Assembly (NCBI GenBank): GCA_019218445.1
Contig: JAHUUM010000004.1
Span: 62,001 to 126,000 of the forward strand
Direction: 5' to 3'
DNA length: 64,000 nucleotides
From: Weeksellaceae bacterium TAE3-ERU29
GTDB lineage: Bacteria; Bacteroidota; Bacteroidia; Flavobacteriales; Weeksellaceae
Shown piece after piece: positions 1 to 64,000 of this stretch. Position numbers and translations under genes: made by a program. The notes below the pieces were generated by a model, which made no database searches, was not told the origin of the DNA, and saw nothing but the letters and a program-made list of their open reading frames with translations. How positions within the stretch are numbered: position 1 is the first letter of the stretch; each line of letters begins with the position of its first letter.

Positions 1-1345
1 ATCGGTGCAAAGTAGGGGCACGGTTAAGTAATACTGGGTGTCCTTTTAATACATTCTCTAAAATATCCCAAACGACAGGTTCTTTTCTGTCTATAATCTT
101 TTTAGCAGATTTAACTGTTTTTACAATTCCTCTTTCTATTAATTTACGAACAACAAAAGGTTTGTAAAGCTCTGCAGCCATGTCTTTAGGTAATCCACAT
201 TCGTGTAATTCCAAATCCGGACCTACAACAATTACGGAACGAGCAGAGTAATCCACACGCTTACCTAATAAGTTTTGACGGAATCGCCCTTGTTTACCTT
301 TTAATGAATCTGATAGAGATTTTAAAGGTCTGTTACCATCTGCTTTTACCGCTGATGATTTTCTTGTATTATCAAATAATGAATCTACTGATTCCTGAAG
401 CATACGTTTTTCATTACGTAAAATTACTTCAGGTGCTTTAATTTCCATTAATCGTTTTAAACGATTATTTCTGATAATTACTCGGCGATATAAATCATTT
501 AAATCTGATGTAGCAAATCTACCTCCATCCAATGGAACTAATGGTCTTAATTCCGGTGGAATAACAGGAATAACTTTCATAATCATCCATTCCGGACGGT
601 TTACTTTATTTCCTTCGTTAGATTCTCTTAAGGCTTCTACTACTTGTAGTCTTTTTAAGGCCTCTGTTCTTCTTTGTTTAGAAGTTTCGTGATTTGCTTT
701 GTGTCTTAAATCATAAGAAAGCTCGTCTAAATCAATTCTTCTTAATAATTCCTCTAAACACTCTGCCCCCATTTTAGCGACAAATTTGTTTGGATCAGAA
801 TCATCTAAATATTGATTTTCGATAGGAAGAGTTTCCATTATATCCAAATATTCCTCCTCTGTAAGGAAGTCCATTTGATTTAATTCTTCTCCATCAGGTC
901 TTTTAGCTATTCCGGGCTGAATTACAACATAACGCTCGTAATAAACAATCATGTCTAATTTCTTAGACGGAATACCTAATATATAACCTAATTTGTTAGG
1001 TAGTGAACGGAAATACCAAATATGAGCTACAGGTACAACTAAATTAATATGTCCTATTCTGTCTCTTCTTACTTTTTTCTCGGTAACTTCTACCCCACAT
1101 CTATCACAAACGATACCTTTATATCGTATTCTTTTATACTTACCACAAGCACATTCATAATCTTTTACAGGACCAAATATTCTTTCGCAGAACAAACCAT
1201 CTCTTTCAGGTTTGTGTGTACGGTAATTAATAGTCTCGGGTTTTAGCACCTCACCATAAGAAGCTTGTAATATTGTTTCCGGCGATGCTAATCCAATTCT
1301 AATTTTATCGAATTTGCTTGTTGTATTATTTTTATTCGTTGACAT
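1..1345 (-). CDS. rpoC: RNA polymerase beta' subunit, N-terminal part (runs off window)
   Basis: Catalytic largest subunit of RNA polymerase. About 448 codons are present and the gene continues past position 1. The start ATG is at 1345-1343 and the protein begins [21 protein letters not shown] zinc site is visible with Cys65 and Cys67, then Cys80 and Cys83 (CDRCGVEV). The last residues in the window, LNRAPTLHR, come just before the catalytic NADFDGD loop, so the active site is outside the window. It lies 41 bp downstream of rpoB in the same transcription unit. No anomalies are seen in the visible part. Confidence 0.97.
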
Positions 1346-1386
1346 AGACTAATGCTATAGTTATATTATTAATTATTTATGGAATA

Positions 1387-4300
1387 TTAATTTTCTTCTT
1401 CCGAAGATAATAAACTAATATCTAAACCTAAACCTTTTAATTCATGTAATAATACATTGAATGATTCCGGTATTCCCGGCTCAGGCATTGGGTTTCCTTT
1501 CACAATGGCATTATAAGTATTAGCTCTACCTAAAACGTCATCTGACTTCACTGTTAAGATTTCTCTTAAGATATTGGATGCTCCATAAGCTTCTAAAGCC
1601 CAAACCTCCATCTCTCCAAAACGCTGACCACCAAACTGAGCTTTACCTCCTAATGGTTGCTGAGTAATTAATGAGTATGGTCCTATTGAACGTGCGTGCA
1701 TCTTATCATCTACCATGTGTCCTAATTTCAACATATAGATAACTCCTACAGTCGCTTTTTGATCAAAACGCTCTCCGGTACCTCCATCATAAAGATAAGT
1801 TGTTCCGTATCTTGGAACTCCCGCTTTATCGGTTAGCTCATTTATTTCAGAAATATGTGCTCCGTCAAAAATTGGTGTTGCGTATTTCTCTCCTAAGTTT
1901 CTTCCTGCCCATCCTAATACGGTTTCAAAAATCTGACCAATGTTCATACGAGAAGGTACCCCTAATGGATTCAATACGATATCAACAGGTGTTCCGTCTT
2001 CTAAGAATGGCATATCTTCATCACGTACAATTCTGGCAACAATACCTTTGTTACCGTGACGTCCCGCCATCTTATCACCAACTTTTAATTTACGTTTTTT
2101 AGCGATATAAATCTTAGCTAATTTAATAATCCCTGCAGGTAATTCATCTCCAACAGAAATAGTAAATCTTTCTCTGTTTAATACTCCTTGAATATCGTTA
2201 TACTTAATCTTGAAGTTATGTAATAACTGTTTTATAAGTTCATTTAAGTCTTCATCAACAGTCCAGCTACCTCCTGTTAAGTTTTGATAATCATCTATAC
2301 TATGTAATAACTTTTGAGTAAATTTAGCTCCTTTCGGAATTACTTCCTCGCTTAAATCATTAAAGACTCCTTGCGATGTTTTTCCGTTTAATAATTTATA
2401 CAATTTATCTAACAAAACTTCTCTTAAGTCTTCAAAGTTTTGTTGGAAGTCACTTTCTAATTTCTCAATTGTTACTTTATCTTTTGCTCGTTTAGTTTTA
2501 TCTTTTATACTACGTGCAAATAATTTCTTATCAATAACTACTCCTCTAAGTGATGGCGTTGCTTTTAAAGATGCATCTTTTACATCACCTGCTTTATCTC
2601 CAAAGATAGCTCTTAATAATTTCTCTTCCGGAGTTGGATCTGATTCTCCTTTTGGAGTGATTTTACCAATTAAAATATCTCCAGGTTTTACTTCAGCCCC
2701 AACTCTTATCATACCATTTTCGTCCAAGTCTTTAGTTGCTTCCTCAGATACGTTTGGTATATCGTTAGTTAACTCTTCCATTCCTAATTTAGTATCACGA
2801 ACGTCCATCGTGTACTCATCTATATGGATAGAAGTAAACCAATCTTCTCTTACAACTTTTTCTGAAATTACAATCGCATCCTCAAAGTTATACCCTTTCC
2901 AAGGCATGAACGAAACTAATAAGTTTCTACCTAAAGCTAACTCTCCATCTTCTGTTGCATATCCCTCACAAAGAACCTGACCTTTTTTAACTTTATCCCC
3001 AACTTTTACAATTGGTTTAAGGTTAATCGAAGTTCCTTGGTTAGTTTTTCTAAATTTAATTAGATTATATGTTTTCTCAGAAGATTCAAAACTAACAATG
3101 TCTTGTTCTTCTGTTCTTTCGTAATCTATAACTATTTTACGAGCATCTACATATTTAACTTCTCCTGTTCCTTCAGCATTAATTAAAATACGAGAATCTC
3201 TCGCGACAGAACCTTCTAAACCTGTACCTACTATTGGTGCTTGAGGTTTTAATAAAGGAACTGCCTGACGCATCATGTTAGATCCCATCAATGCACGGTT
3301 GGCATCATCATGCTCCAAGAATGGAATTAATGAAGCCGAAATAGAAGCAATCTGATTAGGTGCTACGTCCATTAGACTTACATCTTTAGGATCTACCACA
3401 GGGAAATCTCCATCTTCACGAGCAATTACACGATCATCTGTAAAGTTTCCTTCATCATCTAATTTTGCATTTGCCTGTGCAATAATTTTATCTTCTTCCT
3501 CCTCTGCTGTTAAATAAATAGGTGTTTGCCCTAAAGCTACTTTACCATCTTTAACTTCATGATATGGAGTTTCTAAGAATCCCATGTTATTTACCTTAGA
3601 GTAAACACAAAGAGAGGATATCAATCCAATATTTGGTCCCTCCGGAGTTTCAATAGGACAAAGTCTTCCGTAGTGTGTGTAGTGCACGTCACGTACCTCG
3701 AAACCTGCTCTTTCTCTTGATAAACCTCCAGGCCCTAATGCTGATAAACGACGTTTGTGTGTAACCTCAGATAATGGATTCGTTTGATCCATAAATTGAG
3801 ATAACTGGTTTGTCCCGAAGAATGAATTAATTACTGATGACAATGTCTTCGCATTAATTAAGTCAATCGGAGTAAATACCTCGTTATCACGTACGTTCAT
3901 ACGCTCTCTAATTGTACGAGCCATACGGTTTAAACCTACTCCAAATTGGTTTGCCATTTGTTCTCCAACAGTTCTAACACGACGGTTAGATAAGTGGTCA
4001 ATATCATCAACCTCTGCTTTAGAGTTTACAAGCTCAATCAAATGTTTAACAATAGAGATAATATCTTCTCTTGTTAATACTTGAATGTCATCCGGAATAG
4101 ATAAGTTTAATTTCTTATTTAATCTGTAACGCCCTACTTCTCCTAAACTATAACGAGTATCTGAGAAGAATAATTTATCTATAATTCCACGTGCAGTTTC
4201 CTCATCTGGTGGCTCTGCGTTACGTAATTGTCTATAGATATATTCTACCGCTTCTTTCTCTGTGTTTGTAGGGTCTTTTTGTAATGTGTTTAAGATGATA

Positions 4301-5226
4301 GCATAATCTTGAGCTTTGTTATCTTCTTTATGTAAAAGAATAGTTTTAACGCCTGCATCAAGAATTTCTTCTATATGCTCTTTTTCTAAAATTGTTTCAC
4401 GATCTAAAACAATCTCATTTCTCTCAATAGATACAACTTCTCCTGTATCTTCATCCACAAAATCTTCGTGCCAGGTGTTTAATACACGTGCAGCAAGAGT
4501 TCTACCTAAAACTTTATTTAAATTAGTTTTATTAGCTTTCACTTCTTCTGCTAAGTCGAAGATTTCTAAAATATCTTTATCTCTCTCATACCCAATAGCT
4601 CTAAGCAATGTAGTTAATGGTAACTTTTTCTTTCTATCAATATAAGCATACATTACACTATTGATATCCGTTGCAAATTCTATCCACGAACCTTTGAAAG
4701 GTATAATACGAGATGAATATAATTTTGTTCCATTAGCATGGAAAGATTGTCCAAAGAATACCCCCGGAGATCGGTGTAATTGAGATACAATAACTCTTTC
4801 TGCTCCATTGATAACAAAAGACCCACTCGGAGTCATATAAGGAATTGTCCCTAAATACACATCTTGTACTACTGTTTCGAAATCTTCATGTTCCGGGTCG
4901 GTACAATATAGTTTTAATCGAGCTTTTAAAGGTACACTGTAAGTAAGTCCTCTTTCTATACATTCTTGAATAGAATATCTAGGAGAATCTACAAAGTAAT
5001 CTAAAAACTCTAAAACAAATTGATTTCTGGTATCAGTTATTGGAAAGTTTTCTGCAAAAGTTTTGAATAGTCCTTCATTTTTCCGTTGATCCGGTCTAGT
5101 TTCTAATTGAAAGAAATCTTCAAATGACTTTAACTGAATATCCAAAAAATCCGGAAATTCTGCAACATCCTTTGCTGTTGAAAAATTAACTCTAGAATTA
5201 TTTTTTGTCGCCAATTTATTATACAT
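1387..5226 (-). CDS. rpoB: RNA polymerase beta subunit
   Basis: Second-largest RNA polymerase subunit, 1279 residues, normal for Bacteroidota. The rifampicin-binding region reads [20 protein letters not shown] followed by LSALGPGG, with the Asp, His and Ser positions that mutate in resistance all in their usual state. The C-terminal [10 protein letters not shown] motif and the closing [21 protein letters not shown] region are intact. It sits 154 bp downstream of rplL, and that gap carries a strong hairpin (5327-5355) that may adjust rpoBC output relative to ribosomal proteins. Start ATG at 5226. Confidence 0.98.
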
Positions 5227-5326
5227 ATTGGGTTAATATGAAATTATTTTGCATTGTTTAATAAAATTCTGCAATGCCCAGAATTTTTGTTTTTTTGTAA
5301 AAAACAATTAAAACGTAAAATAGGTC

Positions 5327-5355
5327 TAGACCTTTCACTCTGAGGTGAAGGTCTA
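5327..5355 (-). promoter_or_regulatory. Hairpin between rplL and rpoB (attenuator or processing site)
   Basis: TAGACCTTTCAC pairs with GTGAAGGTCTA, leaving one bulged base and a 6-nt loop. The arm also overlaps a perfect 12-bp palindrome AGGTCTAGACCT at 5322-5333. On the minus strand the stem is followed by a mixed T-rich stretch, not a clean T run, so partial termination or RNase processing fits better than full termination. In E. coli the rplL-rpoB gap also holds an attenuator and an RNase III site; the parallel is inference. Confidence 0.6.
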
Positions 5356-5380
5356 AACCTTTATAATTTAAAAGCTATAA

Positions 5381-5755
5381 TTACTTAAGCTCTACTTCAG
5401 CTCCAGCTTCTTCTAATTGTTTTTTAAGAGCTTCTGCTTCGTCTTTAGAAACAGCTTCTTTAACAACTTGAGGAGCTCCATCAACTAAATCTTTAGCTTC
5501 TTTCAATCCTTTACCTGTTAACTCTTTAACTAATTTTACTACAGCTAATTTAGAGCTTCCAGCTGCTTTAAGAATTACATCAAATTCTGATTTTTCTTCA
5601 GCAGCAGCTTCTCCACCGGCTGCAGGACCTGCAACTGCAACTGCAGCAGCAGCTGGTTCTATACCGTATTCTTCTTTTAATATTTCTGCTAACTCGTTAA
5701 CTTCTTTTACTGTTAAGTTAACTAACTGTTCTGCTAATTCTTTTAATTCTGCCAT
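5381..5755 (-). CDS. rplL: 50S ribosomal protein L7/L12 (bL12)
   Basis: Stalk protein that recruits translational GTPases to the ribosome. It has 124 residues: an N-terminal dimerisation helix (about 1-32), a flexible Ala/Gly/Glu-rich hinge (about 33-55) and a C-terminal factor-binding domain with [20 protein letters not shown]. It follows rplJ after 44 bp, the usual L10-L12 pair. Start ATG at 5755. Confidence 0.98.
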
Positions 5756-5799
5756 TTTAATGTTGTTTTAAATTTTATATATTTATTAATTGAGTGTGC

Positions 5800-6324
5800 T
5801 TATTCTGAACGCTCACTAAGCGTTTTAACCAATCCAGAGATAGTTTGACCTCCACTTTGCAATTGAGATAAAACTGTCTTAATAGGAGATTGTAACAATG
5901 CAATAACATCTGCAACAAGTTCTTCTTTAGATTTAAGATTTGATAATGCTTCTAGCTTATCATCACCTACATAAACTGCAGTATCTATCCAAGCTCCTTT
6001 TAATATTGGTTTTTCTGATTTCTTTCTAAACTCTGCAATTACTTTTGCAGGAGCATTTTCCTTTTCAGAAATCATTATAGCTGTATTACCTTTTAAAGAG
6101 CCATACAACTCATCATATTCTTTATCTTCAATTCTCTCCATTGCTTTTCTAAGCAAAGTGTTCTTTACTACTCGTATTTGAACATCTCTCTTAAAACAAG
6201 CTCTTCTTAAGTTTGAAGTGCTACTTGCGTTTAATCCTGAAATATCAGTTAAATAAACCGTATTCGTATTATTTAAAACCTGTGTTAGGTCTTCTATCAT
6301 TTGTGCTTTTTCTTCTCTTGTCAT
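5800..6324 (-). CDS. rplJ: 50S ribosomal protein L10 (uL10)
   Basis: Base of the ribosomal stalk; it anchors L12 dimers to 23S rRNA. 174 residues. The N-terminal MTREEKAQMIEDL, the RNA-binding VVKNTLLRKAM segment and the helical C-terminus that binds L12 are recognisable. It is 18 bp downstream of rplA and directly upstream of rplL. I see no obvious L10-type autoregulatory leader in the short gap. Confidence 0.97.
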   Translation of the reverse strand: MTREEKAQMIEDLTQVLNNTNTVYLTDISGLNASSTSNLRRACFKRDVQIRVVKNTLLRKAMERIEDKEYDELYGSLKGNTAIMISEKENAPAKVIAEFRKKSEKPILKGAWIDTAVYVGDDKLEALSNLKSKEELVADVIALLQSPIKTVLSQLQSGGQTISGLVKTLSERSE

Positions 6325-6342
6325 TTTCCGATTTATTTAAGA

Positions 6343-7032
6343 TTAAACACTTTTTGGATCTACTTGAACAGAAGGACTCATAGTACTAGAAAGATATATA
6401 CTTTTCATGTACACTCCTTTAGCTGCTGTAGGTTTCATCTTATTAAGCGTAGAGATTAACTCTTTTGCATTCTCTTGAATCTTTTGAGCATCAAAAGATA
6501 CTTTACCTACCACTGCATGTACAATACCTGTCTTATCCACTCTAAAGTCTATTTTACCAGCTTTAACATCTGATACTGCTTTAGCTACATCCATTGTTAC
6601 CGTACCTGCTTTAGGGTTAGGCATTAAACCTCTTGGCCCTAATATTCTACCTAATGGACCTAACTTACCCATTACTGCCGGCATTGTTACGATAACATCT
6701 ACATCTGTCCAACCTTCTTTAATTTTATTTAAATACTCGTCTAAACCTACATAGTCAGCTCCTGCGTCTTTAGCTTCTTGCTCTTTATCCGGAGTAACCA
6801 AAGCTAACACTTTAACGTCTTTCCCTGTACCATGTGGTAAAGAAACTACTCCACGCACCATTTGATTAGCTTTCTTAGGATCCACTCCTAATCTTACTGC
6901 TATATCAACAGATGCATCAAACTTAGTAGTATTTATTTCTTTTATTAAAGCCGAAGCTTCTTCTAAAGAATAAACCTTAGTTTTATCGTATTTAGCTGCA
7001 ACTTCTTTTTGCTTTTTTGTCAATTTTGCCAT
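6343..7032 (-). CDS. rplA: 50S ribosomal protein L1 (uL1)
   Basis: Forms the L1 stalk that contacts E-site tRNA. 229 residues, normal length. Recognisable blocks are [29 protein letters not shown], and the conserved [20 protein letters not shown] followed by GTVT. It follows rplK after 14 bp. Confidence 0.98.
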
Positions 7033-7046
7033 AATCTTAGTTTTAA

Positions 7047-7487
7047 TTATTCCGGTTTAGTTCCTCCTTTTACGGTTATACCCATAGAACGAGCTGTCCC
7101 GGCTACCATTTTCATTGCAGATTCAACAGTAAAACAATTTAAATCAGGCATCTTATCTTCTGCTATTACGCGGACTTGATCCCATGAAATATTTGCTACT
7201 TTAACACGATTCGGTTCAGAAGATGCTCCTTTGATTTTCGCAGCCTCTAACAACTGAACAGCTGCAGGAGGAGTTTTAATTACGAAATCAAATGATTTAT
7301 CTTGATAGACTGTAATCACAACCGGTAATACTTTACCTTGTTTCTCTTGTGTACGTCCGTTAAATTGCTTACAAAACTCCATGATGTTCACACCAGCAGC
7401 ACCTAAAGCAGGCCCTACGGGTGGCGAAGGATTCGCCTGTCCACCACGAACTTGTAGCTTAACAATTTTTTGTACTTTTTTTGCCAT
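7047..7487 (-). CDS. rplK: 50S ribosomal protein L11 (uL11)
   Basis: Part of the GTPase-associated centre and the site where thiostrepton acts. 146 residues. Motifs seen are [20 protein letters not shown], the KQFNGRT block and the C-terminal [12 protein letters not shown]. It lies between nusG (43 bp upstream) and rplA, the canonical nusG-rplKAJL order. Confidence 0.98.
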
Positions 7488-7530
7488 TTTAATTTTTTAA
7501 AAATTAAGCGTTTATATATTTGGAAGCAGC

Positions 7531-8073
7531 CTAAATTTTCTCTACTTGCATGTAATTAAGCTCAAGCGGTGTCTTTCTACCAAAAATAGAAACCATCACC
7601 TTAAGCTTTCTCTTATCTTCGTTGATTTCTTCAATAACTCCATTAAAGTTATTAAAAGGTCCATCAACAACCTTTACAGTTTCTCCTACAACAAAAGGAA
7701 TATTAACCATATCTGTTTCCTCAGACATATCATCTATTCTACCTAACATACGATTAATTTCACTTTTTCGCATTGGAATAGGCTCTCCTCCTTTTGTTCC
7801 ACTCAAAAAACTAATTACTCCGTTTATATTCTTTATGATATGTGGCACTTCTCCTACCAAATTCACTTCGATCATCACATATCCCGGATAATAAACTCGT
7901 TCTCTTTGTACTTTTTTTCCATTCTTAATCTGAATTACTTTTTCAGTAGGTATCACTATTTGCCCTAAGTAATCATTCAGCCCTTGATATTCTATCTCTT
8001 CCTGAATATACTCTTTTACTTTATTCTCTCTTCCGCTAATAGTTTTTAGCACATACCACTTCATATCACTCAT
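7531..8073 (-). CDS. nusG: Transcription termination/antitermination protein NusG
   Basis: Binds the RNA polymerase clamp and couples transcription to translation. 180 residues: an NGN domain beginning KWYVLKTISGRENKVKEYI, and a C-terminal KOW domain (GETVKVVDGPFNNFNGVIEEI). It follows secE after 17 bp. Start taken as ATG 8073; a second Met four residues in is equally possible. Confidence 0.97.
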   Translation of the reverse strand: MSDMKWYVLKTISGRENKVKEYIQEEIEYQGLNDYLGQIVIPTEKVIQIKNGKKVQRERVYYPGYVMIEVNLVGEVPHIIKNINGVISFLSGTKGGEPIPMRKSEINRMLGRIDDMSEETDMVNIPFVVGETVKVVDGPFNNFNGVIEEINEDKRKLKVMVSIFGRKTPLELNYMQVEKI

Positions 8074-8090
8074 AATAATTCTTTAAATAT

Positions 8091-8285
8091 TTATCTTAAT
8101 GCTCTATAGAACCAATCAACAATATGACTAAATGAAGTATCTACACCAAATAGAAAAATCGCTAAGATTAATACAGAAATAGCTATTACGATAGTGGAAG
8201 ATTGTAATTCATTCCATTTAGGCCAAGTTACATTATGAGTAAACTCAAAATAAGACCCTCTTAAAAAATTAACAATACCTTTCAT
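8091..8285 (-). CDS. secE: Preprotein translocase subunit SecE
   Basis: Essential small subunit that clamps SecY in the inner membrane. 64 residues with the conserved amphipathic TWPKWNELQSS segment (about 20-30) followed by one transmembrane helix (about 32-52), the minimal single-span form. It sits between tRNA-Trp and nusG, as in many bacteria. Confidence 0.96.
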   Translation of the reverse strand: MKGIVNFLRGSYFEFTHNVTWPKWNELQSSTIVIAISVLILAIFLFGVDTSFSHIVDWFYRALR

Positions 8286-8302
8286 GGAAAATTTGTATTA
8301 AG

Positions 8303-8375
8303 CACGGGCGGTAGGGATCGAACCCACGACCTTTGGTTTTGGAGACCACTGCTCTACCAGCTGAGCTACGCCCGT
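8303..8375 (-). tRNA. tRNA-Trp (CCA anticodon)
   Basis: 73-nt cloverleaf. Acceptor ACGGGCG pairs with CGCCCGT. The anticodon loop CTCCAAA gives CCA, and the T arm contains GGTTCGATC. The 3' CCA is not encoded. It lies between the tuf terminator and secE. Confidence 0.98.
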
Positions 8376-8377
8376 AT

Positions 8378-8418
8378 AAAAAGGCATTCTCGCACTTTGC
8401 GAGAAATACCTTTTTTAT
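8378..8418 (-). terminator. Intrinsic terminator after tuf
   Basis: On the minus strand a long hairpin (left arm containing TATTTCTCGCA, right arm TGCGAGAATGCC) closes on A and T runs and ends in CCTTTTTATA, three bases before tRNA-Trp. It would stop part of the tuf transcripts. I see no clear TAnnTTTG box between it and secE, so read-through may supply secE-nusG-rpl-rpo. Confidence 0.75.
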
Positions 8419-8434
8419 TATTAAATATATATTC

Positions 8435-9622
8435 TTAGTCTAAAATCTGAGTTACCTGTCCAGCACCTACTGTACGACCTCCTTCACGAATTGCAAAACG
8501 TAAACCTTCGCTTAATGCAATTGGTTGAATTAATTCAACATCAATAGAGATATTATCACCAGGCATTACCATTTCAACTCCTTCAGGTAAGTGAATTTCT
8601 CCAGTTACGTCAGTTGTACGAACATAGAACTGTGGACGGTAGTTGTTTTTAAATGGTGTGTGACGTCCTCCTTCTTCTTTAGTTAAGATATAAACCTCAG
8701 CTTTGAATTTTTTATGAGGAGTTACAGAACCTTGTTTAGCGATTACCATACCTCTACGGATATCAGACTTCTCGATACCTCTTAATAATAAACCTACGTT
8801 ATCACCAGCTTCACCTCTGTCTAATATCTTACGGAACATCTCTACTCCTGTAATAGTTGAAGTTAATTTTTCTTCTCCCATACCTACGATATCAACAGGA
8901 TCTCCTGTATTAATAACTCCTGACTCAATACGTCCAGTCGCTACTGTACCACGACCTGTAATAGAGAATACATCTTCTATCGGCATTAAGAATGGTTTAT
9001 CTTGATCTCTTTCAGGAATCTCAATCCACTCATCAACTTGGTTCATTAATTCTGTAACAGATTCAACCCATTTCTCTTCTCCATTTAATGCTCCTAAAGC
9101 AGATCCAGGAACTACAGGCGTATTATCTCCATCATATTCGTAAGAAGACAATAAATCACGCACTTCCATTTCCACTAATTCCATTAACTCTTCGTCATCT
9201 ACCATATCCGCTTTGTTTAAGAAAACAACGATTCTTGGTACGTTTACCTGACGACATAATAAGATGTGCTCACGAGTTTGAGGCATTGGCCCATCAGTCG
9301 CAGCAACCACTAATATAGCACCATCCATTTGAGCAGCACCTGTAACCATGTTCTTAACATAATCGGCGTGACCCGGACAGTCTACGTGTGCGTAGTGACG
9401 GTTAGCTGTTTGATATTCTACGTGTGAAGAGTTAATTGTAATACCTCTTTCTTTTTCTTCTGGAGCATTATCGATTTGATCAAAAGCTCTCGCTTCTGAA
9501 TATCCTAAATCAGCTAATACTTTAGTAATTGCAGCAGTCAAAGTAGTTTTACCGTGGTCAACGTGACCTATGGTACCTATATTTAAATGCGGCTTGTCTC
9601 GGTTAAAAGTTTCCTTTGCCAT
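8435..9622 (-). CDS. tuf: Elongation factor Tu
   Basis: GTPase that delivers aminoacyl-tRNA to the ribosome. 395 residues, full length. G1 is GHVDHGKTT (about 18-26), G3 is DCPGHADY, G4 is NKADMVDD, and domains II/III are complete through [15 protein letters not shown]. It is embedded in a tRNA cluster, 53 bp downstream of tRNA-Thr(GGT), the common tRNA-tuf-tRNA-Trp-secE arrangement. Confidence 0.99.
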
Positions 9623-9675
9623 GTCTTAAATAATTAAATTCTATTTGTGTTTTTATTAATGTTACCCGACATTTG

Positions 9676-9747
9676 AGCCAATGACGGGATTTGAACCCGT
9701 GACCTCTTCCTTACCAAGGAAGCACTCTACCCCTGAGCTACATCGGC
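9676..9747 (-). tRNA. tRNA-Thr (GGT anticodon)
   Basis: 72-nt cloverleaf. Acceptor GCCGATG pairs with CATTGGC (one G-U). The anticodon arm CTTCC-TTGGTAA-GGAAG gives GGT. Directly upstream of tuf and 11 nt downstream of tRNA-Gly. Confidence 0.97.
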
Positions 9748-9758
9748 CAAAAGTGTTG

Positions 9759-9831
9759 AGCGGGAGACGGGACTCGAACCCGCAACATTCAGCTTGGAAG
9801 GCTGAAGCTCTACCAATTGAGCTACTCCCGC
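9759..9831 (-). tRNA. tRNA-Gly (TCC anticodon)
   Basis: 73-nt cloverleaf. Acceptor GCGGGAG pairs with CTCCCGC. Anticodon arm TCAGC-CTTCCAA-GCTGA gives TCC. First tRNA after the internal promoter at 9870-9900. Confidence 0.97.
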
Positions 9832-9850
9832 AGTTGCTATTCTTCTATCA

Positions 9851-9889
9851 AAAAAAAGCAGTTCAATTACAAAAATATAACCACTGCTT
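9851..9889 (-). terminator. Candidate terminator between tRNA-Tyr and tRNA-Gly
   Basis: Read on the minus strand, AAGCAGT (9889-9883) pairs with ACTGCTT (9862-9856) across a 20-nt loop and is followed by eight T. The stem is short but the T run is good. The loop itself carries a promoter -7 box (9877-9870), so this would be a terminator with a promoter nested inside it. Confidence 0.5.
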
Positions 9890-9900
9890 CAATTATACAA
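9870..9900 (-). promoter_or_regulatory. Internal promoter for tRNA-Gly, tRNA-Thr, tuf
   Basis: On the minus strand TTG (9900-9898), a 20-nt spacer and TATTTTTG (9877-9870) match the Bacteroidota TTG-N19-TAnnTTTG pattern. Transcription would begin near 9865, inside the downstream arm of the terminator hairpin, so the new transcript would lack the upstream arm and escape the terminator. Confidence 0.6.
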
Positions 9901-9935
9901 ATAATAAGTGTAAAACTTTTATTTGATTTATTATG

Positions 9936-10018
9936 TGGGCAGAGAAGGATTCGAACCTCCGAAGTCGAAAGACAGCAGATTTACAGTCTGCCCTCGTTGG
10001 CCGCTTGAGTATCTGCCC
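9936..10018 (-). tRNA. tRNA-Tyr (GTA anticodon)
   Basis: 83-nt class II tRNA with a long variable arm. Acceptor GGGCAGA pairs with TCTGCCC. Anticodon arm GCAGA-CTGTAAA-TCTGC gives GTA. Confidence 0.97.
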
Positions 10019-10033
10019 AATAAAAAGTTTATG

Positions 10034-10107
10034 AGCCTCCAGAGGGACTCGAACCCACGACCTGCTGATTACAAATCAGCTGCTCTAGCCAACTGAGCTA
10101 TGGAGGC
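10034..10107 (-). tRNA. tRNA-Thr (TGT anticodon)
   Basis: 74-nt cloverleaf. Acceptor GCCTCCA pairs with TGGAGGC. Anticodon arm GCTGA-TTTGTAA-TCAGC gives TGT. First gene after the cluster promoter at 10185-10214. Confidence 0.97.
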
Positions 10108-10184
10108 ATTTTGCTTACAAACTTTTAGTTCAAAATAAAAGAACAGCCCGATTAGAAACTTTGCTTCATTTGCTAAACGGACTG

Positions 10185-10214
10185 CAAATATAAAAATGTT
10201 TTCTTTTTCTACAA
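10185..10214 (-). promoter_or_regulatory. Promoter of the tRNA-tuf-sec-rpl-rpo cluster
   Basis: On the minus strand TTG (10214-10212), exactly 19 nt, then TATATTTG (10192-10185): a perfect match to the Bacteroidota housekeeping promoter. It sits about 77 nt upstream of tRNA-Thr(TGT). Confidence 0.85.
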
Positions 10215-10242
10215 ACTTTTTTGCTAAATATTTTTATAAATT

Positions 10243-10548
10243 TTATTTATTCCCTTTCTGATCTTTTTCTTTTTTCTTAATTACCAATCTTTTAAGAGTA
10301 TCCAAAGCTATATTTATTACCTCTTCAAAACTTTGTCCTTTTTTAGAAACTACTATATCGTCTCCCGGTACTTGAAGTTTTATATCCACTAATTTATTAT
10401 CCTTACTATTACTATTGTCTAATTTAAGATAAACATCTGCCGCCACAATCTGATCATAAATGCTATCTAATTTATTTAATTTTTCTTCTACAAATTTTAC
10501 CAATTCTTCTTTGGCACTAAAATTTACTGCTTGCAAATTTACTTTCAT
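10243..10548 (-). CDS. hpf: Ribosome hibernation-promoting factor (HPF/RaiA family), short form
   Basis: Binds the 30S subunit near the mRNA/tRNA channel and silences ribosomes in slow growth. 101 residues. The start MKVNLQAVNFSAKEELVKFVEEKL matches the family; a beta strand (DVYLKL), DIKLQVPGDDIVVSKKG and a C-terminal helix ending in a Lys-rich tail complete the fold. The dimerising C-terminal domain of long HPF is absent. It starts 4 bp after xerC and is likely co-transcribed with it. Confidence 0.9.
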   Translation of the reverse strand: MKVNLQAVNFSAKEELVKFVEEKLNKLDSIYDQIVAADVYLKLDNSNSKDNKLVDIKLQVPGDDIVVSKKGQSFEEVINIALDTLKRLVIKKKEKDQKGNK

Positions 10549-10552
10549 AATT

Positions 10553-11431
10553 TTACTTTTTTGTCTCGCGTGGATGCGATTGATTAAACACTTTTTTTAA
10601 TTGCCCTATATCATTATGTGTATAAACTTGGGTAGAAGCTAAACTGCTATGCCCTAAAAGTTCTTTCACTACATTTATATCTGCTCCATTATTTAACATT
10701 CCGGTTGCAAATGAATGTCTTAAGATATGAGGACTTACTTTCTTTTTATTTGTTACCAGTCTAAGATACGAACTTACTACGTTATAAACAAGTTTTGGAT
10801 AAATTCTTTTGCCTTTTTCCGTAGTAAAAATCGCTTCCATAATTTCAGAAAATGGAGATTTTTCTCGCAACTTTTTTATACTTAATAAAATATCGTCTCG
10901 TACGGGAATTATTCTCTCTTTATTTCTTTTCCCCAGTACTTTTATTTGTTTTTGAGAAAAGTCTATATCTTTAAAATCTAAACCTATTAATTCTGCTCTC
11001 CTAATCCCTGTTTCATATAATAGTTGCAATACTAAGTAATCTCTATCCCCAACCCAGTCATTAGAAAAGAGTTCTCTATCCAGTAATTTATCCATTTCTT
11101 TAATTGATAATGGGATGCTTATTTTTTTTTGAGTTTTTAAAGATTTTATTGATGATGTTGGGCGGCTTTCTACTTCTCCGATATATTCTAAAAACTTAAA
11201 ATACGTTTTCAAAGCACTTATTTCTCTATTAATTGTCTGTGGTTTTTTCCCTTTTTCACTGAGAAAGACCATGTAATTTCTTATATCTTTTTTAGAAACC
11301 TGAGCTATTTTTTTATTTAAGATATCATTTATATAATCATAAAAGCACTCCAAATCTTTTTGATAAGCCTTTATGGTAAGTTCCGAGTATCGCTTTTCGG
11401 ATTTTAGATATTCCAAGAATTTCTCAATCAT
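10553..11431 (-). CDS. xerC: Tyrosine recombinase XerC/XerD family
   Basis: Resolves chromosome dimers at dif by site-specific recombination. 292 residues: an N-terminal SAM-like DNA-binding domain (about 1-90) and a catalytic domain with Arg144 (TGIRRAEL), probable Lys168 (GKRNKER), His235-x-x-Arg238 (PHILRHSF), His261 (LGHSS) and nucleophile Tyr270 (QVYTH). Co-transcription with hpf is typical of Bacteroidota. The start codon directly abuts the T run of a terminator from rpsU, leaving no room for a separate leader. XerC versus XerD cannot be settled from this window; the neighbourhood favours XerC. Confidence 0.9.
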   Translation of the reverse strand: MIEKFLEYLKSEKRYSELTIKAYQKDLECFYDYINDILNKKIAQVSKKDIRNYMVFLSEKGKKPQTINREISALKTYFKFLEYIGEVESRPTSSIKSLKTQKKISIPLSIKEMDKLLDRELFSNDWVGDRDYLVLQLLYETGIRRAELIGLDFKDIDFSQKQIKVLGKRNKERIIPVRDDILLSIKKLREKSPFSEIMEAIFTTEKGKRIYPKLVYNVVSSYLRLVTNKKKVSPHILRHSFATGMLNNGADINVVKELLGHSSLASTQVYTHNDIGQLKKVFNQSHPRETKK

Positions 11432-11467
11432 AAAAAAACCGTTTATCTCGATAAAGATAAACGGTTT
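11432..11467 (-). terminator. Intrinsic terminator between rpsU and xerC
   Basis: A perfect 13-bp stem (AAACCGTTTATCT against its complement, 6-nt loop) followed on the minus strand by seven T. The next three bases are the xerC ATG. It terminates rpsU transcripts and may hide the xerC start in read-through RNA. Confidence 0.9.
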
Positions 11468-11492
11468 ATTTCTTTTAATAAAATATTATTTA

Positions 11493-11687
11493 TTATAGTT
11501 CGTTTTTAGACTGCATCTTTTGCTTATAAGTCGCACGAATGATTTCTTGACGTCTTAAAACAGAAGGCTTAGTGAATTGTTGTCTTTCTCTCAATTCCTT
11601 AACTATCCTAGTCTTGTCATACTTTCTTTTGTAGCGCTTTAAAGCTCTCTCTATAGATTCTCCGTCTTTTACAGGTACTATCAACAT
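11493..11687 (-). CDS. rpsU: 30S ribosomal protein S21 (bS21)
   Basis: Small basic protein near the 16S 3' end. 64 residues starting MLIVPVKDGESIERALKRYK, with the Arg/Lys-rich helix KELRERQQFTKPSVLRR. It is monocistronic or leads the rpsU-xerC-hpf unit. A -7 box lies upstream at 11721-11714. Confidence 0.97.
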   Translation of the reverse strand: MLIVPVKDGESIERALKRYKRKYDKTRIVKELRERQQFTKPSVLRRQEIIRATYKQKMQSKNEL

Positions 11688-11713
11688 AATATTACATCTC
11701 TTTTATTGGACTG

Positions 11714-11721
11714 CAAATATA
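11714..11721 (-). promoter_or_regulatory. Promoter -7 box of rpsU
   Basis: TATATTTG on the minus strand, 27 nt before the rpsU ATG. No clear TTG at the -33 position. Confidence 0.6.
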
Positions 11722-11905
11722 AAACTTTTTAGTTAAGTTAAAATACTTTTTACATATTTTTTCTTCAACTTAATATAAAACCAATCTAAAAACACAACAC
11801 AAATAAATGATTATCAAAACATTAATAACCAAAATAATTATTAAAATTCTCACTTATAAATAAAATAGAAAAGCATATAATAAACCTTATTTGAATTAAA
11901 TTTAA

Positions 11906-11913
11906 TACTTTTG
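11906..11913 (+). promoter_or_regulatory. Promoter -7 box of the Fe-S protein gene
   Basis: TACTTTTG, 18 nt before the ATG at 11932. It overlaps a potential in-frame TTG start at 11911, which argues against that longer start. Confidence 0.65.
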
Positions 11914-11931
11914 AACTTTCATTTTAAGATT

Positions 11932-12708
11932 ATGCTTGTAAAAACAATGGCTCAATTATCTGCGGAGGGGAAAAGCCCAGAGGTCCTTTTTTGGGTGGGC
12001 TGTGCCGGTAGTTTTGATGATAGAGCTAAAAAAATAACTCGGGCTTTCGTTAAAATATTAAATAAAGTAAATGTAGATTTTGCTGTTTTAGGCAGTGAAG
12101 AAAATTGTACGGGCGACCCTGCAAAACGTGCCGGGAATGAGTTTGCTTTCCAAATGTCGGCAATGATGAATATCCAGACACTTAATGCTTATAATATAAA
12201 AAATATTGTTACTACTTGTCCGCACTGCTTTAATACTCTAAAAAATGAATACCCTAATTTAGGCGGGAATTATAATATTGTACACCATTCCGAGTTTTTA
12301 CAAAATTTGATTAATGAAGGCAGATTAAGTATAGAAGGTAAAATATATAAAGGTAAAAAAATCACATTTCACGACCCTTGCTATTTAGGGAGAGGAAACG
12401 ATGTGTATGAAGCACCGCGAGAACTTATAAAAAAACTTGATGCCGAACTTGTAGAAATGAAACGTTGCAAAGCTAATGGTTTTTGTTGCGGTGCGGGTGG
12501 CGCTCAAATGTTTAAAGAACCCGAAAAAGGTAATAAAGACATTAATATAGAACGCACCGAAGAAGCGCTTAATACAAATTCAAAAATAATTGCAACAGGC
12601 TGTCCGTTTTGCAACACGATGCTGACAGACGGGGTTAAGCATAAAGATAAAAAAGATGTTATCGTTATGGATTTTGCCGAATTAATCGCAAACGCCGAAG
12701 ATTTATAA
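11932..12708 (+). CDS. (Fe-S)-binding CCG-domain protein
   Basis: Soluble protein of the family that includes the CCG domains of heterodisulfide reductase HdrB, glycolate oxidase GlcF and LutA. 258 residues. Cysteine motifs are WVGCAGS, ENCTGDPAKRAGNE, TTCPHCFNTL, DPCYLGRGNDVY, FCCGAGG and TGCPFCNTML, so two CCG repeats for metal clusters are intact. The start is set at ATG 11932 because the promoter box ends at 11913; an in-frame TTG at 11911 would be part of that box. The next gene begins 3 bp later. The redox partner and substrate are not evident. Confidence 0.85.
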   Translation: MLVKTMAQLSAEGKSPEVLFWVGCAGSFDDRAKKITRAFVKILNKVNVDFAVLGSEENCTGDPAKRAGNEFAFQMSAMMNIQTLNAYNIKNIVTTCPHCFNTLKNEYPNLGGNYNIVHHSEFLQNLINEGRLSIEGKIYKGKKITFHDPCYLGRGNDVYEAPRELIKKLDAELVEMKRCKANGFCCGAGGAQMFKEPEKGNKDINIERTEEALNTNSKIIATGCPFCNTMLTDGVKHKDKKDVIVMDFAELIANAEDL

Positions 12709-12711
12709 ATT

Positions 12712-13209
12712 ATGATTACAAAAAATAAAAGTTACTTTTTAGATTACCCCGAAGATTCAAGATTATGGGTTTTTATGGGAGACCGCTCATTTGATGAGAA
12801 TGAATTAGGATTTATTAAAGAAGTATTTTCCGAATTCATGTCTCAATGGAATACACATGGCGCAAAATTAAAAGCTGATTTTGAGATTATAAATAATCAG
12901 TTTATTGTTGTTATTGCAGACCAATCTTCTATTGTGGCAAGTGGTTGTTCTATTGATTCACTCACAAGATATATTAAACTTATTGAACAGAAAATAAATG
13001 TTTCTTTGACTAACCGAATGCTTATTGGGTATGAAGACTCGGGTAAAATAGAAGTTTCTAATTTATTAGAGTTTAAAGGCAAAATAAAATCTAATGAGAT
13101 TACGCCTGACACTATTATATATGATAACAGCGTAAGTTCTCTTTTCGATTTTAGAGAAAAATGGTGTTTGCCTTTAAAAGACAGTTGGGCTAAACGGTTT
13201 TTAGGATAG
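12712..13209 (+). CDS. Conserved Bacteroidota protein of unknown function
   Basis: 165 residues, paired with the Fe-S protein gene (3-bp gap). I recall relatives in flavobacteria annotated as ABC transporter ATPase, but no Walker A, signature or Walker B motif is present, so that name is not supported. Visible features are a RLWVFMGDRSF start block, ASGCSIDSLTRYI in the middle and a WCLPLKDSWAKRF tail. No signal peptide or membrane span. Function unknown; tight pairing suggests it assists the Fe-S protein. Confidence 0.8.
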   Translation: MITKNKSYFLDYPEDSRLWVFMGDRSFDENELGFIKEVFSEFMSQWNTHGAKLKADFEIINNQFIVVIADQSSIVASGCSIDSLTRYIKLIEQKINVSLTNRMLIGYEDSGKIEVSNLLEFKGKIKSNEITPDTIIYDNSVSSLFDFREKWCLPLKDSWAKRFLG

Positions 13210-13237
13210 AGTTTATTCATTCTTTTTTCGCAATGTC

Positions 13238-13296
13238 ACTCTGAACTTGTTTCAGAGTCTCATTCAAAATCATGCAGTGCTGAAATAAATTCAGCA
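13238..13296. repeat. REP-like pair of inverted repeats
   Basis: Two small hairpins in the gap between convergent genes: ACTCTGAA-CTTGT-TTCAGAGT (13238-13258) and TGCTGAA-ATAAA-TTCAGCA (13278-13296). Together they resemble palindromic intergenic repeats I recall from flavobacteria. They could also act as a weak bidirectional terminator. No other copy occurs in this window. Confidence 0.55.
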
Positions 13297-13340
13297 TCAC
13301 AAAGCGAAGCAACATCAAACGCCCCGCCTTTTCCGAACAA

Positions 13341-15341
13341 TCATTCAATAATAAAACTGCCCTTTTGCTGAGTATAGTACAAGGGCTTTTCTTTTTGTAA
13401 TTTCTCTGCTAAAGATTTATAATTACTCGCATCTAATATCAATAATTGATTTTCTTTTAATTTTAAATCTTGATTAAATTTCCCTTTCGAGCCTAATATG
13501 TAATTTATTTCTTTTGGCAATTCTTCTTTTTGCGGATTTATAACCAATAATTTATTTTTAAAAGCTATTAGATTTTTAGTTTTATTAAATTCCTTCCGAC
13601 TAAAATCCTCGTTGAAATCAAAATATTTTACATTCCTAATTTCCTCTTGCGTAACAAATGGATTTATCGTGTAATTTTCTAAATTCGCTTTATCCTTTTG
13701 TGTTGTAAAAACGTGTAAATCCAATCCGTTTCGGTAAGCAATTACACTTTCTTTGTATTGATTAAAGATTATAAATTGTTGCTTTTGTTTGCTTTGGTAT
13801 AAATCATAAAAACCACTCAACTCGAAAATAACAACTAAAGAAATTAGATAACTCAACTTTCTAAAACTGAATCTTAAAATCAAAAATGGGAGAAAAATAA
13901 ATCCAACAAACCAAACTAAAATCTGAACTCTATTCCAATGAATATTTTTGACAACGAAAATATCTGAATAAGCACTTAAATTTAAAATAGCATTAAATAT
14001 CCCGAAAAATAGATTAATCACATTCGTAAATAAATCACACCAAAAACCTGTAGCAATCAACAATAAAGTAATAAAACTAAGGACAACCAACAGCATTGCC
14101 AAAGGTAGAAAAATCAAATTCCCGAATAAAAACAACCACGAAAATTGATGGAAATAAAAAATAATTATCGGTAAAACACCCAACTGAACAGATGTGGTAA
14201 GCAATAAAATATCATATATTTTTGATTTTATTCCTTTCAATTTCGGTTTTAAAGGCTTTAATAATTTAGCATACCAAACGATAAAAAACACCGCCGAATA
14301 ACTTAACTGAAAACCGACATCAAACAAATTATTCGGGTTGATTAAAAGTAAAACAAACGCAGTAAACGCCAAAGTGTGAAATAAATTATTGTGTCTTTGC
14401 ATGAGAAATCCCACGCTGTAAAAACTAAGCATAAACGCCGACCGAACAACCGAAGGCGTTGCCCCGACAAACCAAGCATAACCCCAAATTAAAATTAAAC
14501 TGAGAATAATTCTGAGGTTTCTTCCGTGTTTTAAAAACAAAATCGGGTAAAGTATTAAAAATAACAATTCATAAATTATCACGACATGCAACCCCGATAT
14601 TGCAAATAGATGAGAAACACCCGCAACCGAAAGTTTTTGTCGCCATTCGGTATCCATATCCATTCTATCGCCCAAAGCCAATGCCTGAATAAAAATCCGG
14701 CTGGATTCGCTAAAACCTTTTTCTTTTAATTGCTTTTTAAAATTCGATTTAAAAACTGATAATTTATAATTTAATGAGCCATTAGGGTTTTCTACCATTA
14801 AAACCGAATCGGAAAACATTTGCACTCCCACTCTACCCCTCAACATATACTCTTTATAATTGAATTGATGAGGATTTTTTGGACTTTCTATTTCAGACAC
14901 ACTTCCTCTCAACCACAATTCTTGCCCCGTAAAATTCTCCTGAAACTTTTTAGGGATATATAACAGCAAGTTTTGATTCTTTAAAACAGAATCTTCTTGA
15001 ACAGTAACTTCAATTATTTTTGTTTTATACTTAAAATATTTATCACTCGGTTTTAAAACTTCAGCTATATCAATTTTCATAATTGAATTTTCTATTGGAG
15101 CTATTTCTGAAAGAATATTCCTATTATAATTCTCAAAACTCAAAGCTCCCAAAACAATACAAAAAACACAACTAAAAATTGAAAATAAAGTTTTTCTTTT
15201 AAGAAAAAGTAAGACTAATAAAATTAATATTGCACTAATTATTAATCCCCATAAAATATTGACATTGAAAGCATATTGATTAGACGCAAAAATCCCAATG
15301 CATAAAAAGAATAACCAAAATGCAAAGGGATAATATTTCAT
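13341..15341 (-). CDS. comEC: ComEC/Rec2 family DNA uptake channel
   Basis: Inner-membrane channel for single-stranded DNA in natural competence. 666 residues: two N-terminal spans with a DUF4131-type OB segment (about 1-190), then the polytopic competence domain with FIQALALGDR, the diagnostic HLFAISGLHV and GATPSVVRSAFM, and about seven further spans. The last 150 residues look like a degenerate remnant of the metallo-beta-lactamase tail, without the HxHxDH zinc motif. It is a single gene with no other competence genes nearby. Confidence 0.88.
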   Translation of the reverse strand: MKYYPFAFWLFFLCIGIFASNQYAFNVNILWGLIISAILILLVLLFLKRKTLFSIFSCVFCIVLGALSFENYNRNILSEIAPIENSIMKIDIAEVLKPSDKYFKYKTKIIEVTVQEDSVLKNQNLLLYIPKKFQENFTGQELWLRGSVSEIESPKNPHQFNYKEYMLRGRVGVQMFSDSVLMVENPNGSLNYKLSVFKSNFKKQLKEKGFSESSRIFIQALALGDRMDMDTEWRQKLSVAGVSHLFAISGLHVVIIYELLFLILYPILFLKHGRNLRIILSLILIWGYAWFVGATPSVVRSAFMLSFYSVGFLMQRHNNLFHTLAFTAFVLLLINPNNLFDVGFQLSYSAVFFIVWYAKLLKPLKPKLKGIKSKIYDILLLTTSVQLGVLPIIIFYFHQFSWLFLFGNLIFLPLAMLLVVLSFITLLLIATGFWCDLFTNVINLFFGIFNAILNLSAYSDIFVVKNIHWNRVQILVWFVGFIFLPFLILRFSFRKLSYLISLVVIFELSGFYDLYQSKQKQQFIIFNQYKESVIAYRNGLDLHVFTTQKDKANLENYTINPFVTQEEIRNVKYFDFNEDFSRKEFNKTKNLIAFKNKLLVINPQKEELPKEINYILGSKGKFNQDLKLKENQLLILDASNYKSLAEKLQKEKPLYYTQQKGSFIIE

Positions 15342-15396
15342 TTCTTAAATATAGTGAAATAAATTAAAAAATTTATTTCTTTTCCCATTATTATAA

Positions 15397-15404
15397 TAAA
15401 TTTG
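15397..15404 (+). promoter_or_regulatory. Promoter -7 box of the TonB-dependent receptor gene
   Basis: TAAATTTG 41 nt upstream of the receptor ATG; no clear -33 TTG. I see no Fur-like palindrome next to it. Confidence 0.5.
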
Positions 15405-15445
15405 CATTTCTTTCAAAATAACATCTATTTTATTAAATATATTAC

Positions 15446-17602
15446 ATGAAAAAGTTTGCAATATTAGTAGTCATTCTTTTTAGTTCAGGTTTAGTAATGG
15501 CTCAAGAGTATGAGAATCAATATGTGTTAGATTCTATTGTTGTTCAAAGTAAATCAAAAGAGAAAAAAGAACGTAGGGAATTTATAAAGCATGCACAGAC
15601 TACAAATGTACTTACCTCGTATGATACCGAAAGAAACAATCCTAATTATATTGAGCAAAGTTTAGGAGCATTGCCGGGTGTTCAAGTAGACAAAAGAACA
15701 CAATTTGGAGGACAACGAGTGGTATTAAGAGGTTACGGAAATGACCAAAAGTTCAATAGCTGGGGCGTTAAGTTTTATCTGAATTCCGTGCCGATTACCA
15801 ATGCAGACGGAATTACGATTTTAGAAGATATAGATTTCTCTCTTATCAATAATATAGATGTAATAAAAGGACCAGCAAGTACGCTTTACGGCGGCGGTGT
15901 CGGCGGTGTTGTAAAATTCTATATAGAACCCGAAATTCAGAAAGGTGTAGGCCTTTCACAAAAAACTATGTTTGGGGCATTTAATACTTTTAATTCAAAT
16001 ACACGGGTAGACGCGGTTTCAGATAATTATTCTATTTTATTTAATTACGGGCATTTAAGCAGTGACGGATACAGACCTAGAGGAAATACTAACAAAAATA
16101 ATTATACTTTTCTGGGTAATTTTAAATTAAATTCTAAACAGAAATTAATGGTTTATGCTACACACAATAATTCCTTTGAGGGAGTTCCCGGGCAGATTTC
16201 TTTTGATGATTATTATGCCGGAAAAGACCCCGGAAACGAAGCGTACGGCAGACGGAACGCACACAATCATTTCATTGGGACTCGTGCAATGATAAATCAC
16301 CAATGGGATATTTTACCGAATATTAATAATAATACGTCTATTTTTTATCATACTTTAGATACAGAAAGAGTGGCGGCGGGTGCCTACGAGATTACAGAAC
16401 AACCAAGTTATGGTTTCCGAACATCATTTAATGGTGATTTTAAATTAAGTTCTTCTTTCGAGGATATTTTAGAAGTAGGAGCAGAATATTTAATTTCTCG
16501 TCCATTGGTTTCTAACTATCGATTTGCGGGAGATTTTAAAAATCCGCCTTTCCAAACGAAGCCTATCGGAAAAGGTTCTTATTTTAAGTATAATAATTTT
16601 GCTACATCTTTTTTTGCATCTAATCGATTAGTGTACAAACCATTTAATCTATCCTTAATTACAGGAATCAGTGGGAACACCATGGGATATGACAGAAAAG
16701 ATTTATTGAATTTCCCGGGATTATTAAGCAAACCTAAAACCGATGCATCTTTTAATAAAGATTTTCCGATTGTATTCACACCACATGTGGCATTGCAGAA
16801 ATTATGGGGAAATCAAATATTTAATTTGAGTTATAGCGAGGGATATAACGCACCCACAGCTTCTACTGCTTTTATAAAAGGGATTAATAAAACAAATGAT
16901 AATTTAAATCCTGAATATGCGAAAATGTGGGATTTTTCGGTTCAAGGAACTTTAAGTGAGGATAAATTAAGTTATCAAATTTCCTTATTTAATATAAATA
17001 TCAATGATAAATTATCTAAACTTTCGGCTAAAGATGAAAAAGGAAATCCGTATAGTTATTTTGCAAATACAGGAATGCAAGAAAACAAAGGTTTAGAATT
17101 TAGTTTGGGATATTTACACAGAGATTTGTCTTTCTTTAAAGAAATAAGACCTTATGCAAATGTGTCTTTATACGATTTTAAATATAAAAAATTTGAAACC
17201 ACAAAAGAGGATTTTACGGGCAATAAAGTAGTGGGAGTTCCTGCTGTAAAATATTCCGTAGGGTTCGATTTTGAAACCAATTTTGGTATTTATATGAGAA
17301 ACACATTTAATTATTTAAGTGATGTTTATACAGATTTCAGCAATAAAACCAATGTAAAAGGATTTTCTCAGTACAATGTAAAATTGGGTTATACTCAAAA
17401 ATTCGGAAATTGGAACGTTGATGCTTTTGTGCTTGGTAATAATTTGACTAATCAGATAAATTATACCTTTTTATTCTTAGGAAATGCAGTAGGAGATAAC
17501 GACCCTGATAACGGATATCCTTTAGGAACAATTACAGATGTAAATCCCGGACCGGCAAAAGCCTATTTTATGGGAGGTCTTAATTTAACGTATCATTTTT
17601 AA
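15446..17602 (+). CDS. TonB-dependent outer-membrane receptor
   Basis: Outer-membrane active transporter powered by TonB-ExbB-ExbD. 718 residues. Signal peptide about 1-19 (MKKFAILVVILFSSGLVMAQ). A plug domain (about 60-165) contains LGALPGVQVDKRTQFGGQRV, RGYG and DVIKGPASTLYGGGVGGVV. A 22-strand type barrel follows, ending YHF with a terminal aromatic. The N-terminus lacks the carboxypeptidase-like domain of SusC proteins, so a siderophore, haem or cobalamin type ligand is more likely than a glycan. The ligand is unknown. Confidence 0.88.
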   Translation: MKKFAILVVILFSSGLVMAQEYENQYVLDSIVVQSKSKEKKERREFIKHAQTTNVLTSYDTERNNPNYIEQSLGALPGVQVDKRTQFGGQRVVLRGYGNDQKFNSWGVKFYLNSVPITNADGITILEDIDFSLINNIDVIKGPASTLYGGGVGGVVKFYIEPEIQKGVGLSQKTMFGAFNTFNSNTRVDAVSDNYSILFNYGHLSSDGYRPRGNTNKNNYTFLGNFKLNSKQKLMVYATHNNSFEGVPGQISFDDYYAGKDPGNEAYGRRNAHNHFIGTRAMINHQWDILPNINNNTSIFYHTLDTERVAAGAYEITEQPSYGFRTSFNGDFKLSSSFEDILEVGAEYLISRPLVSNYRFAGDFKNPPFQTKPIGKGSYFKYNNFATSFFASNRLVYKPFNLSLITGISGNTMGYDRKDLLNFPGLLSKPKTDASFNKDFPIVFTPHVALQKLWGNQIFNLSYSEGYNAPTASTAFIKGINKTNDNLNPEYAKMWDFSVQGTLSEDKLSYQISLFNININDKLSKLSAKDEKGNPYSYFANTGMQENKGLEFSLGYLHRDLSFFKEIRPYANVSLYDFKYKKFETTKEDFTGNKVVGVPAVKYSVGFDFETNFGIYMRNTFNYLSDVYTDFSNKTNVKGFSQYNVKLGYTQKFGNWNVDAFVLGNNLTNQINYTFLFLGNAVGDNDPDNGYPLGTITDVNPGPAKAYFMGGLNLTYHF

Positions 17603-17617
17603 ATAAGAAACAGAAAG

Positions 17618-17644
17618 AAAGCTGTCTAATGACGGCTTTTTTTA
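17618..17644 (+). terminator. Terminator after the TonB-dependent receptor
   Basis: AAAGCTGTC-TAAT-GACGGCTTT followed by a T run that reaches the stop codon of the convergent ygjV-like gene. Confidence 0.8.
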
Positions 17645-17860
17645 TTTACGTTTCGCGAAAAAGATATAATAAACTTGAACTACGATAAGAAAAGCATTAG
17701 GAATAACGACGGGAATTGCATTATCTAAAATTCCATAAACTACAAAAAGTACACAACCAATAAGATTTATAGTACGTAATAATTTTTCGTTATTCTTAAT
17801 TAAAAAACTTGCTACAATAAAAATCGAAGCTGAATAACCTAAGATGTCTATATAATTCAT
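17642..17860 (-). CDS. YgjV-family small membrane protein
   Basis: 72 residues with three hydrophobic helices (about 3-22, 28-45, 48-67) and a Lys/Arg C-terminus. The pattern DILGYSASIFIVASFLIKN, then a Leu/Ile span with NLIGCVLFVVYGIL, matches the YgjV / PQ-loop-like family of short membrane proteins. It starts 16 bp after lolD and is probably co-transcribed. Function unknown. Confidence 0.7.
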   Translation of the reverse strand: MNYIDILGYSASIFIVASFLIKNNEKLLRTINLIGCVLFVVYGILDNAIPVVIPNAFLIVVQVYYIFFAKRK

Positions 17861-17876
17861 TAATATTTATTTCTGA

Positions 17877-18545
17877 TTAAAATGCAAGATTACCATCTTT
17901 CATAACAATTTTTCTATCTGCCATTTCGGCTAACTCCTTATTATGCGTAACGATCACAAAAGTATGCCCGAACTCATCTCTTAAATCAAAAAATAATTTA
18001 TGCAACTCCTCCGCATTTTTAGAATCTAAATTCCCCGAAGGCTCATCAGCAAAAATCACTTTGGGTTGATTCATTAAAGCTCTTGCCACCGCCACTCTTT
18101 GTTGTTCACCCCCGGATAGTTGTAAAGGTTTATGAGTTGCTCTATTTTTCAACCCTAAAAAGGCTAATAATTCCAACCCTCTTTTCTCTATATCTTTAAA
18201 AGATTTCCCTGTAATCATTGCTGGCATACAAACATTTTCTATTGCACTAAATTCCGGTAATAATTGATGGAACTGAAAAATAAAACCTATATTCTCATTT
18301 CTAAATTTAGAAAGTGTTTTATCTTTCATGTTAGAAACCTCGACTCCATTCAATTTTATTATTGTATTATTTTCTGCCGGTGCAGAAGGAGAATCTAAAG
18401 TACCTAAAATATGTAAAAGTGTTGTTTTCCCTGCTCCGGAAGCCCCAACTATAGAAATAATCTCACTTTCGGAAACCGATAAATCTACGCCATTCAACAC
18501 TTGTAAATCACCATAATTTTTAAATATATTCTTTGCTTCTATCAT
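17877..18545 (-). CDS. lolD: ABC transporter ATP-binding protein, LolD-type
   Basis: ATPase subunit of the LolCDE/MacB type that extracts lipoproteins from the inner membrane. 222 residues. Walker A GASGAGKT (34-41), Q loop [12 protein letters not shown], signature [13 protein letters not shown], Walker B VIFADEP and the switch His (IVTHN) are present. The [12 protein letters not shown] stretch is typical of LolD rather than FtsE. No LolC/E permease is nearby, which is common in Bacteroidota. Confidence 0.82.
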
Positions 18546-18566
18546 TATTTAGCCTTCATTAAAATT

Positions 18567-18574
18567 CAAATATA
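18567..18574 (-). promoter_or_regulatory. Promoter -7 box of lolD-ygjV
   Basis: TATATTTG on the minus strand, 21 nt before the lolD ATG. Confidence 0.55.
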
Positions 18575-18585
18575 AGGAAATAAAA

Positions 18586-18617
18586 AAACTTAGATTCGAA
18601 TTAGAAACTAAGTTTTG
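18586..18617 (-). terminator. Terminator after the NlpC/P60 lipoprotein gene
   Basis: On the minus strand AAAACTTAG and CTAAGTTTT flank a 14-nt loop, followed by a T run. Confidence 0.7.
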
Positions 18618-18649
18618 ATTTAATTTTGAATGTATAAAAGTTTATTATT

Positions 18650-19318
18650 TTAACTTTTAACTAATTGGGGATAAGCAAATTCATCTATTCTTCTTGCCAC
18701 CCTAAATCTTTTAGCCCAGTAACTCTCTTCTAAACTGGAAACAACAACTCCTCTCGAGCTGGAAGCATGTATAAATGATACTTGACCGTCATCTGTAACA
18801 TCATAAACCATTCCCACGTGTGTTACTCTACTTCTGGATGTTGTTGAAAAAAATATCAAATCTCCTCTTTGTAACTCTCCCCGGCTAACCGGTATACCTA
18901 TACTTGCTTGGCTTCTTGAAACTCGAGGTAAATCTATTCCTTCTATTTCATAAATTCTTTGCATAAATGCAGAGCAATCAATTCCACTTCTACTTGTTCC
19001 TCCCAATCTATAAGGAGTACCTATATATGATTCCGCTTCTTGGATTAATTTATTTATAGTTAAATCAAAATAAGATACAAATGTTGCGTTACTGAGTTCT
19101 TCTAAAACCTCTTCTTTCTGATCATCTAATATAGATTCTACTTTATTGTAATCAATAACCGGTTTTTTGAGAGATATTTTTATTTTGGATAATTTATTTT
19201 TATACTTTGGCGTAGTAATTGTTTGGGTATTTTGAGATAAGTAATTAGTTGTAGTTCCACAAGAGGTAATGATTAATAATATGCCTAATAAAAGCGGAAA
19301 TTTTATTACTTTTTTCAT
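18650..19318 (-). CDS. NlpC/P60 family cell-wall endopeptidase lipoprotein
   Basis: Cleaves stem peptides in peptidoglycan. 222 residues. A lipoprotein signal ends at the lipobox ITSC with Cys20. The C-terminal catalytic domain (about 90-215) has Cys115 (GIDCSAFMQ), His167 (THVGMVYD) and His184 (FIHASSSRG), the usual Cys-His-His set. It has its own consensus promoter at 19340-19369 and a terminator after it, so it is probably monocistronic. Confidence 0.9.
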   Translation of the reverse strand: MKKVIKFPLLLGILLIITSCGTTTNYLSQNTQTITTPKYKNKLSKIKISLKKPVIDYNKVESILDDQKEEVLEELSNATFVSYFDLTINKLIQEAESYIGTPYRLGGTSRSGIDCSAFMQRIYEIEGIDLPRVSRSQASIGIPVSRGELQRGDLIFFSTTSRSRVTHVGMVYDVTDDGQVSFIHASSSRGVVVSSLEESYWAKRFRVARRIDEFAYPQLVKS

Positions 19319-19339
19319 ATATCTATTTTAAAACTGAGT

Positions 19340-19369
19340 CAAAAGTAGGCAATGTATTCTTTTTAACAA
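19340..19369 (-). promoter_or_regulatory. Promoter of the NlpC/P60 gene
   Basis: On the minus strand TTG (19369-19367), exactly 19 nt, then TACTTTTG (19347-19340), 21 nt before the ATG. Full consensus. Confidence 0.8.
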
Positions 19370-19531
19370 AACCGAATGCCTCGGTTTAATAGCATTTTAA
19401 CATATGTTAATTCTAATTAACCTGAAGAAGTAATTTATTTTAAAATAATCAGTTAGCTCCTTAGAGTTATTTGAGCTAAGGATAATAAATCTACCGAAAA
19501 ATATTAAATTTAAAAATATTTGAAAAAATAT

Positions 19532-19561
19532 TTGACGGTTAAAAAAAAGTTTTTATATTTG
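19532..19561 (+). promoter_or_regulatory. Promoter of tRNA-Glu/rpsT/tRNA-Glu
   Basis: TTG (19532-19534), 19-nt spacer, TATATTTG (19554-19561), 17 nt upstream of the first tRNA-Glu. Perfect consensus. No second promoter of this type lies before rpsT, so all three genes probably share one transcript. Confidence 0.85.
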
Positions 19562-19578
19562 CAAACCATTTGAACAAT

Positions 19579-19650
19579 GGCCCATTCGTCTAGTGGTTAG
19601 GACATCAGGTTTTCATCCTGGAAACAGGAGTTCGATTCTCCTATGGGCTA
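19579..19650 (+). tRNA. tRNA-Glu (TTC anticodon), copy 1
   Basis: 72-nt cloverleaf. Acceptor GGCCCAT pairs with ATGGGCT (terminal G-U). The anticodon loop TTTTCAT gives TTC. No encoded CCA. Identical over its full length to copy 2. Confidence 0.97.
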
Positions 19651-19685
19651 CAAATTTTTATTAAAAAATATAATTTTAGACTATT

Positions 19686-19937
19686 ATGGCAAATCATAAG
19701 TCAGCATTAAAAAGAATTAGACAAGCTAATACCAGAAGGTTACGTAACAAGTATTATCATACTACTATGAGAAATGCTGTAAAAGCTTTACGCGCTGAGA
19801 CTGATAAAGAAAAAGCAACTGAAAGACTATCTGAAATTTCTTCTATGATAGATAAAGTAGCTAAAAGAAACATCATTCACAAAAATAAAGCGGGTAACTT
19901 AAAAAGCAAATTGACTAAACACGTTAATTCTCTTTAG
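19686..19937 (+). CDS. rpsT: 30S ribosomal protein S20 (bS20)
   Basis: Primary 16S rRNA-binding protein of the small subunit. 83 residues, very basic, starting [18 protein letters not shown]; three-helix pattern with [16 protein letters not shown]-like C-terminus (here [18 protein letters not shown]). It lies 35 bp after one tRNA-Glu and 18 bp before an identical one, an unusual tRNA-mRNA-tRNA transcript. Confidence 0.97.
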
Positions 19938-19955
19938 AATTTAAATATTAATTTC

Positions 19956-20027
19956 GGCCCATTCGTCTAGTGGTTAGGACATCAGGTTTTCATCCTGGAA
20001 ACAGGAGTTCGATTCTCCTATGGGCTA
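19956..20027 (+). tRNA. tRNA-Glu (TTC anticodon), copy 2
   Basis: Identical in all 72 positions to the copy at 19579-19650; the flanks beyond the tRNA differ. Followed directly by a terminator. Confidence 0.97.
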
Positions 20028-20028
20028 C

Positions 20029-20066
20029 TAATCGGTTGCAATAAATATTGTAACCGATTTTTTATT
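20029..20066 (+). terminator. Terminator after tRNA-Glu copy 2
   Basis: AATCGGTTGCAAT pairs with ATTGTAACCGATT (one mismatch) and is followed by a T run. Confidence 0.85.
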
Positions 20067-20070
20067 TTTA

Positions 20071-20114
20071 TAAAAAAGCGAAGAGGAAATACATATGATT
20101 TCCTCTTCGCTTTT
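20071..20114 (-). terminator. Terminator after corA
   Basis: A perfect 17-bp stem (AAAAGCGAAGAGGAAAT and its complement) around a 7-nt loop, with a T run on the minus strand. It also helps stop plus-strand transcripts. Confidence 0.88.
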
Positions 20115-20168
20115 AGTGTCTTTAAGTCAACTTATCTATTAGCTTTAGACATATATTTTCTATTAAAA

Positions 20169-21104
20169 TCAAATCCACTTTTTCATTTTAAAATATCCTA
20201 ATGGTGCTATCATAGAAATTAATATAGCAACAATAGCTAACGGATAACCATATCCTTGTTTTAGCTCTGGCATATTCTCAAAGTTCATCCCATAAATACC
20301 TGCGATTAAAGTAGCCGGAGCAAAAATAACAGTCATTATTGTAAACACTTTCATAATTTGGTTCTGTTCCATATCTACCAAACCTTGAAATGTATCTTGT
20401 AAAAACTCTAATCTATGAAAATTAAAAGAAACATGCTCCAATAATGAGCTAAGGTCTTTTAGCATAATCGTAATTGTCTCATAAAAATCATTAGGAAACA
20501 CACGTGATTTATTTAAAGAAGATAAAACCCTTTGCATCTCCATCGAATTTTCCCGAATTACCATGCTTTTTTCTTGTAGGCTAGTAATTTCTTTTAACAA
20601 ATCGCTATCTAACTTCTCTTCCTTTACTAATTGCTGTGTCAACTTAGAAATTTTCTCTGTAATCAACTCAATAGAATCCGCCAAATAATCAATTCTAGTA
20701 TCTAAAATTATAAGAAACGCTCTTTCTCCTGTTTGAGGTTTTAACATCCTTACTTTGCGAGAGGTTGCTCTAAATGTTACATATTCATTATCTCTTTCGG
20801 TAAAAAGAACATTTTCTTTTATAATGAATGAAACAGGCTCTAAATATTCTTCATCATGTTTATTATTGGTAAAGTTCATATTAATACCAATCTCCTCCTC
20901 ACTTTCTATATACCTGGAACTAAGCTCAATCTCTTCTGACTCTTGATCCGTAAACAATTCAATGTTAAAGAATTCTTCTATTTGCTTTTTTTCTTCCTCA
21001 GTAGGTTGTATTAAATCTACCCAAAAGATTTTATCTTTATCCTGAATATTAAATTCAGAAGACTGAATAATTTTTCCGTCTATTTTAGAAAATAATTTTA
21101 GCAT
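20169..21104 (-). CDS. corA: CorA-family magnesium/cobalt transporter
   Basis: Pentameric inner-membrane divalent cation channel. 311 residues: a long cytoplasmic alpha/beta and coiled-coil N-terminal domain (about 1-245), then two transmembrane helices near the C-terminus. The signature YGMN follows the first helix (AGIYGMNFENMPELK) and the protein ends in the basic KMKKWI. Monocistronic, with its own -7 box and terminator. Confidence 0.93.
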   Translation of the reverse strand: MLKLFSKIDGKIIQSSEFNIQDKDKIFWVDLIQPTEEEKKQIEEFFNIELFTDQESEEIELSSRYIESEEEIGINMNFTNNKHDEEYLEPVSFIIKENVLFTERDNEYVTFRATSRKVRMLKPQTGERAFLIILDTRIDYLADSIELITEKISKLTQQLVKEEKLDSDLLKEITSLQEKSMVIRENSMEMQRVLSSLNKSRVFPNDFYETITIMLKDLSSLLEHVSFNFHRLEFLQDTFQGLVDMEQNQIMKVFTIMTVIFAPATLIAGIYGMNFENMPELKQGYGYPLAIVAILISMIAPLGYFKMKKWI

Positions 21105-21126
21105 AAAAATTCTTTTTGAAGCCCGG

Positions 21127-21134
21127 CAAATTTA
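21127..21134 (-). promoter_or_regulatory. Promoter -7 box of corA
   Basis: TAAATTTG on the minus strand, 22 nt before the corA ATG. Confidence 0.55.
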
Positions 21135-21264
21135 CAACCTTATTATATTAAATCCTAAGGTTTAAAGTCTATATTAATTAATCTCATTCGCTCATTTTTA
21201 TTTAGAATAGGAATATATTATGAAACATTGATATTCATCATTTAGATATCCTTTAAATATTAGT

Positions 21265-21272
21265 TAACTTTG
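21265..21272 (+). promoter_or_regulatory. Promoter -7 box of sdhCAB
   Basis: TAACTTTG, 30 nt upstream of the sdhC ATG; no clear -33 TTG. Confidence 0.6.
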
Positions 21273-21302
21273 TAGAAGTTTAGATAGAAAAAATATAGAT
21301 TT

Positions 21303-21974
21303 ATGGCTCAAGGATTGTTTAATTCGTCTATCGGCAGAAAATTTGCCATGGCACTCTCAGCGATGTTCTTGTTGGTTTTCCTTATAGTGCATTTGATGGT
21401 GAATATGCTTTCGGTAATTTCTCCCGATTTATTTAATGAAGCGTCCCACTTTATGGGAACAAACCCATTGGTTCAGTTTTTATTTCAACCTATATTAATG
21501 TTAGGAGTAGTTTTCCACTTTGTTTTAGGGTTTATTTTAGAAATAAAAAATAGAAAAGCTCGTGGACCTGTTGCTTATCAAAGAAATAATGCGAGTGCAA
21601 ACTCAAGTTGGATTTCAAGAAATATGATTATAACAGGTGCTATGATTTTACTTTTCTTAATAGTACACTTTTCAGATTTCTGGGTACACGAAATGAATTA
21701 CAAATACATTCAATCCAACCCTGCAGATCCTACTCGTTATTATCACGAAATGGTTGAAACTTTTCAAAATCCGCTTAGAGTTTTAGTTTACGTAGTAGCA
21801 TTTGTTTTATTAGGGATGCACTTAATGCACGGATTTCAATCATCATTCCAATCTGTTGGAGCAAACCACAGAAAATATAATGGATTTATTAAAGCATTTG
21901 GTAAGGCATACTCAATAATTATCCCATTAGGATTTATTTTTATCGCAGTATATCATTTTCTTTTTAACAAATAA
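21303..21974 (+). CDS. sdhC: Succinate dehydrogenase cytochrome b subunit (type B)
   Basis: Membrane anchor that passes electrons from succinate to menaquinone. 223 residues, five predicted helices, with histidines suited to two haems (IVHLMVN, FHFVLGF, IVHFSDFWVH, MHLMHGF). The single large membrane subunit with no SdhD is the type B arrangement of Bacteroidota and Bacillus. First gene of sdhCAB, 12 bp before sdhA. Confidence 0.95.
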   Translation: MAQGLFNSSIGRKFAMALSAMFLLVFLIVHLMVNMLSVISPDLFNEASHFMGTNPLVQFLFQPILMLGVVFHFVLGFILEIKNRKARGPVAYQRNNASANSSWISRNMIITGAMILLFLIVHFSDFWVHEMNYKYIQSNPADPTRYYHEMVETFQNPLRVLVYVVAFVLLGMHLMHGFQSSFQSVGANHRKYNGFIKAFGKAYSIIIPLGFIFIAVYHFLFNK

Positions 21975-21986
21975 GCACGGTAGAAC

Positions 21987-24005
21987 ATGGACAATAATAT
22001 ATTAAACGCAAAAATACCACAAGGCGACATCGCTAAAAAGTGGGAAAATCATAAGAAAAATATACGATTAGTAGCTCCAAATAACAGAGATAGAATTGAT
22101 GTAATTGTTATTGGTACCGGGTTAGCAGGAGGATCTGCCGCGGCTACTTTAGCAGAACAAGGGTATAATGTTAAAGCTTTTTGTTATCAAGACTCTCCAA
22201 GACGTGCACACTCAATTGCTGCTCAAGGAGGTATAAATGCTGCTAAAAATTACCAAGGAGATAACGATAGTATTTATCGATTATTTTATGATACTGTAAA
22301 AGGAGGAGATTACCGTGCAAGAGAAGCAAATGTTTATCGTTTGGCAGAAGAATCTGTGAATATCATAGATCAATGTGTAATGCAAGGCGTCCCGTTTGCT
22401 CGTGATTACGGCGGATTATTAGATAACCGTTCGTTTGGTGGGGTTCAGGTAAAACGTACTTTCTATGCGAAAGGACAAACCGGGCAACAATTATTGTTAG
22501 GAGCTTACTCTGCAATGAACCGACAAATCAACTTAGGGCGTATTAAAATGTATAATCGTCATGAGATGTTAGATCTTGTAATCGTAAATGGAAAAGCAAG
22601 AGGGATTATAGCAAGAAATCTTGTAACAGGAGAAATAGAAAGACATTCAGGACACGCAGTTGTTATCGCTTCCGGAGGATACGGAAATGTTTATTTCTTA
22701 TCTACCAACGCAATGGGATCTAATGTAACTGCTTGTTGGAAAATTCATAAAAAAGGTGCTTTCTTCGGCAACCCTTGTTATGTTCAAATTCACCCGACTT
22801 GTATTCCTGTACACGGTACAAAACAATCTAAATTGACATTAATGTCAGAATCTTTAAGAAACTCAGGTAGAATTTGGGTTCCTAAAAAGAAAGAAGACGC
22901 AATAGCAATTAGAGAGGGTAGAATGAAACCTGTCGAAATTAAAGAAGAAGATAGAGATTACTACTTAGAAAGAAGATATCCGGCATTTGGTAACTTAGTA
23001 CCGCGTGACGTTGCCTCTCGTGCAGCAAAAGAAAGATGTGATGCAGGATTTGGTATAGAAAATAACGAAACAAAAGAAGGAGTTTTCTTAGACTTCTCTA
23101 CAGAAATTCAAAAGAAAGGGAAAGAATCAGCCTTTGCAAAAGGAAATCACAATCCTACTCCGGAAGAGATTACTAAATTAGGAAAACAATGGGTGGAAGA
23201 AAAATACGGAAACTTATTCCAAATGTATGAAAAAATTACAGATGATAACCCGTATGAAACTCCAATGAAAATTTACCCTGCGGTTCACTATACAATGGGA
23301 GGTGTTTGGGTTGATTATAACTTAATGAGTACCATTCCTGGATGTTACGTAATTGGAGAAGCAAACTTCTCAGACCACGGAGCTAACCGTTTAGGAGCTT
23401 CTGCATTAATGCAAGGTTTAGCTGATGGATACTTTGTTCTACCATATACAATTGCAGATTATCTTGCTGACGATATTAGAACAGGACCTATTTCTACTGA
23501 TACGCCTGAGTTTGAGCAAGCAGAAAGAGAAGTAAAAGAAAAAATTAATTTCTTTATTAATAATAAAGGAACTAAAACAGTCGACCACTTCCATAAAAGA
23601 TTAGGTTTAATCATGTGGAACAAAGTAGGAATGGCTAGAAATGCAAAAGGATTACAAGAAGCAATTACCGAAATACAAGCATTGAGAAAAGAGTTTTACG
23701 AAAATGTATTTGTTCCGGGAGCTGCAGAAGATTTAAATCCTGAATTGGAAAAAGCTTTAAGAGTTTCAGACTTTATGGAACTTGGAGAACTTATGGCAAT
23801 GGATGCTCTAGATAGAAAAGAAAGCTGTGGAGGACACTTTAGAGAGGAATATCAAACGGAAGAAGGAGAAGCCTTACGTGATGATGAAAATTACACTTAT
23901 GTTTCTGTTTGGGAATATAAAGGAGATGATATTTCTAAAGAAGTACTACACAAAGAGCAATTAGAGTTTAACTATATTGAACTGAAACAACGTTCATACA
24001 AATAA
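21987..24005 (+). CDS. sdhA: Succinate dehydrogenase flavoprotein subunit
   Basis: Oxidises succinate to fumarate using covalent FAD. 672 residues. The Rossmann motif [17 protein letters not shown], the flavin-linking region [17 protein letters not shown] with its conserved His, and the substrate loop near HPTCIP and [10 protein letters not shown] are present. Length fits the type B enzyme. Second gene of sdhCAB. Confidence 0.97.
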
Positions 24006-24015
24006 TCAATCGACA

Positions 24016-24792
24016 ATGGCTAGTAAAACTATAAATATAACACTTAAGATTTGGCGTCAAAAAAACGCTAAAACGAAAGGAAAAATAGAAACATATAAAT
24101 TGAATGATGTTTCTACGGATAGCTCTTTCCTTGAAATGTTAGACCAGTTAAATGAGGAATTAGTAAACCAAGGGCAAGAACCTGTAGCTTTTGATCATGA
24201 TTGTCGCGAGGGTATTTGTGGAACTTGTTCTTTATACATAAACGGAAGACCACATGGTCCGGATACAGGAGTAACAACCTGCCAATTGCACATGAGAATG
24301 TTTAAAGACGGAGAAACTATTTATATAGAACCATGGAGATCCAGTGCATTCCCAGTAATTAAAGATTTAATTGTCGATAGAAGTGCTTTTGATAGAATAC
24401 AACAAGCAGGAGGATATGTCTCTGTAAACACTTCAGGTAACACTCCTGATGCTAATGACATTCCTATTGCTAAATTCGATGCAGACCGAGCATTCGATGC
24501 AGCTGCTTGTATTGGATGTGGAGCTTGTGTAGCTGCGTGTAAAAATGGTTCTGCTATGTTATTTGTAGGAGCTAAAGTTTCTCAATTTGCCTTATTACCA
24601 CAAGGTAAAGTAGAAGCTGCAAGACGTGTACAAAACATGGTTCAGCAAATGGATTTAGAAGGATTCGGAAACTGTACAAATACAGGAGCTTGTGAGGTAG
24701 AATGTCCTAAAGGAATTTCTTTGGAAAACATTGCAAGAATGAACAGAGAATACTGGAGTGCGAAAGTAGGATCTGAGCAAAATCCTGATTAA
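24016..24792 (+). CDS. sdhB: Succinate dehydrogenase iron-sulfur subunit
   Basis: Electron relay between SdhA and SdhC. 258 residues. N-terminal 2Fe-2S ligands are in CREGICGTC with a later Cys (TTCQLH). The C-terminal ferredoxin-like domain has [15 protein letters not shown] and [15 protein letters not shown] terminator follows at 24815-24850, closing the sdh operon. Confidence 0.96.
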
Positions 24793-24814
24793 TAAATAAT
24801 CTTATAATTATTCT

Positions 24815-24850
24815 AAAAGCCCTTTATCTTAAATGATGAAGGGCTTTTTT
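24815..24850 (+). terminator. Terminator of the sdh operon
   Basis: AAAAGCCCTT and AAGGGCTTTT form the stem, followed by T's. Confidence 0.88.
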
Positions 24851-24904
24851 ATTAAAAAAGTTTTCTTTCAATTCTATCTCAAATTAAATAATTAAATTTA
24901 ACCT

Positions 24905-25471
24905 ATGAAAATTTATACAAAACAAGGAGATAAAGGACAGACATCATTATATGGTGGGTTAAAAGTTTCTAAAGCAGATTTAAGAATAGAGGCTTATGGA
25001 ACAATAGATGAAATTAATTCCGTTATTGGCTGTATAGTCTCGGAAAATACAATAGAGAAGTATAATCAGCAATTAATAGAAATTCAGAATAATTTGTTTT
25101 GTATTGGGGCAGAGTTGGCCACTCCATCTGATAAATTAGAAACCCAGAACGGAAAATCAAGGATAGGGAAATTAATTACTGAAAACGAAACTCATTCTTT
25201 AGAAAATTATATTGACGAACAGCAGAAAAATTTACCTCAACTCACTCATTTTATTTTACCTGGTGGAGGAAAAAGCTCTGCTATTACACATCTATCCAGA
25301 ACCGTTTGCAGAAGAGCGGAAAGAATTATTGTAAGATTTAGTGAAATAGAAACAGTAAGACCTGAGACCATTCAATATATTAATAGATTATCTGATTATC
25401 TTTTCACGCTTGCTCGTACATTTGCAAAAGAAAATGGAATTGAAGAAACTAAGTGGATTCCTGAAAAATAA
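24905..25471 (+). CDS. Cob(I)alamin adenosyltransferase, PduO type
   Basis: Transfers adenosyl from ATP to cob(I)alamin to make coenzyme B12. 188 residues. It has the signature start MKIYTKQGDKGQTSLYGG, the GTIDEINSVIG block, FILPGGGKSSA and the RRAERIIVRF helix. It starts 5 bp before a thiamine pyrophosphokinase gene, so both cofactor enzymes are likely co-transcribed. Confidence 0.92.
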   Translation: MKIYTKQGDKGQTSLYGGLKVSKADLRIEAYGTIDEINSVIGCIVSENTIEKYNQQLIEIQNNLFCIGAELATPSDKLETQNGKSRIGKLITENETHSLENYIDEQQKNLPQLTHFILPGGGKSSAITHLSRTVCRRAERIIVRFSEIETVRPETIQYINRLSDYLFTLARTFAKENGIEETKWIPEK

Positions 25472-25476
25472 TTTTT

Positions 25477-26106
25477 ATGAAAAAAGCATTATTACTAATA
25501 AACGGACTTCCTCCCAAAGAAAAAATCAATATAGAAAAATTTGATGCTGTTTATTGCACAGACGGAGCTTATCAAAAGGCTTTGGAAATAGGGCTAAAAC
25601 CTGATGTGGTAGTCGGTGATTTTGACTCTATTCAAGATTTAAATATTCCAGATGTAGAGGTTCTGCACCGTCCCGATCAAGATTTTACAGATTTTGATAA
25701 ATGTTTAGCTGTTCTTAAAAAAAGAGATTTTAAAAGTATAGATGTTTATGGTGCTACAGGATTAGAACACGATCACTTTTTGGGCAATTTAACGACTGCC
25801 ATTCATTATAAAAACGATATGCGAATCAGTTTTCATGATGATTTTTCTGTTTTCTTTTTCACTGAAAAAAACATTTTAATTAAAAACACTAAGAATAAAA
25901 TGATTTCTCTTTATCCTTTTCCAACTGCAGAAAAAGTACATTCAAAAGGATTATTTTACCCACTTAATGGAATGGATTTAGATATTACAGGAAGAATAGG
26001 AACACGAAATCATGCCATAGAAGACAATGTAGAAATAAGCTATGATAAAGGTGAGCTTTTAGTTTTTGTTTCTAAGTATTTAAAAAATGGTGAGAAATCA
26101 AAATAA
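25477..26106 (+). CDS. Thiamine pyrophosphokinase
   Basis: Converts thiamine to thiamine diphosphate with ATP. 209 residues. Motifs are CTDGAYQKALE, GLKPDVVVGDFDSI with the metal-binding Asp residues, and DFTDFDKCL. The C-terminal B1-binding domain contains GTRNHAIED. It ends 4 bp short of the convergent DtxR-type gene. Confidence 0.9.
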   Translation: MKKALLLINGLPPKEKINIEKFDAVYCTDGAYQKALEIGLKPDVVVGDFDSIQDLNIPDVEVLHRPDQDFTDFDKCLAVLKKRDFKSIDVYGATGLEHDHFLGNLTTAIHYKNDMRISFHDDFSVFFFTEKNILIKNTKNKMISLYPFPTAEKVHSKGLFYPLNGMDLDITGRIGTRNHAIEDNVEISYDKGELLVFVSKYLKNGEKSK

Positions 26107-26110
26107 TAAA

Positions 26111-26767
26111 TTAGACATTTTTATCAACAAAAATCATTTCTGTCACAGCCTTACTGAAAGTATAGTCTTCTCCATTAAAATGAACAACTACGCTATTATC
26201 AAAACTATGTTTTTTCTTAACTTCTATTTTGTCTCCTAATTTTAAATTTATTTCATTTAAAAACTGAAGAAACTCTTCTGAAGAATCATATACCGAACTT
26301 ATAAAAACAACATCTCCTTCTTTGCACAAAGATAATTTATACGCGGTAGATTCTTTAATATAACCGTTTTTATCAGGTATCGGGGCTCCATGGGGATCAA
26401 CTGTAGGGAAATTTAGCATTTCGTCCATTTTATCAAAGAAAGACGGCGATTTTATATGCTCTATTTGTTCTGCTATTTCATGCACTTCCGACCAAGAAAA
26501 ATTCATCACATCAACCAAAAACATTTCAGTTAACCGATGTTTTCTAACCACAATTGCAGCTTGTCTTTTACCCTCTTCCGTTAAACGGATAGGCTTATAA
26601 CTTTGATAATCTACCCAACCTTTTTCAGCAAATTTCTTCATCATGCCTGTAACAGTAGGCATTTTTATATTTAATCTTTTACTTATATCGTTAGTCGAAA
26701 TGTCCGCATTTTTCTTGGAAAGATGCAATAAGGACTTCAAGTAATTTTCTTCGGCTCGAGAATTCAT
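26111..26767 (-). CDS. DtxR/MntR family metal-dependent transcriptional regulator
   Basis: Metal-activated repressor. 218 residues: an N-terminal winged helix (DISTNDISKRLNIKMPTVTGM), a dimerisation and metal-binding domain (RKHRLTEMFLVDVM, SWSEVHEIAEQIEH) and a C-terminal FeoA/SH3-like domain (about 145-218). Iron versus manganese specificity cannot be read with confidence. It has its own -7 box 10 nt upstream. Confidence 0.88.
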   Translation of the reverse strand: MNSRAEENYLKSLLHLSKKNADISTNDISKRLNIKMPTVTGMMKKFAEKGWVDYQSYKPIRLTEEGKRQAAIVVRKHRLTEMFLVDVMNFSWSEVHEIAEQIEHIKSPSFFDKMDEMLNFPTVDPHGAPIPDKNGYIKESTAYKLSLCKEGDVVFISSVYDSSEEFLQFLNEINLKLGDKIEVKKKHSFDNSVVVHFNGEDYTFSKAVTEMIFVDKNV

Positions 26768-26777
26768 AACTAAAAAA

Positions 26778-26785
26778 CAAAGGTA
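26778..26785 (-). promoter_or_regulatory. Promoter -7 box of the DtxR-family gene
   Basis: TACCTTTG on the minus strand; only 10 nt separate it from the ATG, so the 5' UTR is very short. Confidence 0.6.
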
Positions 26786-26839
26786 TTCTTTATTAATTAA
26801 ATCTCTACGAAGGTATAGATTTTACTTTATAAAACAAAA

Positions 26840-28012
26840 TTAGCTTAATTTTGTTAGGTTCAAATATCTTTGAGCAACTTCGTAAATCTCCTCAGAATTT
26901 TTAGAAATACCAGATATAAATCTATTAGAAAGTATAATTACCGTAAAATCATCTTTTATATAACGAGCGAATATTCCTTGGTATCCATGCCACCAACCTG
27001 TATGATAAACATATTTTTCACCGTTAGGATAACATTTTACACGCCAACCTAATCCATAATTTTTCATTACCGACCAATCTCTTGTTGGAGTAAATGCCGC
27101 TTTTTTAAATGAATCTTCTAAAAACTCATTACTGTATAAAGCCTGATCCCATTTATATAAATCTTCTACCGTTGTAAAAATTCCTTTATCTCCATAAACT
27201 CCATCCTGAAAAGTATTTGGAAAATCTCTAAAATTAGCTCGGTAACTTTTTGCAAAAGAAAAATCATATGTGTCATTTGGATCGTACACAAAAGAATTCG
27301 TCATATTAAACGGCTCAAAAATATATTTTGAAACAAAATTCTTATATGGCATTCCTGTAATTCTCTCTATCAGTAAACCCAAAACCGCAAAATTAGAATT
27401 ACAATAATCAAACTTAGTTCCCGGTGTAAATAATAATCTAAAGCGATTATTTTTAATCATATCCAACACAGACTCATTATACATTGGCTCAGCAGAACTC
27501 CAGTAATTATTAGAAAATTTAAGGTATTCCGGTAAACCCGAACGGTGAGATAACAACTGCTCTATCGTTATATTCCCATACGGGAAATCCCAAATATACT
27601 TTTGTACATTATCCTTAATATTCAAAAACCCACGTTGTTCTAACCATAAAATTGATGTTCCTGTAAAAGTCTTTGTAATAGAAGCTATTTGAGTAGGCGT
27701 TTGAGGTGTATTTTTTAGCCCTATCGCTCTATTGGAAAGCCCGTAAGACTGTTCAAAAATCAACTTTCCTTTATGTGCTACAAGCACTGTCCCATTAAAT
27801 GAAGGATTTTCAGCACCTATATTAATAGCTTTAATTTCATTTCTTAATTGAGCATAAACACCCGAAATAGTATCGTGATACTGTAGCTGTCCTGTTGGTG
27901 CACTATAATTTATTTCAATATTAAAAATTTTATGGCTTAATGGTTTTTTTGCCTCTACAGAAACAAAAAACAACACAATTATAATCGATAATAAAGACTT
28001 CTGTTTGAACAT
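26840..28012 (-). CDS. Exported serine hydrolase (beta-lactamase class C / PBP4*-like)
   Basis: Periplasmic serine hydrolase of the beta-lactamase-related family. 390 residues. Signal peptide about 1-21 (MFKQKSLLSIIIVLFFVSVEA). Catalytic Ser111-x-x-Lys114 (ASITKTF), Tyr203-x-Asn205 (DYCNSN) and the third motif His337-Thr-Gly339 are intact. The His-Thr-Gly triad favours a peptidase or esterase over a true beta-lactamase. Substrate unknown; it stands alone. Confidence 0.85.
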   Translation of the reverse strand: MFKQKSLLSIIIVLFFVSVEAKKPLSHKIFNIEINYSAPTGQLQYHDTISGVYAQLRNEIKAINIGAENPSFNGTVLVAHKGKLIFEQSYGLSNRAIGLKNTPQTPTQIASITKTFTGTSILWLEQRGFLNIKDNVQKYIWDFPYGNITIEQLLSHRSGLPEYLKFSNNYWSSAEPMYNESVLDMIKNNRFRLLFTPGTKFDYCNSNFAVLGLLIERITGMPYKNFVSKYIFEPFNMTNSFVYDPNDTYDFSFAKSYRANFRDFPNTFQDGVYGDKGIFTTVEDLYKWDQALYSNEFLEDSFKKAAFTPTRDWSVMKNYGLGWRVKCYPNGEKYVYHTGWWHGYQGIFARYIKDDFTVIILSNRFISGISKNSEEIYEVAQRYLNLTKLS

Positions 28013-28122
28013 AATATTAAAAGGAATTTGGGCACCAACAAAATAAGCGATTTATTTTGTTAATTCAGACCAATAAAACGTTAAATATATCTTTAATCAT
28101 GAATTAAAATCAAAAATCTCTA

Positions 28123-29349
28123 TCAATTATTGAAAAAGCTCAATCCCTCAGAAACTATAAAATTACTTCCGCCAATAAATATAAAATCATTTTCGGAAGT
28201 GTTTTTTTGAGCTTCTTCTATGGCTTTCTGTACGCTTTCAAAGTATTTTGAGTTTAAATTTTTAGGAACAATATTTTTTAAATCTTCTATCTTAAACTTT
28301 CGATCATTGTTCGGTTGAGTAAAATAATACTCCGCATCTTTAGGGAAAAGTTTTAAAATAGACTTTACGTCTTTATCGCTTACAAAGCCTAAAATTATAA
28401 TTTTTTTCTCAGCTTTTATTTTTTCTATTTGTTTAATTATTGATGCTATTCCCGCCGGATTATGAGCCGTATCAGTAATGATAAGCGGATTTTCTTGCAG
28501 CACTTCCCAACGACCTCGCAAACCCGTAAGTTGTGTTACATTATTTAATCCTTCCTGAATTTTCTCTTTATTAAATTCAAATTGGGTAGATAAAACTTCT
28601 AAAACTTTTTCTACGGTTTTTAAGTTTTTTGCCTGATAACTTCCTAATAAATCTGTGGTATAAACTGGTGATTTTCCTTGATTAGCAAAATAAATCTCTG
28701 CATTTTTTTCTTTAGCAATATTAAAAAATACAGATTTGGTTTCAGGTAGAAATTCACCTATTACAACAGGTTTATTATTTTTGATAATTCCTGCTTTTTC
28801 GAAAGCTATTTTTTCTAATGTATCTCCTAAAATAGCTGTATGCTCCAATGCAATATTTGTAATTACAGAAAGTTCAGGATTAATGATATTTGTAGCATCT
28901 AATCGCCCTCCCAGTCCTGTTTCTATAATTGCAATATCTACTTTTTTATGAGCAAAATAACTAAATCCTAAAGCTACTGCAAACTCAAAAAAAGAGCATT
29001 TTAAATCAGTAATAATCTGCTTATTTTGTTCAATAAATTGCCTTACAAATTCTTTTTCGGTATTTTTTCCGTTTATTCGGTTTCGTTCCTCAAACTCCAA
29101 TAAATGAGGAGAAGTATGCAAACCAACTTTAAATCCGTATGATTGAAATACAGCTGAAAGCATATGAGAAGTGCTTCCTTTCCCGTTTGTTCCCGCTATA
29201 TGTATAGTTTTAAATTTATCTTGAGGATTTCCTAAGATTTCACATAATTTTTTAATCCTATCAAGTCCGGGATTATAGGCTTTTGCTCCTTGTAGCTGAA
29301 AAAAAGGCAAATCATTATACAGCCAACTTACTGCCTGATTATAAGTCAT
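28123..29349 (-). CDS. folC: Bifunctional folylpolyglutamate synthase / dihydrofolate synthase
   Basis: Adds glutamate to dihydropteroate and to folates. 408 residues. P-loop GTNGKGS (53-59), GLHTSPHL, the ETGLGGRLDATN block and the C-terminal DTAHNPAG motif are present. It begins 2 bp after tonB, so it appears to be the last gene of exbB-exbD-tonB-folC. Confidence 0.94.
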   Translation of the reverse strand: MTYNQAVSWLYNDLPFFQLQGAKAYNPGLDRIKKLCEILGNPQDKFKTIHIAGTNGKGSTSHMLSAVFQSYGFKVGLHTSPHLLEFEERNRINGKNTEKEFVRQFIEQNKQIITDLKCSFFEFAVALGFSYFAHKKVDIAIIETGLGGRLDATNIINPELSVITNIALEHTAILGDTLEKIAFEKAGIIKNNKPVVIGEFLPETKSVFFNIAKEKNAEIYFANQGKSPVYTTDLLGSYQAKNLKTVEKVLEVLSTQFEFNKEKIQEGLNNVTQLTGLRGRWEVLQENPLIITDTAHNPAGIASIIKQIEKIKAEKKIIILGFVSDKDVKSILKLFPKDAEYYFTQPNNDRKFKIEDLKNIVPKNLNSKYFESVQKAIEEAQKNTSENDFIFIGGSNFIVSEGLSFFNN

Positions 29350-29351
29350 TA

Positions 29352-30128
29352 TTATCTTAAATTCACTTTGTAAGTTCCGCGTCTTCCATCCGCTCCCGGA
29401 AAAGCAGTCACGTATTGTAACACCAATTCTTTAGCTCTATTTGCCAAACACTGATTCCCTGAAACTCTCGGTGTTGCACGTTTTATACTTCCGTTGGCAT
29501 TTACAACAATATCTACTACCACTACCCCCGATGCACTACAATTATGTGCTTGGTTTTCCGGCACTCTGGTTTTCCAATTTTCGCCAATTCCTGTTCCTTT
29601 ATCGGAATTCCCCTTTGGATCGCCTACATTCCCTGCTTGATTCCCATCTCCTTGTCCATTAGAATTCGACTTTCCTTTTCCTCCTAAGATTTGTTCTAAC
29701 GCTGATTTTCCTTGAGCATCCCCTTTTGGAGCATTTGAATTTTTAGAACTTTCTTTTTGAGTATTTGTTTTTGCAGGTTTTGCCTCTGTTTTTTTCTCTT
29801 TACTCGCTACAGGGATTTTTTTTGTAGTTTCCTGAGTCTGAGATTTCACAGGAGCTTCATTAATTCTATGTTCAGAAATCTCCGGCTGAGACACTTCACT
29901 TTTTGCAGGTAATGGCTGCTCTTCTGCAGGCTTTGGCTCTTCTAAACCTTGCCCTATATCTGTATTTCCATAATTGGACTCTTGCAACATGGCTATCTCT
30001 ATCAATAATGGCTTGTTTAGGTTTTCTTGTTTAAATTCAAGACTTAAGAATAAAAGCAAACAAGTTAAAACGCCCACTATTGCAGTGATAACTAAACTTT
30101 GATATTTTGAAGATTTTGTATTACTCAT
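29352..30128 (-). CDS. tonB: Energy transducer TonB
   Basis: Spans the periplasm and transmits proton-motive force to outer-membrane receptors. 258 residues: one N-terminal membrane helix (about 11-29), a Pro/Lys/Glu-rich linker (about 60-130), a Gly/Asn-rich stretch (about 145-180) and a C-terminal TonB-like domain from about 190 (VVVVDIVVNANGSIKRATPR). Overlaps exbD by 8 bp. Confidence 0.87.
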   Translation of the reverse strand: MSNTKSSKYQSLVITAIVGVLTCLLLFLSLEFKQENLNKPLLIEIAMLQESNYGNTDIGQGLEEPKPAEEQPLPAKSEVSQPEISEHRINEAPVKSQTQETTKKIPVASKEKKTEAKPAKTNTQKESSKNSNAPKGDAQGKSALEQILGGKGKSNSNGQGDGNQAGNVGDPKGNSDKGTGIGENWKTRVPENQAHNCSASGVVVVDIVVNANGSIKRATPRVSGNQCLANRAKELVLQYVTAFPGADGRRGTYKVNLR

Positions 30129-30522
30129 TAGGTTCGGTTGCTAATACCATTTTATAATGATTTCTATTGGCAATATCCATCACGAAAACAATATCTTTTG
30201 TAAAGGTTTTTTCTTCTGCCTGAAGTATAAATGCAGGCTCTTGATTTCCTTGAAATATTGTTTTAAGTTCCCCTTCTAAACTCTCTTTAGTAATTGGTGT
30301 TTTATCTATAAAATACTCCCCGTTATTATTAATACTAATTACTAAATCTTTCTGTATTGCATCTGCCGGTACTCCATTTGCTTTTGGTAATTCTAAATTT
30401 AAAACATTGGTAGAAACCATTGTAGAAGTCAGCATAAAAAATATAAGCAACAGAAAAACGATGTCCGTCATAGATGACACACTGAAATCAGGGCTTATTT
30501 TATTTCTTCCTCTTAAATCCAT
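30121..30522 (-). CDS. exbD: Biopolymer transport protein ExbD
   Basis: Proton-conducting partner of ExbB. 133 residues: short cytoplasmic N-terminus, one membrane helix containing the functional Asp (VSSMTDIVFLLLIFFMLTS), and a periplasmic domain. Only one exbD is present here, whereas many Bacteroidota operons have two. It overlaps exbB by 1 bp. Confidence 0.93.
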   Translation of the reverse strand: MDLRGRNKISPDFSVSSMTDIVFLLLIFFMLTSTMVSTNVLNLELPKANGVPADAIQKDLVISINNNGEYFIDKTPITKESLEGELKTIFQGNQEPAFILQAEEKTFTKDIVFVMDIANRNHYKMVLATEPNE

Positions 30523-31211
30523 TACTTAACGATAGGTTTGTTCAATACTTCTAAAAACTCTGTTACAGTAGATTCCATTCGGTGAACACTTTTATCTACT
30601 TTCATTACTAAAAAGTTATAAGCAATATAAGCGACAATCCCTACTACCAATCCGGCAGCGGTTGTTAGCATTGCAGCGTAAATTCCACTGGACAACAACT
30701 TAGCATCTACTTGTCCCGCTGTATTCGCGATTTGGGCAAAAGACATTATCATACCTACAACTGTTCCTAAGAATCCTAACATTGGCGCTGCTCCGGCAAT
30801 TGTTGCTAAATAATTTACGTTTTTCTCTAATTTAAAAACTTCTAATTTCCCTGTGTTTTCTATCGCATCGCTGATTTCTTTAAGCGGTCGTCCTATTCTC
30901 AGCAATCCTTTTTCTATCATTCGAGATTCAGGCGTATTTGTTCTTTTACAAAGTTCTACGGCTGAGTTGATTTTACTTTCATAAACAAAATCTCTAATGT
31001 TATTTATGAAATTGTAATCATGCTTAGATTGTTTATTTATACTTAAATATCTCTCGAAGAAAAGATAAACAGTAAATAAAAATAAGATGAATAATATAAG
31101 AATTATTACTCCACCAAACCAGCCTCCTTGCTGTATCATATCATATAAGGAAACATTTGTGGTAATTGGCTCTGCCACATTTTGAACTAAACTTAAAGAA
31201 TCTTGTTGCAT
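30522..31211 (-). CDS. exbB: MotA/TolQ/ExbB proton channel protein
   Basis: Pentameric proton channel of the Ton motor. 229 residues with three membrane spans (about 33-55, 135-160, 180-205). The conserved GAAPMLGFLGTVVGMI and AMLTTAAGLVVGI blocks are present. First gene of the exbB-exbD-tonB-folC operon. Confidence 0.93.
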   Translation of the reverse strand: MQQDSLSLVQNVAEPITTNVSLYDMIQQGGWFGGVIILILFILFLFTVYLFFERYLSINKQSKHDYNFINNIRDFVYESKINSAVELCKRTNTPESRMIEKGLLRIGRPLKEISDAIENTGKLEVFKLEKNVNYLATIAGAAPMLGFLGTVVGMIMSFAQIANTAGQVDAKLLSSGIYAAMLTTAAGLVVGIVAYIAYNFLVMKVDKSVHRMESTVTEFLEVLNKPIVK

Positions 31212-31230
31212 TGTTTTATTTTTTCGACTA

Positions 31231-31238
31231 CAAATTTA
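31231..31238 (-). promoter_or_regulatory. Promoter -7 box of exbB operon
   Basis: TAAATTTG on the minus strand, 19 nt before the exbB ATG. Confidence 0.55.
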
Positions 31239-31372
31239 ATAAATGTCTTTAATATAAATAGCCTTTTATTAAAACATTAGGCAAACCCGCTACACATTTT
31301 ATATTGACTCTAATATAACTACTCTCTCTATGATATTATTGGTTTATATAAAAGCATACTTGCATTGAGCTA

Positions 31373-31430
31373 AAATATTTTTGATTTGAACCGAAATATT
31401 TTTGATTTGAACCGAAATATTTTTGATTTA
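31373..31430. repeat. 21-bp tandem repeat, about 2.7 copies
   Basis: Two perfect 21-bp copies (31373-31393, 31394-31414) of a unit with the core TATTTTTGATTTGAACCG, plus a partial third copy. It lies in the only gene-free stretch longer than 300 bp (31212-31704). Each unit contains TATTTTTG, which matches the TAnnTTTG promoter box on the plus strand, so it could also be a small promoter array. Confidence 0.85.
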
Positions 31431-31472
31431 AGGATAATTCTGCAACACTCCTTTTCCAAGTATTAAGAACTT

Positions 31473-31485
31473 TCCTCAAAGAGGA
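31473..31485. other. Small hairpin upstream of the candidate RNA
   Basis: TCCTC-AAA-GAGGA, a perfect 5-bp stem. Not followed by a T run. Confidence 0.35.
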
Positions 31486-31532
31486 TTAAAGGTTGTGTGT
31501 GTTGAAGGACTTGTTTTGAGGTTAGATGAATC

Positions 31533-31617
31533 GCGTTAGGGATTGTAGTGAAAATCCTTTTTGAGAGGTCTCGAGCAAAAAGATTGTAACGGAAAGCCCG
31601 ACCCGATAGGGAAACGC
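31533..31617 (+). ncRNA. Candidate structured RNA element (three-way junction)
   Basis: GCGTT (31533-31537) pairs with AACGC (31613-31617) to close the element. CTTTTTG (31557-31563) pairs with CAAAAAG (31576-31582), and CCC-GATA-GGG (31602-31611) forms a third, tetraloop hairpin. Single-stranded parts repeat the word GATTGTA (31541 and 31582). The composition is more G+C-rich than the flanks. I recall similar GCGTTAGGGAT...GCCCGACC sequences in other flavobacterial intergenic regions but cannot confirm this. The strand is inferred only from the presentation of the motif. Confidence 0.4.
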
Positions 31618-31704
31618 CCTAAATAAACTTATTAAGTATAACCTTTATTCTATCTATTGTCCGCTAAAAAACGGCACCATGCACTACGAATAATTAGATA
31701 AATA

Positions 31705-32133
31705 CTAATCTATTTTATTCAAAGAATAAACAATATCAACTTTTGGATTAACCTCTTTATTTAAGTTTATTAAATGTAATTTATTACCCTCTATTTGATA
31801 CTCAAACTCTTTTTTATTGTCTAATTTTATTATATTTCCTTCTTTTACGTATTTTCCATTATTTAAGATGCATTGATGCCTTCCCTGCACTTTCAAACTA
31901 TATGTATAGTCTTGATTTAGTGTAAGAAAAGCACTAATATTCTCATTGCAATCTGAGCAATTTTGAGATCCCATATAGGTCCCAAAATATGTGTCTGAAT
32001 CGTCATAAAAATCTAAATTAGAGTTAAACTCTATTTCTCCATATTTAGTTACAATAAATTCTTTGTTCTCTTTTGCACAACCTATTATCAATAAAAAAAT
32101 ACATAACAAACCAATTATCGTATTTTTTTTCAT
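31705..32133 (-). CDS. Lipoprotein with NlpE-like N-terminal domain
   Basis: 142 residues. Lipoprotein signal with lipobox IIGC (Cys19). The segment YMGSQNCSDCNENISAFLTL with a following DYTYSL strand and a GKYVKEGN turn resembles the N-terminal beta-barrel of NlpE, the copper-resistance and envelope-stress lipoprotein. The CxxC pair is conserved. A C-terminal NlpE domain is absent, so signalling to a Cpx system should not be assumed. Monocistronic and divergent from 32170. Confidence 0.65.
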   Translation of the reverse strand: MKKNTIIGLLCIFLLIIGCAKENKEFIVTKYGEIEFNSNLDFYDDSDTYFGTYMGSQNCSDCNENISAFLTLNQDYTYSLKVQGRHQCILNNGKYVKEGNIIKLDNKKEFEYQIEGNKLHLINLNKEVNPKVDIVYSLNKID

Positions 32134-32169
32134 AGTTTTATATTTTCATACAAATGACACGCAAACTAT

Positions 32170-35016
32170 ATGCCAATAAGAATAGTAAATATTAAAAGAA
32201 TACTTATAAAGCTCACCTTATTTCTTTTTTTGGTGACCATGTCTTCTTTATTGGCTCAAACCGATACTATTTCTGCTACTCTAACTTTTAATCAAAATTC
32301 AAATATTATTCATGTAAAACAGCATTTTAATATTTCTAATAACACGAAAGGAAAAGTCCCTCTTTATCTTTATGCTTGGGTTAATGCTTATAAAAAGAGG
32401 TCTACTCTTAGTAATGTAAAACTATCGGAAAGAAATGATATGTTATTTTTTGCAGATAAGAAAAATTTTGGGGATATATTCAATTTAAAAATAGAGTACG
32501 GTAACGAAGAAATGACTCCTGTTTTTTCTAAAAATTCAGAACTTATAGAAGTTGATATTCCTGCAAATCAGAATAATCGATTTAATTTTTCTGCTTCCTA
32601 TGATTTACAAATTCCCGCGGATGGTTTTACAGGATACGGCTACAACAAAGAGCAAGGTAATTATTATTTAAAGTATTTTCTGCTACATCCCGGAGTTTAT
32701 GAAAATGGAATACTTAAATGGCAAAATTTTAAAGATTTTGAGTCTTTAACCTCAAATAATACTTTTTATAAAATAAATATTAATAACAATACAAATGCAG
32801 AAATATTTACAGATTTAGAACCTATAAATGATTCTATTTATAAAGGAGGAAATCGATCTTTTTTTGAGCTGGCTTTATTAAACCCTGAACAAATAACAGA
32901 GATAAAAGTAGGTAGTACAAATATTATTTTTCAACAAAAAATAGACTCCACAGATATTCCTATTCTAAAAAAAATACTAAAAAGACAAATTGGTTTTTTA
33001 GAAAATTATCTACCTTATTTGGATGAGCCTTTATTTATTTCTAACAAATTACTTAATAGTAATAGAGTAAAGGGAATAGATGATTTGACAATACCAATAA
33101 TAAATAAAAAATATCAAATATATAACGACTCTTCTCGACTGGATTTAAAATATTTACCAACTATATTTTCTGCGTATTGTGAAAGAAATATACATGTAAA
33201 TAAACGAGAAGGACATTGGATTTTAAACGGAATAAAAACTTATTTAGCATTTAAATATTTAGAGGAATACCATCCGGATACACCGATTTTAGGAAAAATC
33301 CCAACAGATATAGGACTATTCAATATTTATCCATTAACATGGTATGAGGCTTCAAAATTTAAATTCTTAGATAGATATTCTATTTATTACAGGTATTTTA
33401 TGAAACAAAATATAGATCAATCTATAGACACTCCTTACGATAAATTAAGCTACAATAATCAAACACAAATAAGTGCCGTAAAAACAGCCCTTGCTTTAGA
33501 CTACTTAGAAAGTTATTTAGAGAAAGATGAGTTGAAAAATTTACTTAAAAATTTAATCTATATACGAAAAGAACATTTAATCACAAAAGAGTATTTTCAA
33601 TATTATTTGAATCGGCATGCCTCTAAAAACATCAAATGGTTCTTTAACTACTTAATAAAGCAATCCGGCGGATTTGATATGAAGTTGAGTAACATTAAAG
33701 AGAAAAACGATAGCCTGCAAATAAAAATTAAAAATAAAGACCTTTTTAAAGCCCCCACAGAAATCGAAATATATAAAGATTCTGCACTAATATATAATAC
33801 TTGGACAAATTCTACCGAAAAAAACATAATAGTAAATGTTCCAAAAATGGATTATGACAAAGTAAAAATAAAACATGGAAACTATTTTACCGATGATAAC
33901 CCTTACAACGATATTTATAGTAAAAATAAATGGTTAAAAACTAAATTTAAACTTACCCCTATTGGAGAAATCCAAGTACCGGAATTTTATCAATTATTTA
34001 TATGGCCGGACATTCAATGGAATAACTATGACAAATTACAATTAGGCTTAAAACTAACTAATGAAACTCTTTTTCCGCAGGATCTTGTAGTAAAAGCATC
34101 TTCTCGGTATAGCTTTGGGGCTAAAAAATATATTGGGGCAACCAGTTTTATTTATCGTTGGAAACCAAAAAATGACCTTTTTAGACAAATTGATTTTCGT
34201 GCAGGTACAAGTATAGGACATTATAACCGAGGATTGGAATATTTTAAATATAGTAGTGGCATTAATTTTAGTCTTAAAAAACCTGTTCGGAGTCTAACTT
34301 CCCACTTCATAGAACTTAGCTTCGACGATATACAAAGAGAACTACCCGAAAACCCGGAGCCCATAGATATAGAATTACAGAGGTATCAACTATTAAACAC
34401 TCGATTTGTCTATAGAAACCTAAGTAGAATAAATGAATCATTAGGATATATAAACTATCAGTACTCCAATAAATTCACTAAGCTCTATGGGGAATTTTAC
34501 TACCGATGGAAGTTTGCACGGAACAAACGATTGGGAGCACGCCTATTTGGAGGAATATTCTTCAGGCATGATTTAAACGAAACTAATTATTACGATTTTG
34601 GATTAGATAGAATAACCGATTATTCATTCTTACACGGATTACTTGGTCGTTCAGAAAAATTCGGTTTTTTAAGTCAGCAATTTGTAATGGCAGAAGGAGG
34701 ATTTAAATCAAAGTTTAATGTAAAAGCAAACGAATTTATGTTAACATTGAATTTAGAATATCCATTAATAAAATTAATAGATATTTATACAGACTTCGGT
34801 GTTTATAAAAACGAAGCTATGCCTTCTAAATTCGTTTATGACTCCGGAGTAAGGTTAAACATCGTTCCCGATTTCGTTGAATTTTATTTTCCTGTCCAAT
34901 CCAGTTTAGGTTTTGAACCCTCAATGCCTAAATATCACGAAAGAATAAGGTTTTTATTAAATCTTGACCTGAATAGAATCAGAGGATACTGGAAAGCCAG
35001 AAAGCTACAATTATAA
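32170..35016 (+). CDS. M1 peptidase-like protein with C-terminal barrel-like domain, zinc motif lost
   Basis: 948 residues. Signal sequence about 1-29 ending SSLLAQ. Residues about 30-270 look like the N-terminal beta domain of M1 aminopeptidases (YLYAWVNAYKKRSTLSNVKL). Residues about 270-520 look like the catalytic fold, but HExxH is missing (the place reads TIFSAYCERNIH) and the usual WLNEG helix reads WILNGIKTYL without its Glu. The last 330 residues alternate aromatic and polar residues in beta-strand pattern and end with HERIRFLLNLDLNRI, like outer-membrane barrel proteins. I infer an outer-membrane-anchored pseudopeptidase. Confidence 0.6.
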   Translation: MPIRIVNIKRILIKLTLFLFLVTMSSLLAQTDTISATLTFNQNSNIIHVKQHFNISNNTKGKVPLYLYAWVNAYKKRSTLSNVKLSERNDMLFFADKKNFGDIFNLKIEYGNEEMTPVFSKNSELIEVDIPANQNNRFNFSASYDLQIPADGFTGYGYNKEQGNYYLKYFLLHPGVYENGILKWQNFKDFESLTSNNTFYKININNNTNAEIFTDLEPINDSIYKGGNRSFFELALLNPEQITEIKVGSTNIIFQQKIDSTDIPILKKILKRQIGFLENYLPYLDEPLFISNKLLNSNRVKGIDDLTIPIINKKYQIYNDSSRLDLKYLPTIFSAYCERNIHVNKREGHWILNGIKTYLAFKYLEEYHPDTPILGKIPTDIGLFNIYPLTWYEASKFKFLDRYSIYYRYFMKQNIDQSIDTPYDKLSYNNQTQISAVKTALALDYLESYLEKDELKNLLKNLIYIRKEHLITKEYFQYYLNRHASKNIKWFFNYLIKQSGGFDMKLSNIKEKNDSLQIKIKNKDLFKAPTEIEIYKDSALIYNTWTNSTEKNIIVNVPKMDYDKVKIKHGNYFTDDNPYNDIYSKNKWLKTKFKLTPIGEIQVPEFYQLFIWPDIQWNNYDKLQLGLKLTNETLFPQDLVVKASSRYSFGAKKYIGATSFIYRWKPKNDLFRQIDFRAGTSIGHYNRGLEYFKYSSGINFSLKKPVRSLTSHFIELSFDDIQRELPENPEPIDIELQRYQLLNTRFVYRNLSRINESLGYINYQYSNKFTKLYGEFYYRWKFARNKRLGARLFGGIFFRHDLNETNYYDFGLDRITDYSFLHGLLGRSEKFGFLSQQFVMAEGGFKSKFNVKANEFMLTLNLEYPLIKLIDIYTDFGVYKNEAMPSKFVYDSGVRLNIVPDFVEFYFPVQSSLGFEPSMPKYHERIRFLLNLDLNRIRGYWKARKLQL

Positions 35017-35114
35017 TTATATAAAATATGTGGTACTAACAGCAATTAAAAAAATAAGATTATTTTTAATTAAAAAAACAACTTAATAAAATACCAATTC
35101 CGCAAAAAAAAATT

Positions 35115-35122
35115 TATATTTG
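35115..35122 (+). promoter_or_regulatory. Promoter -7 box of atpDC
   Basis: TATATTTG, 40 nt upstream of the atpD ATG. Confidence 0.6.
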
Positions 35123-35144
35123 CATTAAACATAGTATAAAGTAA

Positions 35145-36665
<1,521 letters not shown>

Positions 36666-36675
36666 AATATTAAAA

Positions 36676-36954
36676 ATGGGATTAAAATTAGAAATAATCA
36701 CGCCGGAATACGTTCTTTTTAAAGGAGAAGTAGAGGCTGTAACAGTTCCCGGAAAAAACGGAAAATTCCAAATGTTACAAAACCACGCTCCTATTGTAGC
36801 AACCTTAGAAGCCGGAGATATTATAATTAAAGCTCACGAAAAAGCTGAAAAACAACATTCGCTTGTAACATCAGCTAATAATGAATTTAGTTTAGCTATT
36901 TCAGGAGGCACATTAGAACTTAATAACAATCACTTGATTATCCTTGCTGATTAA
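36676..36954 (+). CDS. atpC: ATP synthase F1 epsilon subunit, short form
   Basis: 92 residues, corresponding to the N-terminal beta-sandwich only (MGLKLEIITPEYVLFKGEVE, KNGKFQMLQNHAPIVATL). The two-helix C-terminal domain that inhibits ATP hydrolysis in other bacteria is absent. It follows atpD after 10 bp and ends before a terminator. Confidence 0.95.
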   Translation: MGLKLEIITPEYVLFKGEVEAVTVPGKNGKFQMLQNHAPIVATLEAGDIIIKAHEKAEKQHSLVTSANNEFSLAISGGTLELNNNHLIILAD

Positions 36955-36982
36955 TGTTTAAAAATTTAATCACAAAATTTAC

Positions 36983-37014
36983 AAAACCACTTCAATTTTA
37001 TGAGGTGGTTTTTT
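36983..37014 (+). terminator. Terminator after atpC
   Basis: AAAACCAC and GTGGTTTT stem, followed by a T run. Confidence 0.85.
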
Positions 37015-37069
37015 GTTTATTTAATATTTTTTAGACCTATAAAATCTATTTAAAAATCCAAATTAAATA

Positions 37070-37103
37070 TTGAGGTTTAAAATAAATTTAGATTGTAAAT
37101 TTG
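37070..37103 (+). promoter_or_regulatory. Promoter of tdk, next to the start codon
   Basis: TTG (37070-37072), 23-nt spacer, TAAATTTG (37096-37103). Only four bases separate the box from the tdk ATG at 37108, so transcription should begin at or within the start codon. Confidence 0.65.
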
Positions 37104-37107
37104 TGCT

Positions 37108-37695
37108 ATGTTTTTAGAAAACACCATAAATCACAGAAAAAATACAGGTTGGATAGAAGTTATATGCGGCTCTATGTTCTCAGGTAAAACCGAAGAACTA
37201 TTGAGAAGAATAAAACGTGCTGAATTTGCAGGACAAAAAGTAGAAATATTTAAACCGGCAATTGATAAACGATACGATGATGAAGATGTAGTTTCTCATG
37301 ACAAAAATAAAATGGGAGCAACTCCCGTAGAAGCAAGTTCTAATTTAGTTTTATTGGCTAACGATTGTGATGTTGTAGGAATAGACGAGGCTCAATTTTT
37401 TGATGATGGAATTGTGGAAGTAGCAAATCAATTAGCTAATTCAGGGAAAAGAGTAATTATTGCAGGGCTGGATATGGACTTTAAAGGTCGTCCGTTTGGT
37501 CCGATGCCAAATCTTATGGCAATAGCCGAATACGTTACAAAAGTCCATGCAATTTGTATGAGAACAGGAAATTTAGCCAATTATTCTTTTAGAAAAATCA
37601 GTAGCGATAAATTAGTAGAACTGGGCGAAAAAACAGAATATGAACCACTAAGCAGAGCTGTTTTTTGGGATGAACTAAATAAGATAACAGATTAA
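37108..37695 (+). CDS. tdk: Thymidine kinase (TK1-like)
   Basis: Phosphorylates thymidine for salvage. 195 residues. P-loop GSMFSGKT (21-28), VVGIDEAQFF with the catalytic acid, and the lasso region CMRTGNLANYSFRK. The four zinc-binding Cys of TK1 enzymes are mostly replaced (first pair reads CMRT; the second lies in EYEPLSRAVFW), so the zinc site is lost, as I recall for other Bacteroidota. Likely leaderless mRNA. Confidence 0.92.
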   Translation: MFLENTINHRKNTGWIEVICGSMFSGKTEELLRRIKRAEFAGQKVEIFKPAIDKRYDDEDVVSHDKNKMGATPVEASSNLVLLANDCDVVGIDEAQFFDDGIVEVANQLANSGKRVIIAGLDMDFKGRPFGPMPNLMAIAEYVTKVHAICMRTGNLANYSFRKISSDKLVELGEKTEYEPLSRAVFWDELNKITD

Positions 37696-37708
37696 CCTAA
37701 AACAATAT

Positions 37709-37748
37709 AAAAAAGAGCTTTTGAGAAAATTTTCAGAAGCTCTTTTTA
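37709..37748. terminator. Bidirectional terminator between tdk and the cupin gene
   Basis: AAAAAGAGCTT and AAGCTCTTTTT pair around an A/T-rich centre, with T runs on both strands for the convergent genes. Confidence 0.85.
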
Positions 37749-37786
37749 CTTACACAATTTATGGTATACTAATTTTAATTGTATAT

Positions 37787-38131
37787 TTAGCTTTTTTCAG
37801 CTACTTTTTTCACACGTTCAGCTTTATCAGCTTTATTTAAAGTTAAACGAACAATACTGTTTTTTTTAGCCAATAAATCATGAGGAACAGCTCCTTCCAA
37901 AGCTACTAAATCTCCTTTTACTAATTTATGGACTTCTCCTCTAACACCAAAGTCTATTTCTCCTTCAAAAATCTCTACTAAAATAGGGAATGGTGTCTGA
38001 TGTTCTTTCATTTTTTGACCTTCCTTTAGTAAAATTCTGATTTCTTTACTTCCTTCAGTCTCTAACAAAACACTGATTGCAGGTTTGTTATCGTTATATT
38101 CTAAATCTTTTAAAATGTTATTTGCTTTCAT
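37787..38131 (-). CDS. Small cupin-domain protein
   Basis: 114 residues forming one cupin barrel (KMKEHQTPFPILVEIFEGEI, then KLVKGDLVALEGAVPHDLLAK). Metal-type residues are His in KEHQTP and His in VPHDL. I start it at ATG 38131 (MKANNILKDLEY) rather than an in-frame ATG at 38170, because that upstream start would overlap the end of glnS and add a non-cupin tail. It follows glnS after 20 bp and may be co-transcribed. Substrate unknown. Confidence 0.75.
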   Translation of the reverse strand: MKANNILKDLEYNDNKPAISVLLETEGSKEIRILLKEGQKMKEHQTPFPILVEIFEGEIDFGVRGEVHKLVKGDLVALEGAVPHDLLAKKNSIVRLTLNKADKAERVKKVAEKS

Positions 38132-38151
38132 TATTTTGATTTTTTTAATAT

Positions 38152-39831
38152 TTACTTCTTCTTCGCCCAAGTATCTCTTAACGGAACAGTTCTGTTAAAC
38201 ACATAATTTCCATCTTTAAAATCTTTTCTATCTGCAACAAAATAACCTAATCGTTGAAACTGGAATCTATCTTCCGGTTTAGCATCTTTTAAAGAAGGTT
38301 CTGCAAAACCATGTACAATCTCTAAAGAATTTGGATTTATATGTTCAAGAAAATCAGTTTCTTTATCAGCATCAGGTGCTTCAACAGAAAATAATCTATC
38401 GTATAATCTAACCTCAATAGGAATATTCTCTTGGGCAGAAACCCAATGTAATGTTCCTTTCACTCTACGCATACTCGCTTCCGTGCCACTTCCACTTTTA
38501 CTATCTTCATCATATGTTGCAAAAATAGTGGTTATATTTCCGGTTGCATCTTTTTCTACTCGTGTTGCTTTTATTATATAAGCTCCTTTTAAACGGACTT
38601 CTTTATCAATAGAAAGTCTAAAGAATTTTTTTGGAGCATCTTCCATAAAGTCTCCTTTTTCAATATAAAGCTCTCGGGTAAATGGTACTTTTCTAAAACC
38701 GGCAGATTCATCTTCGGGATTATTTTCTATTTCTAATTCTTCTACCTTTCCTTCGGGATAATTTTCAATTACAAGTTTCACAGGGTCTATAACTGCAAAA
38801 ACTCGTGGAGCAACAGCATTTAACTCTTCTCGTATAGCATGCTCTAATAAAGAAACATCTATTACATTTTCTCTCTTAGCAATTCCCGCTTTATCCCAGA
38901 AAGATTTAATTGAATTTGGAGTAAAACCTCTTCTTCTTAAGCCTGAAATTGTCGGCATTCTTGGATCGTCCCAGCCACAAACATGATTTTCTTCTACAAG
39001 TTTTTTTAATTTTCTTTTACTTGTAATCATATAACTTACATTTCCGCGAGCAAATTCTCTTTGTTTTGGTTTTAATGTACCCTCCTGATGAATTTGGTCT
39101 ACGTACCATTCATATAACGGACGGTGATTTTCAAATTCTAAAGAACATAAAGAATGAGAAATTCTTTCTATATAATCGCTCTCACCATGAGCCCAATCGT
39201 ACATTGGATAAATTTTCCACTTATCACCTGTTCTGTGGTGAGGTTTATTTAGCATTCTATACATAACAGGGTCTCTCATATTCATATTTGGTGAAGTCAT
39301 ATCTGCTTTAGCACGCAAAACATGAGCTCCGTCTTTCACTTCTCCATTTTTCATTTTCTCAAATAATGAAAGATTTTCTTCTATACTTCTGTTCCTATAA
39401 GGGCTTTCTACTCCGGCCTCAAATGGAGTTTTTCTCTGTTCTACTATTTGCTCAGATGTTTGATCATCTACATATGCTTTTCCCTCTTTAATCATTTGAA
39501 TTGCCCAACTATATAATTGATCGAAGTAATCAGAAGCAAAACACAATCTATCCCATTTAAAACCGAGCCATTCAACATCCTCCTGAATTGCATCAACAAA
39601 TTCCTGCTCTTCTGCTTCCGGATTTGTATCATCAAACCTTAGATTTACCGGAGCATTGTATTTCTCTCCTAATCCAAAATTTAAACAAATTGCTTTTGCA
39701 TGGCCTATATGTAAGTATCCATTAGGTTCCGGCGGAAAACGAAATCTTAACTTATCCTTTCTAAGTCCTTTTTCTAAATCCCCATTTATAATTTGCTCAA
39801 TAAAATTACTTGCGATATATTCTTCACTCAT
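38152..39831 (-). CDS. glnS: Glutaminyl-tRNA synthetase
   Basis: Class I synthetase that charges tRNA-Gln. 559 residues. HIGH motif in GYLHIGHAKAICLNFGLG, FRFPPEPNG start block, RFDDTNPEAEEQEF, and the KMSKS-type loop ITSKRKLKKLVEE. The C-terminal anticodon-binding beta barrels are complete (FQRLGYFVADRKD near the end). Confidence 0.96.
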   Translation of the reverse strand: MSEEYIASNFIEQIINGDLEKGLRKDKLRFRFPPEPNGYLHIGHAKAICLNFGLGEKYNAPVNLRFDDTNPEAEEQEFVDAIQEDVEWLGFKWDRLCFASDYFDQLYSWAIQMIKEGKAYVDDQTSEQIVEQRKTPFEAGVESPYRNRSIEENLSLFEKMKNGEVKDGAHVLRAKADMTSPNMNMRDPVMYRMLNKPHHRTGDKWKIYPMYDWAHGESDYIERISHSLCSLEFENHRPLYEWYVDQIHQEGTLKPKQREFARGNVSYMITSKRKLKKLVEENHVCGWDDPRMPTISGLRRRGFTPNSIKSFWDKAGIAKRENVIDVSLLEHAIREELNAVAPRVFAVIDPVKLVIENYPEGKVEELEIENNPEDESAGFRKVPFTRELYIEKGDFMEDAPKKFFRLSIDKEVRLKGAYIIKATRVEKDATGNITTIFATYDEDSKSGSGTEASMRRVKGTLHWVSAQENIPIEVRLYDRLFSVEAPDADKETDFLEHINPNSLEIVHGFAEPSLKDAKPEDRFQFQRLGYFVADRKDFKDGNYVFNRTVPLRDTWAKKK

Positions 39832-39849
39832 CCTGTCTTATTTTAAATA

Positions 39850-39857
39850 CAAATATA
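39850..39857 (-). promoter_or_regulatory. Promoter -7 box of glnS
   Basis: TATATTTG on the minus strand, 18 nt before the glnS ATG. Confidence 0.6.
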
Positions 39858-40018
39858 ATTATTATATAACAATTATAGGTAACTAACCTCTTTTTTCAAT
39901 TAAATATAAAATATTGTTAAACGCTTAATTACAAATATAATTTATTTATATTCTCTCTAAATTACTGTTAACAACACATAAATGAGTATTGTCATATATT
40001 AAAAGGTTTAAAGATTTG

Positions 40019-40026
40019 TATTTTTG
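40019..40026 (+). promoter_or_regulatory. Promoter -7 box of the cco operon
   Basis: TATTTTTG, 16 nt before the ccoS ATG. I see no clear Fnr box (TTGA-N6-TCAA) in the 200 bp upstream. Confidence 0.55.
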
Positions 40027-40042
40027 TGCCTAAGCATAAAAG

Positions 40043-40207
40043 ATGGGTATAGTTTTTCTGATGGTATTAGTGAGCGTTTCGCTCGCCTTTGTATTCCTAA
40101 TAGTATTTATAATAGGAACTAAAAAGGGACAATTTGATGAGGGAGAAGCTCCGGCCATAAGAATGTTAAAAGAAGATAAAAAAAACATTAAAAAAGAGGA
40201 TAAATAA
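40043..40207 (+). CDS. ccoS: cbb3 oxidase assembly protein CcoS
   Basis: 54 residues: MGIVFLMVLVSVSLAFVFLI forms a membrane helix, then the family pattern KKGQFDEGEAPAIRMLKED and a Lys-rich tail. CcoS is needed for cofactor insertion into cbb3 oxidase. Its stop codon overlaps the ccoN start in TAATG. Its usual neighbour ccoI is not here. Confidence 0.9.
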   Translation: MGIVFLMVLVSVSLAFVFLIVFIIGTKKGQFDEGEAPAIRMLKEDKKNIKKEDK

Positions 40208-42483
40208 TGCAAATGCAAACTTTTTATTACGACAACAAGATTGTGAAGTATTTTATATACGCCACAATATTTTGGGGGATTATTGCTTTTACCTTAGGTT
40301 TAACAGTAGCAGTACTATTGTTTTTTCCTACTCTACCGGAATATCTTTTCGGTACTGATGATGGAGGGGTTGCCTTTTCTGTATTTGGTGATTCAATCTC
40401 CGGCTTATCAGCTACTCAAGGGGCATTTGGTTATGGGAGGCTTAGAATGCTTCATACTTCTGCCGCAATTTTCGCTTTTGTAGGTAACGGATTTTTCGCC
40501 GGTGCATACTACTCTATGCAAAGATTATTAAAAACCAGAATGGCTAGTGACGTTATGAGCTGGATTAATTTCTGGGGTTGGCAATTAGTAATCATTGTTT
40601 GTGTAGTAACATTCTTTTTAGGTTACAACACCTCTAAAGAATATGCTGAGCATGAATGGCCTTTAGATATTCTAATTGCTGTAGTGTGGGTATTGTTTGG
40701 AGTTCATATGTTTATGACTATTGCTAAAAGAAGAATTAAACACATGTATGTAGCTATTTGGTTCTATATTGCTACATGGATAGGGGTGGCAATGTTACAT
40801 ATTTTTAATAACTTAGAAGTTCCGGTTGATTGGAACGTTTTGCAACCAAAAAGTTACTCTCTTTATGCAGGAGTTCAAGATGCCTTAGTTCAGTGGTGGT
40901 ATGGGCACAATGCCGTTGCATTTTTCTTAACTACTCCGGTCTTGGGTATGATGTACTACTTCTTACCTAAAGCAGCAAACAGACCTGTATTCTCTTATAA
41001 ATTATCTATTATTCACTTTTGGTCCTTAATATTCGTTTATTTATGGGCAGGACCTCACCATTTAATTTATACCGCATTGCCGGGTTGGGCACAAGCACTG
41101 GGTACAGGGTTTTCTGTAATGCTTATCGCCCCATCATGGGGAGGTATGTTAAATGGATTGTTAACATTACGTGGAGCTTGGGATAAAGTAAGAGAAGATC
41201 CTATTTTGAAATTCTTTGTAGTAGCTGTAACCTGCTATGGTATGGCAACTTTTGAAGGGCCAATGCTTGCTACTAAAACATTAAACAGTATAGGTCACTT
41301 TACCGATTGGGTTATTGCTCACGTTCATGTAGGAACATTAGGATGGAATGGATTTATGACATTCGGAATAGTTTATTATATGATTCCTAGAATTTTTAAT
41401 ACAAAATTAGCTTCCAGAAGCTTAGCAAACTCACACTTTTGGTTAGGTACCTTAGGTATAATATTATATACTATCCCAATGTATATCGCAGGGTGGACTC
41501 AAGCTTTAATGTGGAAAGACTTCAATCCATCTGGTACTTTAGTTTACTCTAACTTTTTACAAACAGTTACAGAGATTATGCCTTATTATATATTAAGAGC
41601 TGTAGGAGGTTCTTTATATTTAATTGGAGCTGTACTATGGGTTATAAACATAGCTAAAACAGTACGTGCAGGTAGATTCACTGCTAATGAAGAAGCTCAA
41701 GCTCCTGCATTAATTAAACAACCTAAAGAAAGACAATCAGATGAAGCTGTTCACCCATGGTTAGAAAGAAAACCTTTGATTTTTGCCGTATTATCCTTTG
41801 TTGCAGTAGCGATAGGCGGGGCTGTAGAAATTATACCAACATTAGTAGTAAAATCAAATATACCGACTATAGCCAGTGTAAAACCTTATACTCCTCTGGA
41901 AGTTGAAGGAAGAGATATTTATATAAGAGAAGGATGTAATGCTTGTCACTCACAAATGGTTCGTCCGTTTAGAGATGAAGTAAAACGATACGGAGAATAT
42001 TCTAAGCCAGGAGAATTTGTTTATGATCACCCATTCTTATGGGGTTCTAAAAGAACGGGGCCGGATTTAGCTCGTGAAGGAGGAAAAAGAAATGACTCTT
42101 GGCACTATAAACACATGTGGAATCCAAGACAAACATCAGAAGGTTCTATCATGCCTCGTTATCCATGGTTAATAGACAATAAATTGAACAGAAGTCTTAT
42201 TATGGATAAGCTAAATGCTTTAGCTATTTTAGGAGTTCCGTATGATGAAGAGTTTAAAGATGAAGCTAAAGTATTAGCTCATATGGACAGGCAAGCTGCA
42301 GAAATAGAGCAGACTATATTTACTGAGTCTCCTGACTTAAAAGACCTTTACAATAAACAAAGTAAAATGCAAGGAGGAGAGTTTGTAGCTCTGAAAGATA
42401 GAGAAATTGTAGCTTTAATTGCATACCTACAAAGATTGGGGGTAGATATTAAAGGCGAAGGAACTGAAACAGCAAATAACTAA
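40207..42483 (+). CDS. ccoNO: cbb3-type cytochrome c oxidase, fused subunits I and II (CcoN-CcoO)
   Basis: Terminal oxidase with high oxygen affinity. 758 residues. The first 490 or so are the 12-helix CcoN with haem and Cu-B histidines (HTSAAIFAF, WWYGHNAVAFF, GPHHLIYTA, IAHVHVGTLGWNG). The rest is CcoO with a membrane anchor and one c-type haem site Cys577-x-x-Cys580-His581. The fusion replaces separate ccoN and ccoO, as is usual in Bacteroidota. One-base overlaps link it to ccoS and ccoQ. Confidence 0.96.
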   Translation: MQMQTFYYDNKIVKYFIYATIFWGIIAFTLGLTVAVLLFFPTLPEYLFGTDDGGVAFSVFGDSISGLSATQGAFGYGRLRMLHTSAAIFAFVGNGFFAGAYYSMQRLLKTRMASDVMSWINFWGWQLVIIVCVVTFFLGYNTSKEYAEHEWPLDILIAVVWVLFGVHMFMTIAKRRIKHMYVAIWFYIATWIGVAMLHIFNNLEVPVDWNVLQPKSYSLYAGVQDALVQWWYGHNAVAFFLTTPVLGMMYYFLPKAANRPVFSYKLSIIHFWSLIFVYLWAGPHHLIYTALPGWAQALGTGFSVMLIAPSWGGMLNGLLTLRGAWDKVREDPILKFFVVAVTCYGMATFEGPMLATKTLNSIGHFTDWVIAHVHVGTLGWNGFMTFGIVYYMIPRIFNTKLASRSLANSHFWLGTLGIILYTIPMYIAGWTQALMWKDFNPSGTLVYSNFLQTVTEIMPYYILRAVGGSLYLIGAVLWVINIAKTVRAGRFTANEEAQAPALIKQPKERQSDEAVHPWLERKPLIFAVLSFVAVAIGGAVEIIPTLVVKSNIPTIASVKPYTPLEVEGRDIYIREGCNACHSQMVRPFRDEVKRYGEYSKPGEFVYDHPFLWGSKRTGPDLAREGGKRNDSWHYKHMWNPRQTSEGSIMPRYPWLIDNKLNRSLIMDKLNALAILGVPYDEEFKDEAKVLAHMDRQAAEIEQTIFTESPDLKDLYNKQSKMQGGEFVALKDREIVALIAYLQRLGVDIKGEGTETANN

Positions 42484-42674
42484 TGTTAAAGTATTACAAA
42501 GAATATTTCGGGTATGAAAATGACCATATTTTACAGGTTATAATATTAGCATGTTCAATTATATTTTTCTTAGCCTTAATATATTCTATCATTAAAAAAC
42601 CAAAAAATTACTATAAAGAAACTTCTGAGATTCCTTTAGAGGAAGACAGTGAAGAGGATAAAATAAAATTTTAA
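42483..42674 (+). CDS. ccoQ: cbb3 oxidase small subunit CcoQ-like
   Basis: 63 residues with one membrane helix (about 17-37) and a charged C-terminus rich in Glu and Asp. Sequence similarity to CcoQ is weak, so the call rests on position (between ccoNO and ccoP), size and topology. The start overlaps the ccoNO stop by one base. Confidence 0.7.
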   Translation: MLKYYKEYFGYENDHILQVIILACSIIFFLALIYSIIKKPKNYYKETSEIPLEEDSEEDKIKF

Positions 42675-42678
42675 CACT

Positions 42679-43626
42679 ATGAAACATAGAATTCCCGGTC
42701 ATATTTTTATACCAATTACATTATTGGTAATTTTAGCTGCATTTATGATGGTTATTCCAATGGATTTTTTACCCCAACATGGATTAGCCGGAGTAGCTCA
42801 TAACGCATTTTATCAGTTGAAAAATGTATTTTCTTACTGGATTGTATGGATTGTTTTATTATTGTCTTTCTTAATGCTATTAATTATAGAAAATCTTAAC
42901 AAGGTTATTGAAAGAAAGAAAATCGCCCAATTAACACCTCAAGAAAGAGCTATCTTCTTAGCTGAGAAAAAAGAAGGATATCTTAAAAGATTGTTTAAAA
43001 GTGGAAGAGAAAGACAATCAGAAGAAGAGGAAAAAGCACTTCTATTGGATCACGGGTTCGATGGAATTCAAGAGTTAGACAACTCTCTTCCTCAATGGTG
43101 GCTATCCATGTTCTATATGGGAACAGCATATATGATAATCTATGTAATAGCATATTTTACTACAGACTTTGCTCACCCAGTAGAAGAGTATGAAATTGAA
43201 ACTGCTTTAATGGATGAAAGAGCTCAAGAATGGATTAAGAAAAATGACATTAAAATAGACCAAGCACAGAATTTTTATCAAGATGAAGGAGCTTTACAAA
43301 GGGGAGAGGAAATATTTAAAAATGTATGTGCTACTTGCCACATGCCTAATGGAGGTGGGGCAGCAGGACCTAATTTAACAGATGATTACTGGATAAATCA
43401 TAGAGAAGGTGACTTGTTCAAGAATATTTACAGTATGATTTATGACGGTTCTCCTAACAATCCTGCTATGCAAGCATTTGGACAAACTAACCAGCTTACA
43501 GGATTAGATGTTCAGGATGTAGCATCTTATGTATATCATCTAAATCAAGAGCTTCCACCAGTAACAGAAGCAGAAGGTGGTTTAGCTCCCCAAGGAGACG
43601 AAATGCCTCAGTGGAAAAGAAAATAA
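42679..43626 (+). CDS. ccoP: cbb3 oxidase c-type cytochrome subunit CcoP, single haem
   Basis: Electron entry subunit. 315 residues: N-terminal membrane segments (about 10-30 and 50-70), a FixP-N type helix with DNSLPQWWLSMFYMGTA (135-150), and one cytochrome c domain with Cys217-x-x-Cys220-His221 and GGGAAGPNLTDDYW. Proteobacterial CcoP has two haem sites; here only one is present. A terminator follows at 43650-43679. Confidence 0.93.
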   Translation: MKHRIPGHIFIPITLLVILAAFMMVIPMDFLPQHGLAGVAHNAFYQLKNVFSYWIVWIVLLLSFLMLLIIENLNKVIERKKIAQLTPQERAIFLAEKKEGYLKRLFKSGRERQSEEEEKALLLDHGFDGIQELDNSLPQWWLSMFYMGTAYMIIYVIAYFTTDFAHPVEEYEIETALMDERAQEWIKKNDIKIDQAQNFYQDEGALQRGEEIFKNVCATCHMPNGGGAAGPNLTDDYWINHREGDLFKNIYSMIYDGSPNNPAMQAFGQTNQLTGLDVQDVASYVYHLNQELPPVTEAEGGLAPQGDEMPQWKRK

Positions 43627-43649
43627 AAAGTTAAATTTATAATTTATTT

Positions 43650-43679
43650 GAGGCCGTCTTTAAAGACGGTCTCTTTTTT
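43650..43679 (+). terminator. Terminator between ccoP and ccoG
   Basis: GAGGCCGTCTT pairs with AAGACGGTCTC (one mismatch) and is followed by T6, separating the structural from the assembly genes. Confidence 0.88.
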
Positions 43680-43721
43680 GTAATTTATTTTCATTCCAAA
43701 TGCAATTCATATAACTTTTTG

Positions 43722-43729
43722 TAACTTTG
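43722..43729 (+). promoter_or_regulatory. Promoter -7 box of ccoG, next to the start codon
   Basis: TAACTTTG, four bases before the ccoG ATG (43734). No clear -33 TTG. Predicts a leaderless ccoGH mRNA. Confidence 0.55.
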
Positions 43730-43733
43730 ACCT

Positions 43734-45170
43734 ATGTCTGGAAACATAAATAAAAAAGAGGAAATTCAGAATTTCAGAAACAGTATTAGTACTGCTGAAA
43801 GATCGGGAAAGAGAAAATGGGTCTACCCAAAAAAACCTTCCGGAAAGTATTACAATTGGCGATCAATTGTAAGTTACTTCCTTATTTCTTTCTTGATTAT
43901 TACTCCATTTATAAAAATTAATGGAAGTCCTTTATTTAAGTTTGATATAATCCAACGGGAATTCTATATTTTCAGTTATCCTTTCTTTACTTCTGATTTT
44001 AAAATATTCGCAATGGGAATGATAACTACTATTGTATTTATCATTTTATTTACCGTTGTCTACGGACGGATTTTTTGTGGATGGATATGCCCTCAAACCA
44101 TTTTCTTAGAAATGGTGTTCAGAAAAATTGAATATGCAATAGAAGGTGATAGAAACAAACAAATTAAGTTAGCCAAACAGGAATGGGATGAAGAAAAGTT
44201 AAGAAAAAAAGGGATGAAATGGTCTATATATCTTATTTTATCCTTTGTTATTGCTAATATTCTATTCTCTTGGATTATTGGTGTCGATGAACTTAAAAAA
44301 TTAATTACCGAAGGACCTGTCCAAAATATTAATACATTTTTTGGATTACTAATATTTACCGGTATTTTCTATTTTGTATTTGCTTGGTTTAGAGAGCAAG
44401 CTTGCGTTTTAGTTTGTCCTTACGGAAGACTTCAAGGTGTATTAATTGATAAGAAAACTATTATTGTTGCCTATGACTACAAACGTGGAGAAAGAGAAAA
44501 AGGAAGAGCAAGATTTAAACGCGGTGTAGACAGAGTAGAAGAAGGAATAGGTGATTGTATAGACTGCGGACAGTGTGTTGCGGTATGTCCTACCGGTATC
44601 GATATCAGGAACGGAACTCAATTAGAATGCGTAAACTGTACCGCATGTATAGATGCTTGTAACGACGTCATGGCAAAAATGAATTTTCCATTAGGCTTAA
44701 TCAGATATGCTTCCGAAGAAAATATTGCAGAGAAAAAACCATTTAAATTTACAGGTAGAATGGTTGCTTATTCTTGTGTTTTACTTCTTTTAATAATAGT
44801 TTCTGTAGGGCTATTACTTTCCAGACCGGAAGTAAATTCTAAATTTTTAAAGAAAGCAGGAACAGATTATAGAATTGTAAATACAAACATTGTTACTAAT
44901 GAGTTTGAGTATAATTTAGAAAATAAAACTAAAGAAACTAAGCAATTACATTTTAAACTATCTTTACACAAAGGAGGGAATATAGAGATAATTGGCGGTG
45001 CTGAAACTATAATAGTTCAACCGGGAAGATTAGTACAAGGAAAAATGCTTATTTCAATTCCAAGAGATGAACTTACCTCTTATAAAGAACGAATAGTTAT
45101 AGATGTTTTAGATCAAAATAATAAATTGATTGATAGCTATCAAACCAGTTTCTCAGCACCATTCCAATAA
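43734..45170 (+). CDS. ccoG: cbb3 oxidase accessory protein CcoG (RdxA/FixG)
   Basis: Membrane ferredoxin implicated in copper reduction for Cu-B insertion. 478 residues with about five membrane spans, a GRIFCGWICPQTIF block, ACVLVCPYGRLQ, and two 4Fe-4S sites CIDCGQCVAVCP and CVNCTACIDACN. The C-terminal periplasmic IgG-like domain (about 355-478) is complete. Confidence 0.95.
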   Translation: MSGNINKKEEIQNFRNSISTAERSGKRKWVYPKKPSGKYYNWRSIVSYFLISFLIITPFIKINGSPLFKFDIIQREFYIFSYPFFTSDFKIFAMGMITTIVFIILFTVVYGRIFCGWICPQTIFLEMVFRKIEYAIEGDRNKQIKLAKQEWDEEKLRKKGMKWSIYLILSFVIANILFSWIIGVDELKKLITEGPVQNINTFFGLLIFTGIFYFVFAWFREQACVLVCPYGRLQGVLIDKKTIIVAYDYKRGEREKGRARFKRGVDRVEEGIGDCIDCGQCVAVCPTGIDIRNGTQLECVNCTACIDACNDVMAKMNFPLGLIRYASEENIAEKKPFKFTGRMVAYSCVLLLLIIVSVGLLLSRPEVNSKFLKKAGTDYRIVNTNIVTNEFEYNLENKTKETKQLHFKLSLHKGGNIEIIGGAETIIVQPGRLVQGKMLISIPRDELTSYKERIVIDVLDQNNKLIDSYQTSFSAPFQ

Positions 45171-45181
45171 AAATTAAAATT

Positions 45182-45631
45182 ATGAGCAAATTCAAATTTA
45201 CATGGGGCCATGGTGTTATGATAGGTTTATTTAGCTTTATAGCATTCATTTTAACCTTGATTTTCTTAGCTGATGGGCAAACAGGTGATATATACGATGA
45301 TTACTATGAACATTCTTTAAAATATCAAACGGAAACGATTGATGCAGTAAATAATGTGAAAAACTTACCTGAAACTCCAACAATAAAAACTCAAGCAAAT
45401 GGCTTTCTAATACATTTTCCACCTTCTATAAAGCCAAGTTCAGGGAGTATTTGTTTAATTAGAGGAGCACATACCAAAGATGATATAAAATTAGACTTAA
45501 ACCTAAGAAATAACGAACAATTAATTCCTGCCGCAATAATAGAAATAGGAGAATATGATTTAGAGCTAAGATGGTTTGAGAACAATAAATCATATTTAAT
45601 AAAGAATAGAATAGAATGGAAGTTGCCTTAA
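45182..45631 (+). CDS. ccoH: cbb3 oxidase assembly protein CcoH (FixH)
   Basis: 149 residues: one N-terminal membrane helix (about 10-31) and a periplasmic beta domain (DDYYEHSLKYQTETIDAVNN, then EIGEYDLELRWFENN). It follows ccoG after 11 bp and overlaps the next gene by 16 bp, so translation is probably coupled. Confidence 0.88.
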   Translation: MSKFKFTWGHGVMIGLFSFIAFILTLIFLADGQTGDIYDDYYEHSLKYQTETIDAVNNVKNLPETPTIKTQANGFLIHFPPSIKPSSGSICLIRGAHTKDDIKLDLNLRNNEQLIPAAIIEIGEYDLELRWFENNKSYLIKNRIEWKLP

Positions 45632-46335
45632 TATTATCAGCTCTTGCCTTAGGACTTGCAAATAGTTTACATTGTGTAGGAATGTGTGGTCCTATAGCAT
45701 TCTCATTAGGTATTTCCCAAGAAAAAAATATTCGTTTTTACGCAAAAAACTTAGTTTATCAATTAGGACGAGTTACAACTTATACTATATTAGGTTTATT
45801 AATTGGTCTTATAGGTCAAGGATTAAATTTTGGTGGATTTCAGAAATATGTGAGTATAATTGCTGGTTCATTAATGATTATTTATGCCTTATTACCAAAA
45901 AAAACCATTGCAAGAATAGAATCTGCAGGAGGTAGCTCTAAATTACTTATTAGATTAAAATCTTCACTCGGAAAGTTTATAAGAAAAAGGAATTACTTTT
46001 CACTTTATGTAACCGGTATATTAAATGGATTACTCCCTTGTGGTGCTGTATACGTAGCACTTACTGCGGCTATTGCCACCGGTTTTTTTGTTAAAAGTAC
46101 ACTTTTCATGTTTTTATTCGGGATTGGTACAATTCCATTAATGTTTCTTGTTGTTTTTTTCGGCACAACACTCAACATGAAAATTAGAAATAAAATAAAT
46201 CAAATCATCCCTTATATTACAATATTAATAGGTATAATATTTATTTTAAGAGGTTTGGAACTAGGAATTCCGTTTCTTTCTCCCTCTCCTGAAGCACTAC
46301 AATTAAATTCAAGTGGAGGATGTCATTGCCATTAA
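45616..46335 (+). CDS. TauE/SafE (DsbD-like) family membrane protein
   Basis: 239 residues with six hydrophobic spans in two repeats. It carries the LHCVGMCGPIAFSLG and NGLLPCGAVYVALTAA motifs, in which Cys pairs sit inside membrane helices. The C-terminus ends GGCHCH, a possible metal-binding tail. Members found next to ccoGH are linked to cbb3 biogenesis, so a role in copper or thiol handling is likely; the sulfite exporter name would be misleading. Confidence 0.75.
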   Translation: MEVALILSALALGLANSLHCVGMCGPIAFSLGISQEKNIRFYAKNLVYQLGRVTTYTILGLLIGLIGQGLNFGGFQKYVSIIAGSLMIIYALLPKKTIARIESAGGSSKLLIRLKSSLGKFIRKRNYFSLYVTGILNGLLPCGAVYVALTAAIATGFFVKSTLFMFLFGIGTIPLMFLVVFFGTTLNMKIRNKINQIIPYITILIGIIFILRGLELGIPFLSPSPEALQLNSSGGCHCH

Positions 46336-46383
46336 TATTAAAATTAACTAAAAAATTAAATTTCATTCTTTAAAAGAATAAGT

Positions 46384-46391
46384 TATATTTG
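46384..46391 (+). promoter_or_regulatory. Promoter -7 box of sucD
   Basis: TATATTTG, 22 nt before the sucD ATG. Confidence 0.6.
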
Positions 46392-46413
46392 TATAATTCT
46401 AAAAAATAATTAA

Positions 46414-47283
46414 ATGTCAGTACTTATAAATAAAGACTCAAAAGTAATAGTTCAAGGTTTTACAGGAGGCGAAGGAACATTCCATGCTCAACAAATGATT
46501 GAATACGGAACAAATATAGTAGGTGGTGTAACTCCTAAAAAGGGAGGCCAAGAACATTTAGGCAAGCCAGTGTTTAATACTGTAAAAGACGCAGTAGACC
46601 AAACAAATGCAGATGTAAGTATCATTTTTGTTCCACCTGCATTTGCTGCAGACGCGATAATGGAAGCTGCAGAATCAGGAATAAAGGTAATTGTTTGTAT
46701 AACAGAAGGAATTCCGACTGCTGATATGGTTAAAGTACAAGCTTATATAAAAAATAGAGATTGTACTCTGATTGGACCTAACTGTCCGGGCGTTATAACT
46801 TCTGAGGAGGCTAAAGTAGGAATCATGCCTGGCTTTATATTCAAAAAAGGTAAGGTAGGAATCGTTTCTAAATCAGGAACACTAACTTATGAAGCAGCAG
46901 ACCAAGTGGTAAAAGCAGGATATGGAATATCTACAGCTATTGGTATTGGTGGAGATCCTATTATAGGAACTACAACTAAAGATGCTATAAAATTATTTAT
47001 GAATGATCCTGAAACAGAATGTATCGTAATGATTGGAGAAATAGGCGGTCAGTTAGAAGCTGAAGCATCTCATTGGATTAAAGAAAATGGAACAAAACCG
47101 GTAGTTGGTTTTATTGCAGGGCAAACTGCGCCAAAAGGTAGAACAATGGGGCATGCCGGAGCAATTGTTGGAGGAAAAGATGATACCGCACAAGCCAAAA
47201 TGAAAATAATGGAAGACTGTGGAATTCATGTTGTTTCTTCTCCTGCTGATATCGGAAAAAAAGTAGCAGAAGTTTTAAAATAG
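46414..47283 (+). CDS. sucD: Succinyl-CoA synthetase alpha subunit
   Basis: TCA-cycle enzyme making ATP or GTP from succinyl-CoA. 289 residues. CoA-binding block [31 protein letters not shown], and the phosphorylated His in [10 protein letters not shown]. The beta subunit gene sucC is not in this window, which is unusual outside Bacteroidota but common within it. Confidence 0.96.
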
Positions 47284-47305
47284 TAACTAATTAATTTTTA
47301 ATAAA

Positions 47306-47929
47306 ATGAAAAAAGTATTATTAGGAGGATTATTAACATTATTATTCTCTGTTTCTTATGCACAAATTGGAGATTTTTTTCAAGATGTAAGATTTGGAGC
47401 AAAAGCAGGAGTCAATTATTCTAGAATTTCTAATATTCATGGAGATTCAAAAGGGAGAATAGGTTTTAATGCAGGAGGATTAGCTTTAATCCCTATATCT
47501 TATGGGAATGATTTTTTTATTCAACCGGAATTATTTTATTCACAAAAAGGAGAAACAAATGACACTAAAGATGGAAAAGAAGTTTATCAATTAGACTATA
47601 TTGATTTACCTATTCTTTTTAAAGCTTATTTTTCTGATAGTAATTCCGAGTTTTTTGGAATTTTTGGACCTCAGTTCTCTTTTTTAATAAATAATAAAAT
47701 TAAAAACCCATCAAATATAGAAAATATAGTAAGTAGTTATCATAATGATGAATATAAATCTTTTGATTTTGGACTTGTTGGGGGTATAGGTTATTCTTAT
47801 GAGAGAAACATAGAGCTAACTTTACGTGCTGAATATGGTTTAACCGATGCTGTAAAAGGAAGCCAAGTAGAAAGCACAAAGAAAAACAATAATGGAGTAG
47901 TAAGTTTAGGTTTATCCTATATATTCTAA
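47306..47929 (+). CDS. Outer-membrane beta-barrel protein (PorT-like family)
   Basis: 207 residues. Signal peptide about 1-19 (MKKVLLGGLLTLLFSVSYAQ). The rest is a small eight-strand type barrel (FGAKAGVNYSRIS, QPELFYSQKGE, VSLGLSYIF with a terminal Phe). It follows sucD after 22 bp and may be read through from it. Function unknown. Confidence 0.8.
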   Translation: MKKVLLGGLLTLLFSVSYAQIGDFFQDVRFGAKAGVNYSRISNIHGDSKGRIGFNAGGLALIPISYGNDFFIQPELFYSQKGETNDTKDGKEVYQLDYIDLPILFKAYFSDSNSEFFGIFGPQFSFLINNKIKNPSNIENIVSSYHNDEYKSFDFGLVGGIGYSYERNIELTLRAEYGLTDAVKGSQVESTKKNNNGVVSLGLSYIF

Positions 47930-47998
47930 AATGCTCAGCTTTCTATAAAAGTAAAAGGAGATTCTAATACCCACAAGCCTCTCTGAAATTTTTATAGG

Positions 47999-48016
47999 TA
48001 TATGAGCAAAAATCAA
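47999..48016. repeat. Dispersed repeat flanking a terminator, copy 1
   Basis: TATATGAGCAAAAATCAA, identical to 63935-63952. In both places it is followed within a few bases by a similar terminator hairpin beginning AAAAAAGCCGT. Confidence 0.75.
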
Positions 48017-48056
48017 AAAAAAGCCGTCTCAAAACTTATTGAGACGGCTTTTTTTT
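48015..48056. terminator. Bidirectional terminator between the barrel and Cys-rich genes
   Basis: AAAAAAGCCGTCTC and GAGACGGCTTTTTT form a perfect stem with a 10-nt loop, and T runs occur on both strands for the convergent genes. Confidence 0.92.
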
Positions 48057-48066
48057 ACTGAATAAT

Positions 48067-48312
48067 TTACGCATTTGCTTTCGGAGCCCACTCATTACAA
48101 AGCATTCCATGTACTGCGTTTGCTTGATTAGGACATCTTGGAGTAGAAAACTTTATACAAGTTCCACATTCTACTTCATCTTTCAGACTCACTCGCATAT
48201 CAAAACTATCGCAAGTATGAATTTCTTTTACTTTTTCATGGTGAACTTTGCAAGTATTATCATTTGCTAAATTTTCACAATTAACACAACCATTAACTAA
48301 TCTAATTGACAT
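48067..48312 (-). CDS. Small cysteine-rich protein of unknown function
   Basis: 81 residues from ATG 48312 (MSIRLVNGCVNCENLAND). Eight Cys in pairs (CVNC, TC, TC, CGTC, RC, LC) plus several His suggest one or two structural zinc or Fe-S sites. It ends NEWAPKANA. A -7 box at 48353-48346 overlaps a TTG that would give a 93-residue product, so the ATG is preferred. I recall similar unnamed flavobacterial proteins. No signal peptide. Confidence 0.7.
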   Translation of the reverse strand: MSIRLVNGCVNCENLANDNTCKVHHEKVKEIHTCDSFDMRVSLKDEVECGTCIKFSTPRCPNQANAVHGMLCNEWAPKANA

Positions 48313-48345
48313 ATCTCTATATTTTTTAATTTCTATTTGTTGAGA

Positions 48346-48353
48346 CAAAAGTA
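48346..48353 (-). promoter_or_regulatory. Promoter -7 box of the Cys-rich gene
   Basis: TACTTTTG on the minus strand, 33 nt before the ATG at 48312. Confidence 0.6.
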
Positions 48354-48389
48354 TCTAAAAATGTAATTTGAACCAATATAAATAACTAT

Positions 48390-48435
48390 AAATCAATTAA
48401 ATGTAAATAGATTGATTTAAAATAATTAATTATTT
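48390..48435. repeat. Two inverted repeats in a divergent intergenic region
   Basis: AAATCAAT (48390-48397) with ATTGATTT (48411-48418), then the perfect 16-bp palindrome AAATAATTAATTATTT (48420-48435). Neither has a T-run context. Either could be an operator between the Cys-rich gene and the CDF gene, but A/T-rich palindromes also arise by chance. Confidence 0.4.
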
Positions 48436-48546
48436 TAACTTCTTTAGACTGCTTAAAAATATAGTATTTGAATAATCAACACTTTAAGAAATAGTGAAAA
48501 TTTATCTTAAAATACTTTAGATTAATTCTAATAACTTTATATTTAT

Positions 48547-48554
48547 TAAATTTG
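48547..48554 (+). promoter_or_regulatory. Promoter -7 box of the CDF transporter gene
   Basis: TAAATTTG, 18 nt before the TTG start at 48573; it supports starting there. Confidence 0.6.
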
Positions 48555-48572
48555 TCCAAATAAACTTAAAAA

Positions 48573-49448
48573 TTGCAAGAAGCTAATCTAAAAAAAGCAA
48601 AAAAAGCCTTACTTATCGGAATTCTTGGAAATCTATTTTTAGCTATCATAAAGGGAATTTCAGGAATATTAGGGAATTCTTTTGCTTTAATTGCAGATTC
48701 CATAGAGTCTCTTACAGATGTTTTCTCTTCTTTCTTATTACTTTTAGGTTTCAATTATGCAAATAAACCACCAGATAAAGATCATCCTTACGGACACGGG
48801 CGTGCAGAGCCTTTAATGACTTTTGTAATTGTACTTTTCTTAGGAATCTCAGCTTCAGTTATAGCTTATGAAAGCATTATAAAAATTATGACTCCTCATG
48901 AACTTCCTAAACCTTTTACTCTTTACATTTTAGCCGGAATTATAATAATCAAAGAATTATTCTATCGGTTTGTGTCTAAAACAGGAAAGGAAACAAAAAG
49001 CACCTCAATCAATGCAGATGCATGGCACCACCGAGCAGATGCTATAACATCTTTGGCTGCATTTATAGGAATTAGCATTGCTTTACTTTTAGGAAAAGGC
49101 TACGAAGCCGCAGATGATTGGGCTGCTTTAATCGCATGCGGAATTATTTTATATAATGCTTATTTAATATTTCGTCCTGCACTAAGAGAAATAATGGACG
49201 AAAATCTTTATACCGATTTTATAAAAGACATCAGAAAAATTACAGAAAACACTCCCGGAATAATCGCTTCAGAAAAATGTTTTGTAAGGAAACAAGGCAC
49301 TCAATATATTATAGATATTCATCTCATTGTAAATGGAAATATTACGGTAAAAGAAGGGCATGACATCGCACATTCTGTAAAAGATAACTTAATGACTGCT
49401 TTTCCTAATGTTATTGAGGTAATGACTCACATAGAGCCTTCCGCCTAA
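48573..49448 (+). CDS. Cation diffusion facilitator (CDF) transporter
   Basis: Proton-coupled exporter of Zn, Fe or Mn. 291 residues. Membrane part (about 10-205) with the metal motifs LIADSIESLTDVFSS, DHPYGHGRAEP and NADAWHHRADA; C-terminal cytoplasmic domain (about 210-291). The start is an unusual TTG (MQEANLKKAKK); no in-frame ATG is near, and the promoter box lies 18 nt upstream. The HxxxD pattern is complete, so it should be active. The metal is not determined. Confidence 0.9.
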   Translation: MQEANLKKAKKALLIGILGNLFLAIIKGISGILGNSFALIADSIESLTDVFSSFLLLLGFNYANKPPDKDHPYGHGRAEPLMTFVIVLFLGISASVIAYESIIKIMTPHELPKPFTLYILAGIIIIKELFYRFVSKTGKETKSTSINADAWHHRADAITSLAAFIGISIALLLGKGYEAADDWAALIACGIILYNAYLIFRPALREIMDENLYTDFIKDIRKITENTPGIIASEKCFVRKQGTQYIIDIHLIVNGNITVKEGHDIAHSVKDNLMTAFPNVIEVMTHIEPSA

Positions 49449-49451
49449 AAT

Positions 49452-51290
49452 TTAATTAAAATTCTGCATTTGAATTAGTTTAGCATAAATTCCTCCTTTT
49501 TCTATCAACTCCTCATGCTTTCCAACTTCTTTAATTTCACCATTATCCATTACAACAATTAAATCAGCATTTTGAATGGTAGATAATCTGTGTGCAATTA
49601 TTAATGACGTTGTATGCTCCATCATATAATCTAAGGCTTCTTGAACCAATCTTTCTGAATGCGTATCTAAAGCAGAAGTTGCTTCATCTAAAATCATTAT
49701 TGGCGGATTTTTAAGTACTGCCCGTGCAATAGATAACCTTTGTTTTTGTCCACCCGAAAGCTTACTTCCACTTTCTCCTATATTCTCATCAAATTTATTA
49801 GGTAGTTTTTCTATAAACTCAGTAGCATTCGCAACTTTTGCAGCCTCATAAATTTCTTCATCCGTTGCATTTTCTTTTCCTAAACCTATATTATAACGAA
49901 TTGTTTCATTAAATAATATAGAATCCTGAGTTACCATACCAATAAGTCTTCTATAATCACTTAATTTTAAATCTTTTAACGGAATACCATCTATTAAAAT
50001 TGCCCCTTCATTTACGTCGTAAAATCTTGCCAACAAATTAGCAACAGTCGATTTTCCACTACCCGATTGACCGACTAAAGCTACACTCATCCCCTTTTCT
50101 ATCTTTAAATTAAAATTCTTTATAACATCATTCTTTTTATCATAAGAAAAATAAACATTTTTAAACTCAATCTCTTGTTCAAAAGATTTTATTTCTTCTG
50201 CATCTTCTTTTTCTTCTACTACAATATCAGCATCTAAAATATTAAATACTCTCTCTGCAGAAGCTGTTCCCCGAGAAACATCTGTTAATGACCTCGAAAG
50301 GCTCTTAGCAGGATCTAACATTTGAAAGAAAACCCCGATAAAGGTTAAGAACGCCTCCCCTGTTAAATTTCCTCCTTCTATAATAACTTTACCACCGTAC
50401 CACACTAAAACTATCATAGTTATAGAACCTAAAAGCTCGCTTATAGGTGATGAAAGTTCATATCTTCTATCTACTTTATTACTAACATTTCGCCAATCAT
50501 CATTTGCTTTAAAAAATCGCTTTTTAAGCATGTTCTCAGCATTAAATATCTTTATAATTTTATTTGCTCCAATCGTTTCCTCTACATTAGAAATTAATCC
50601 ACCTAATAGAATCTGAGCTTTATGCGTATTTCTTTTTAATGTTTTACTTATTGCAGAAATCATAAATCCCATTAATGGCAATACAATAAAAGCCACCAAA
50701 GTTAGTGAAGGGTTAAGATATATTAGGGTAACTAATGAAACTATAATCATAAAAGGTGCTCTGAATATTTCTACCAACGGAGAAAGAATAAAGCCTTTTA
50801 TTCCCTCCACATCGCTTGCAACACGGCTCATTAAGTCCCCTTTTCTTTGATCTGTAAAAAATGAAACCGGAAGACTTACAATCTTACCATACAACTCATT
50901 ACGAATATCCATTGCCACTCCTGACTTTAAAGAAATCATGTAATATTGAGCTAAATATCTGAATAAATTTCTTAGTAAAAAGAGCGAAACTGTTGTTAAG
51001 CATATCCATGCTAAAACTGTTAACTCTCCATGTATTTGCATTTGTTCTACAATAGTTTTATTCAATAAATATTGAATGTTTTCAAAACTAAAACTATTTA
51101 TCCCTTCAGGCTTTGATAATACAGCTTCAGGTGAAGTATCTAAATTATCGAATAAGATTTTTAAAATGGGAAATAGTGATGAAATAGATACCACCGCAAA
51201 TAATGAATATAATAAATTAAATATTATATTCAAAACTAAATTTTGCTTATATGGCTTTACGTACTTTAGAACTCTTTTAAATGGACTCAT
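49452..51290 (-). CDS. ABC exporter, MsbA-like, fused permease and ATPase
   Basis: Homodimeric exporter, possibly of lipids. 612 residues: six membrane spans (about 1-320) and a nucleotide-binding domain (about 370-612). Walker A GQSGSGKS, signature LSGGQKQRLSIARA, Walker B PIMILDEATSALD and switch His (IIAHRLST) are present. The substrate is not clear; MsbA-like lipid transport is the usual role of this size class in Bacteroidota. Confidence 0.85.
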   Translation of the reverse strand: MSPFKRVLKYVKPYKQNLVLNIIFNLLYSLFAVVSISSLFPILKILFDNLDTSPEAVLSKPEGINSFSFENIQYLLNKTIVEQMQIHGELTVLAWICLTTVSLFLLRNLFRYLAQYYMISLKSGVAMDIRNELYGKIVSLPVSFFTDQRKGDLMSRVASDVEGIKGFILSPLVEIFRAPFMIIVSLVTLIYLNPSLTLVAFIVLPLMGFMISAISKTLKRNTHKAQILLGGLISNVEETIGANKIIKIFNAENMLKKRFFKANDDWRNVSNKVDRRYELSSPISELLGSITMIVLVWYGGKVIIEGGNLTGEAFLTFIGVFFQMLDPAKSLSRSLTDVSRGTASAERVFNILDADIVVEEKEDAEEIKSFEQEIEFKNVYFSYDKKNDVIKNFNLKIEKGMSVALVGQSGSGKSTVANLLARFYDVNEGAILIDGIPLKDLKLSDYRRLIGMVTQDSILFNETIRYNIGLGKENATDEEIYEAAKVANATEFIEKLPNKFDENIGESGSKLSGGQKQRLSIARAVLKNPPIMILDEATSALDTHSERLVQEALDYMMEHTTSLIIAHRLSTIQNADLIVVMDNGEIKEVGKHEELIEKGGIYAKLIQMQNFN

Positions 51291-51306
51291 ATTTAAATTT
51301 AGAATG

Positions 51307-51314
51307 CAAAGGTA
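51307..51314 (-). promoter_or_regulatory. Promoter -7 box of the ABC exporter gene
   Basis: TACCTTTG on the minus strand, 16 nt before the ATG. Confidence 0.55.
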
Positions 51315-51378
51315 AACAAAATGTAAATATTTGAGATTGTATAATTATTTATTAAATTGCAATCCTTATTTTTATTCA

Positions 51379-51900
51379 ATGAAATTAGCAAAAGAAGTAG
51401 AGTCTTTTATTAGAGTTGTAGAAGATTTCCCCGAAAAAGGAATCTCATTTAAAGATTTTAGCGGTGTTTTCCAAAATCCTGAAATCTCTAAAAAAATAAT
51501 TAATTATTTTGCAGAACAAGCAAAAGGAAAAGTAGATGTTGTGTGCGGAATAGAAAGCCGTGGATTTATCTTAGGGTTTCCCATTGCTTTAGCATTAGAC
51601 GTTCCGTTTGTAATGATTAGAAAAAAAGGAAAATTACCTCCACCCACAGTAGAAGCATCTTATAAATTAGAATACGGCTCTGCTACTCTGGAATTAGTAG
51701 AAGGACAAATAGAGAAAGGAGCAAGAGTTTTAATTCACGATGATGTTTTGGCTACCGGTGGAACAGCAATGGCTTGTGCCGAATTGGTAAAAAAAGTGGG
51801 CGCAACTCCTGCTCAGTTTAATTTTTTAATTGAATTGGAGTTCCTTAAAGGACGAGAAAAACTAAAAGACACCGAAATTGTAACTATACTTAATTATTAA
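51379..51900 (+). CDS. apt: Adenine phosphoribosyltransferase
   Basis: Salvages adenine to AMP with PRPP. 173 residues from ATG 51379 (MKLAKEVESFIRVVEDFPEKG), matching the family length of about 170. A longer frame from a TTG at 51331 would add 16 untypical residues. CGIESRGFILG and the PRPP-binding VLIHDDVLATGGTAMA are present. tsaB follows after 17 bp. Confidence 0.93.
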   Translation: MKLAKEVESFIRVVEDFPEKGISFKDFSGVFQNPEISKKIINYFAEQAKGKVDVVCGIESRGFILGFPIALALDVPFVMIRKKGKLPPPTVEASYKLEYGSATLELVEGQIEKGARVLIHDDVLATGGTAMACAELVKKVGATPAQFNFLIELEFLKGREKLKDTEIVTILNY

Positions 51901-51917
51901 AGTTTAAAACAATTTTT

Positions 51918-52577
51918 ATGGCACTTATTTTAAACTTGGAAACATCTACCCGAAACTGCTCTGTTTCTATTGCTAAAGACGGAGAACTTGTTGCTCTTTG
52001 CGAAGAAAGTAAAGAAAGTTACGAACACGCCGAAAAACTTCATTTATTTATGAAATGGGCTTTGGAAGCGGAAGGTTTAAAGTTTAGTGATTTAGATGCG
52101 GTTTGTGTAGGAAAAGGACCGGGAAGTTACACAGGTTTAAGAATTGGTGTTTCTGCGGCAAAAGGTTTATGTTTTGCATTAAATATTCCGCTTATAAGTT
52201 TAAATTCATTGGAAATTATTGCAAACTCCTACTCCGGAGAAGCTGACTACGTAATCCCAATGACAGATGCCCGAAGAAAAGAGGTTTATACCGTAACTTT
52301 CAACCAAAAGAAAGAATTAATTACCCCGACTGAAGCAAAGATTTTAGACGAAAATTCTTTTCTTGATTTAAAAAATAAAAAAGTTGCTTTTTTAGGAGAC
52401 GGAGCTAAAAAAGCATCAGAAATATTAACCTTAACAAGTTGTGAGTTTTTTCCACAAAATCTGCCGTCTGCAAAATATATGATAGAAACCTCTTATCAGA
52501 AATTTTTGAATAAAGAATTTGAAGATATCGCCTACTTTGAGCCTTTCTATCTAAAAGATTTTGTCGCCGGAAAATAA
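51918..52577 (+). CDS. tsaB: tRNA threonylcarbamoyladenosine protein TsaB
   Basis: Partner of TsaD in making t6A37 on ANN-decoding tRNAs. 219 residues with an ASKHA-type start LNLETSTRNCSVSIAKDG, the GPGSYTGLRIGVSAAKGL block and the YVIPMTDARRKEVYT segment. Between apt and a DUF423 gene on the same strand. Confidence 0.93.
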   Translation: MALILNLETSTRNCSVSIAKDGELVALCEESKESYEHAEKLHLFMKWALEAEGLKFSDLDAVCVGKGPGSYTGLRIGVSAAKGLCFALNIPLISLNSLEIIANSYSGEADYVIPMTDARRKEVYTVTFNQKKELITPTEAKILDENSFLDLKNKKVAFLGDGAKKASEILTLTSCEFFPQNLPSAKYMIETSYQKFLNKEFEDIAYFEPFYLKDFVAGK

Positions 52578-52610
52578 TTCAAATAAAAACTAATTCATTA
52601 AAAATAAATT

Positions 52611-52997
52611 ATGAAACAAATAGTCTTAATTGTAGGAGCTTTTTACGGAATGATTTCCGTGATTTTGGGAGCATTAGGTGCTCATGCTCTAAAAAAAATA
52701 TTACCTGCTACAAAATTAGAAAGTTTTGAAATTGGTGTGAAATACATGATGTATCATGCAATCTTACTTTTGGTATTAGGTTTTATGTTAGACTTTACAA
52801 CCGGATTAGAAAAAAATATTGCCCGCTGTATTATGTTAGGTTGCTTATTCTTCTCAGGAAGTATTTATTTACTTTCTTTTTCAGACAAAATCAGCCTACC
52901 TACAAAAATTATAGGACCAATTACTCCAATTGGTGGAATGCTTATGATTATAGGTTGGGCTTTGCTTATTTTTTACTTTTTTAAGTATAAACTTTAA
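52611..52997 (+). CDS. DUF423 family membrane protein (YgdD-like)
   Basis: 128 residues with four membrane helices and the family block LGALGAHALKKIL near the start, then YMMYHAILLLVLG. Function unknown. It lies 33 bp after tsaB. Confidence 0.85.
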   Translation: MKQIVLIVGAFYGMISVILGALGAHALKKILPATKLESFEIGVKYMMYHAILLLVLGFMLDFTTGLEKNIARCIMLGCLFFSGSIYLLSFSDKISLPTKIIGPITPIGGMLMIIGWALLIFYFFKYKL

Positions 52998-53027
52998 CGT
53001 TCTTAATCCAAAGTAGGGAAGTCTTTT

Positions 53028-53852
53028 TTACTTTGAGTAAAATAGATTTGTATTATTCACTTTTTTTCTTGAAATAAAAAGTATAGTTACTAAAATAATC
53101 CCTAAATAAACTACATAAATATTATCAATTGTAATTGCATGTTTTGTATAATTTTGAACTTCAAAAACTCCGATTTTATTTTCGTTGTTATTTATCAATG
53201 TAGCCAATATGTCCCACATAAAATGGAAAAATGCTACTGACCAAATGGAATGAGTATAAACATATAAATACACCAATAAATAACCGATAAATACAATTCC
53301 TACGTACCAAAAATAAGAGGTTTCATTCATATCGAAACTACTCCAATGGACAATGGAAAATATTAAAGAAGAAATAAGTGCTGATGTATGAAATCCAAAT
53401 TTATTTTTCAATAAAGTATTAAAAATCAATCCTCTGAAATAAAATTCTTCCCAAACACCTACAACTAACATCGTCATCAATAAACTTATTAATGGTTTTT
53501 CAAACCCTTCTTTTAGTCCCATAAAATTGATTTGAATTCCAAAAAATAAATAAGCTGTCAATAAAACAATTACATTTATTATTAAAGCCAATCCTATTCC
53601 TGTAAGAGCATTTTTTATAAAATTTTTGAAACCAAAACCATAATCTTTGGCTTTGAGTTTATTTATTTTTCTGTTGAATAATCTAACCCCGAAATACACA
53701 ATAAGCGGAAAGGAAATCATACAAATATTCCCTAATTGTTTATATCCTAATACTTTAATATGATTTGCCAAAAGAATTATTCCAATAAATAAACCTGCCA
53801 TTCCTATCACAGATAATAACAAAATTCCCAATACAATTACTTTTCTTTTCAT
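53028..53852 (-). CDS. CPBP family intramembrane metalloprotease
   Basis: 274 residues, about eight membrane spans. The three catalytic motifs are EEFYFRGLIF (Glu-Glu and Arg), SIVHWS (His) and FFHFMWD (His/Asp). The family is related to CAAX prenyl proteases and bacteriocin-immunity proteins; substrate unknown. Monocistronic, with a -7 box at 53888-53881. Confidence 0.88.
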   Translation of the reverse strand: MKRKVIVLGILLLSVIGMAGLFIGIILLANHIKVLGYKQLGNICMISFPLIVYFGVRLFNRKINKLKAKDYGFGFKNFIKNALTGIGLALIINVIVLLTAYLFFGIQINFMGLKEGFEKPLISLLMTMLVVGVWEEFYFRGLIFNTLLKNKFGFHTSALISSLIFSIVHWSSFDMNETSYFWYVGIVFIGYLLVYLYVYTHSIWSVAFFHFMWDILATLINNNENKIGVFEVQNYTKHAITIDNIYVVYLGIILVTILFISRKKVNNTNLFYSK

Positions 53853-53880
53853 GTCTTTTTCTTTTTATGGTTTAATACTG

Positions 53881-53888
53881 CAAACTTA
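53881..53888 (-). promoter_or_regulatory. Promoter -7 box of the CPBP protease gene
   Basis: TAAGTTTG on the minus strand, 28 nt before the ATG. Confidence 0.55.
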
Positions 53889-53949
53889 GAAAGAACAAAA
53901 AGTAATTTATATAATGTCAATATAACGGGAATATAATAAGTCTGTTATA

Positions 53950-53982
53950 TTGAGGGTGTAAATTAGATTTTAATTATATTTG
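53950..53982 (+). promoter_or_regulatory. Promoter of the histidine kinase operon, next to the start codon
   Basis: TTG (53950-53952), 22-nt spacer, TATATTTG (53975-53982), only six bases before the ATG at 53989. Transcription would begin within a few bases of the start codon. The box contains the TTG that a longer open frame would use as a start. Confidence 0.7.
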
Positions 53983-53988
53983 CGGACT

Positions 53989-55353
53989 ATGGCAGTTCAT
54001 TTTTCATATCAAAAAAAGAATTTTTTCCGTTGGATTTCTATCGGAAGTATTTTTTGTTTACTGATTTTTCAATTTTACGCCTTATATTCTACCTATCAAG
54101 GAATTTCAGATATTATAAACCGCTCTATTGATGAGGCTTTTACACAAAGTGTTAAAGGGTATAGAAGTATTGCCATGCAAAAGTTTGATGAGTCTATTGA
54201 GTTAATAATCAATGATGAAGAAAATAAAGACCCAAAAGAGGATTTTTCAAATAAAGAAAAATTGAATTATAAAGGAAAAGATATTCTGATTGACGATGTG
54301 ATGTATAAGGCAATGGGGCTTATCATTTCAAAAGATACTATCAATACTTTTCAGTTAGACAGTTTATTTTCGGCTCAGTTAGAAACCCGAAAATTGGATA
54401 TTCCTTTTGAAATTGTAATTTATGAAAGTAAAAAAGATAGCTTTTTTGTTCCAAATGATAAAACTTATTCTACTCCATTAAAAGAATTAGATATTCGACG
54501 AAACGTACAGGCTTTTTATGAAAATCCTATGCATTTAATCTTTCAAAAAATGTGGGGTTTCCTTGTCTTTTCAATAATTTTGATAGGGTTAATTATTTTT
54601 GCTTTGGTATATCAATTGCGAATAATTACTCGTCAGAAAAAGATAGAAAAAGTACGTCAAGATTTTGTGGACAGTATGACGCACGAGTTAAAACACCCAT
54701 TACAAGGTGCGTTGTCTTTATCGGAAATTTTAGAAAACCCGAGCCTTGGCGATAACCCTGAATTACGAAAAAGTGTCATTCTGAAAATCAAACAAAATTT
54801 ATACAATCTCAATCAATCATTGGAGTCCATTTTGGAAAAATCATATTCCGAAAATCTACAACATTCAGCACATTGGGAAAGGGGAAATATTATAATAATA
54901 ATTGAAGAAATCCTTGCAAATTTTGTATTGACAAGCTCTAAAAAAATCCATTTTTCAACAAATTTTGAAGTTTCTCAACCTCTTTTTTATTTTGATAAAA
55001 CTCATTTGCCCAACGCAATAAAAAACTTAATTGACAACGCGATAAAATATTCATCACAAGATGTTTATATTGAAATTTCGGTAAAAGAAGAAAATCAAAA
55101 TTTATGGATTTCGGTACGGGATAAAGGCATAGGTATTCGTCCTGAAAATTTGAAATCTATTTTTGAAAAATTTTACCGAGTAGAAAATAAAAAGTATGGT
55201 TTTGGACTTGGTTTGAGTTATGTGAAATGGGTTGCAGAGTTACATCAAGGCTCTGTAAATGTGGAAAGTATGTATGGAAAAGGAAGTGTTTTTACACTTT
55301 GTATTCCGTTAATGGAAAATCCTTTAAAAGATGAAAAGAATACTAATAGTTGA
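53989..55353 (+). CDS. Two-component sensor histidine kinase
   Basis: 454 residues. Membrane helix about 14-36, periplasmic sensor region about 37-188, second helix about 189-210, HisKA with phosphorylated His232 (SMTHELKHPLQGALSL), and an HATPase domain with NLIDNAIKYSS, VRDKGIGIRPENLK and GFGLGLSYVKWV. It resembles the RprX type of Bacteroides. The cognate regulator overlaps its 3' end by 23 bp. Start set at ATG 53989 because a promoter box occupies the upstream TTG. Signal unknown. Confidence 0.9.
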   Translation: MAVHFSYQKKNFFRWISIGSIFCLLIFQFYALYSTYQGISDIINRSIDEAFTQSVKGYRSIAMQKFDESIELIINDEENKDPKEDFSNKEKLNYKGKDILIDDVMYKAMGLIISKDTINTFQLDSLFSAQLETRKLDIPFEIVIYESKKDSFFVPNDKTYSTPLKELDIRRNVQAFYENPMHLIFQKMWGFLVFSIILIGLIIFALVYQLRIITRQKKIEKVRQDFVDSMTHELKHPLQGALSLSEILENPSLGDNPELRKSVILKIKQNLYNLNQSLESILEKSYSENLQHSAHWERGNIIIIIEEILANFVLTSSKKIHFSTNFEVSQPLFYFDKTHLPNAIKNLIDNAIKYSSQDVYIEISVKEENQNLWISVRDKGIGIRPENLKSIFEKFYRVENKKYGFGLGLSYVKWVAELHQGSVNVESMYGKGSVFTLCIPLMENPLKDEKNTNS

Positions 55354-55990
55354 GAATAATCAAGATTTTGCATACGCCATTCAGTGGCATTTTCAGCAAA
55401 AAGGATTTCAAGTGGAAAGCATTTCTTCGGGAGAAAAAGCAATTGAATTATATCAAAATTGTCTTTTTGATGTAATCTTACTGGACATCAACTTAGACGG
55501 AGAAATTGACGGAAAAGAAGTGGCGAGATTTATCCGAAATATAGATAAACAAATACCGATTATTTTCATGAGCGGGGAAAGTAAATCGCCAAAAGATGTG
55601 GTAGAAGGTTTTGAGATTGGGTGTAATTTCTTTCTTAAAAAACCTGTTAGTATTGAGGAAATAGAAGTACATATCAATGCTTTACAAAAGACCAAATCGA
55701 AATCTGTTTATGAATTTAAACAATGTATATTCAATGCTGATGAGCAAATCCTTATTGCTAATGGGAATAACGAAAATTTATCTGAAAAAGAAACTCAAGT
55801 TTTACGTTATTTAGCTGAGAATTTTTTCAAAATAGTACCATTAGCTGATATTTCCGAAGAAGTTTGGGACGATGCGTTTATGGAGGAATCTCTGCGGAAT
55901 ATTATTAGTTCCTTACGCAAGAAAATCAACGATAAAGGTCTGAAAATTACAACCATAAAAAGCAAAGGCTATCGTTTGGAATATTTATAA
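55331..55990 (+). CDS. OmpR-family response regulator
   Basis: 219 residues. Receiver domain 1-115 with phosphoacceptor Asp52 (VILLDINLDG) and Lys near 104 (FLKKPVS); the usual acidic pair reads Glu8-Asn9. A winged-helix DNA-binding domain (about 130-219) ends SLRKKINDKG and KSKGYRLEYL. It overlaps the kinase gene, so translation is coupled. Targets unknown. Confidence 0.93.
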   Translation: MKRILIVENNQDFAYAIQWHFQQKGFQVESISSGEKAIELYQNCLFDVILLDINLDGEIDGKEVARFIRNIDKQIPIIFMSGESKSPKDVVEGFEIGCNFFLKKPVSIEEIEVHINALQKTKSKSVYEFKQCIFNADEQILIANGNNENLSEKETQVLRYLAENFFKIVPLADISEEVWDDAFMEESLRNIISSLRKKINDKGLKITTIKSKGYRLEYL

Positions 55991-55997
55991 AATAAAA

Positions 55998-56024
55998 AAA
56001 ACCCCAACTTAAAGTTGAGGTTTT
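55998..56024 (-). terminator. Terminator after tRNA-Phe
   Basis: AAAACCCCAACTT and AAGTTGAGGTTTT (one mismatch) pair, and on the minus strand a T run follows. It may also stop plus-strand transcripts of the response regulator. Confidence 0.8.
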
Positions 56025-56029
56025 CGCGG

Positions 56030-56102
56030 TGGTGCCTCCAGGAATCGAACCAGGGACACAAGGATTTTCAGTCCTTTGCTCTACCAACTGAGCTAAGGCA
56101 CC
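56030..56102 (-). tRNA. tRNA-Phe (GAA anticodon)
   Basis: 73-nt cloverleaf. Acceptor GGTGCCT pairs with AGGCACC. Anticodon arm AAGGA-CTGAAAA-TCCTT gives GAA. The 3' CCA is not encoded (CCG follows the discriminator). Confidence 0.97.
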
Positions 56103-56117
56103 GCTCTAATTGGATTG

Positions 56118-56147
56118 CAAATATAAACACTTTTTTATTTCTCACAA
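56118..56147 (-). promoter_or_regulatory. Promoter of tRNA-Phe
   Basis: On the minus strand TTG (56147-56145), exactly 19 nt, TATATTTG (56125-56118), 15 nt before the tRNA. Perfect consensus. Confidence 0.85.
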
Positions 56148-56286
56148 AAAAATCCTTTATTATTTTTCTGTTTAATAAGTCAATCACATACTAAGTTAAT
56201 CAAAAAGAGGAATTTAAAATTCAATAAAAATAAAAAATAATTAATGCTCTCTGCATTATATAACACATAGATTCAAATCTTTTTAG

Positions 56287-56294
56287 TACTTTTG
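56287..56294 (+). promoter_or_regulatory. Promoter -7 box of lepA
   Basis: TACTTTTG, 20 nt before the lepA ATG. Confidence 0.6.
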
Positions 56295-56314
56295 CAAATC
56301 TACTTAGAAGATTT

Positions 56315-58111
56315 ATGAAGAACATACGAAATTTCTGTATAATAGCCCATATAGACCACGGTAAGAGCACCTTGGCAGACCGACTTTTATCTCACACTCA
56401 ATCCGTAACGGAAAGAGAAATGCAAGACCAATTATTAGATGATATGGACTTGGAGAGAGAAAGAGGTATTACAATAAAATCTCATGCCATTCAAATGGAA
56501 TATGAATATAAGGGAGAAACTTATGTTTTAAACCTTATAGATACTCCCGGTCACGTGGATTTCTCTTATGAGGTTTCTCGTTCTATCGCAGCTTGTGAAG
56601 GGGCTTTACTTATTGTAGATGCAGCACAAAGTATTCAGGCACAAACTATTTCTAATCTTTATTTGGCTTTAGACAATGATTTAGAAATTATTCCGGTTTT
56701 AAACAAAATTGATTTACCAAGTGCCAACCCGGAAGAAGTTTCAGATGATATTATAAATCTTTTAGGTTGCAACAAAGAAGATATTATAAGAGCCAGCGGA
56801 AAAACAGGTGAAGGGGTAGAAGATATTTTAACAGCGATAATAGAACGTGTTCCACCTCCGGTAGGTGACCCAAATGCTCCATTACAAGCCTTAATTTTTG
56901 ATTCAGTCTATAATCCATTTAGAGGGGTAGAAGCCTTTTTTAAAGTAGTGAATGGGGAAATTCATGAGCGAGAGGCGGTTAAGTTTATGCAAACCGGTAA
57001 AAAATATGAGGCTGATGAAATTGGCACTTTAAAACTAAAACAACAACCTAAAAAGGTTATAAAAACAGGAGATGTAGGTTATATAATTTCAGGAATTAAA
57101 ACTGCTGTCGATGTAAAAGTAGGAGATACTATCACCTCAATAGAAAATCCGGCCGATAAACCTATTGGTGGATTTGAGGAAGTAAAACCTATGGTATTCG
57201 CAGGAATTTATCCTGTGGATACAGAGGATTACGAAGAACTTACTTACTCTCTGGAAAAATTACAATTAAATGATGCGTCTTTAACTTATCAAAAAGAGAG
57301 TTCTGCTGCATTAGGGTTTGGTTTCCGCTGTGGTTTCTTAGGAATGTTACACTTAGAAATTATTCAGGAAAGGTTAGAGCGAGAATTTGATATGACGGTA
57401 ATTACTACTGTACCCAACGTATCATACCATGCTTATACTGTAAAAAATCCTAACGATTTAATTCTGGTAAACAATCCGTCTGATTTGCCTGATCCTTCTG
57501 GATTAGACCGAATAGAAGAACCTTATATTAAAGCTTCAATTATTACAAAATCTGACTTTGTAGGATCGGTAATGACACTTTGTATAGATAAACGAGGAGA
57601 AATTGTAAATCAAACTTATCTTACTTCTGACAGAGTAGAATTAACTTTCCACATGCCTTTAGCTGAAGTCGTGTTTGATTTTTATGATAGATTAAAAACT
57701 ATTTCTAAAGGATATGCTTCATTTGATTATTCTCCTATTGGTATGCGTCCGTCTGATTTAGTTCGTTTAGATGTTTTAATTAATGGAGAACCTGTGGATG
57801 CTCTTTCAGCTTTAGTTCACAGAGATAATTCTTACAATATCGGTAAGAAAATGTGTAGTAAATTAAGAGAGTTAATTCCTCGCCAAATGTTCGATATTCC
57901 GATACAAGCGGCTATCGGAGCTAAAATTATTGCCAGAGAAACAATTAAAGCTTTAAGAAAAGATGTGACTGCAAAATGTTACGGAGGTGATATTTCTCGT
58001 AAGAGAAAACTATTAGAAAAACAGAAAAAAGGTAAAAAACGAATGCGACAAGTTGGACGTGTAGAAGTTCCGCAAAGTGCATTTATGGCTGTTTTAAAAT
58101 TAAATGACTAA
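56315..58111 (+). CDS. lepA: Elongation factor 4 (LepA)
   Basis: Ribosomal GTPase that acts on stalled or immature ribosomes. 598 residues. G1 [10 protein letters not shown]2 region RERGITIK, G3 DTPGHVDF, G4 NKIDLP. The LepA-specific C-terminal domain is complete, ending [20 protein letters not shown]. Monocistronic, with a terminator at 58116-58147. Confidence 0.98.
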
Positions 58112-58115
58112 AAAT

Positions 58116-58147
58116 AAAAATCCCTAATTTCGGAATTAGGGATTTTT
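58116..58147. terminator. Bidirectional terminator between lepA and der
   Basis: AAAAATCCCTAATT and AATTAGGGATTTTT form a perfect stem with a TCGG loop; T runs on both strands. Confidence 0.92.
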
Positions 58148-58173
58148 TATATGTTTTAAATTCTAAATTGAAT

Positions 58174-59484
58174 TTATTTTTGTCTGAAATAAATTTGAAT
58201 CGGTACACCTGAAAAATCAAAATGTTTTCTAATCTGATTTTCAACAAACCTTTTATAAGGCTCTTTTACATATTGTGGTAAATTAGTAAAAAGAGCAAAC
58301 TGAGGTGTTCTTGTAGGCAACTGAGTAATATATTTTATTTTGATATATTTTCCTTTAATTGCCGGTGGTGGAGTTGTTTTTACGATTGGTAAAATAATAT
58401 CATTTAATTTACTTGTTTTCACTCTCTTAGACCTATTTTCACACACTTGAATTGCAGTTTCTACCGCTTTATGAATTCTTTGTTTGGTTAAAGCAGAAAT
58501 AAATAATACAGGAACATCTGTAAATGGCTCTATTCTTTTTTTGATAGCAGCCTCCATTCCTTTCATTGTATTAGTTTCCTTTTCTATTGTATCCCATTTA
58601 TTTACCAAGATCACAATTCCTCGTCTATTCTTCTGTGCTAAATTAAATATTTTCATGTCTTGCGACTCAATACCACGTTCAGCATCAATCATTAATATAA
58701 CAACATCACTATCTTCTATCGCTCTTATAGAACGCATCACAGAATAAAACTCCAAGTCTTCTTCTACTTTGCTTTTCTTTCTTATTCCTGCAGTATCTAC
58801 CAAAACAAACTCCTTCCCGAATTTAGAATATAAAGTTTCTATGGAATCTCTTGTAGTCCCCGCAACATCGGTAACTATATTTCTTTCTTCTCCTAATAAA
58901 GCATTAGTAAAAGTAGATTTCCCTACATTAGGTCTTCCTACTATTGTTATTTTTGGTAAACCTTCAAATGGATCTTCATGCTCTTCTTCAGGCAATGCTT
59001 TAATAACATCGTCTAATAAATCACCTGTTCCTCCTCCGCTGGTTGCTGAAATTGTGTAATATTTTTCAAATCCTAATTCGTAGAACTCTACCGCATCCAA
59101 AATATTTTTATTGCTATCCACTTTATTAACCGCTAAAAAAATCGGCTTTTCAGTCTTCTGTTGTAAAAGAAGTGCTACACGCTTATCCATATCGGTAACC
59201 CCTATTTGGTTATCTACTACGAATATAATTACACTTGCTTCATCTATTGCTAATTCTACTTGTTTTCTGATTTCTCCTTCAAAAATATCATCAGAGCCTT
59301 CTATATATCCTCCGGTATCAATCACTGTAAACTCTTTCCCGTTCCAATCAGACTTTCCGTAATGTCTATCTCTGGTTACACCTGAAACACTATCTACAAT
59401 CGCTTCTCTACGTTGTAGTAATCTGTTAAACAATGTTGATTTCCCTACATTGGGTCTCCCTACTATTGCAACAATATTTGCCAT
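58174..59484 (-). CDS. der: Ribosome biogenesis GTPase Der (EngA)
   Basis: Double-GTPase for 50S assembly. 436 residues from ATG 59484 ([20 protein letters not shown]). G1 occurs twice (GRPNVGKST near 9 and again near 185), with DTGGY and DTAGIRKKS, and NKVD and NKWD. The C-terminal KH-like domain ends [15 protein letters not shown] two codons upstream is less likely, since MANIV is the family start. -7 box at 59505-59498. Confidence 0.96.
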
Positions 59485-59497
59485 ACTCAAATTTTTG

Positions 59498-59505
59498 CAA
59501 AGATA
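59498..59505 (-). promoter_or_regulatory. Promoter -7 box of der
   Basis: TATCTTTG on the minus strand, 13 nt before the der ATG. Confidence 0.6.
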
Positions 59506-59556
59506 GGTATTTTATTGGTTTTCTAAGACTTTGATTTTTTTGAATAGATTAATCGT

Positions 59557-60456
59557 CTATTCATTTCTATTATCTACTCCCCAAAAGAGTTTTTTTCTCA
59601 GTGTTTCTAAATAGCTGTTATTTTTAAGCTCTACAATATTTATACAGAATTTTGCTCGTTTTACCTCTACCTCTACCTCTGTACTTAACGAAACTAAGCG
59701 AGAATCTAAAGATAATGAATATTGAGGAACTCGGCTTTTTACAATTAGCTTTAAATTATCTTTATCAGGAATTACTATCGGTCTTACATTTAAGTTATGT
59801 GGTGCAATTGGAGTAACTACAAAATTTCTGTTCTCCGGTGAAATAATCGGCCCGTTACAACTTAACGAATATCCGGTAGACCCCGTAGGTGTAGCTACAA
59901 TCAGTCCATCCGCCCAAAAAGAATTTAATAATTCTCCATTTATATAAGCATCTACCGTAATCATACTTGTTGTTTCTTTCCGCATGATACTGAGCTCATT
60001 TAAAGCAAACGGACAAATAACTTCTACTGCTTTAGATGTTTTTACTTCTAAAAGAGAACGCTCGCTTATATTATAGTCTTTTTTTAAAATCGCCTCTAAA
60101 TTAGGTATTAATTCTTTCTTATTTATTGTAGCTAAATAACCTAATCTTCCCGTATTTACACCCACTATCGGCACTCCGGAATCTCGAACATAAGTAACCG
60201 CAGACAAGATTGTCCCATCCCCACCAAATGTGAAAAAATAGTCTAAATCTTTCCATAAGTTATTATACCCCGTAAAAACTTCTATTTTTTCTAAAAAAGG
60301 AAAACCTTCTATATTTTTAAGTAATTTATAAAAGCTTTCTTCTATTTGAACAGCTATATTTTTAGATTGAATTATTTTAAAAAATTCAGGGATTATATCC
60401 TCCAAAGAGGTAGAGGTTGTCTTTTTTCCGTATAATGCTATCTTAAAATCAGACAT
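59557..60456 (-). CDS. nadK: NAD kinase
   Basis: Makes NADP from NAD and ATP. 299 residues. Catalytic FTFGGDGTILSA, GVNTGRLGYLA, NELSIMRK, and the GSTGYSLSCNGPII block are present. It overlaps the CBS-domain gene by 8 bp and is co-transcribed with it. Confidence 0.95.
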   Translation of the reverse strand: MSDFKIALYGKKTTSTSLEDIIPEFFKIIQSKNIAVQIEESFYKLLKNIEGFPFLEKIEVFTGYNNLWKDLDYFFTFGGDGTILSAVTYVRDSGVPIVGVNTGRLGYLATINKKELIPNLEAILKKDYNISERSLLEVKTSKAVEVICPFALNELSIMRKETTSMITVDAYINGELLNSFWADGLIVATPTGSTGYSLSCNGPIISPENRNFVVTPIAPHNLNVRPIVIPDKDNLKLIVKSRVPQYSLSLDSRLVSLSTEVEVEVKRAKFCINIVELKNNSYLETLRKKLFWGVDNRNE

Positions 60457-61105
60457 CTATAAACTTCATTAATTGTTGAAATCTATCTTTCATTAAATCT
60501 TCCCTATCACCTAATTGTGATTGGTAAACAATTACATAGCCATATCTTTCGTAAGCCTCTATCACAGAATCTATACTCTCTGCATTTAGTTTTATTGTAA
60601 CTTCTATACTATCTCCAATGTGTTTTGAAATAAAAGCTCCGTAAACTCTGGCATTATTAGATTCTGCAATCTGAGTAATTTCGCTCATATTATAATTTAT
60701 TTGAGAAACTCTGATTGTAATAAGAGCCGCAGACTCCACAATTAAAGGGAATTTACTCATTAAATTAAAAATATCGTCTAAAAGAATATAGCCGGAATAA
60801 GCTCCATTATCTGACAGAATAGGTATTACATTACTTTGATTTGTTTGAAAGAAATTAATCGCTTCAAAAATATTAATGTGTTCCTGAGTATAAAAATTAT
60901 CAAATCTATCAATTAAAGTTTCAATTTTTGTTTCAGGTTTGGCTTCTAAAATCTCATAAAAATTTAAGTTACCCTTCCATATTCCATCCTGAACAATGAT
61001 GACGTGAGTTAAACTAAACTCCTCCGCTATTCTAAGAGCCTCAGAAACGGTATCCTCAAGTGTCAGCGTTTCTATGTCATTAAAAATATAAGACTTTATT
61101 AGCAT
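60449..61105 (-). CDS. CBS-domain protein
   Basis: 218 residues: two CBS repeats (about 1-60 and 75-130, e.g. FSLTHVIIVQDGIWKGNLNFYE and SNVIPILSDNGAYSGYILLDD) and a C-terminal ACT-like region (ALITIRVSQINYNMSEITQIAE, EVTIKLNAE). Such domains sense adenine nucleotides. It is translationally coupled to nadK by an 8-bp overlap, which suggests nucleotide- or energy-responsive control of NADP supply. That link is inference. Confidence 0.82.
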   Translation of the reverse strand: MLIKSYIFNDIETLTLEDTVSEALRIAEEFSLTHVIIVQDGIWKGNLNFYEILEAKPETKIETLIDRFDNFYTQEHINIFEAINFFQTNQSNVIPILSDNGAYSGYILLDDIFNLMSKFPLIVESAALITIRVSQINYNMSEITQIAESNNARVYGAFISKHIGDSIEVTIKLNAESIDSVIEAYERYGYVIVYQSQLGDREDLMKDRFQQLMKFIDV

Positions 61106-61201
61106 TGTTGAAATTTGTGGCTAATATAGCAATTTTAGTTGGTTTACGAGTTTTATTGCTTCTGTTTAAGTTTTTATTGACTTAATTAGACATAAATTAA
61201 T

Positions 61202-61235
61202 AAAAAATGGTTAGTGAAAAACCAACCATTTTTTA
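61202..61235 (-). terminator. Terminator after gyrB
   Basis: AAAATGGTT and AACCATTTT pair around a loop of about 14 nt; a T run follows on the minus strand. Confidence 0.8.
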
Positions 61236-61244
61236 TTATACTTT

Positions 61245-63209
<1,965 letters not shown>

Positions 63210-63224
63210 TCAATTCTGATTTAA

Positions 63225-63232
63225 CAAAGATA
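63225..63232 (-). promoter_or_regulatory. Promoter -7 box of gyrB
   Basis: TATCTTTG on the minus strand, 30 nt before the gyrB ATG. Confidence 0.6.
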
Positions 63233-63324
63233 CAAAAAATATAAGTTATATTTTATTTTGATATCAATTAATCTATTTTTATAAAAACAAGTTCTATTCA
63301 ATAAATAAAAACCTGATTATCAAC

Positions 63325-63358
63325 AAAAAAAAGAGAGCTCAATTTTAAGCCCTCTTCT
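63325..63358 (-). terminator. Terminator after the DUF805 gene
   Basis: On the minus strand AAGAGGGCT and AGCTCTCTT form an imperfect stem (one bulge, one G-T) followed by eight T. Confidence 0.75.
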
Positions 63359-63376
63359 TAAATTTTAGCTATAATT

Positions 63377-63772
63377 TTAAATAATGGCTTCTACTCCTTT
63401 CGGATTAGGTCCATATTCGTTTTCTCCCGGCTGACTATCTGTGGCTAAAAGTACTAATAACCAAATTGCTCCAATAAGTGGAATAAAGCCTATAAAAAAC
63501 CATCCACCACTTTTTCCTATGTCATGTAATCTACGAACAAGCACTGCAATAGCAGGAATAAAAGTAGCTAATCCATAAAGCCCATATAAGGAATAAAAGA
63601 GTATAGCAAGCGATGCTCCTCCTTCACCTCCAATGCCAGCAGCTATTCCAACTAAAGCCATTAATACGACTGAAATAATTGCATTAATCAGAGCAAACAT
63701 CCAATACTCTTGTCTTCTTGCTCTTCCATTAAAATCTGCATACTGTTTAAGTACTTTTAAATACCAATTCAT
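63377..63772 (-). CDS. DUF805 family membrane protein
   Basis: 131 residues: the family start NWYLKVLKQYADFNGRARRQ (cytoplasmic), then membrane helices about 27-45, 58-85 and 92-115, with VLVRRLHDIGKSGGWFF and the PGENEYGPNPKG tail. Function unknown; single gene. Confidence 0.88.
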   Translation of the reverse strand: MNWYLKVLKQYADFNGRARRQEYWMFALINAIISVVLMALVGIAAGIGGEGGASLAILFYSLYGLYGLATFIPAIAVLVRRLHDIGKSGGWFFIGFIPLIGAIWLLVLLATDSQPGENEYGPNPKGVEAII

Positions 63773-63934
63773 AAATTTCTTTTTTGTTTTGGCTAATTTA
63801 AAAACATTTCAAATAATATAAAAATAATTTTATGTAATTCTTAACTTAAAAAACTAAACTCATCATAAATATTTATGAATGTATTCCAATACTCATAAAT
63901 CTTTCCAAGATTTTAATATTTGAAAACTGTGGGA

Positions 63935-63952
63935 TATATGAGCAAAAATCAA
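63935..63952. repeat. Dispersed repeat flanking a terminator, copy 2
   Basis: TATATGAGCAAAAATCAA, identical to 47999-48016, again beside a terminator hairpin. Confidence 0.75.
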
Positions 63953-63953
63953 T

Positions 63954-63997
63954 AAAAAAAGCCGTTTCAATGAGTTTTGAGGCGGCTTCTTTTTATT
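63954..63997. terminator. Bidirectional terminator near the window end
   Basis: AAGCCGTTTCAA pairs with TTGAGGCGGCTT (two G-T pairs), with T-rich ends on both strands. It probably closes a minus-strand gene that lies beyond position 64000. Confidence 0.75.
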
Positions 63998-64000
63998 AAA

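Follow-up and report, generated by a model that had tools for sequence, protein, structure and literature searches.

The window, a 64,000-nt stretch of a Weeksellaceae bacterium TAE3-ERU29 contig (JAHUUM010000004.1), carries a copy of Flavo-1, and we are somewhat inclined to read this family as a dispersed, non-autonomous, intergenic structured repeat with a REP/MITE-like life style rather than as one conventional small-RNA gene. Copies would arise by occasional transposition through an enzyme acting in trans and would then be inherited vertically for a long time. A dispersed repeat with a selected fold, rare movement and an orientation filtered or set at the replication fork is preferred because of the orientation pattern of the copies and because base pairs are kept through much of a genus.

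Identity and fold of the window element

The covariance-model search proposed as a check in the initial annotation of this DNA matched the Rfam model of Flavo-1 (RF01705) at 55.5 bits, against a gathering cut-off of 42 (cmscan, E 2.5e-9). That annotation had described an RNA-like element, branched and richer in G+C than its surroundings, with relatives between flavobacterial genes, a reading which is supported; it gave no name for the family, which has been catalogued as Flavo-1 since 2010. Two of the helices that it proposed for a three-way junction, GCGTT/AACGC (P1) and CCC-GATA-GGG (P3), lie exactly where it placed them. The proposed pairing of CTTTTTG with CAAAAAG holds as a helix but was one position out of register: TTTTTG (31558-31563) pairs with CAAAAA (31576-31581), and since C31556 is the partner of G31582, C31557 bulges out. 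The motif GATTGTA does occur twice, though not in unpaired segments as had been thought, both copies being facing strands of P2 with two 3x3 loops. The whole of P2 reads, in order, GGG/CCC, A·G, TT/AA, a 3x3 loop GTA/GGA, GT/AC, a 3x3 loop GAA/GTA, AATC/GATT, the bulged C and a T-run paired with an A-run. The G+C content was above that of the surroundings, as claimed (0.439 for 31533-31630 vs 0.274 and 0.307 in the flanks).

The long P2 with its conserved internal loops, kept by compensatory change, agrees with membership of the window element in Flavo-1, which has the same P2 with internal loops, lies between genes and belongs to Bacteroidota. The Rfam model leaves both flanks unpaired, whereas P1, as an outer stem, and P3 are added here; both are kept and P1 covaries, and this extension could improve the Rfam model. 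The predicted fold of the 85-nt segment had a free energy of -23.1 kcal/mol (z = -2.13), equalled or bettered by 8 of 200 shuffles, and the minimum-energy fold kept P1 and P3 with local hairpins in place of the long P2. By this modelling the bare fold appears only mildly above chance and is weak alone, and it is lifted above chance by the Rfam homology and by covariation in relatives. Two slots, the loop of P3 and the apex of P2, are filled with unrelated sequence from one relative to another, and the T-run after AATCC is not universal, being replaced by CACAGC or by other stems. A repeat of the CATTGCGA type was seen in the apical P2 loop of 16 of 214 copies, some of them orthologous; this CATTGCGA...TCGCAATG type of repeat (L105, L107, L109, L111-L113, L121, L123, L124, L161, L229 and others) looks as if hairpin loops were a landing site. 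The coordinates are collected in Table 1.

Table 1 Features of the window and of related loci
Feature	Position	Strand	Basis
Rfam Flavo-1 (RF01705) match	31530..31607	+	cmscan, 55.5 bits
Full structured core GCGTT...AACGCCC, three-way junction, 87 nt	31533..31619	+	sequence; edge profiles of relatives
P1 5' strand GCGTT, partner 31613-31617	31533..31537	+	pairing in own-genome and Paraclostridium copies
P1 3' strand AACGC	31613..31617	+	same pairing evidence as P1 5' strand
P2 5' strand, loops GTA (31545-31547) and GAA (31550-31552)	31539..31563	+	pair counts in relatives
P2 3' strand, loops GTA (31586-31588) and GGA (31591-31593)	31576..31599	+	pair counts in relatives
Variable apical slot of P2	31564..31575	+	unrelated sequence there in other copies
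P3 hairpin CCC-GATA-GGG	31602..31611	+	sequence; TGGC-GATA/GAAA-GCCA in Paraclostridium plasmids
5' extension common to window copy and four other own-genome copies	31491..31532	+	alignment of own copies, blastn
exbB, first gene of neighbouring Ton operon	30522..31211	-	PF01618, E 1.9e-30
NlpE-domain lipoprotein gene, other flank	31705..32133	-	PF04170, E 2.6e-6
Insert missing in three congeners	31247..31612		alignment placement
MITE-like units of ~147 bp, 19-bp TIRs, TA borders, Flavo-1 core	L268-L297, L156, L162, L212, L251, L254, L259, L262		genomes G151, G152
Paraclostridium bifermentans (Bacillota) plasmid copies	L473 3996-4071 (+) and 1182-1258 (-); L474 3996-4072; L475 578-654		over Rfam cut-off

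Selection on the fold of one strand

To read pairing in relatives, 214 distinct copies were gathered by a relaxed motif, and three variable pairs of P2 were standard or G·T in 214, 212 and 210 of them. A fair set of 110 copies was then considered, the 104 others having come from patterns, one of which fixed part of P2. In the fair set the three pairs were formed in 110, 109 and 109 copies, whereas 2000 reshufflings never gave more than 64, 91 and 92; this control leaves relatedness in, with orthologous copies included in the set. These pairs comprised two G·T and no A·C, and among 193 distinct apical stems the inside-helix mismatches on the Flavo-1 strand were 32 G·T vs 5 A·C. Since a G·T pair of the opposite strand would show up as A·C in this reading, the Flavo-1 strand is the one that must fold. 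The Flavo-1 strand was also the more stable one in 195/214 copies with DNA parameters and in 148/214 with RNA parameters.

The outer stem P1 was paired in all 13 copies of the own genome (12 perfectly and one with a G·T), nine as GCGTT/AACGC, among them the one with the G·T, and four as GCGTG/CACGC, and the four Paraclostridium copies have GAGTT/AACTC, so the compensatory changes whose absence the initial annotation had counted as contrary evidence are present in P1 as well as in P2. Among 18 copies found through their terminal inverted repeats (TIRs, see below), P1 was perfect in 11 and had one mismatch in four, and in three no partner was found by a script that required a C after the partner. 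These pairing patterns show that P1-P2-P3 is the fold of the Flavo-1 strand and that selection acts on it in this strand.

Such selection on one strand fits RNA and single-stranded DNA alike and does not tell them apart. It would be expected of a real small RNA (Rfam type 'Gene; sRNA') with its own promoter at each copy and an action in trans or on a protein, for which the tolerated G·T pairs also speak, but DNA hairpins tolerate G·T too. The 3x3 GNA/GNA loops resemble stable RNA motifs, which we count for the small RNA. The table entry of the 2010 survey likewise grades Flavo-1 as "probably" RNA, not cis-regulatory, in Bacteroidetes (Weinberg et al. 2010, PMC2864571). Against it, no conserved block was found upstream of the core in the edge profile of 96 copies, and a sigma-70-type promoter scan of the window, a type outside which the Bacteroidetes promoter lies, was no better than chance (2 vs 2.1 expected). 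At least 110 matches in one genome (G008) would be unusual for a small RNA. The part of a Flavobacterium psychrophilum study that bears on Flavo-1 places its matches sense or antisense to transcripts indistinctly and many in none, which argues against regular transcription (PMC9723704). We therefore regard a small RNA as an unlikely explanation of the family.

Number, distribution and persistence of copies

The GCGTTAGGGAT relatives that the initial annotation placed in flavobacterial intergenic DNA were indeed there: the window-type pattern matched at least 119 stretches, and among the 80 matches listed by name were Flavobacterium, Polaribacter, Aquimarina, Empedobacter, Pedobacter, Sphingobacteriales, Chitinophagaceae and Cytophagaceae. 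The own genome, an assembly of 52 contigs and 2.37 Mb, had 15 Flavo-1 matches at E<=1, 13 of them to the full model and 6 over the cut-off. In the bacterial family of the host, 123 of 148 genomes had a match at E<=0.001 (116 over the cut-off) and 25 had none at that threshold. The genome G008 held at least 110 matches at E<=0.01, 65 over the cut-off, with 150 of 1166 candidates scored; G109 and G032 held 47 and 38 at E<=0.001.

Outside the phylum, 4 of 72,556 plasmid records were matched by the window query and 5 by a Paraclostridium query, all from Paraclostridium bifermentans, and the four copies in the three plasmid stretches scanned were all above the Rfam cut-off. A G008-type query found no match among the plasmids, two queries found none among 50,697 phage records, and two patterns matched 2 and 0 stretches of viral contigs. 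A few single observations are added here. The Paraclostridium plasmid copies have a similar hairpin-like stretch (GACCGTAAGGTC or alike) about 80 nt upstream. A contig filed as a Bifidobacterium breve MAG (L198) has a Flavo-1 copy and is probably mis-binned Bacteroidota DNA. In L011/L021 two copies of different subtypes form an inverted pair less than 200 bp apart (G000, contig C1, 144169-144245 on the minus and 144439-144519 on the plus strand), and in L260 a copy is tandemly duplicated together with its 5' flank.

Persistence was followed at one G008 site (L095), for which the genus search gave 23 genomes, of which 21 were read and 18 had both anchors. A copy was present in 17 of these 18, two of them disrupted by an inserted repeat, and G146 had no copy at the site. 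The 16 intact sequences (15 with both anchors, and G134) showed three combinations of two changing pairs and no broken pair. A wholly neutral reading is disfavoured because pairs are kept at one site through much of the genus. At 28 further G008 sites, 25 were flagged as occupied in G126 and 19 in G037, and the alignment of one more (L088) showed the copy in G126. When empty sites with target duplications were sought in G037 and G126, most sites were shared, the few empty-looking ones had diverged flanks and no duplication was readable. Flavo-1 copies are numerous, are placed differently between species and can be retained at a single orthologous position across much of a genus. In the genus of G008 most tested sites are old, so that they give no sign of present mobility.

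Edges of the core and MITE-like units

Outside two lineages the edges of the core were sharp, T|GCGTT in 96 5' ends and AACGCCC|AAA in 81 3' ends, and little was conserved beyond them except for about 20 more 5' bases of weak consensus in the G008 type. GCGTTAG is a feature of integron attC sites, and a likeness to these was considered and dropped, as GCGTG and GAGTT variants exist.

In G151 (Aquimarina) and G152 (an uncultured member of the Flavobacteriaceae), the two genomes covered by the TIR search, the repeat ATCCTACTTTGTCATCTTA was found 58 and 53 times when up to 3 mismatches were allowed, the reversed control giving 2 and 4. The TIR stood at either end of 20 core-bearing units 101-149 bp long, the shortest of which (101 bp) has an internal deletion; TA adjoined the left end of 19 of them and the right end of 18, and 17 had it at both. 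The core was present in 19 of another 20 TIR loci. At the TIR loci the ORF search covered the sole long interval (2.6 kb) and gave no transposase: this interval encodes a nitroreductase and an FAD protein, with a separate unit on either side. A match to a known transposon end had been named at the outset as evidence against the element, and the only point of contact is this core within a MITE-like unit in two other lineages.

The window copy at its site

The gene-free gap that holds the window copy (31212-31704) is the fourth longest stretch of the window free of an ORF of 100 aa, and not the only long one as had been stated; two of the three longer ones contain tRNAs. Its neighbours were named correctly, ExbB and ExbD of the Ton operon on one side and an NlpE-domain protein on the other (Pfam). 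An insert of about 367 bp bearing nearly all of the core was absent from 3/3 congeners of the genus search, all of which retain exbB, the NlpE-like sequence and the next gene with a short spacer. The right end of this insert is uncertain, the last core bases being aligned, probably by chance, to congener sequence. In G065 (L086) the NlpE-like gene beside exbB looks shortened, its longest frame being 71 aa. Upstream of Flavo-1 in the same insert, a unit of ~21 bp, AAATATTTTTGATTTGAACCG, is repeated in tandem about three times (31372-31440).

Five own-genome copies, including that of the window, have about 40-50 bp of 5' flank in common; by blastn this flank reached 31496 at 95% in L009 and 31491-31492 in three others. 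No TIR was seen around the window copy, which lacks the TIRs with TA borders of a TA-target MITE, and no target duplication was proven there. The copy is probably a passenger at its site, because it lies in a lineage-specific insert upstream of exbB and is antisense to both flanking genes; it would be an ordinary family member.

Orientation relative to genes and replication

The context was counted for 71 copies, leaving out L017 (contig end), L022 (partial match) and L023 (29-base match, E 0.85). By crude ORFs, the genes on both sides were antisense to the element in 34 and sense in 11; the classes were (-,-) 34, (+,+) 11, (+,-) 14 and (-,+) 11, with one unread. A cis-acting element of the 5' or 3' UTR that stabilises mRNA or ends transcription would fit the intergenic position of the copies, and in G008, of the 56 copies with a downstream gene on the opposite strand, 16 had the end of the match no more than 16 nt from the stop codon of that gene. 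But both orientations occur among the 71 copies, an mRNA would in most cases carry the complement, the less stable of the two strands and the one on which G·U is not favoured, and the scan of the window spacer for intrinsic terminators found no terminator-like site. A UTR element is accordingly quite unlikely.

In G008 the strand of the copies switches with the chromosome arm. With the borders of the arms taken from GC skew alone (20 samples of 20 kb), copies lay opposite the leading strand defined by GC skew in 77/110 cases in G008, 34/47 in G109 and 25/38 in G032, the last not significant by itself (p 0.073), and in 136/195 when pooled (p 3.5e-8). For matches over the cut-off the counts were 44/65, 27/38 and 18/28 (p 0.185 for the last), pooled 89/131 (p 4.9e-5), and with freely fitted borders the approximate permutation p for G008 was 0.017; the copies share ancestry, which makes all p-values of this section optimistic. 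"Leading" here rests on GC skew alone because dnaA (G008 1.2 kb, G032 1.2 kb, G109 545 kb) is distant from the skew switches of these three finished genomes.

Gene direction was separated from replication in the 92 of the 110 G008 copies for which both neighbours were read. The copy was opposite the leading strand in 30/38 loci with genes on the leading strand, in 12/23 with genes on the lagging strand and in 19/31 with convergent or divergent genes. In a logistic model of these loci with borders from skew only, replication had p 0.0069 and gene direction p 0.029; for borders fixed once the copies were known, the values were 0.0013 and 0.021. Gene calls were crude ORFs throughout. The replication-strand bias is partly independent of gene direction. 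Across the three genomes, then, copies preferentially lie opposite the leading strand as defined by skew, and antisense to the genes next to them. The plus-strand window copy fits this trend weakly, the GC skew of the whole window being -0.056 and mixed by segment.

A structured strand with a tendency to avoid both messenger sense and the lagging-strand template would be expected if the stronger hairpin were lost or harmful where it is single-stranded. For a dispersed repeat, replication may have shaped orientation by removal of the stronger hairpin strand when it is in the lagging-strand template; alternatively, insertion itself may use single strands at the fork. In a further reading, Flavo-1 would be a replication-coupled single-strand element, with one strand selected, its genomic orientation set by fork direction and, in some lineages, capture as a TA-target MITE. 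A single strand annealed to the lagging template might then insert and end in the nascent lagging strand, or the element might serve the fork. We think this doubtful, but if true, the "noncoding RNA" family would be a DNA element by nature.

A single-stranded DNA signal that works at replication forks, such as a hairpin for repriming or protein loading, and that is kept for this role and oriented with replication, would also account for the folding selection on one strand and for the orientation bias, which was pooled over three genera and is partly independent of genes. The copies on circular Paraclostridium plasmids, in one case with a replication initiation gene about 2 kb away, agree with it. 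It is nevertheless very improbable: numbers within one family range from none detected to at least 110 matches, 25/148 genomes being without a match at E<=0.001, the folded strand is the partner of the exposed lagging template and not the template itself, and we know of no protein for such a signal.

Search for a mobilising enzyme

For a dispersed repeat moved in trans, a recurrent neighbour gene was considered as mobiliser and rejected, there being no transposase among the clusters read. The clustering by blastp took in 825 ORFs from 119 stretches, with the largest cluster spanning 7 loci, and no transposase partner was found among the 25 largest clusters, which were read by eye, with Pfam searches of 8 representatives (ABC-F, FAA hydrolase, xylose isomerase-like, HNH, M20, M56, AsnC and FGGY kinase). 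The HNH protein of L210 had relatives only in L210 among the loci compared and did not match the HNH protein between two Paraclostridium plasmid copies.

Y1_Tnp (PF01797) was absent from the own genome at E<=1 and from three congeners at E<=0.001, and it had a match in 99 of 148 family genomes. Flavo-1 was found in none of 30 Y1 loci (E<=0.01), of which 29 are class-1-like with Y-NQ and one unreadable, so that the result bears on this class; in 28 of the Y-NQ loci the HH typical of subclass 1.2 is visible as well. When 3.15 Mb were scanned for NP-type motifs, two ORFs came out, one a chance frame and the other a subclass-2.6-like RAYT with an interrupted frame. This RAYT (L446, G109, 15072-15504) is flanked by AACCTTGTCAAGGTTT palindromes (14800-15580) and has no Flavo-1 beside it, as a single case.

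Discussion

In the searched literature we did not find folding selection on the Flavo-1 strand, orientation against the skew-defined leading strand, or the ~147-bp TIR units of two lineages; the accessible part of the 2010 description does not contain the replication bias or the TIR form (PMC2864571). The available text of another paper has Flavo-1 among the most abundant Rfam sRNA families, in a table row without function (PMC9029176), and the literature found on Flavo-1 gives no function in the parts available. Strand-specific folding selection, orientation, the TIR form and the copies on Firmicutes plasmids together make the reading as a mobile repeat at the DNA level directly testable. They also advise caution against annotating every Flavo-1 copy as a small-RNA gene.

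Four known systems may be compared with Flavo-1. A single-strand transposase of the IS200/IS605 type acting on the hairpin strand predicts the folded strand in the lagging-strand template, which is opposite to the observed orientation: in the 136 of 195 copies, as far as GC skew defines it, the lagging template holds the complement. TA-target MITEs are of the IS630/Tc1-mariner type. The ~147-bp units of two lineages resemble them in their 19-bp TIRs and TA borders, but the window copy and the edge profiles of other lineages show no TIR, and no autonomous partner was found in these searches.

Like Flavo-1, REP elements are persistent. REP/REPIN-RAYT systems further share with it short imperfect palindromes, many intergenic copies and a structure on one strand (REP features partly from the portion of PMC3733652 at hand). 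Flavo-1 differs in being an 87-nt junction instead of a palindrome of 20-40 bp, in having no GTAG or CGTC foot, its ends being GCGTT/AACGCCC, and in that no neighbouring RAYT was seen at the loci tested. Subclass 2.6 RAYTs of Bacteroidetes adjoin "atypical secondary structures" according to the available part of PMC6006769, and these are similar to Flavo-1 in phylum, in their unusual folds and in having copies elsewhere in the genome. This comparison is by description, and the palindrome at the one candidate gene (L446, n=1) is a different one.
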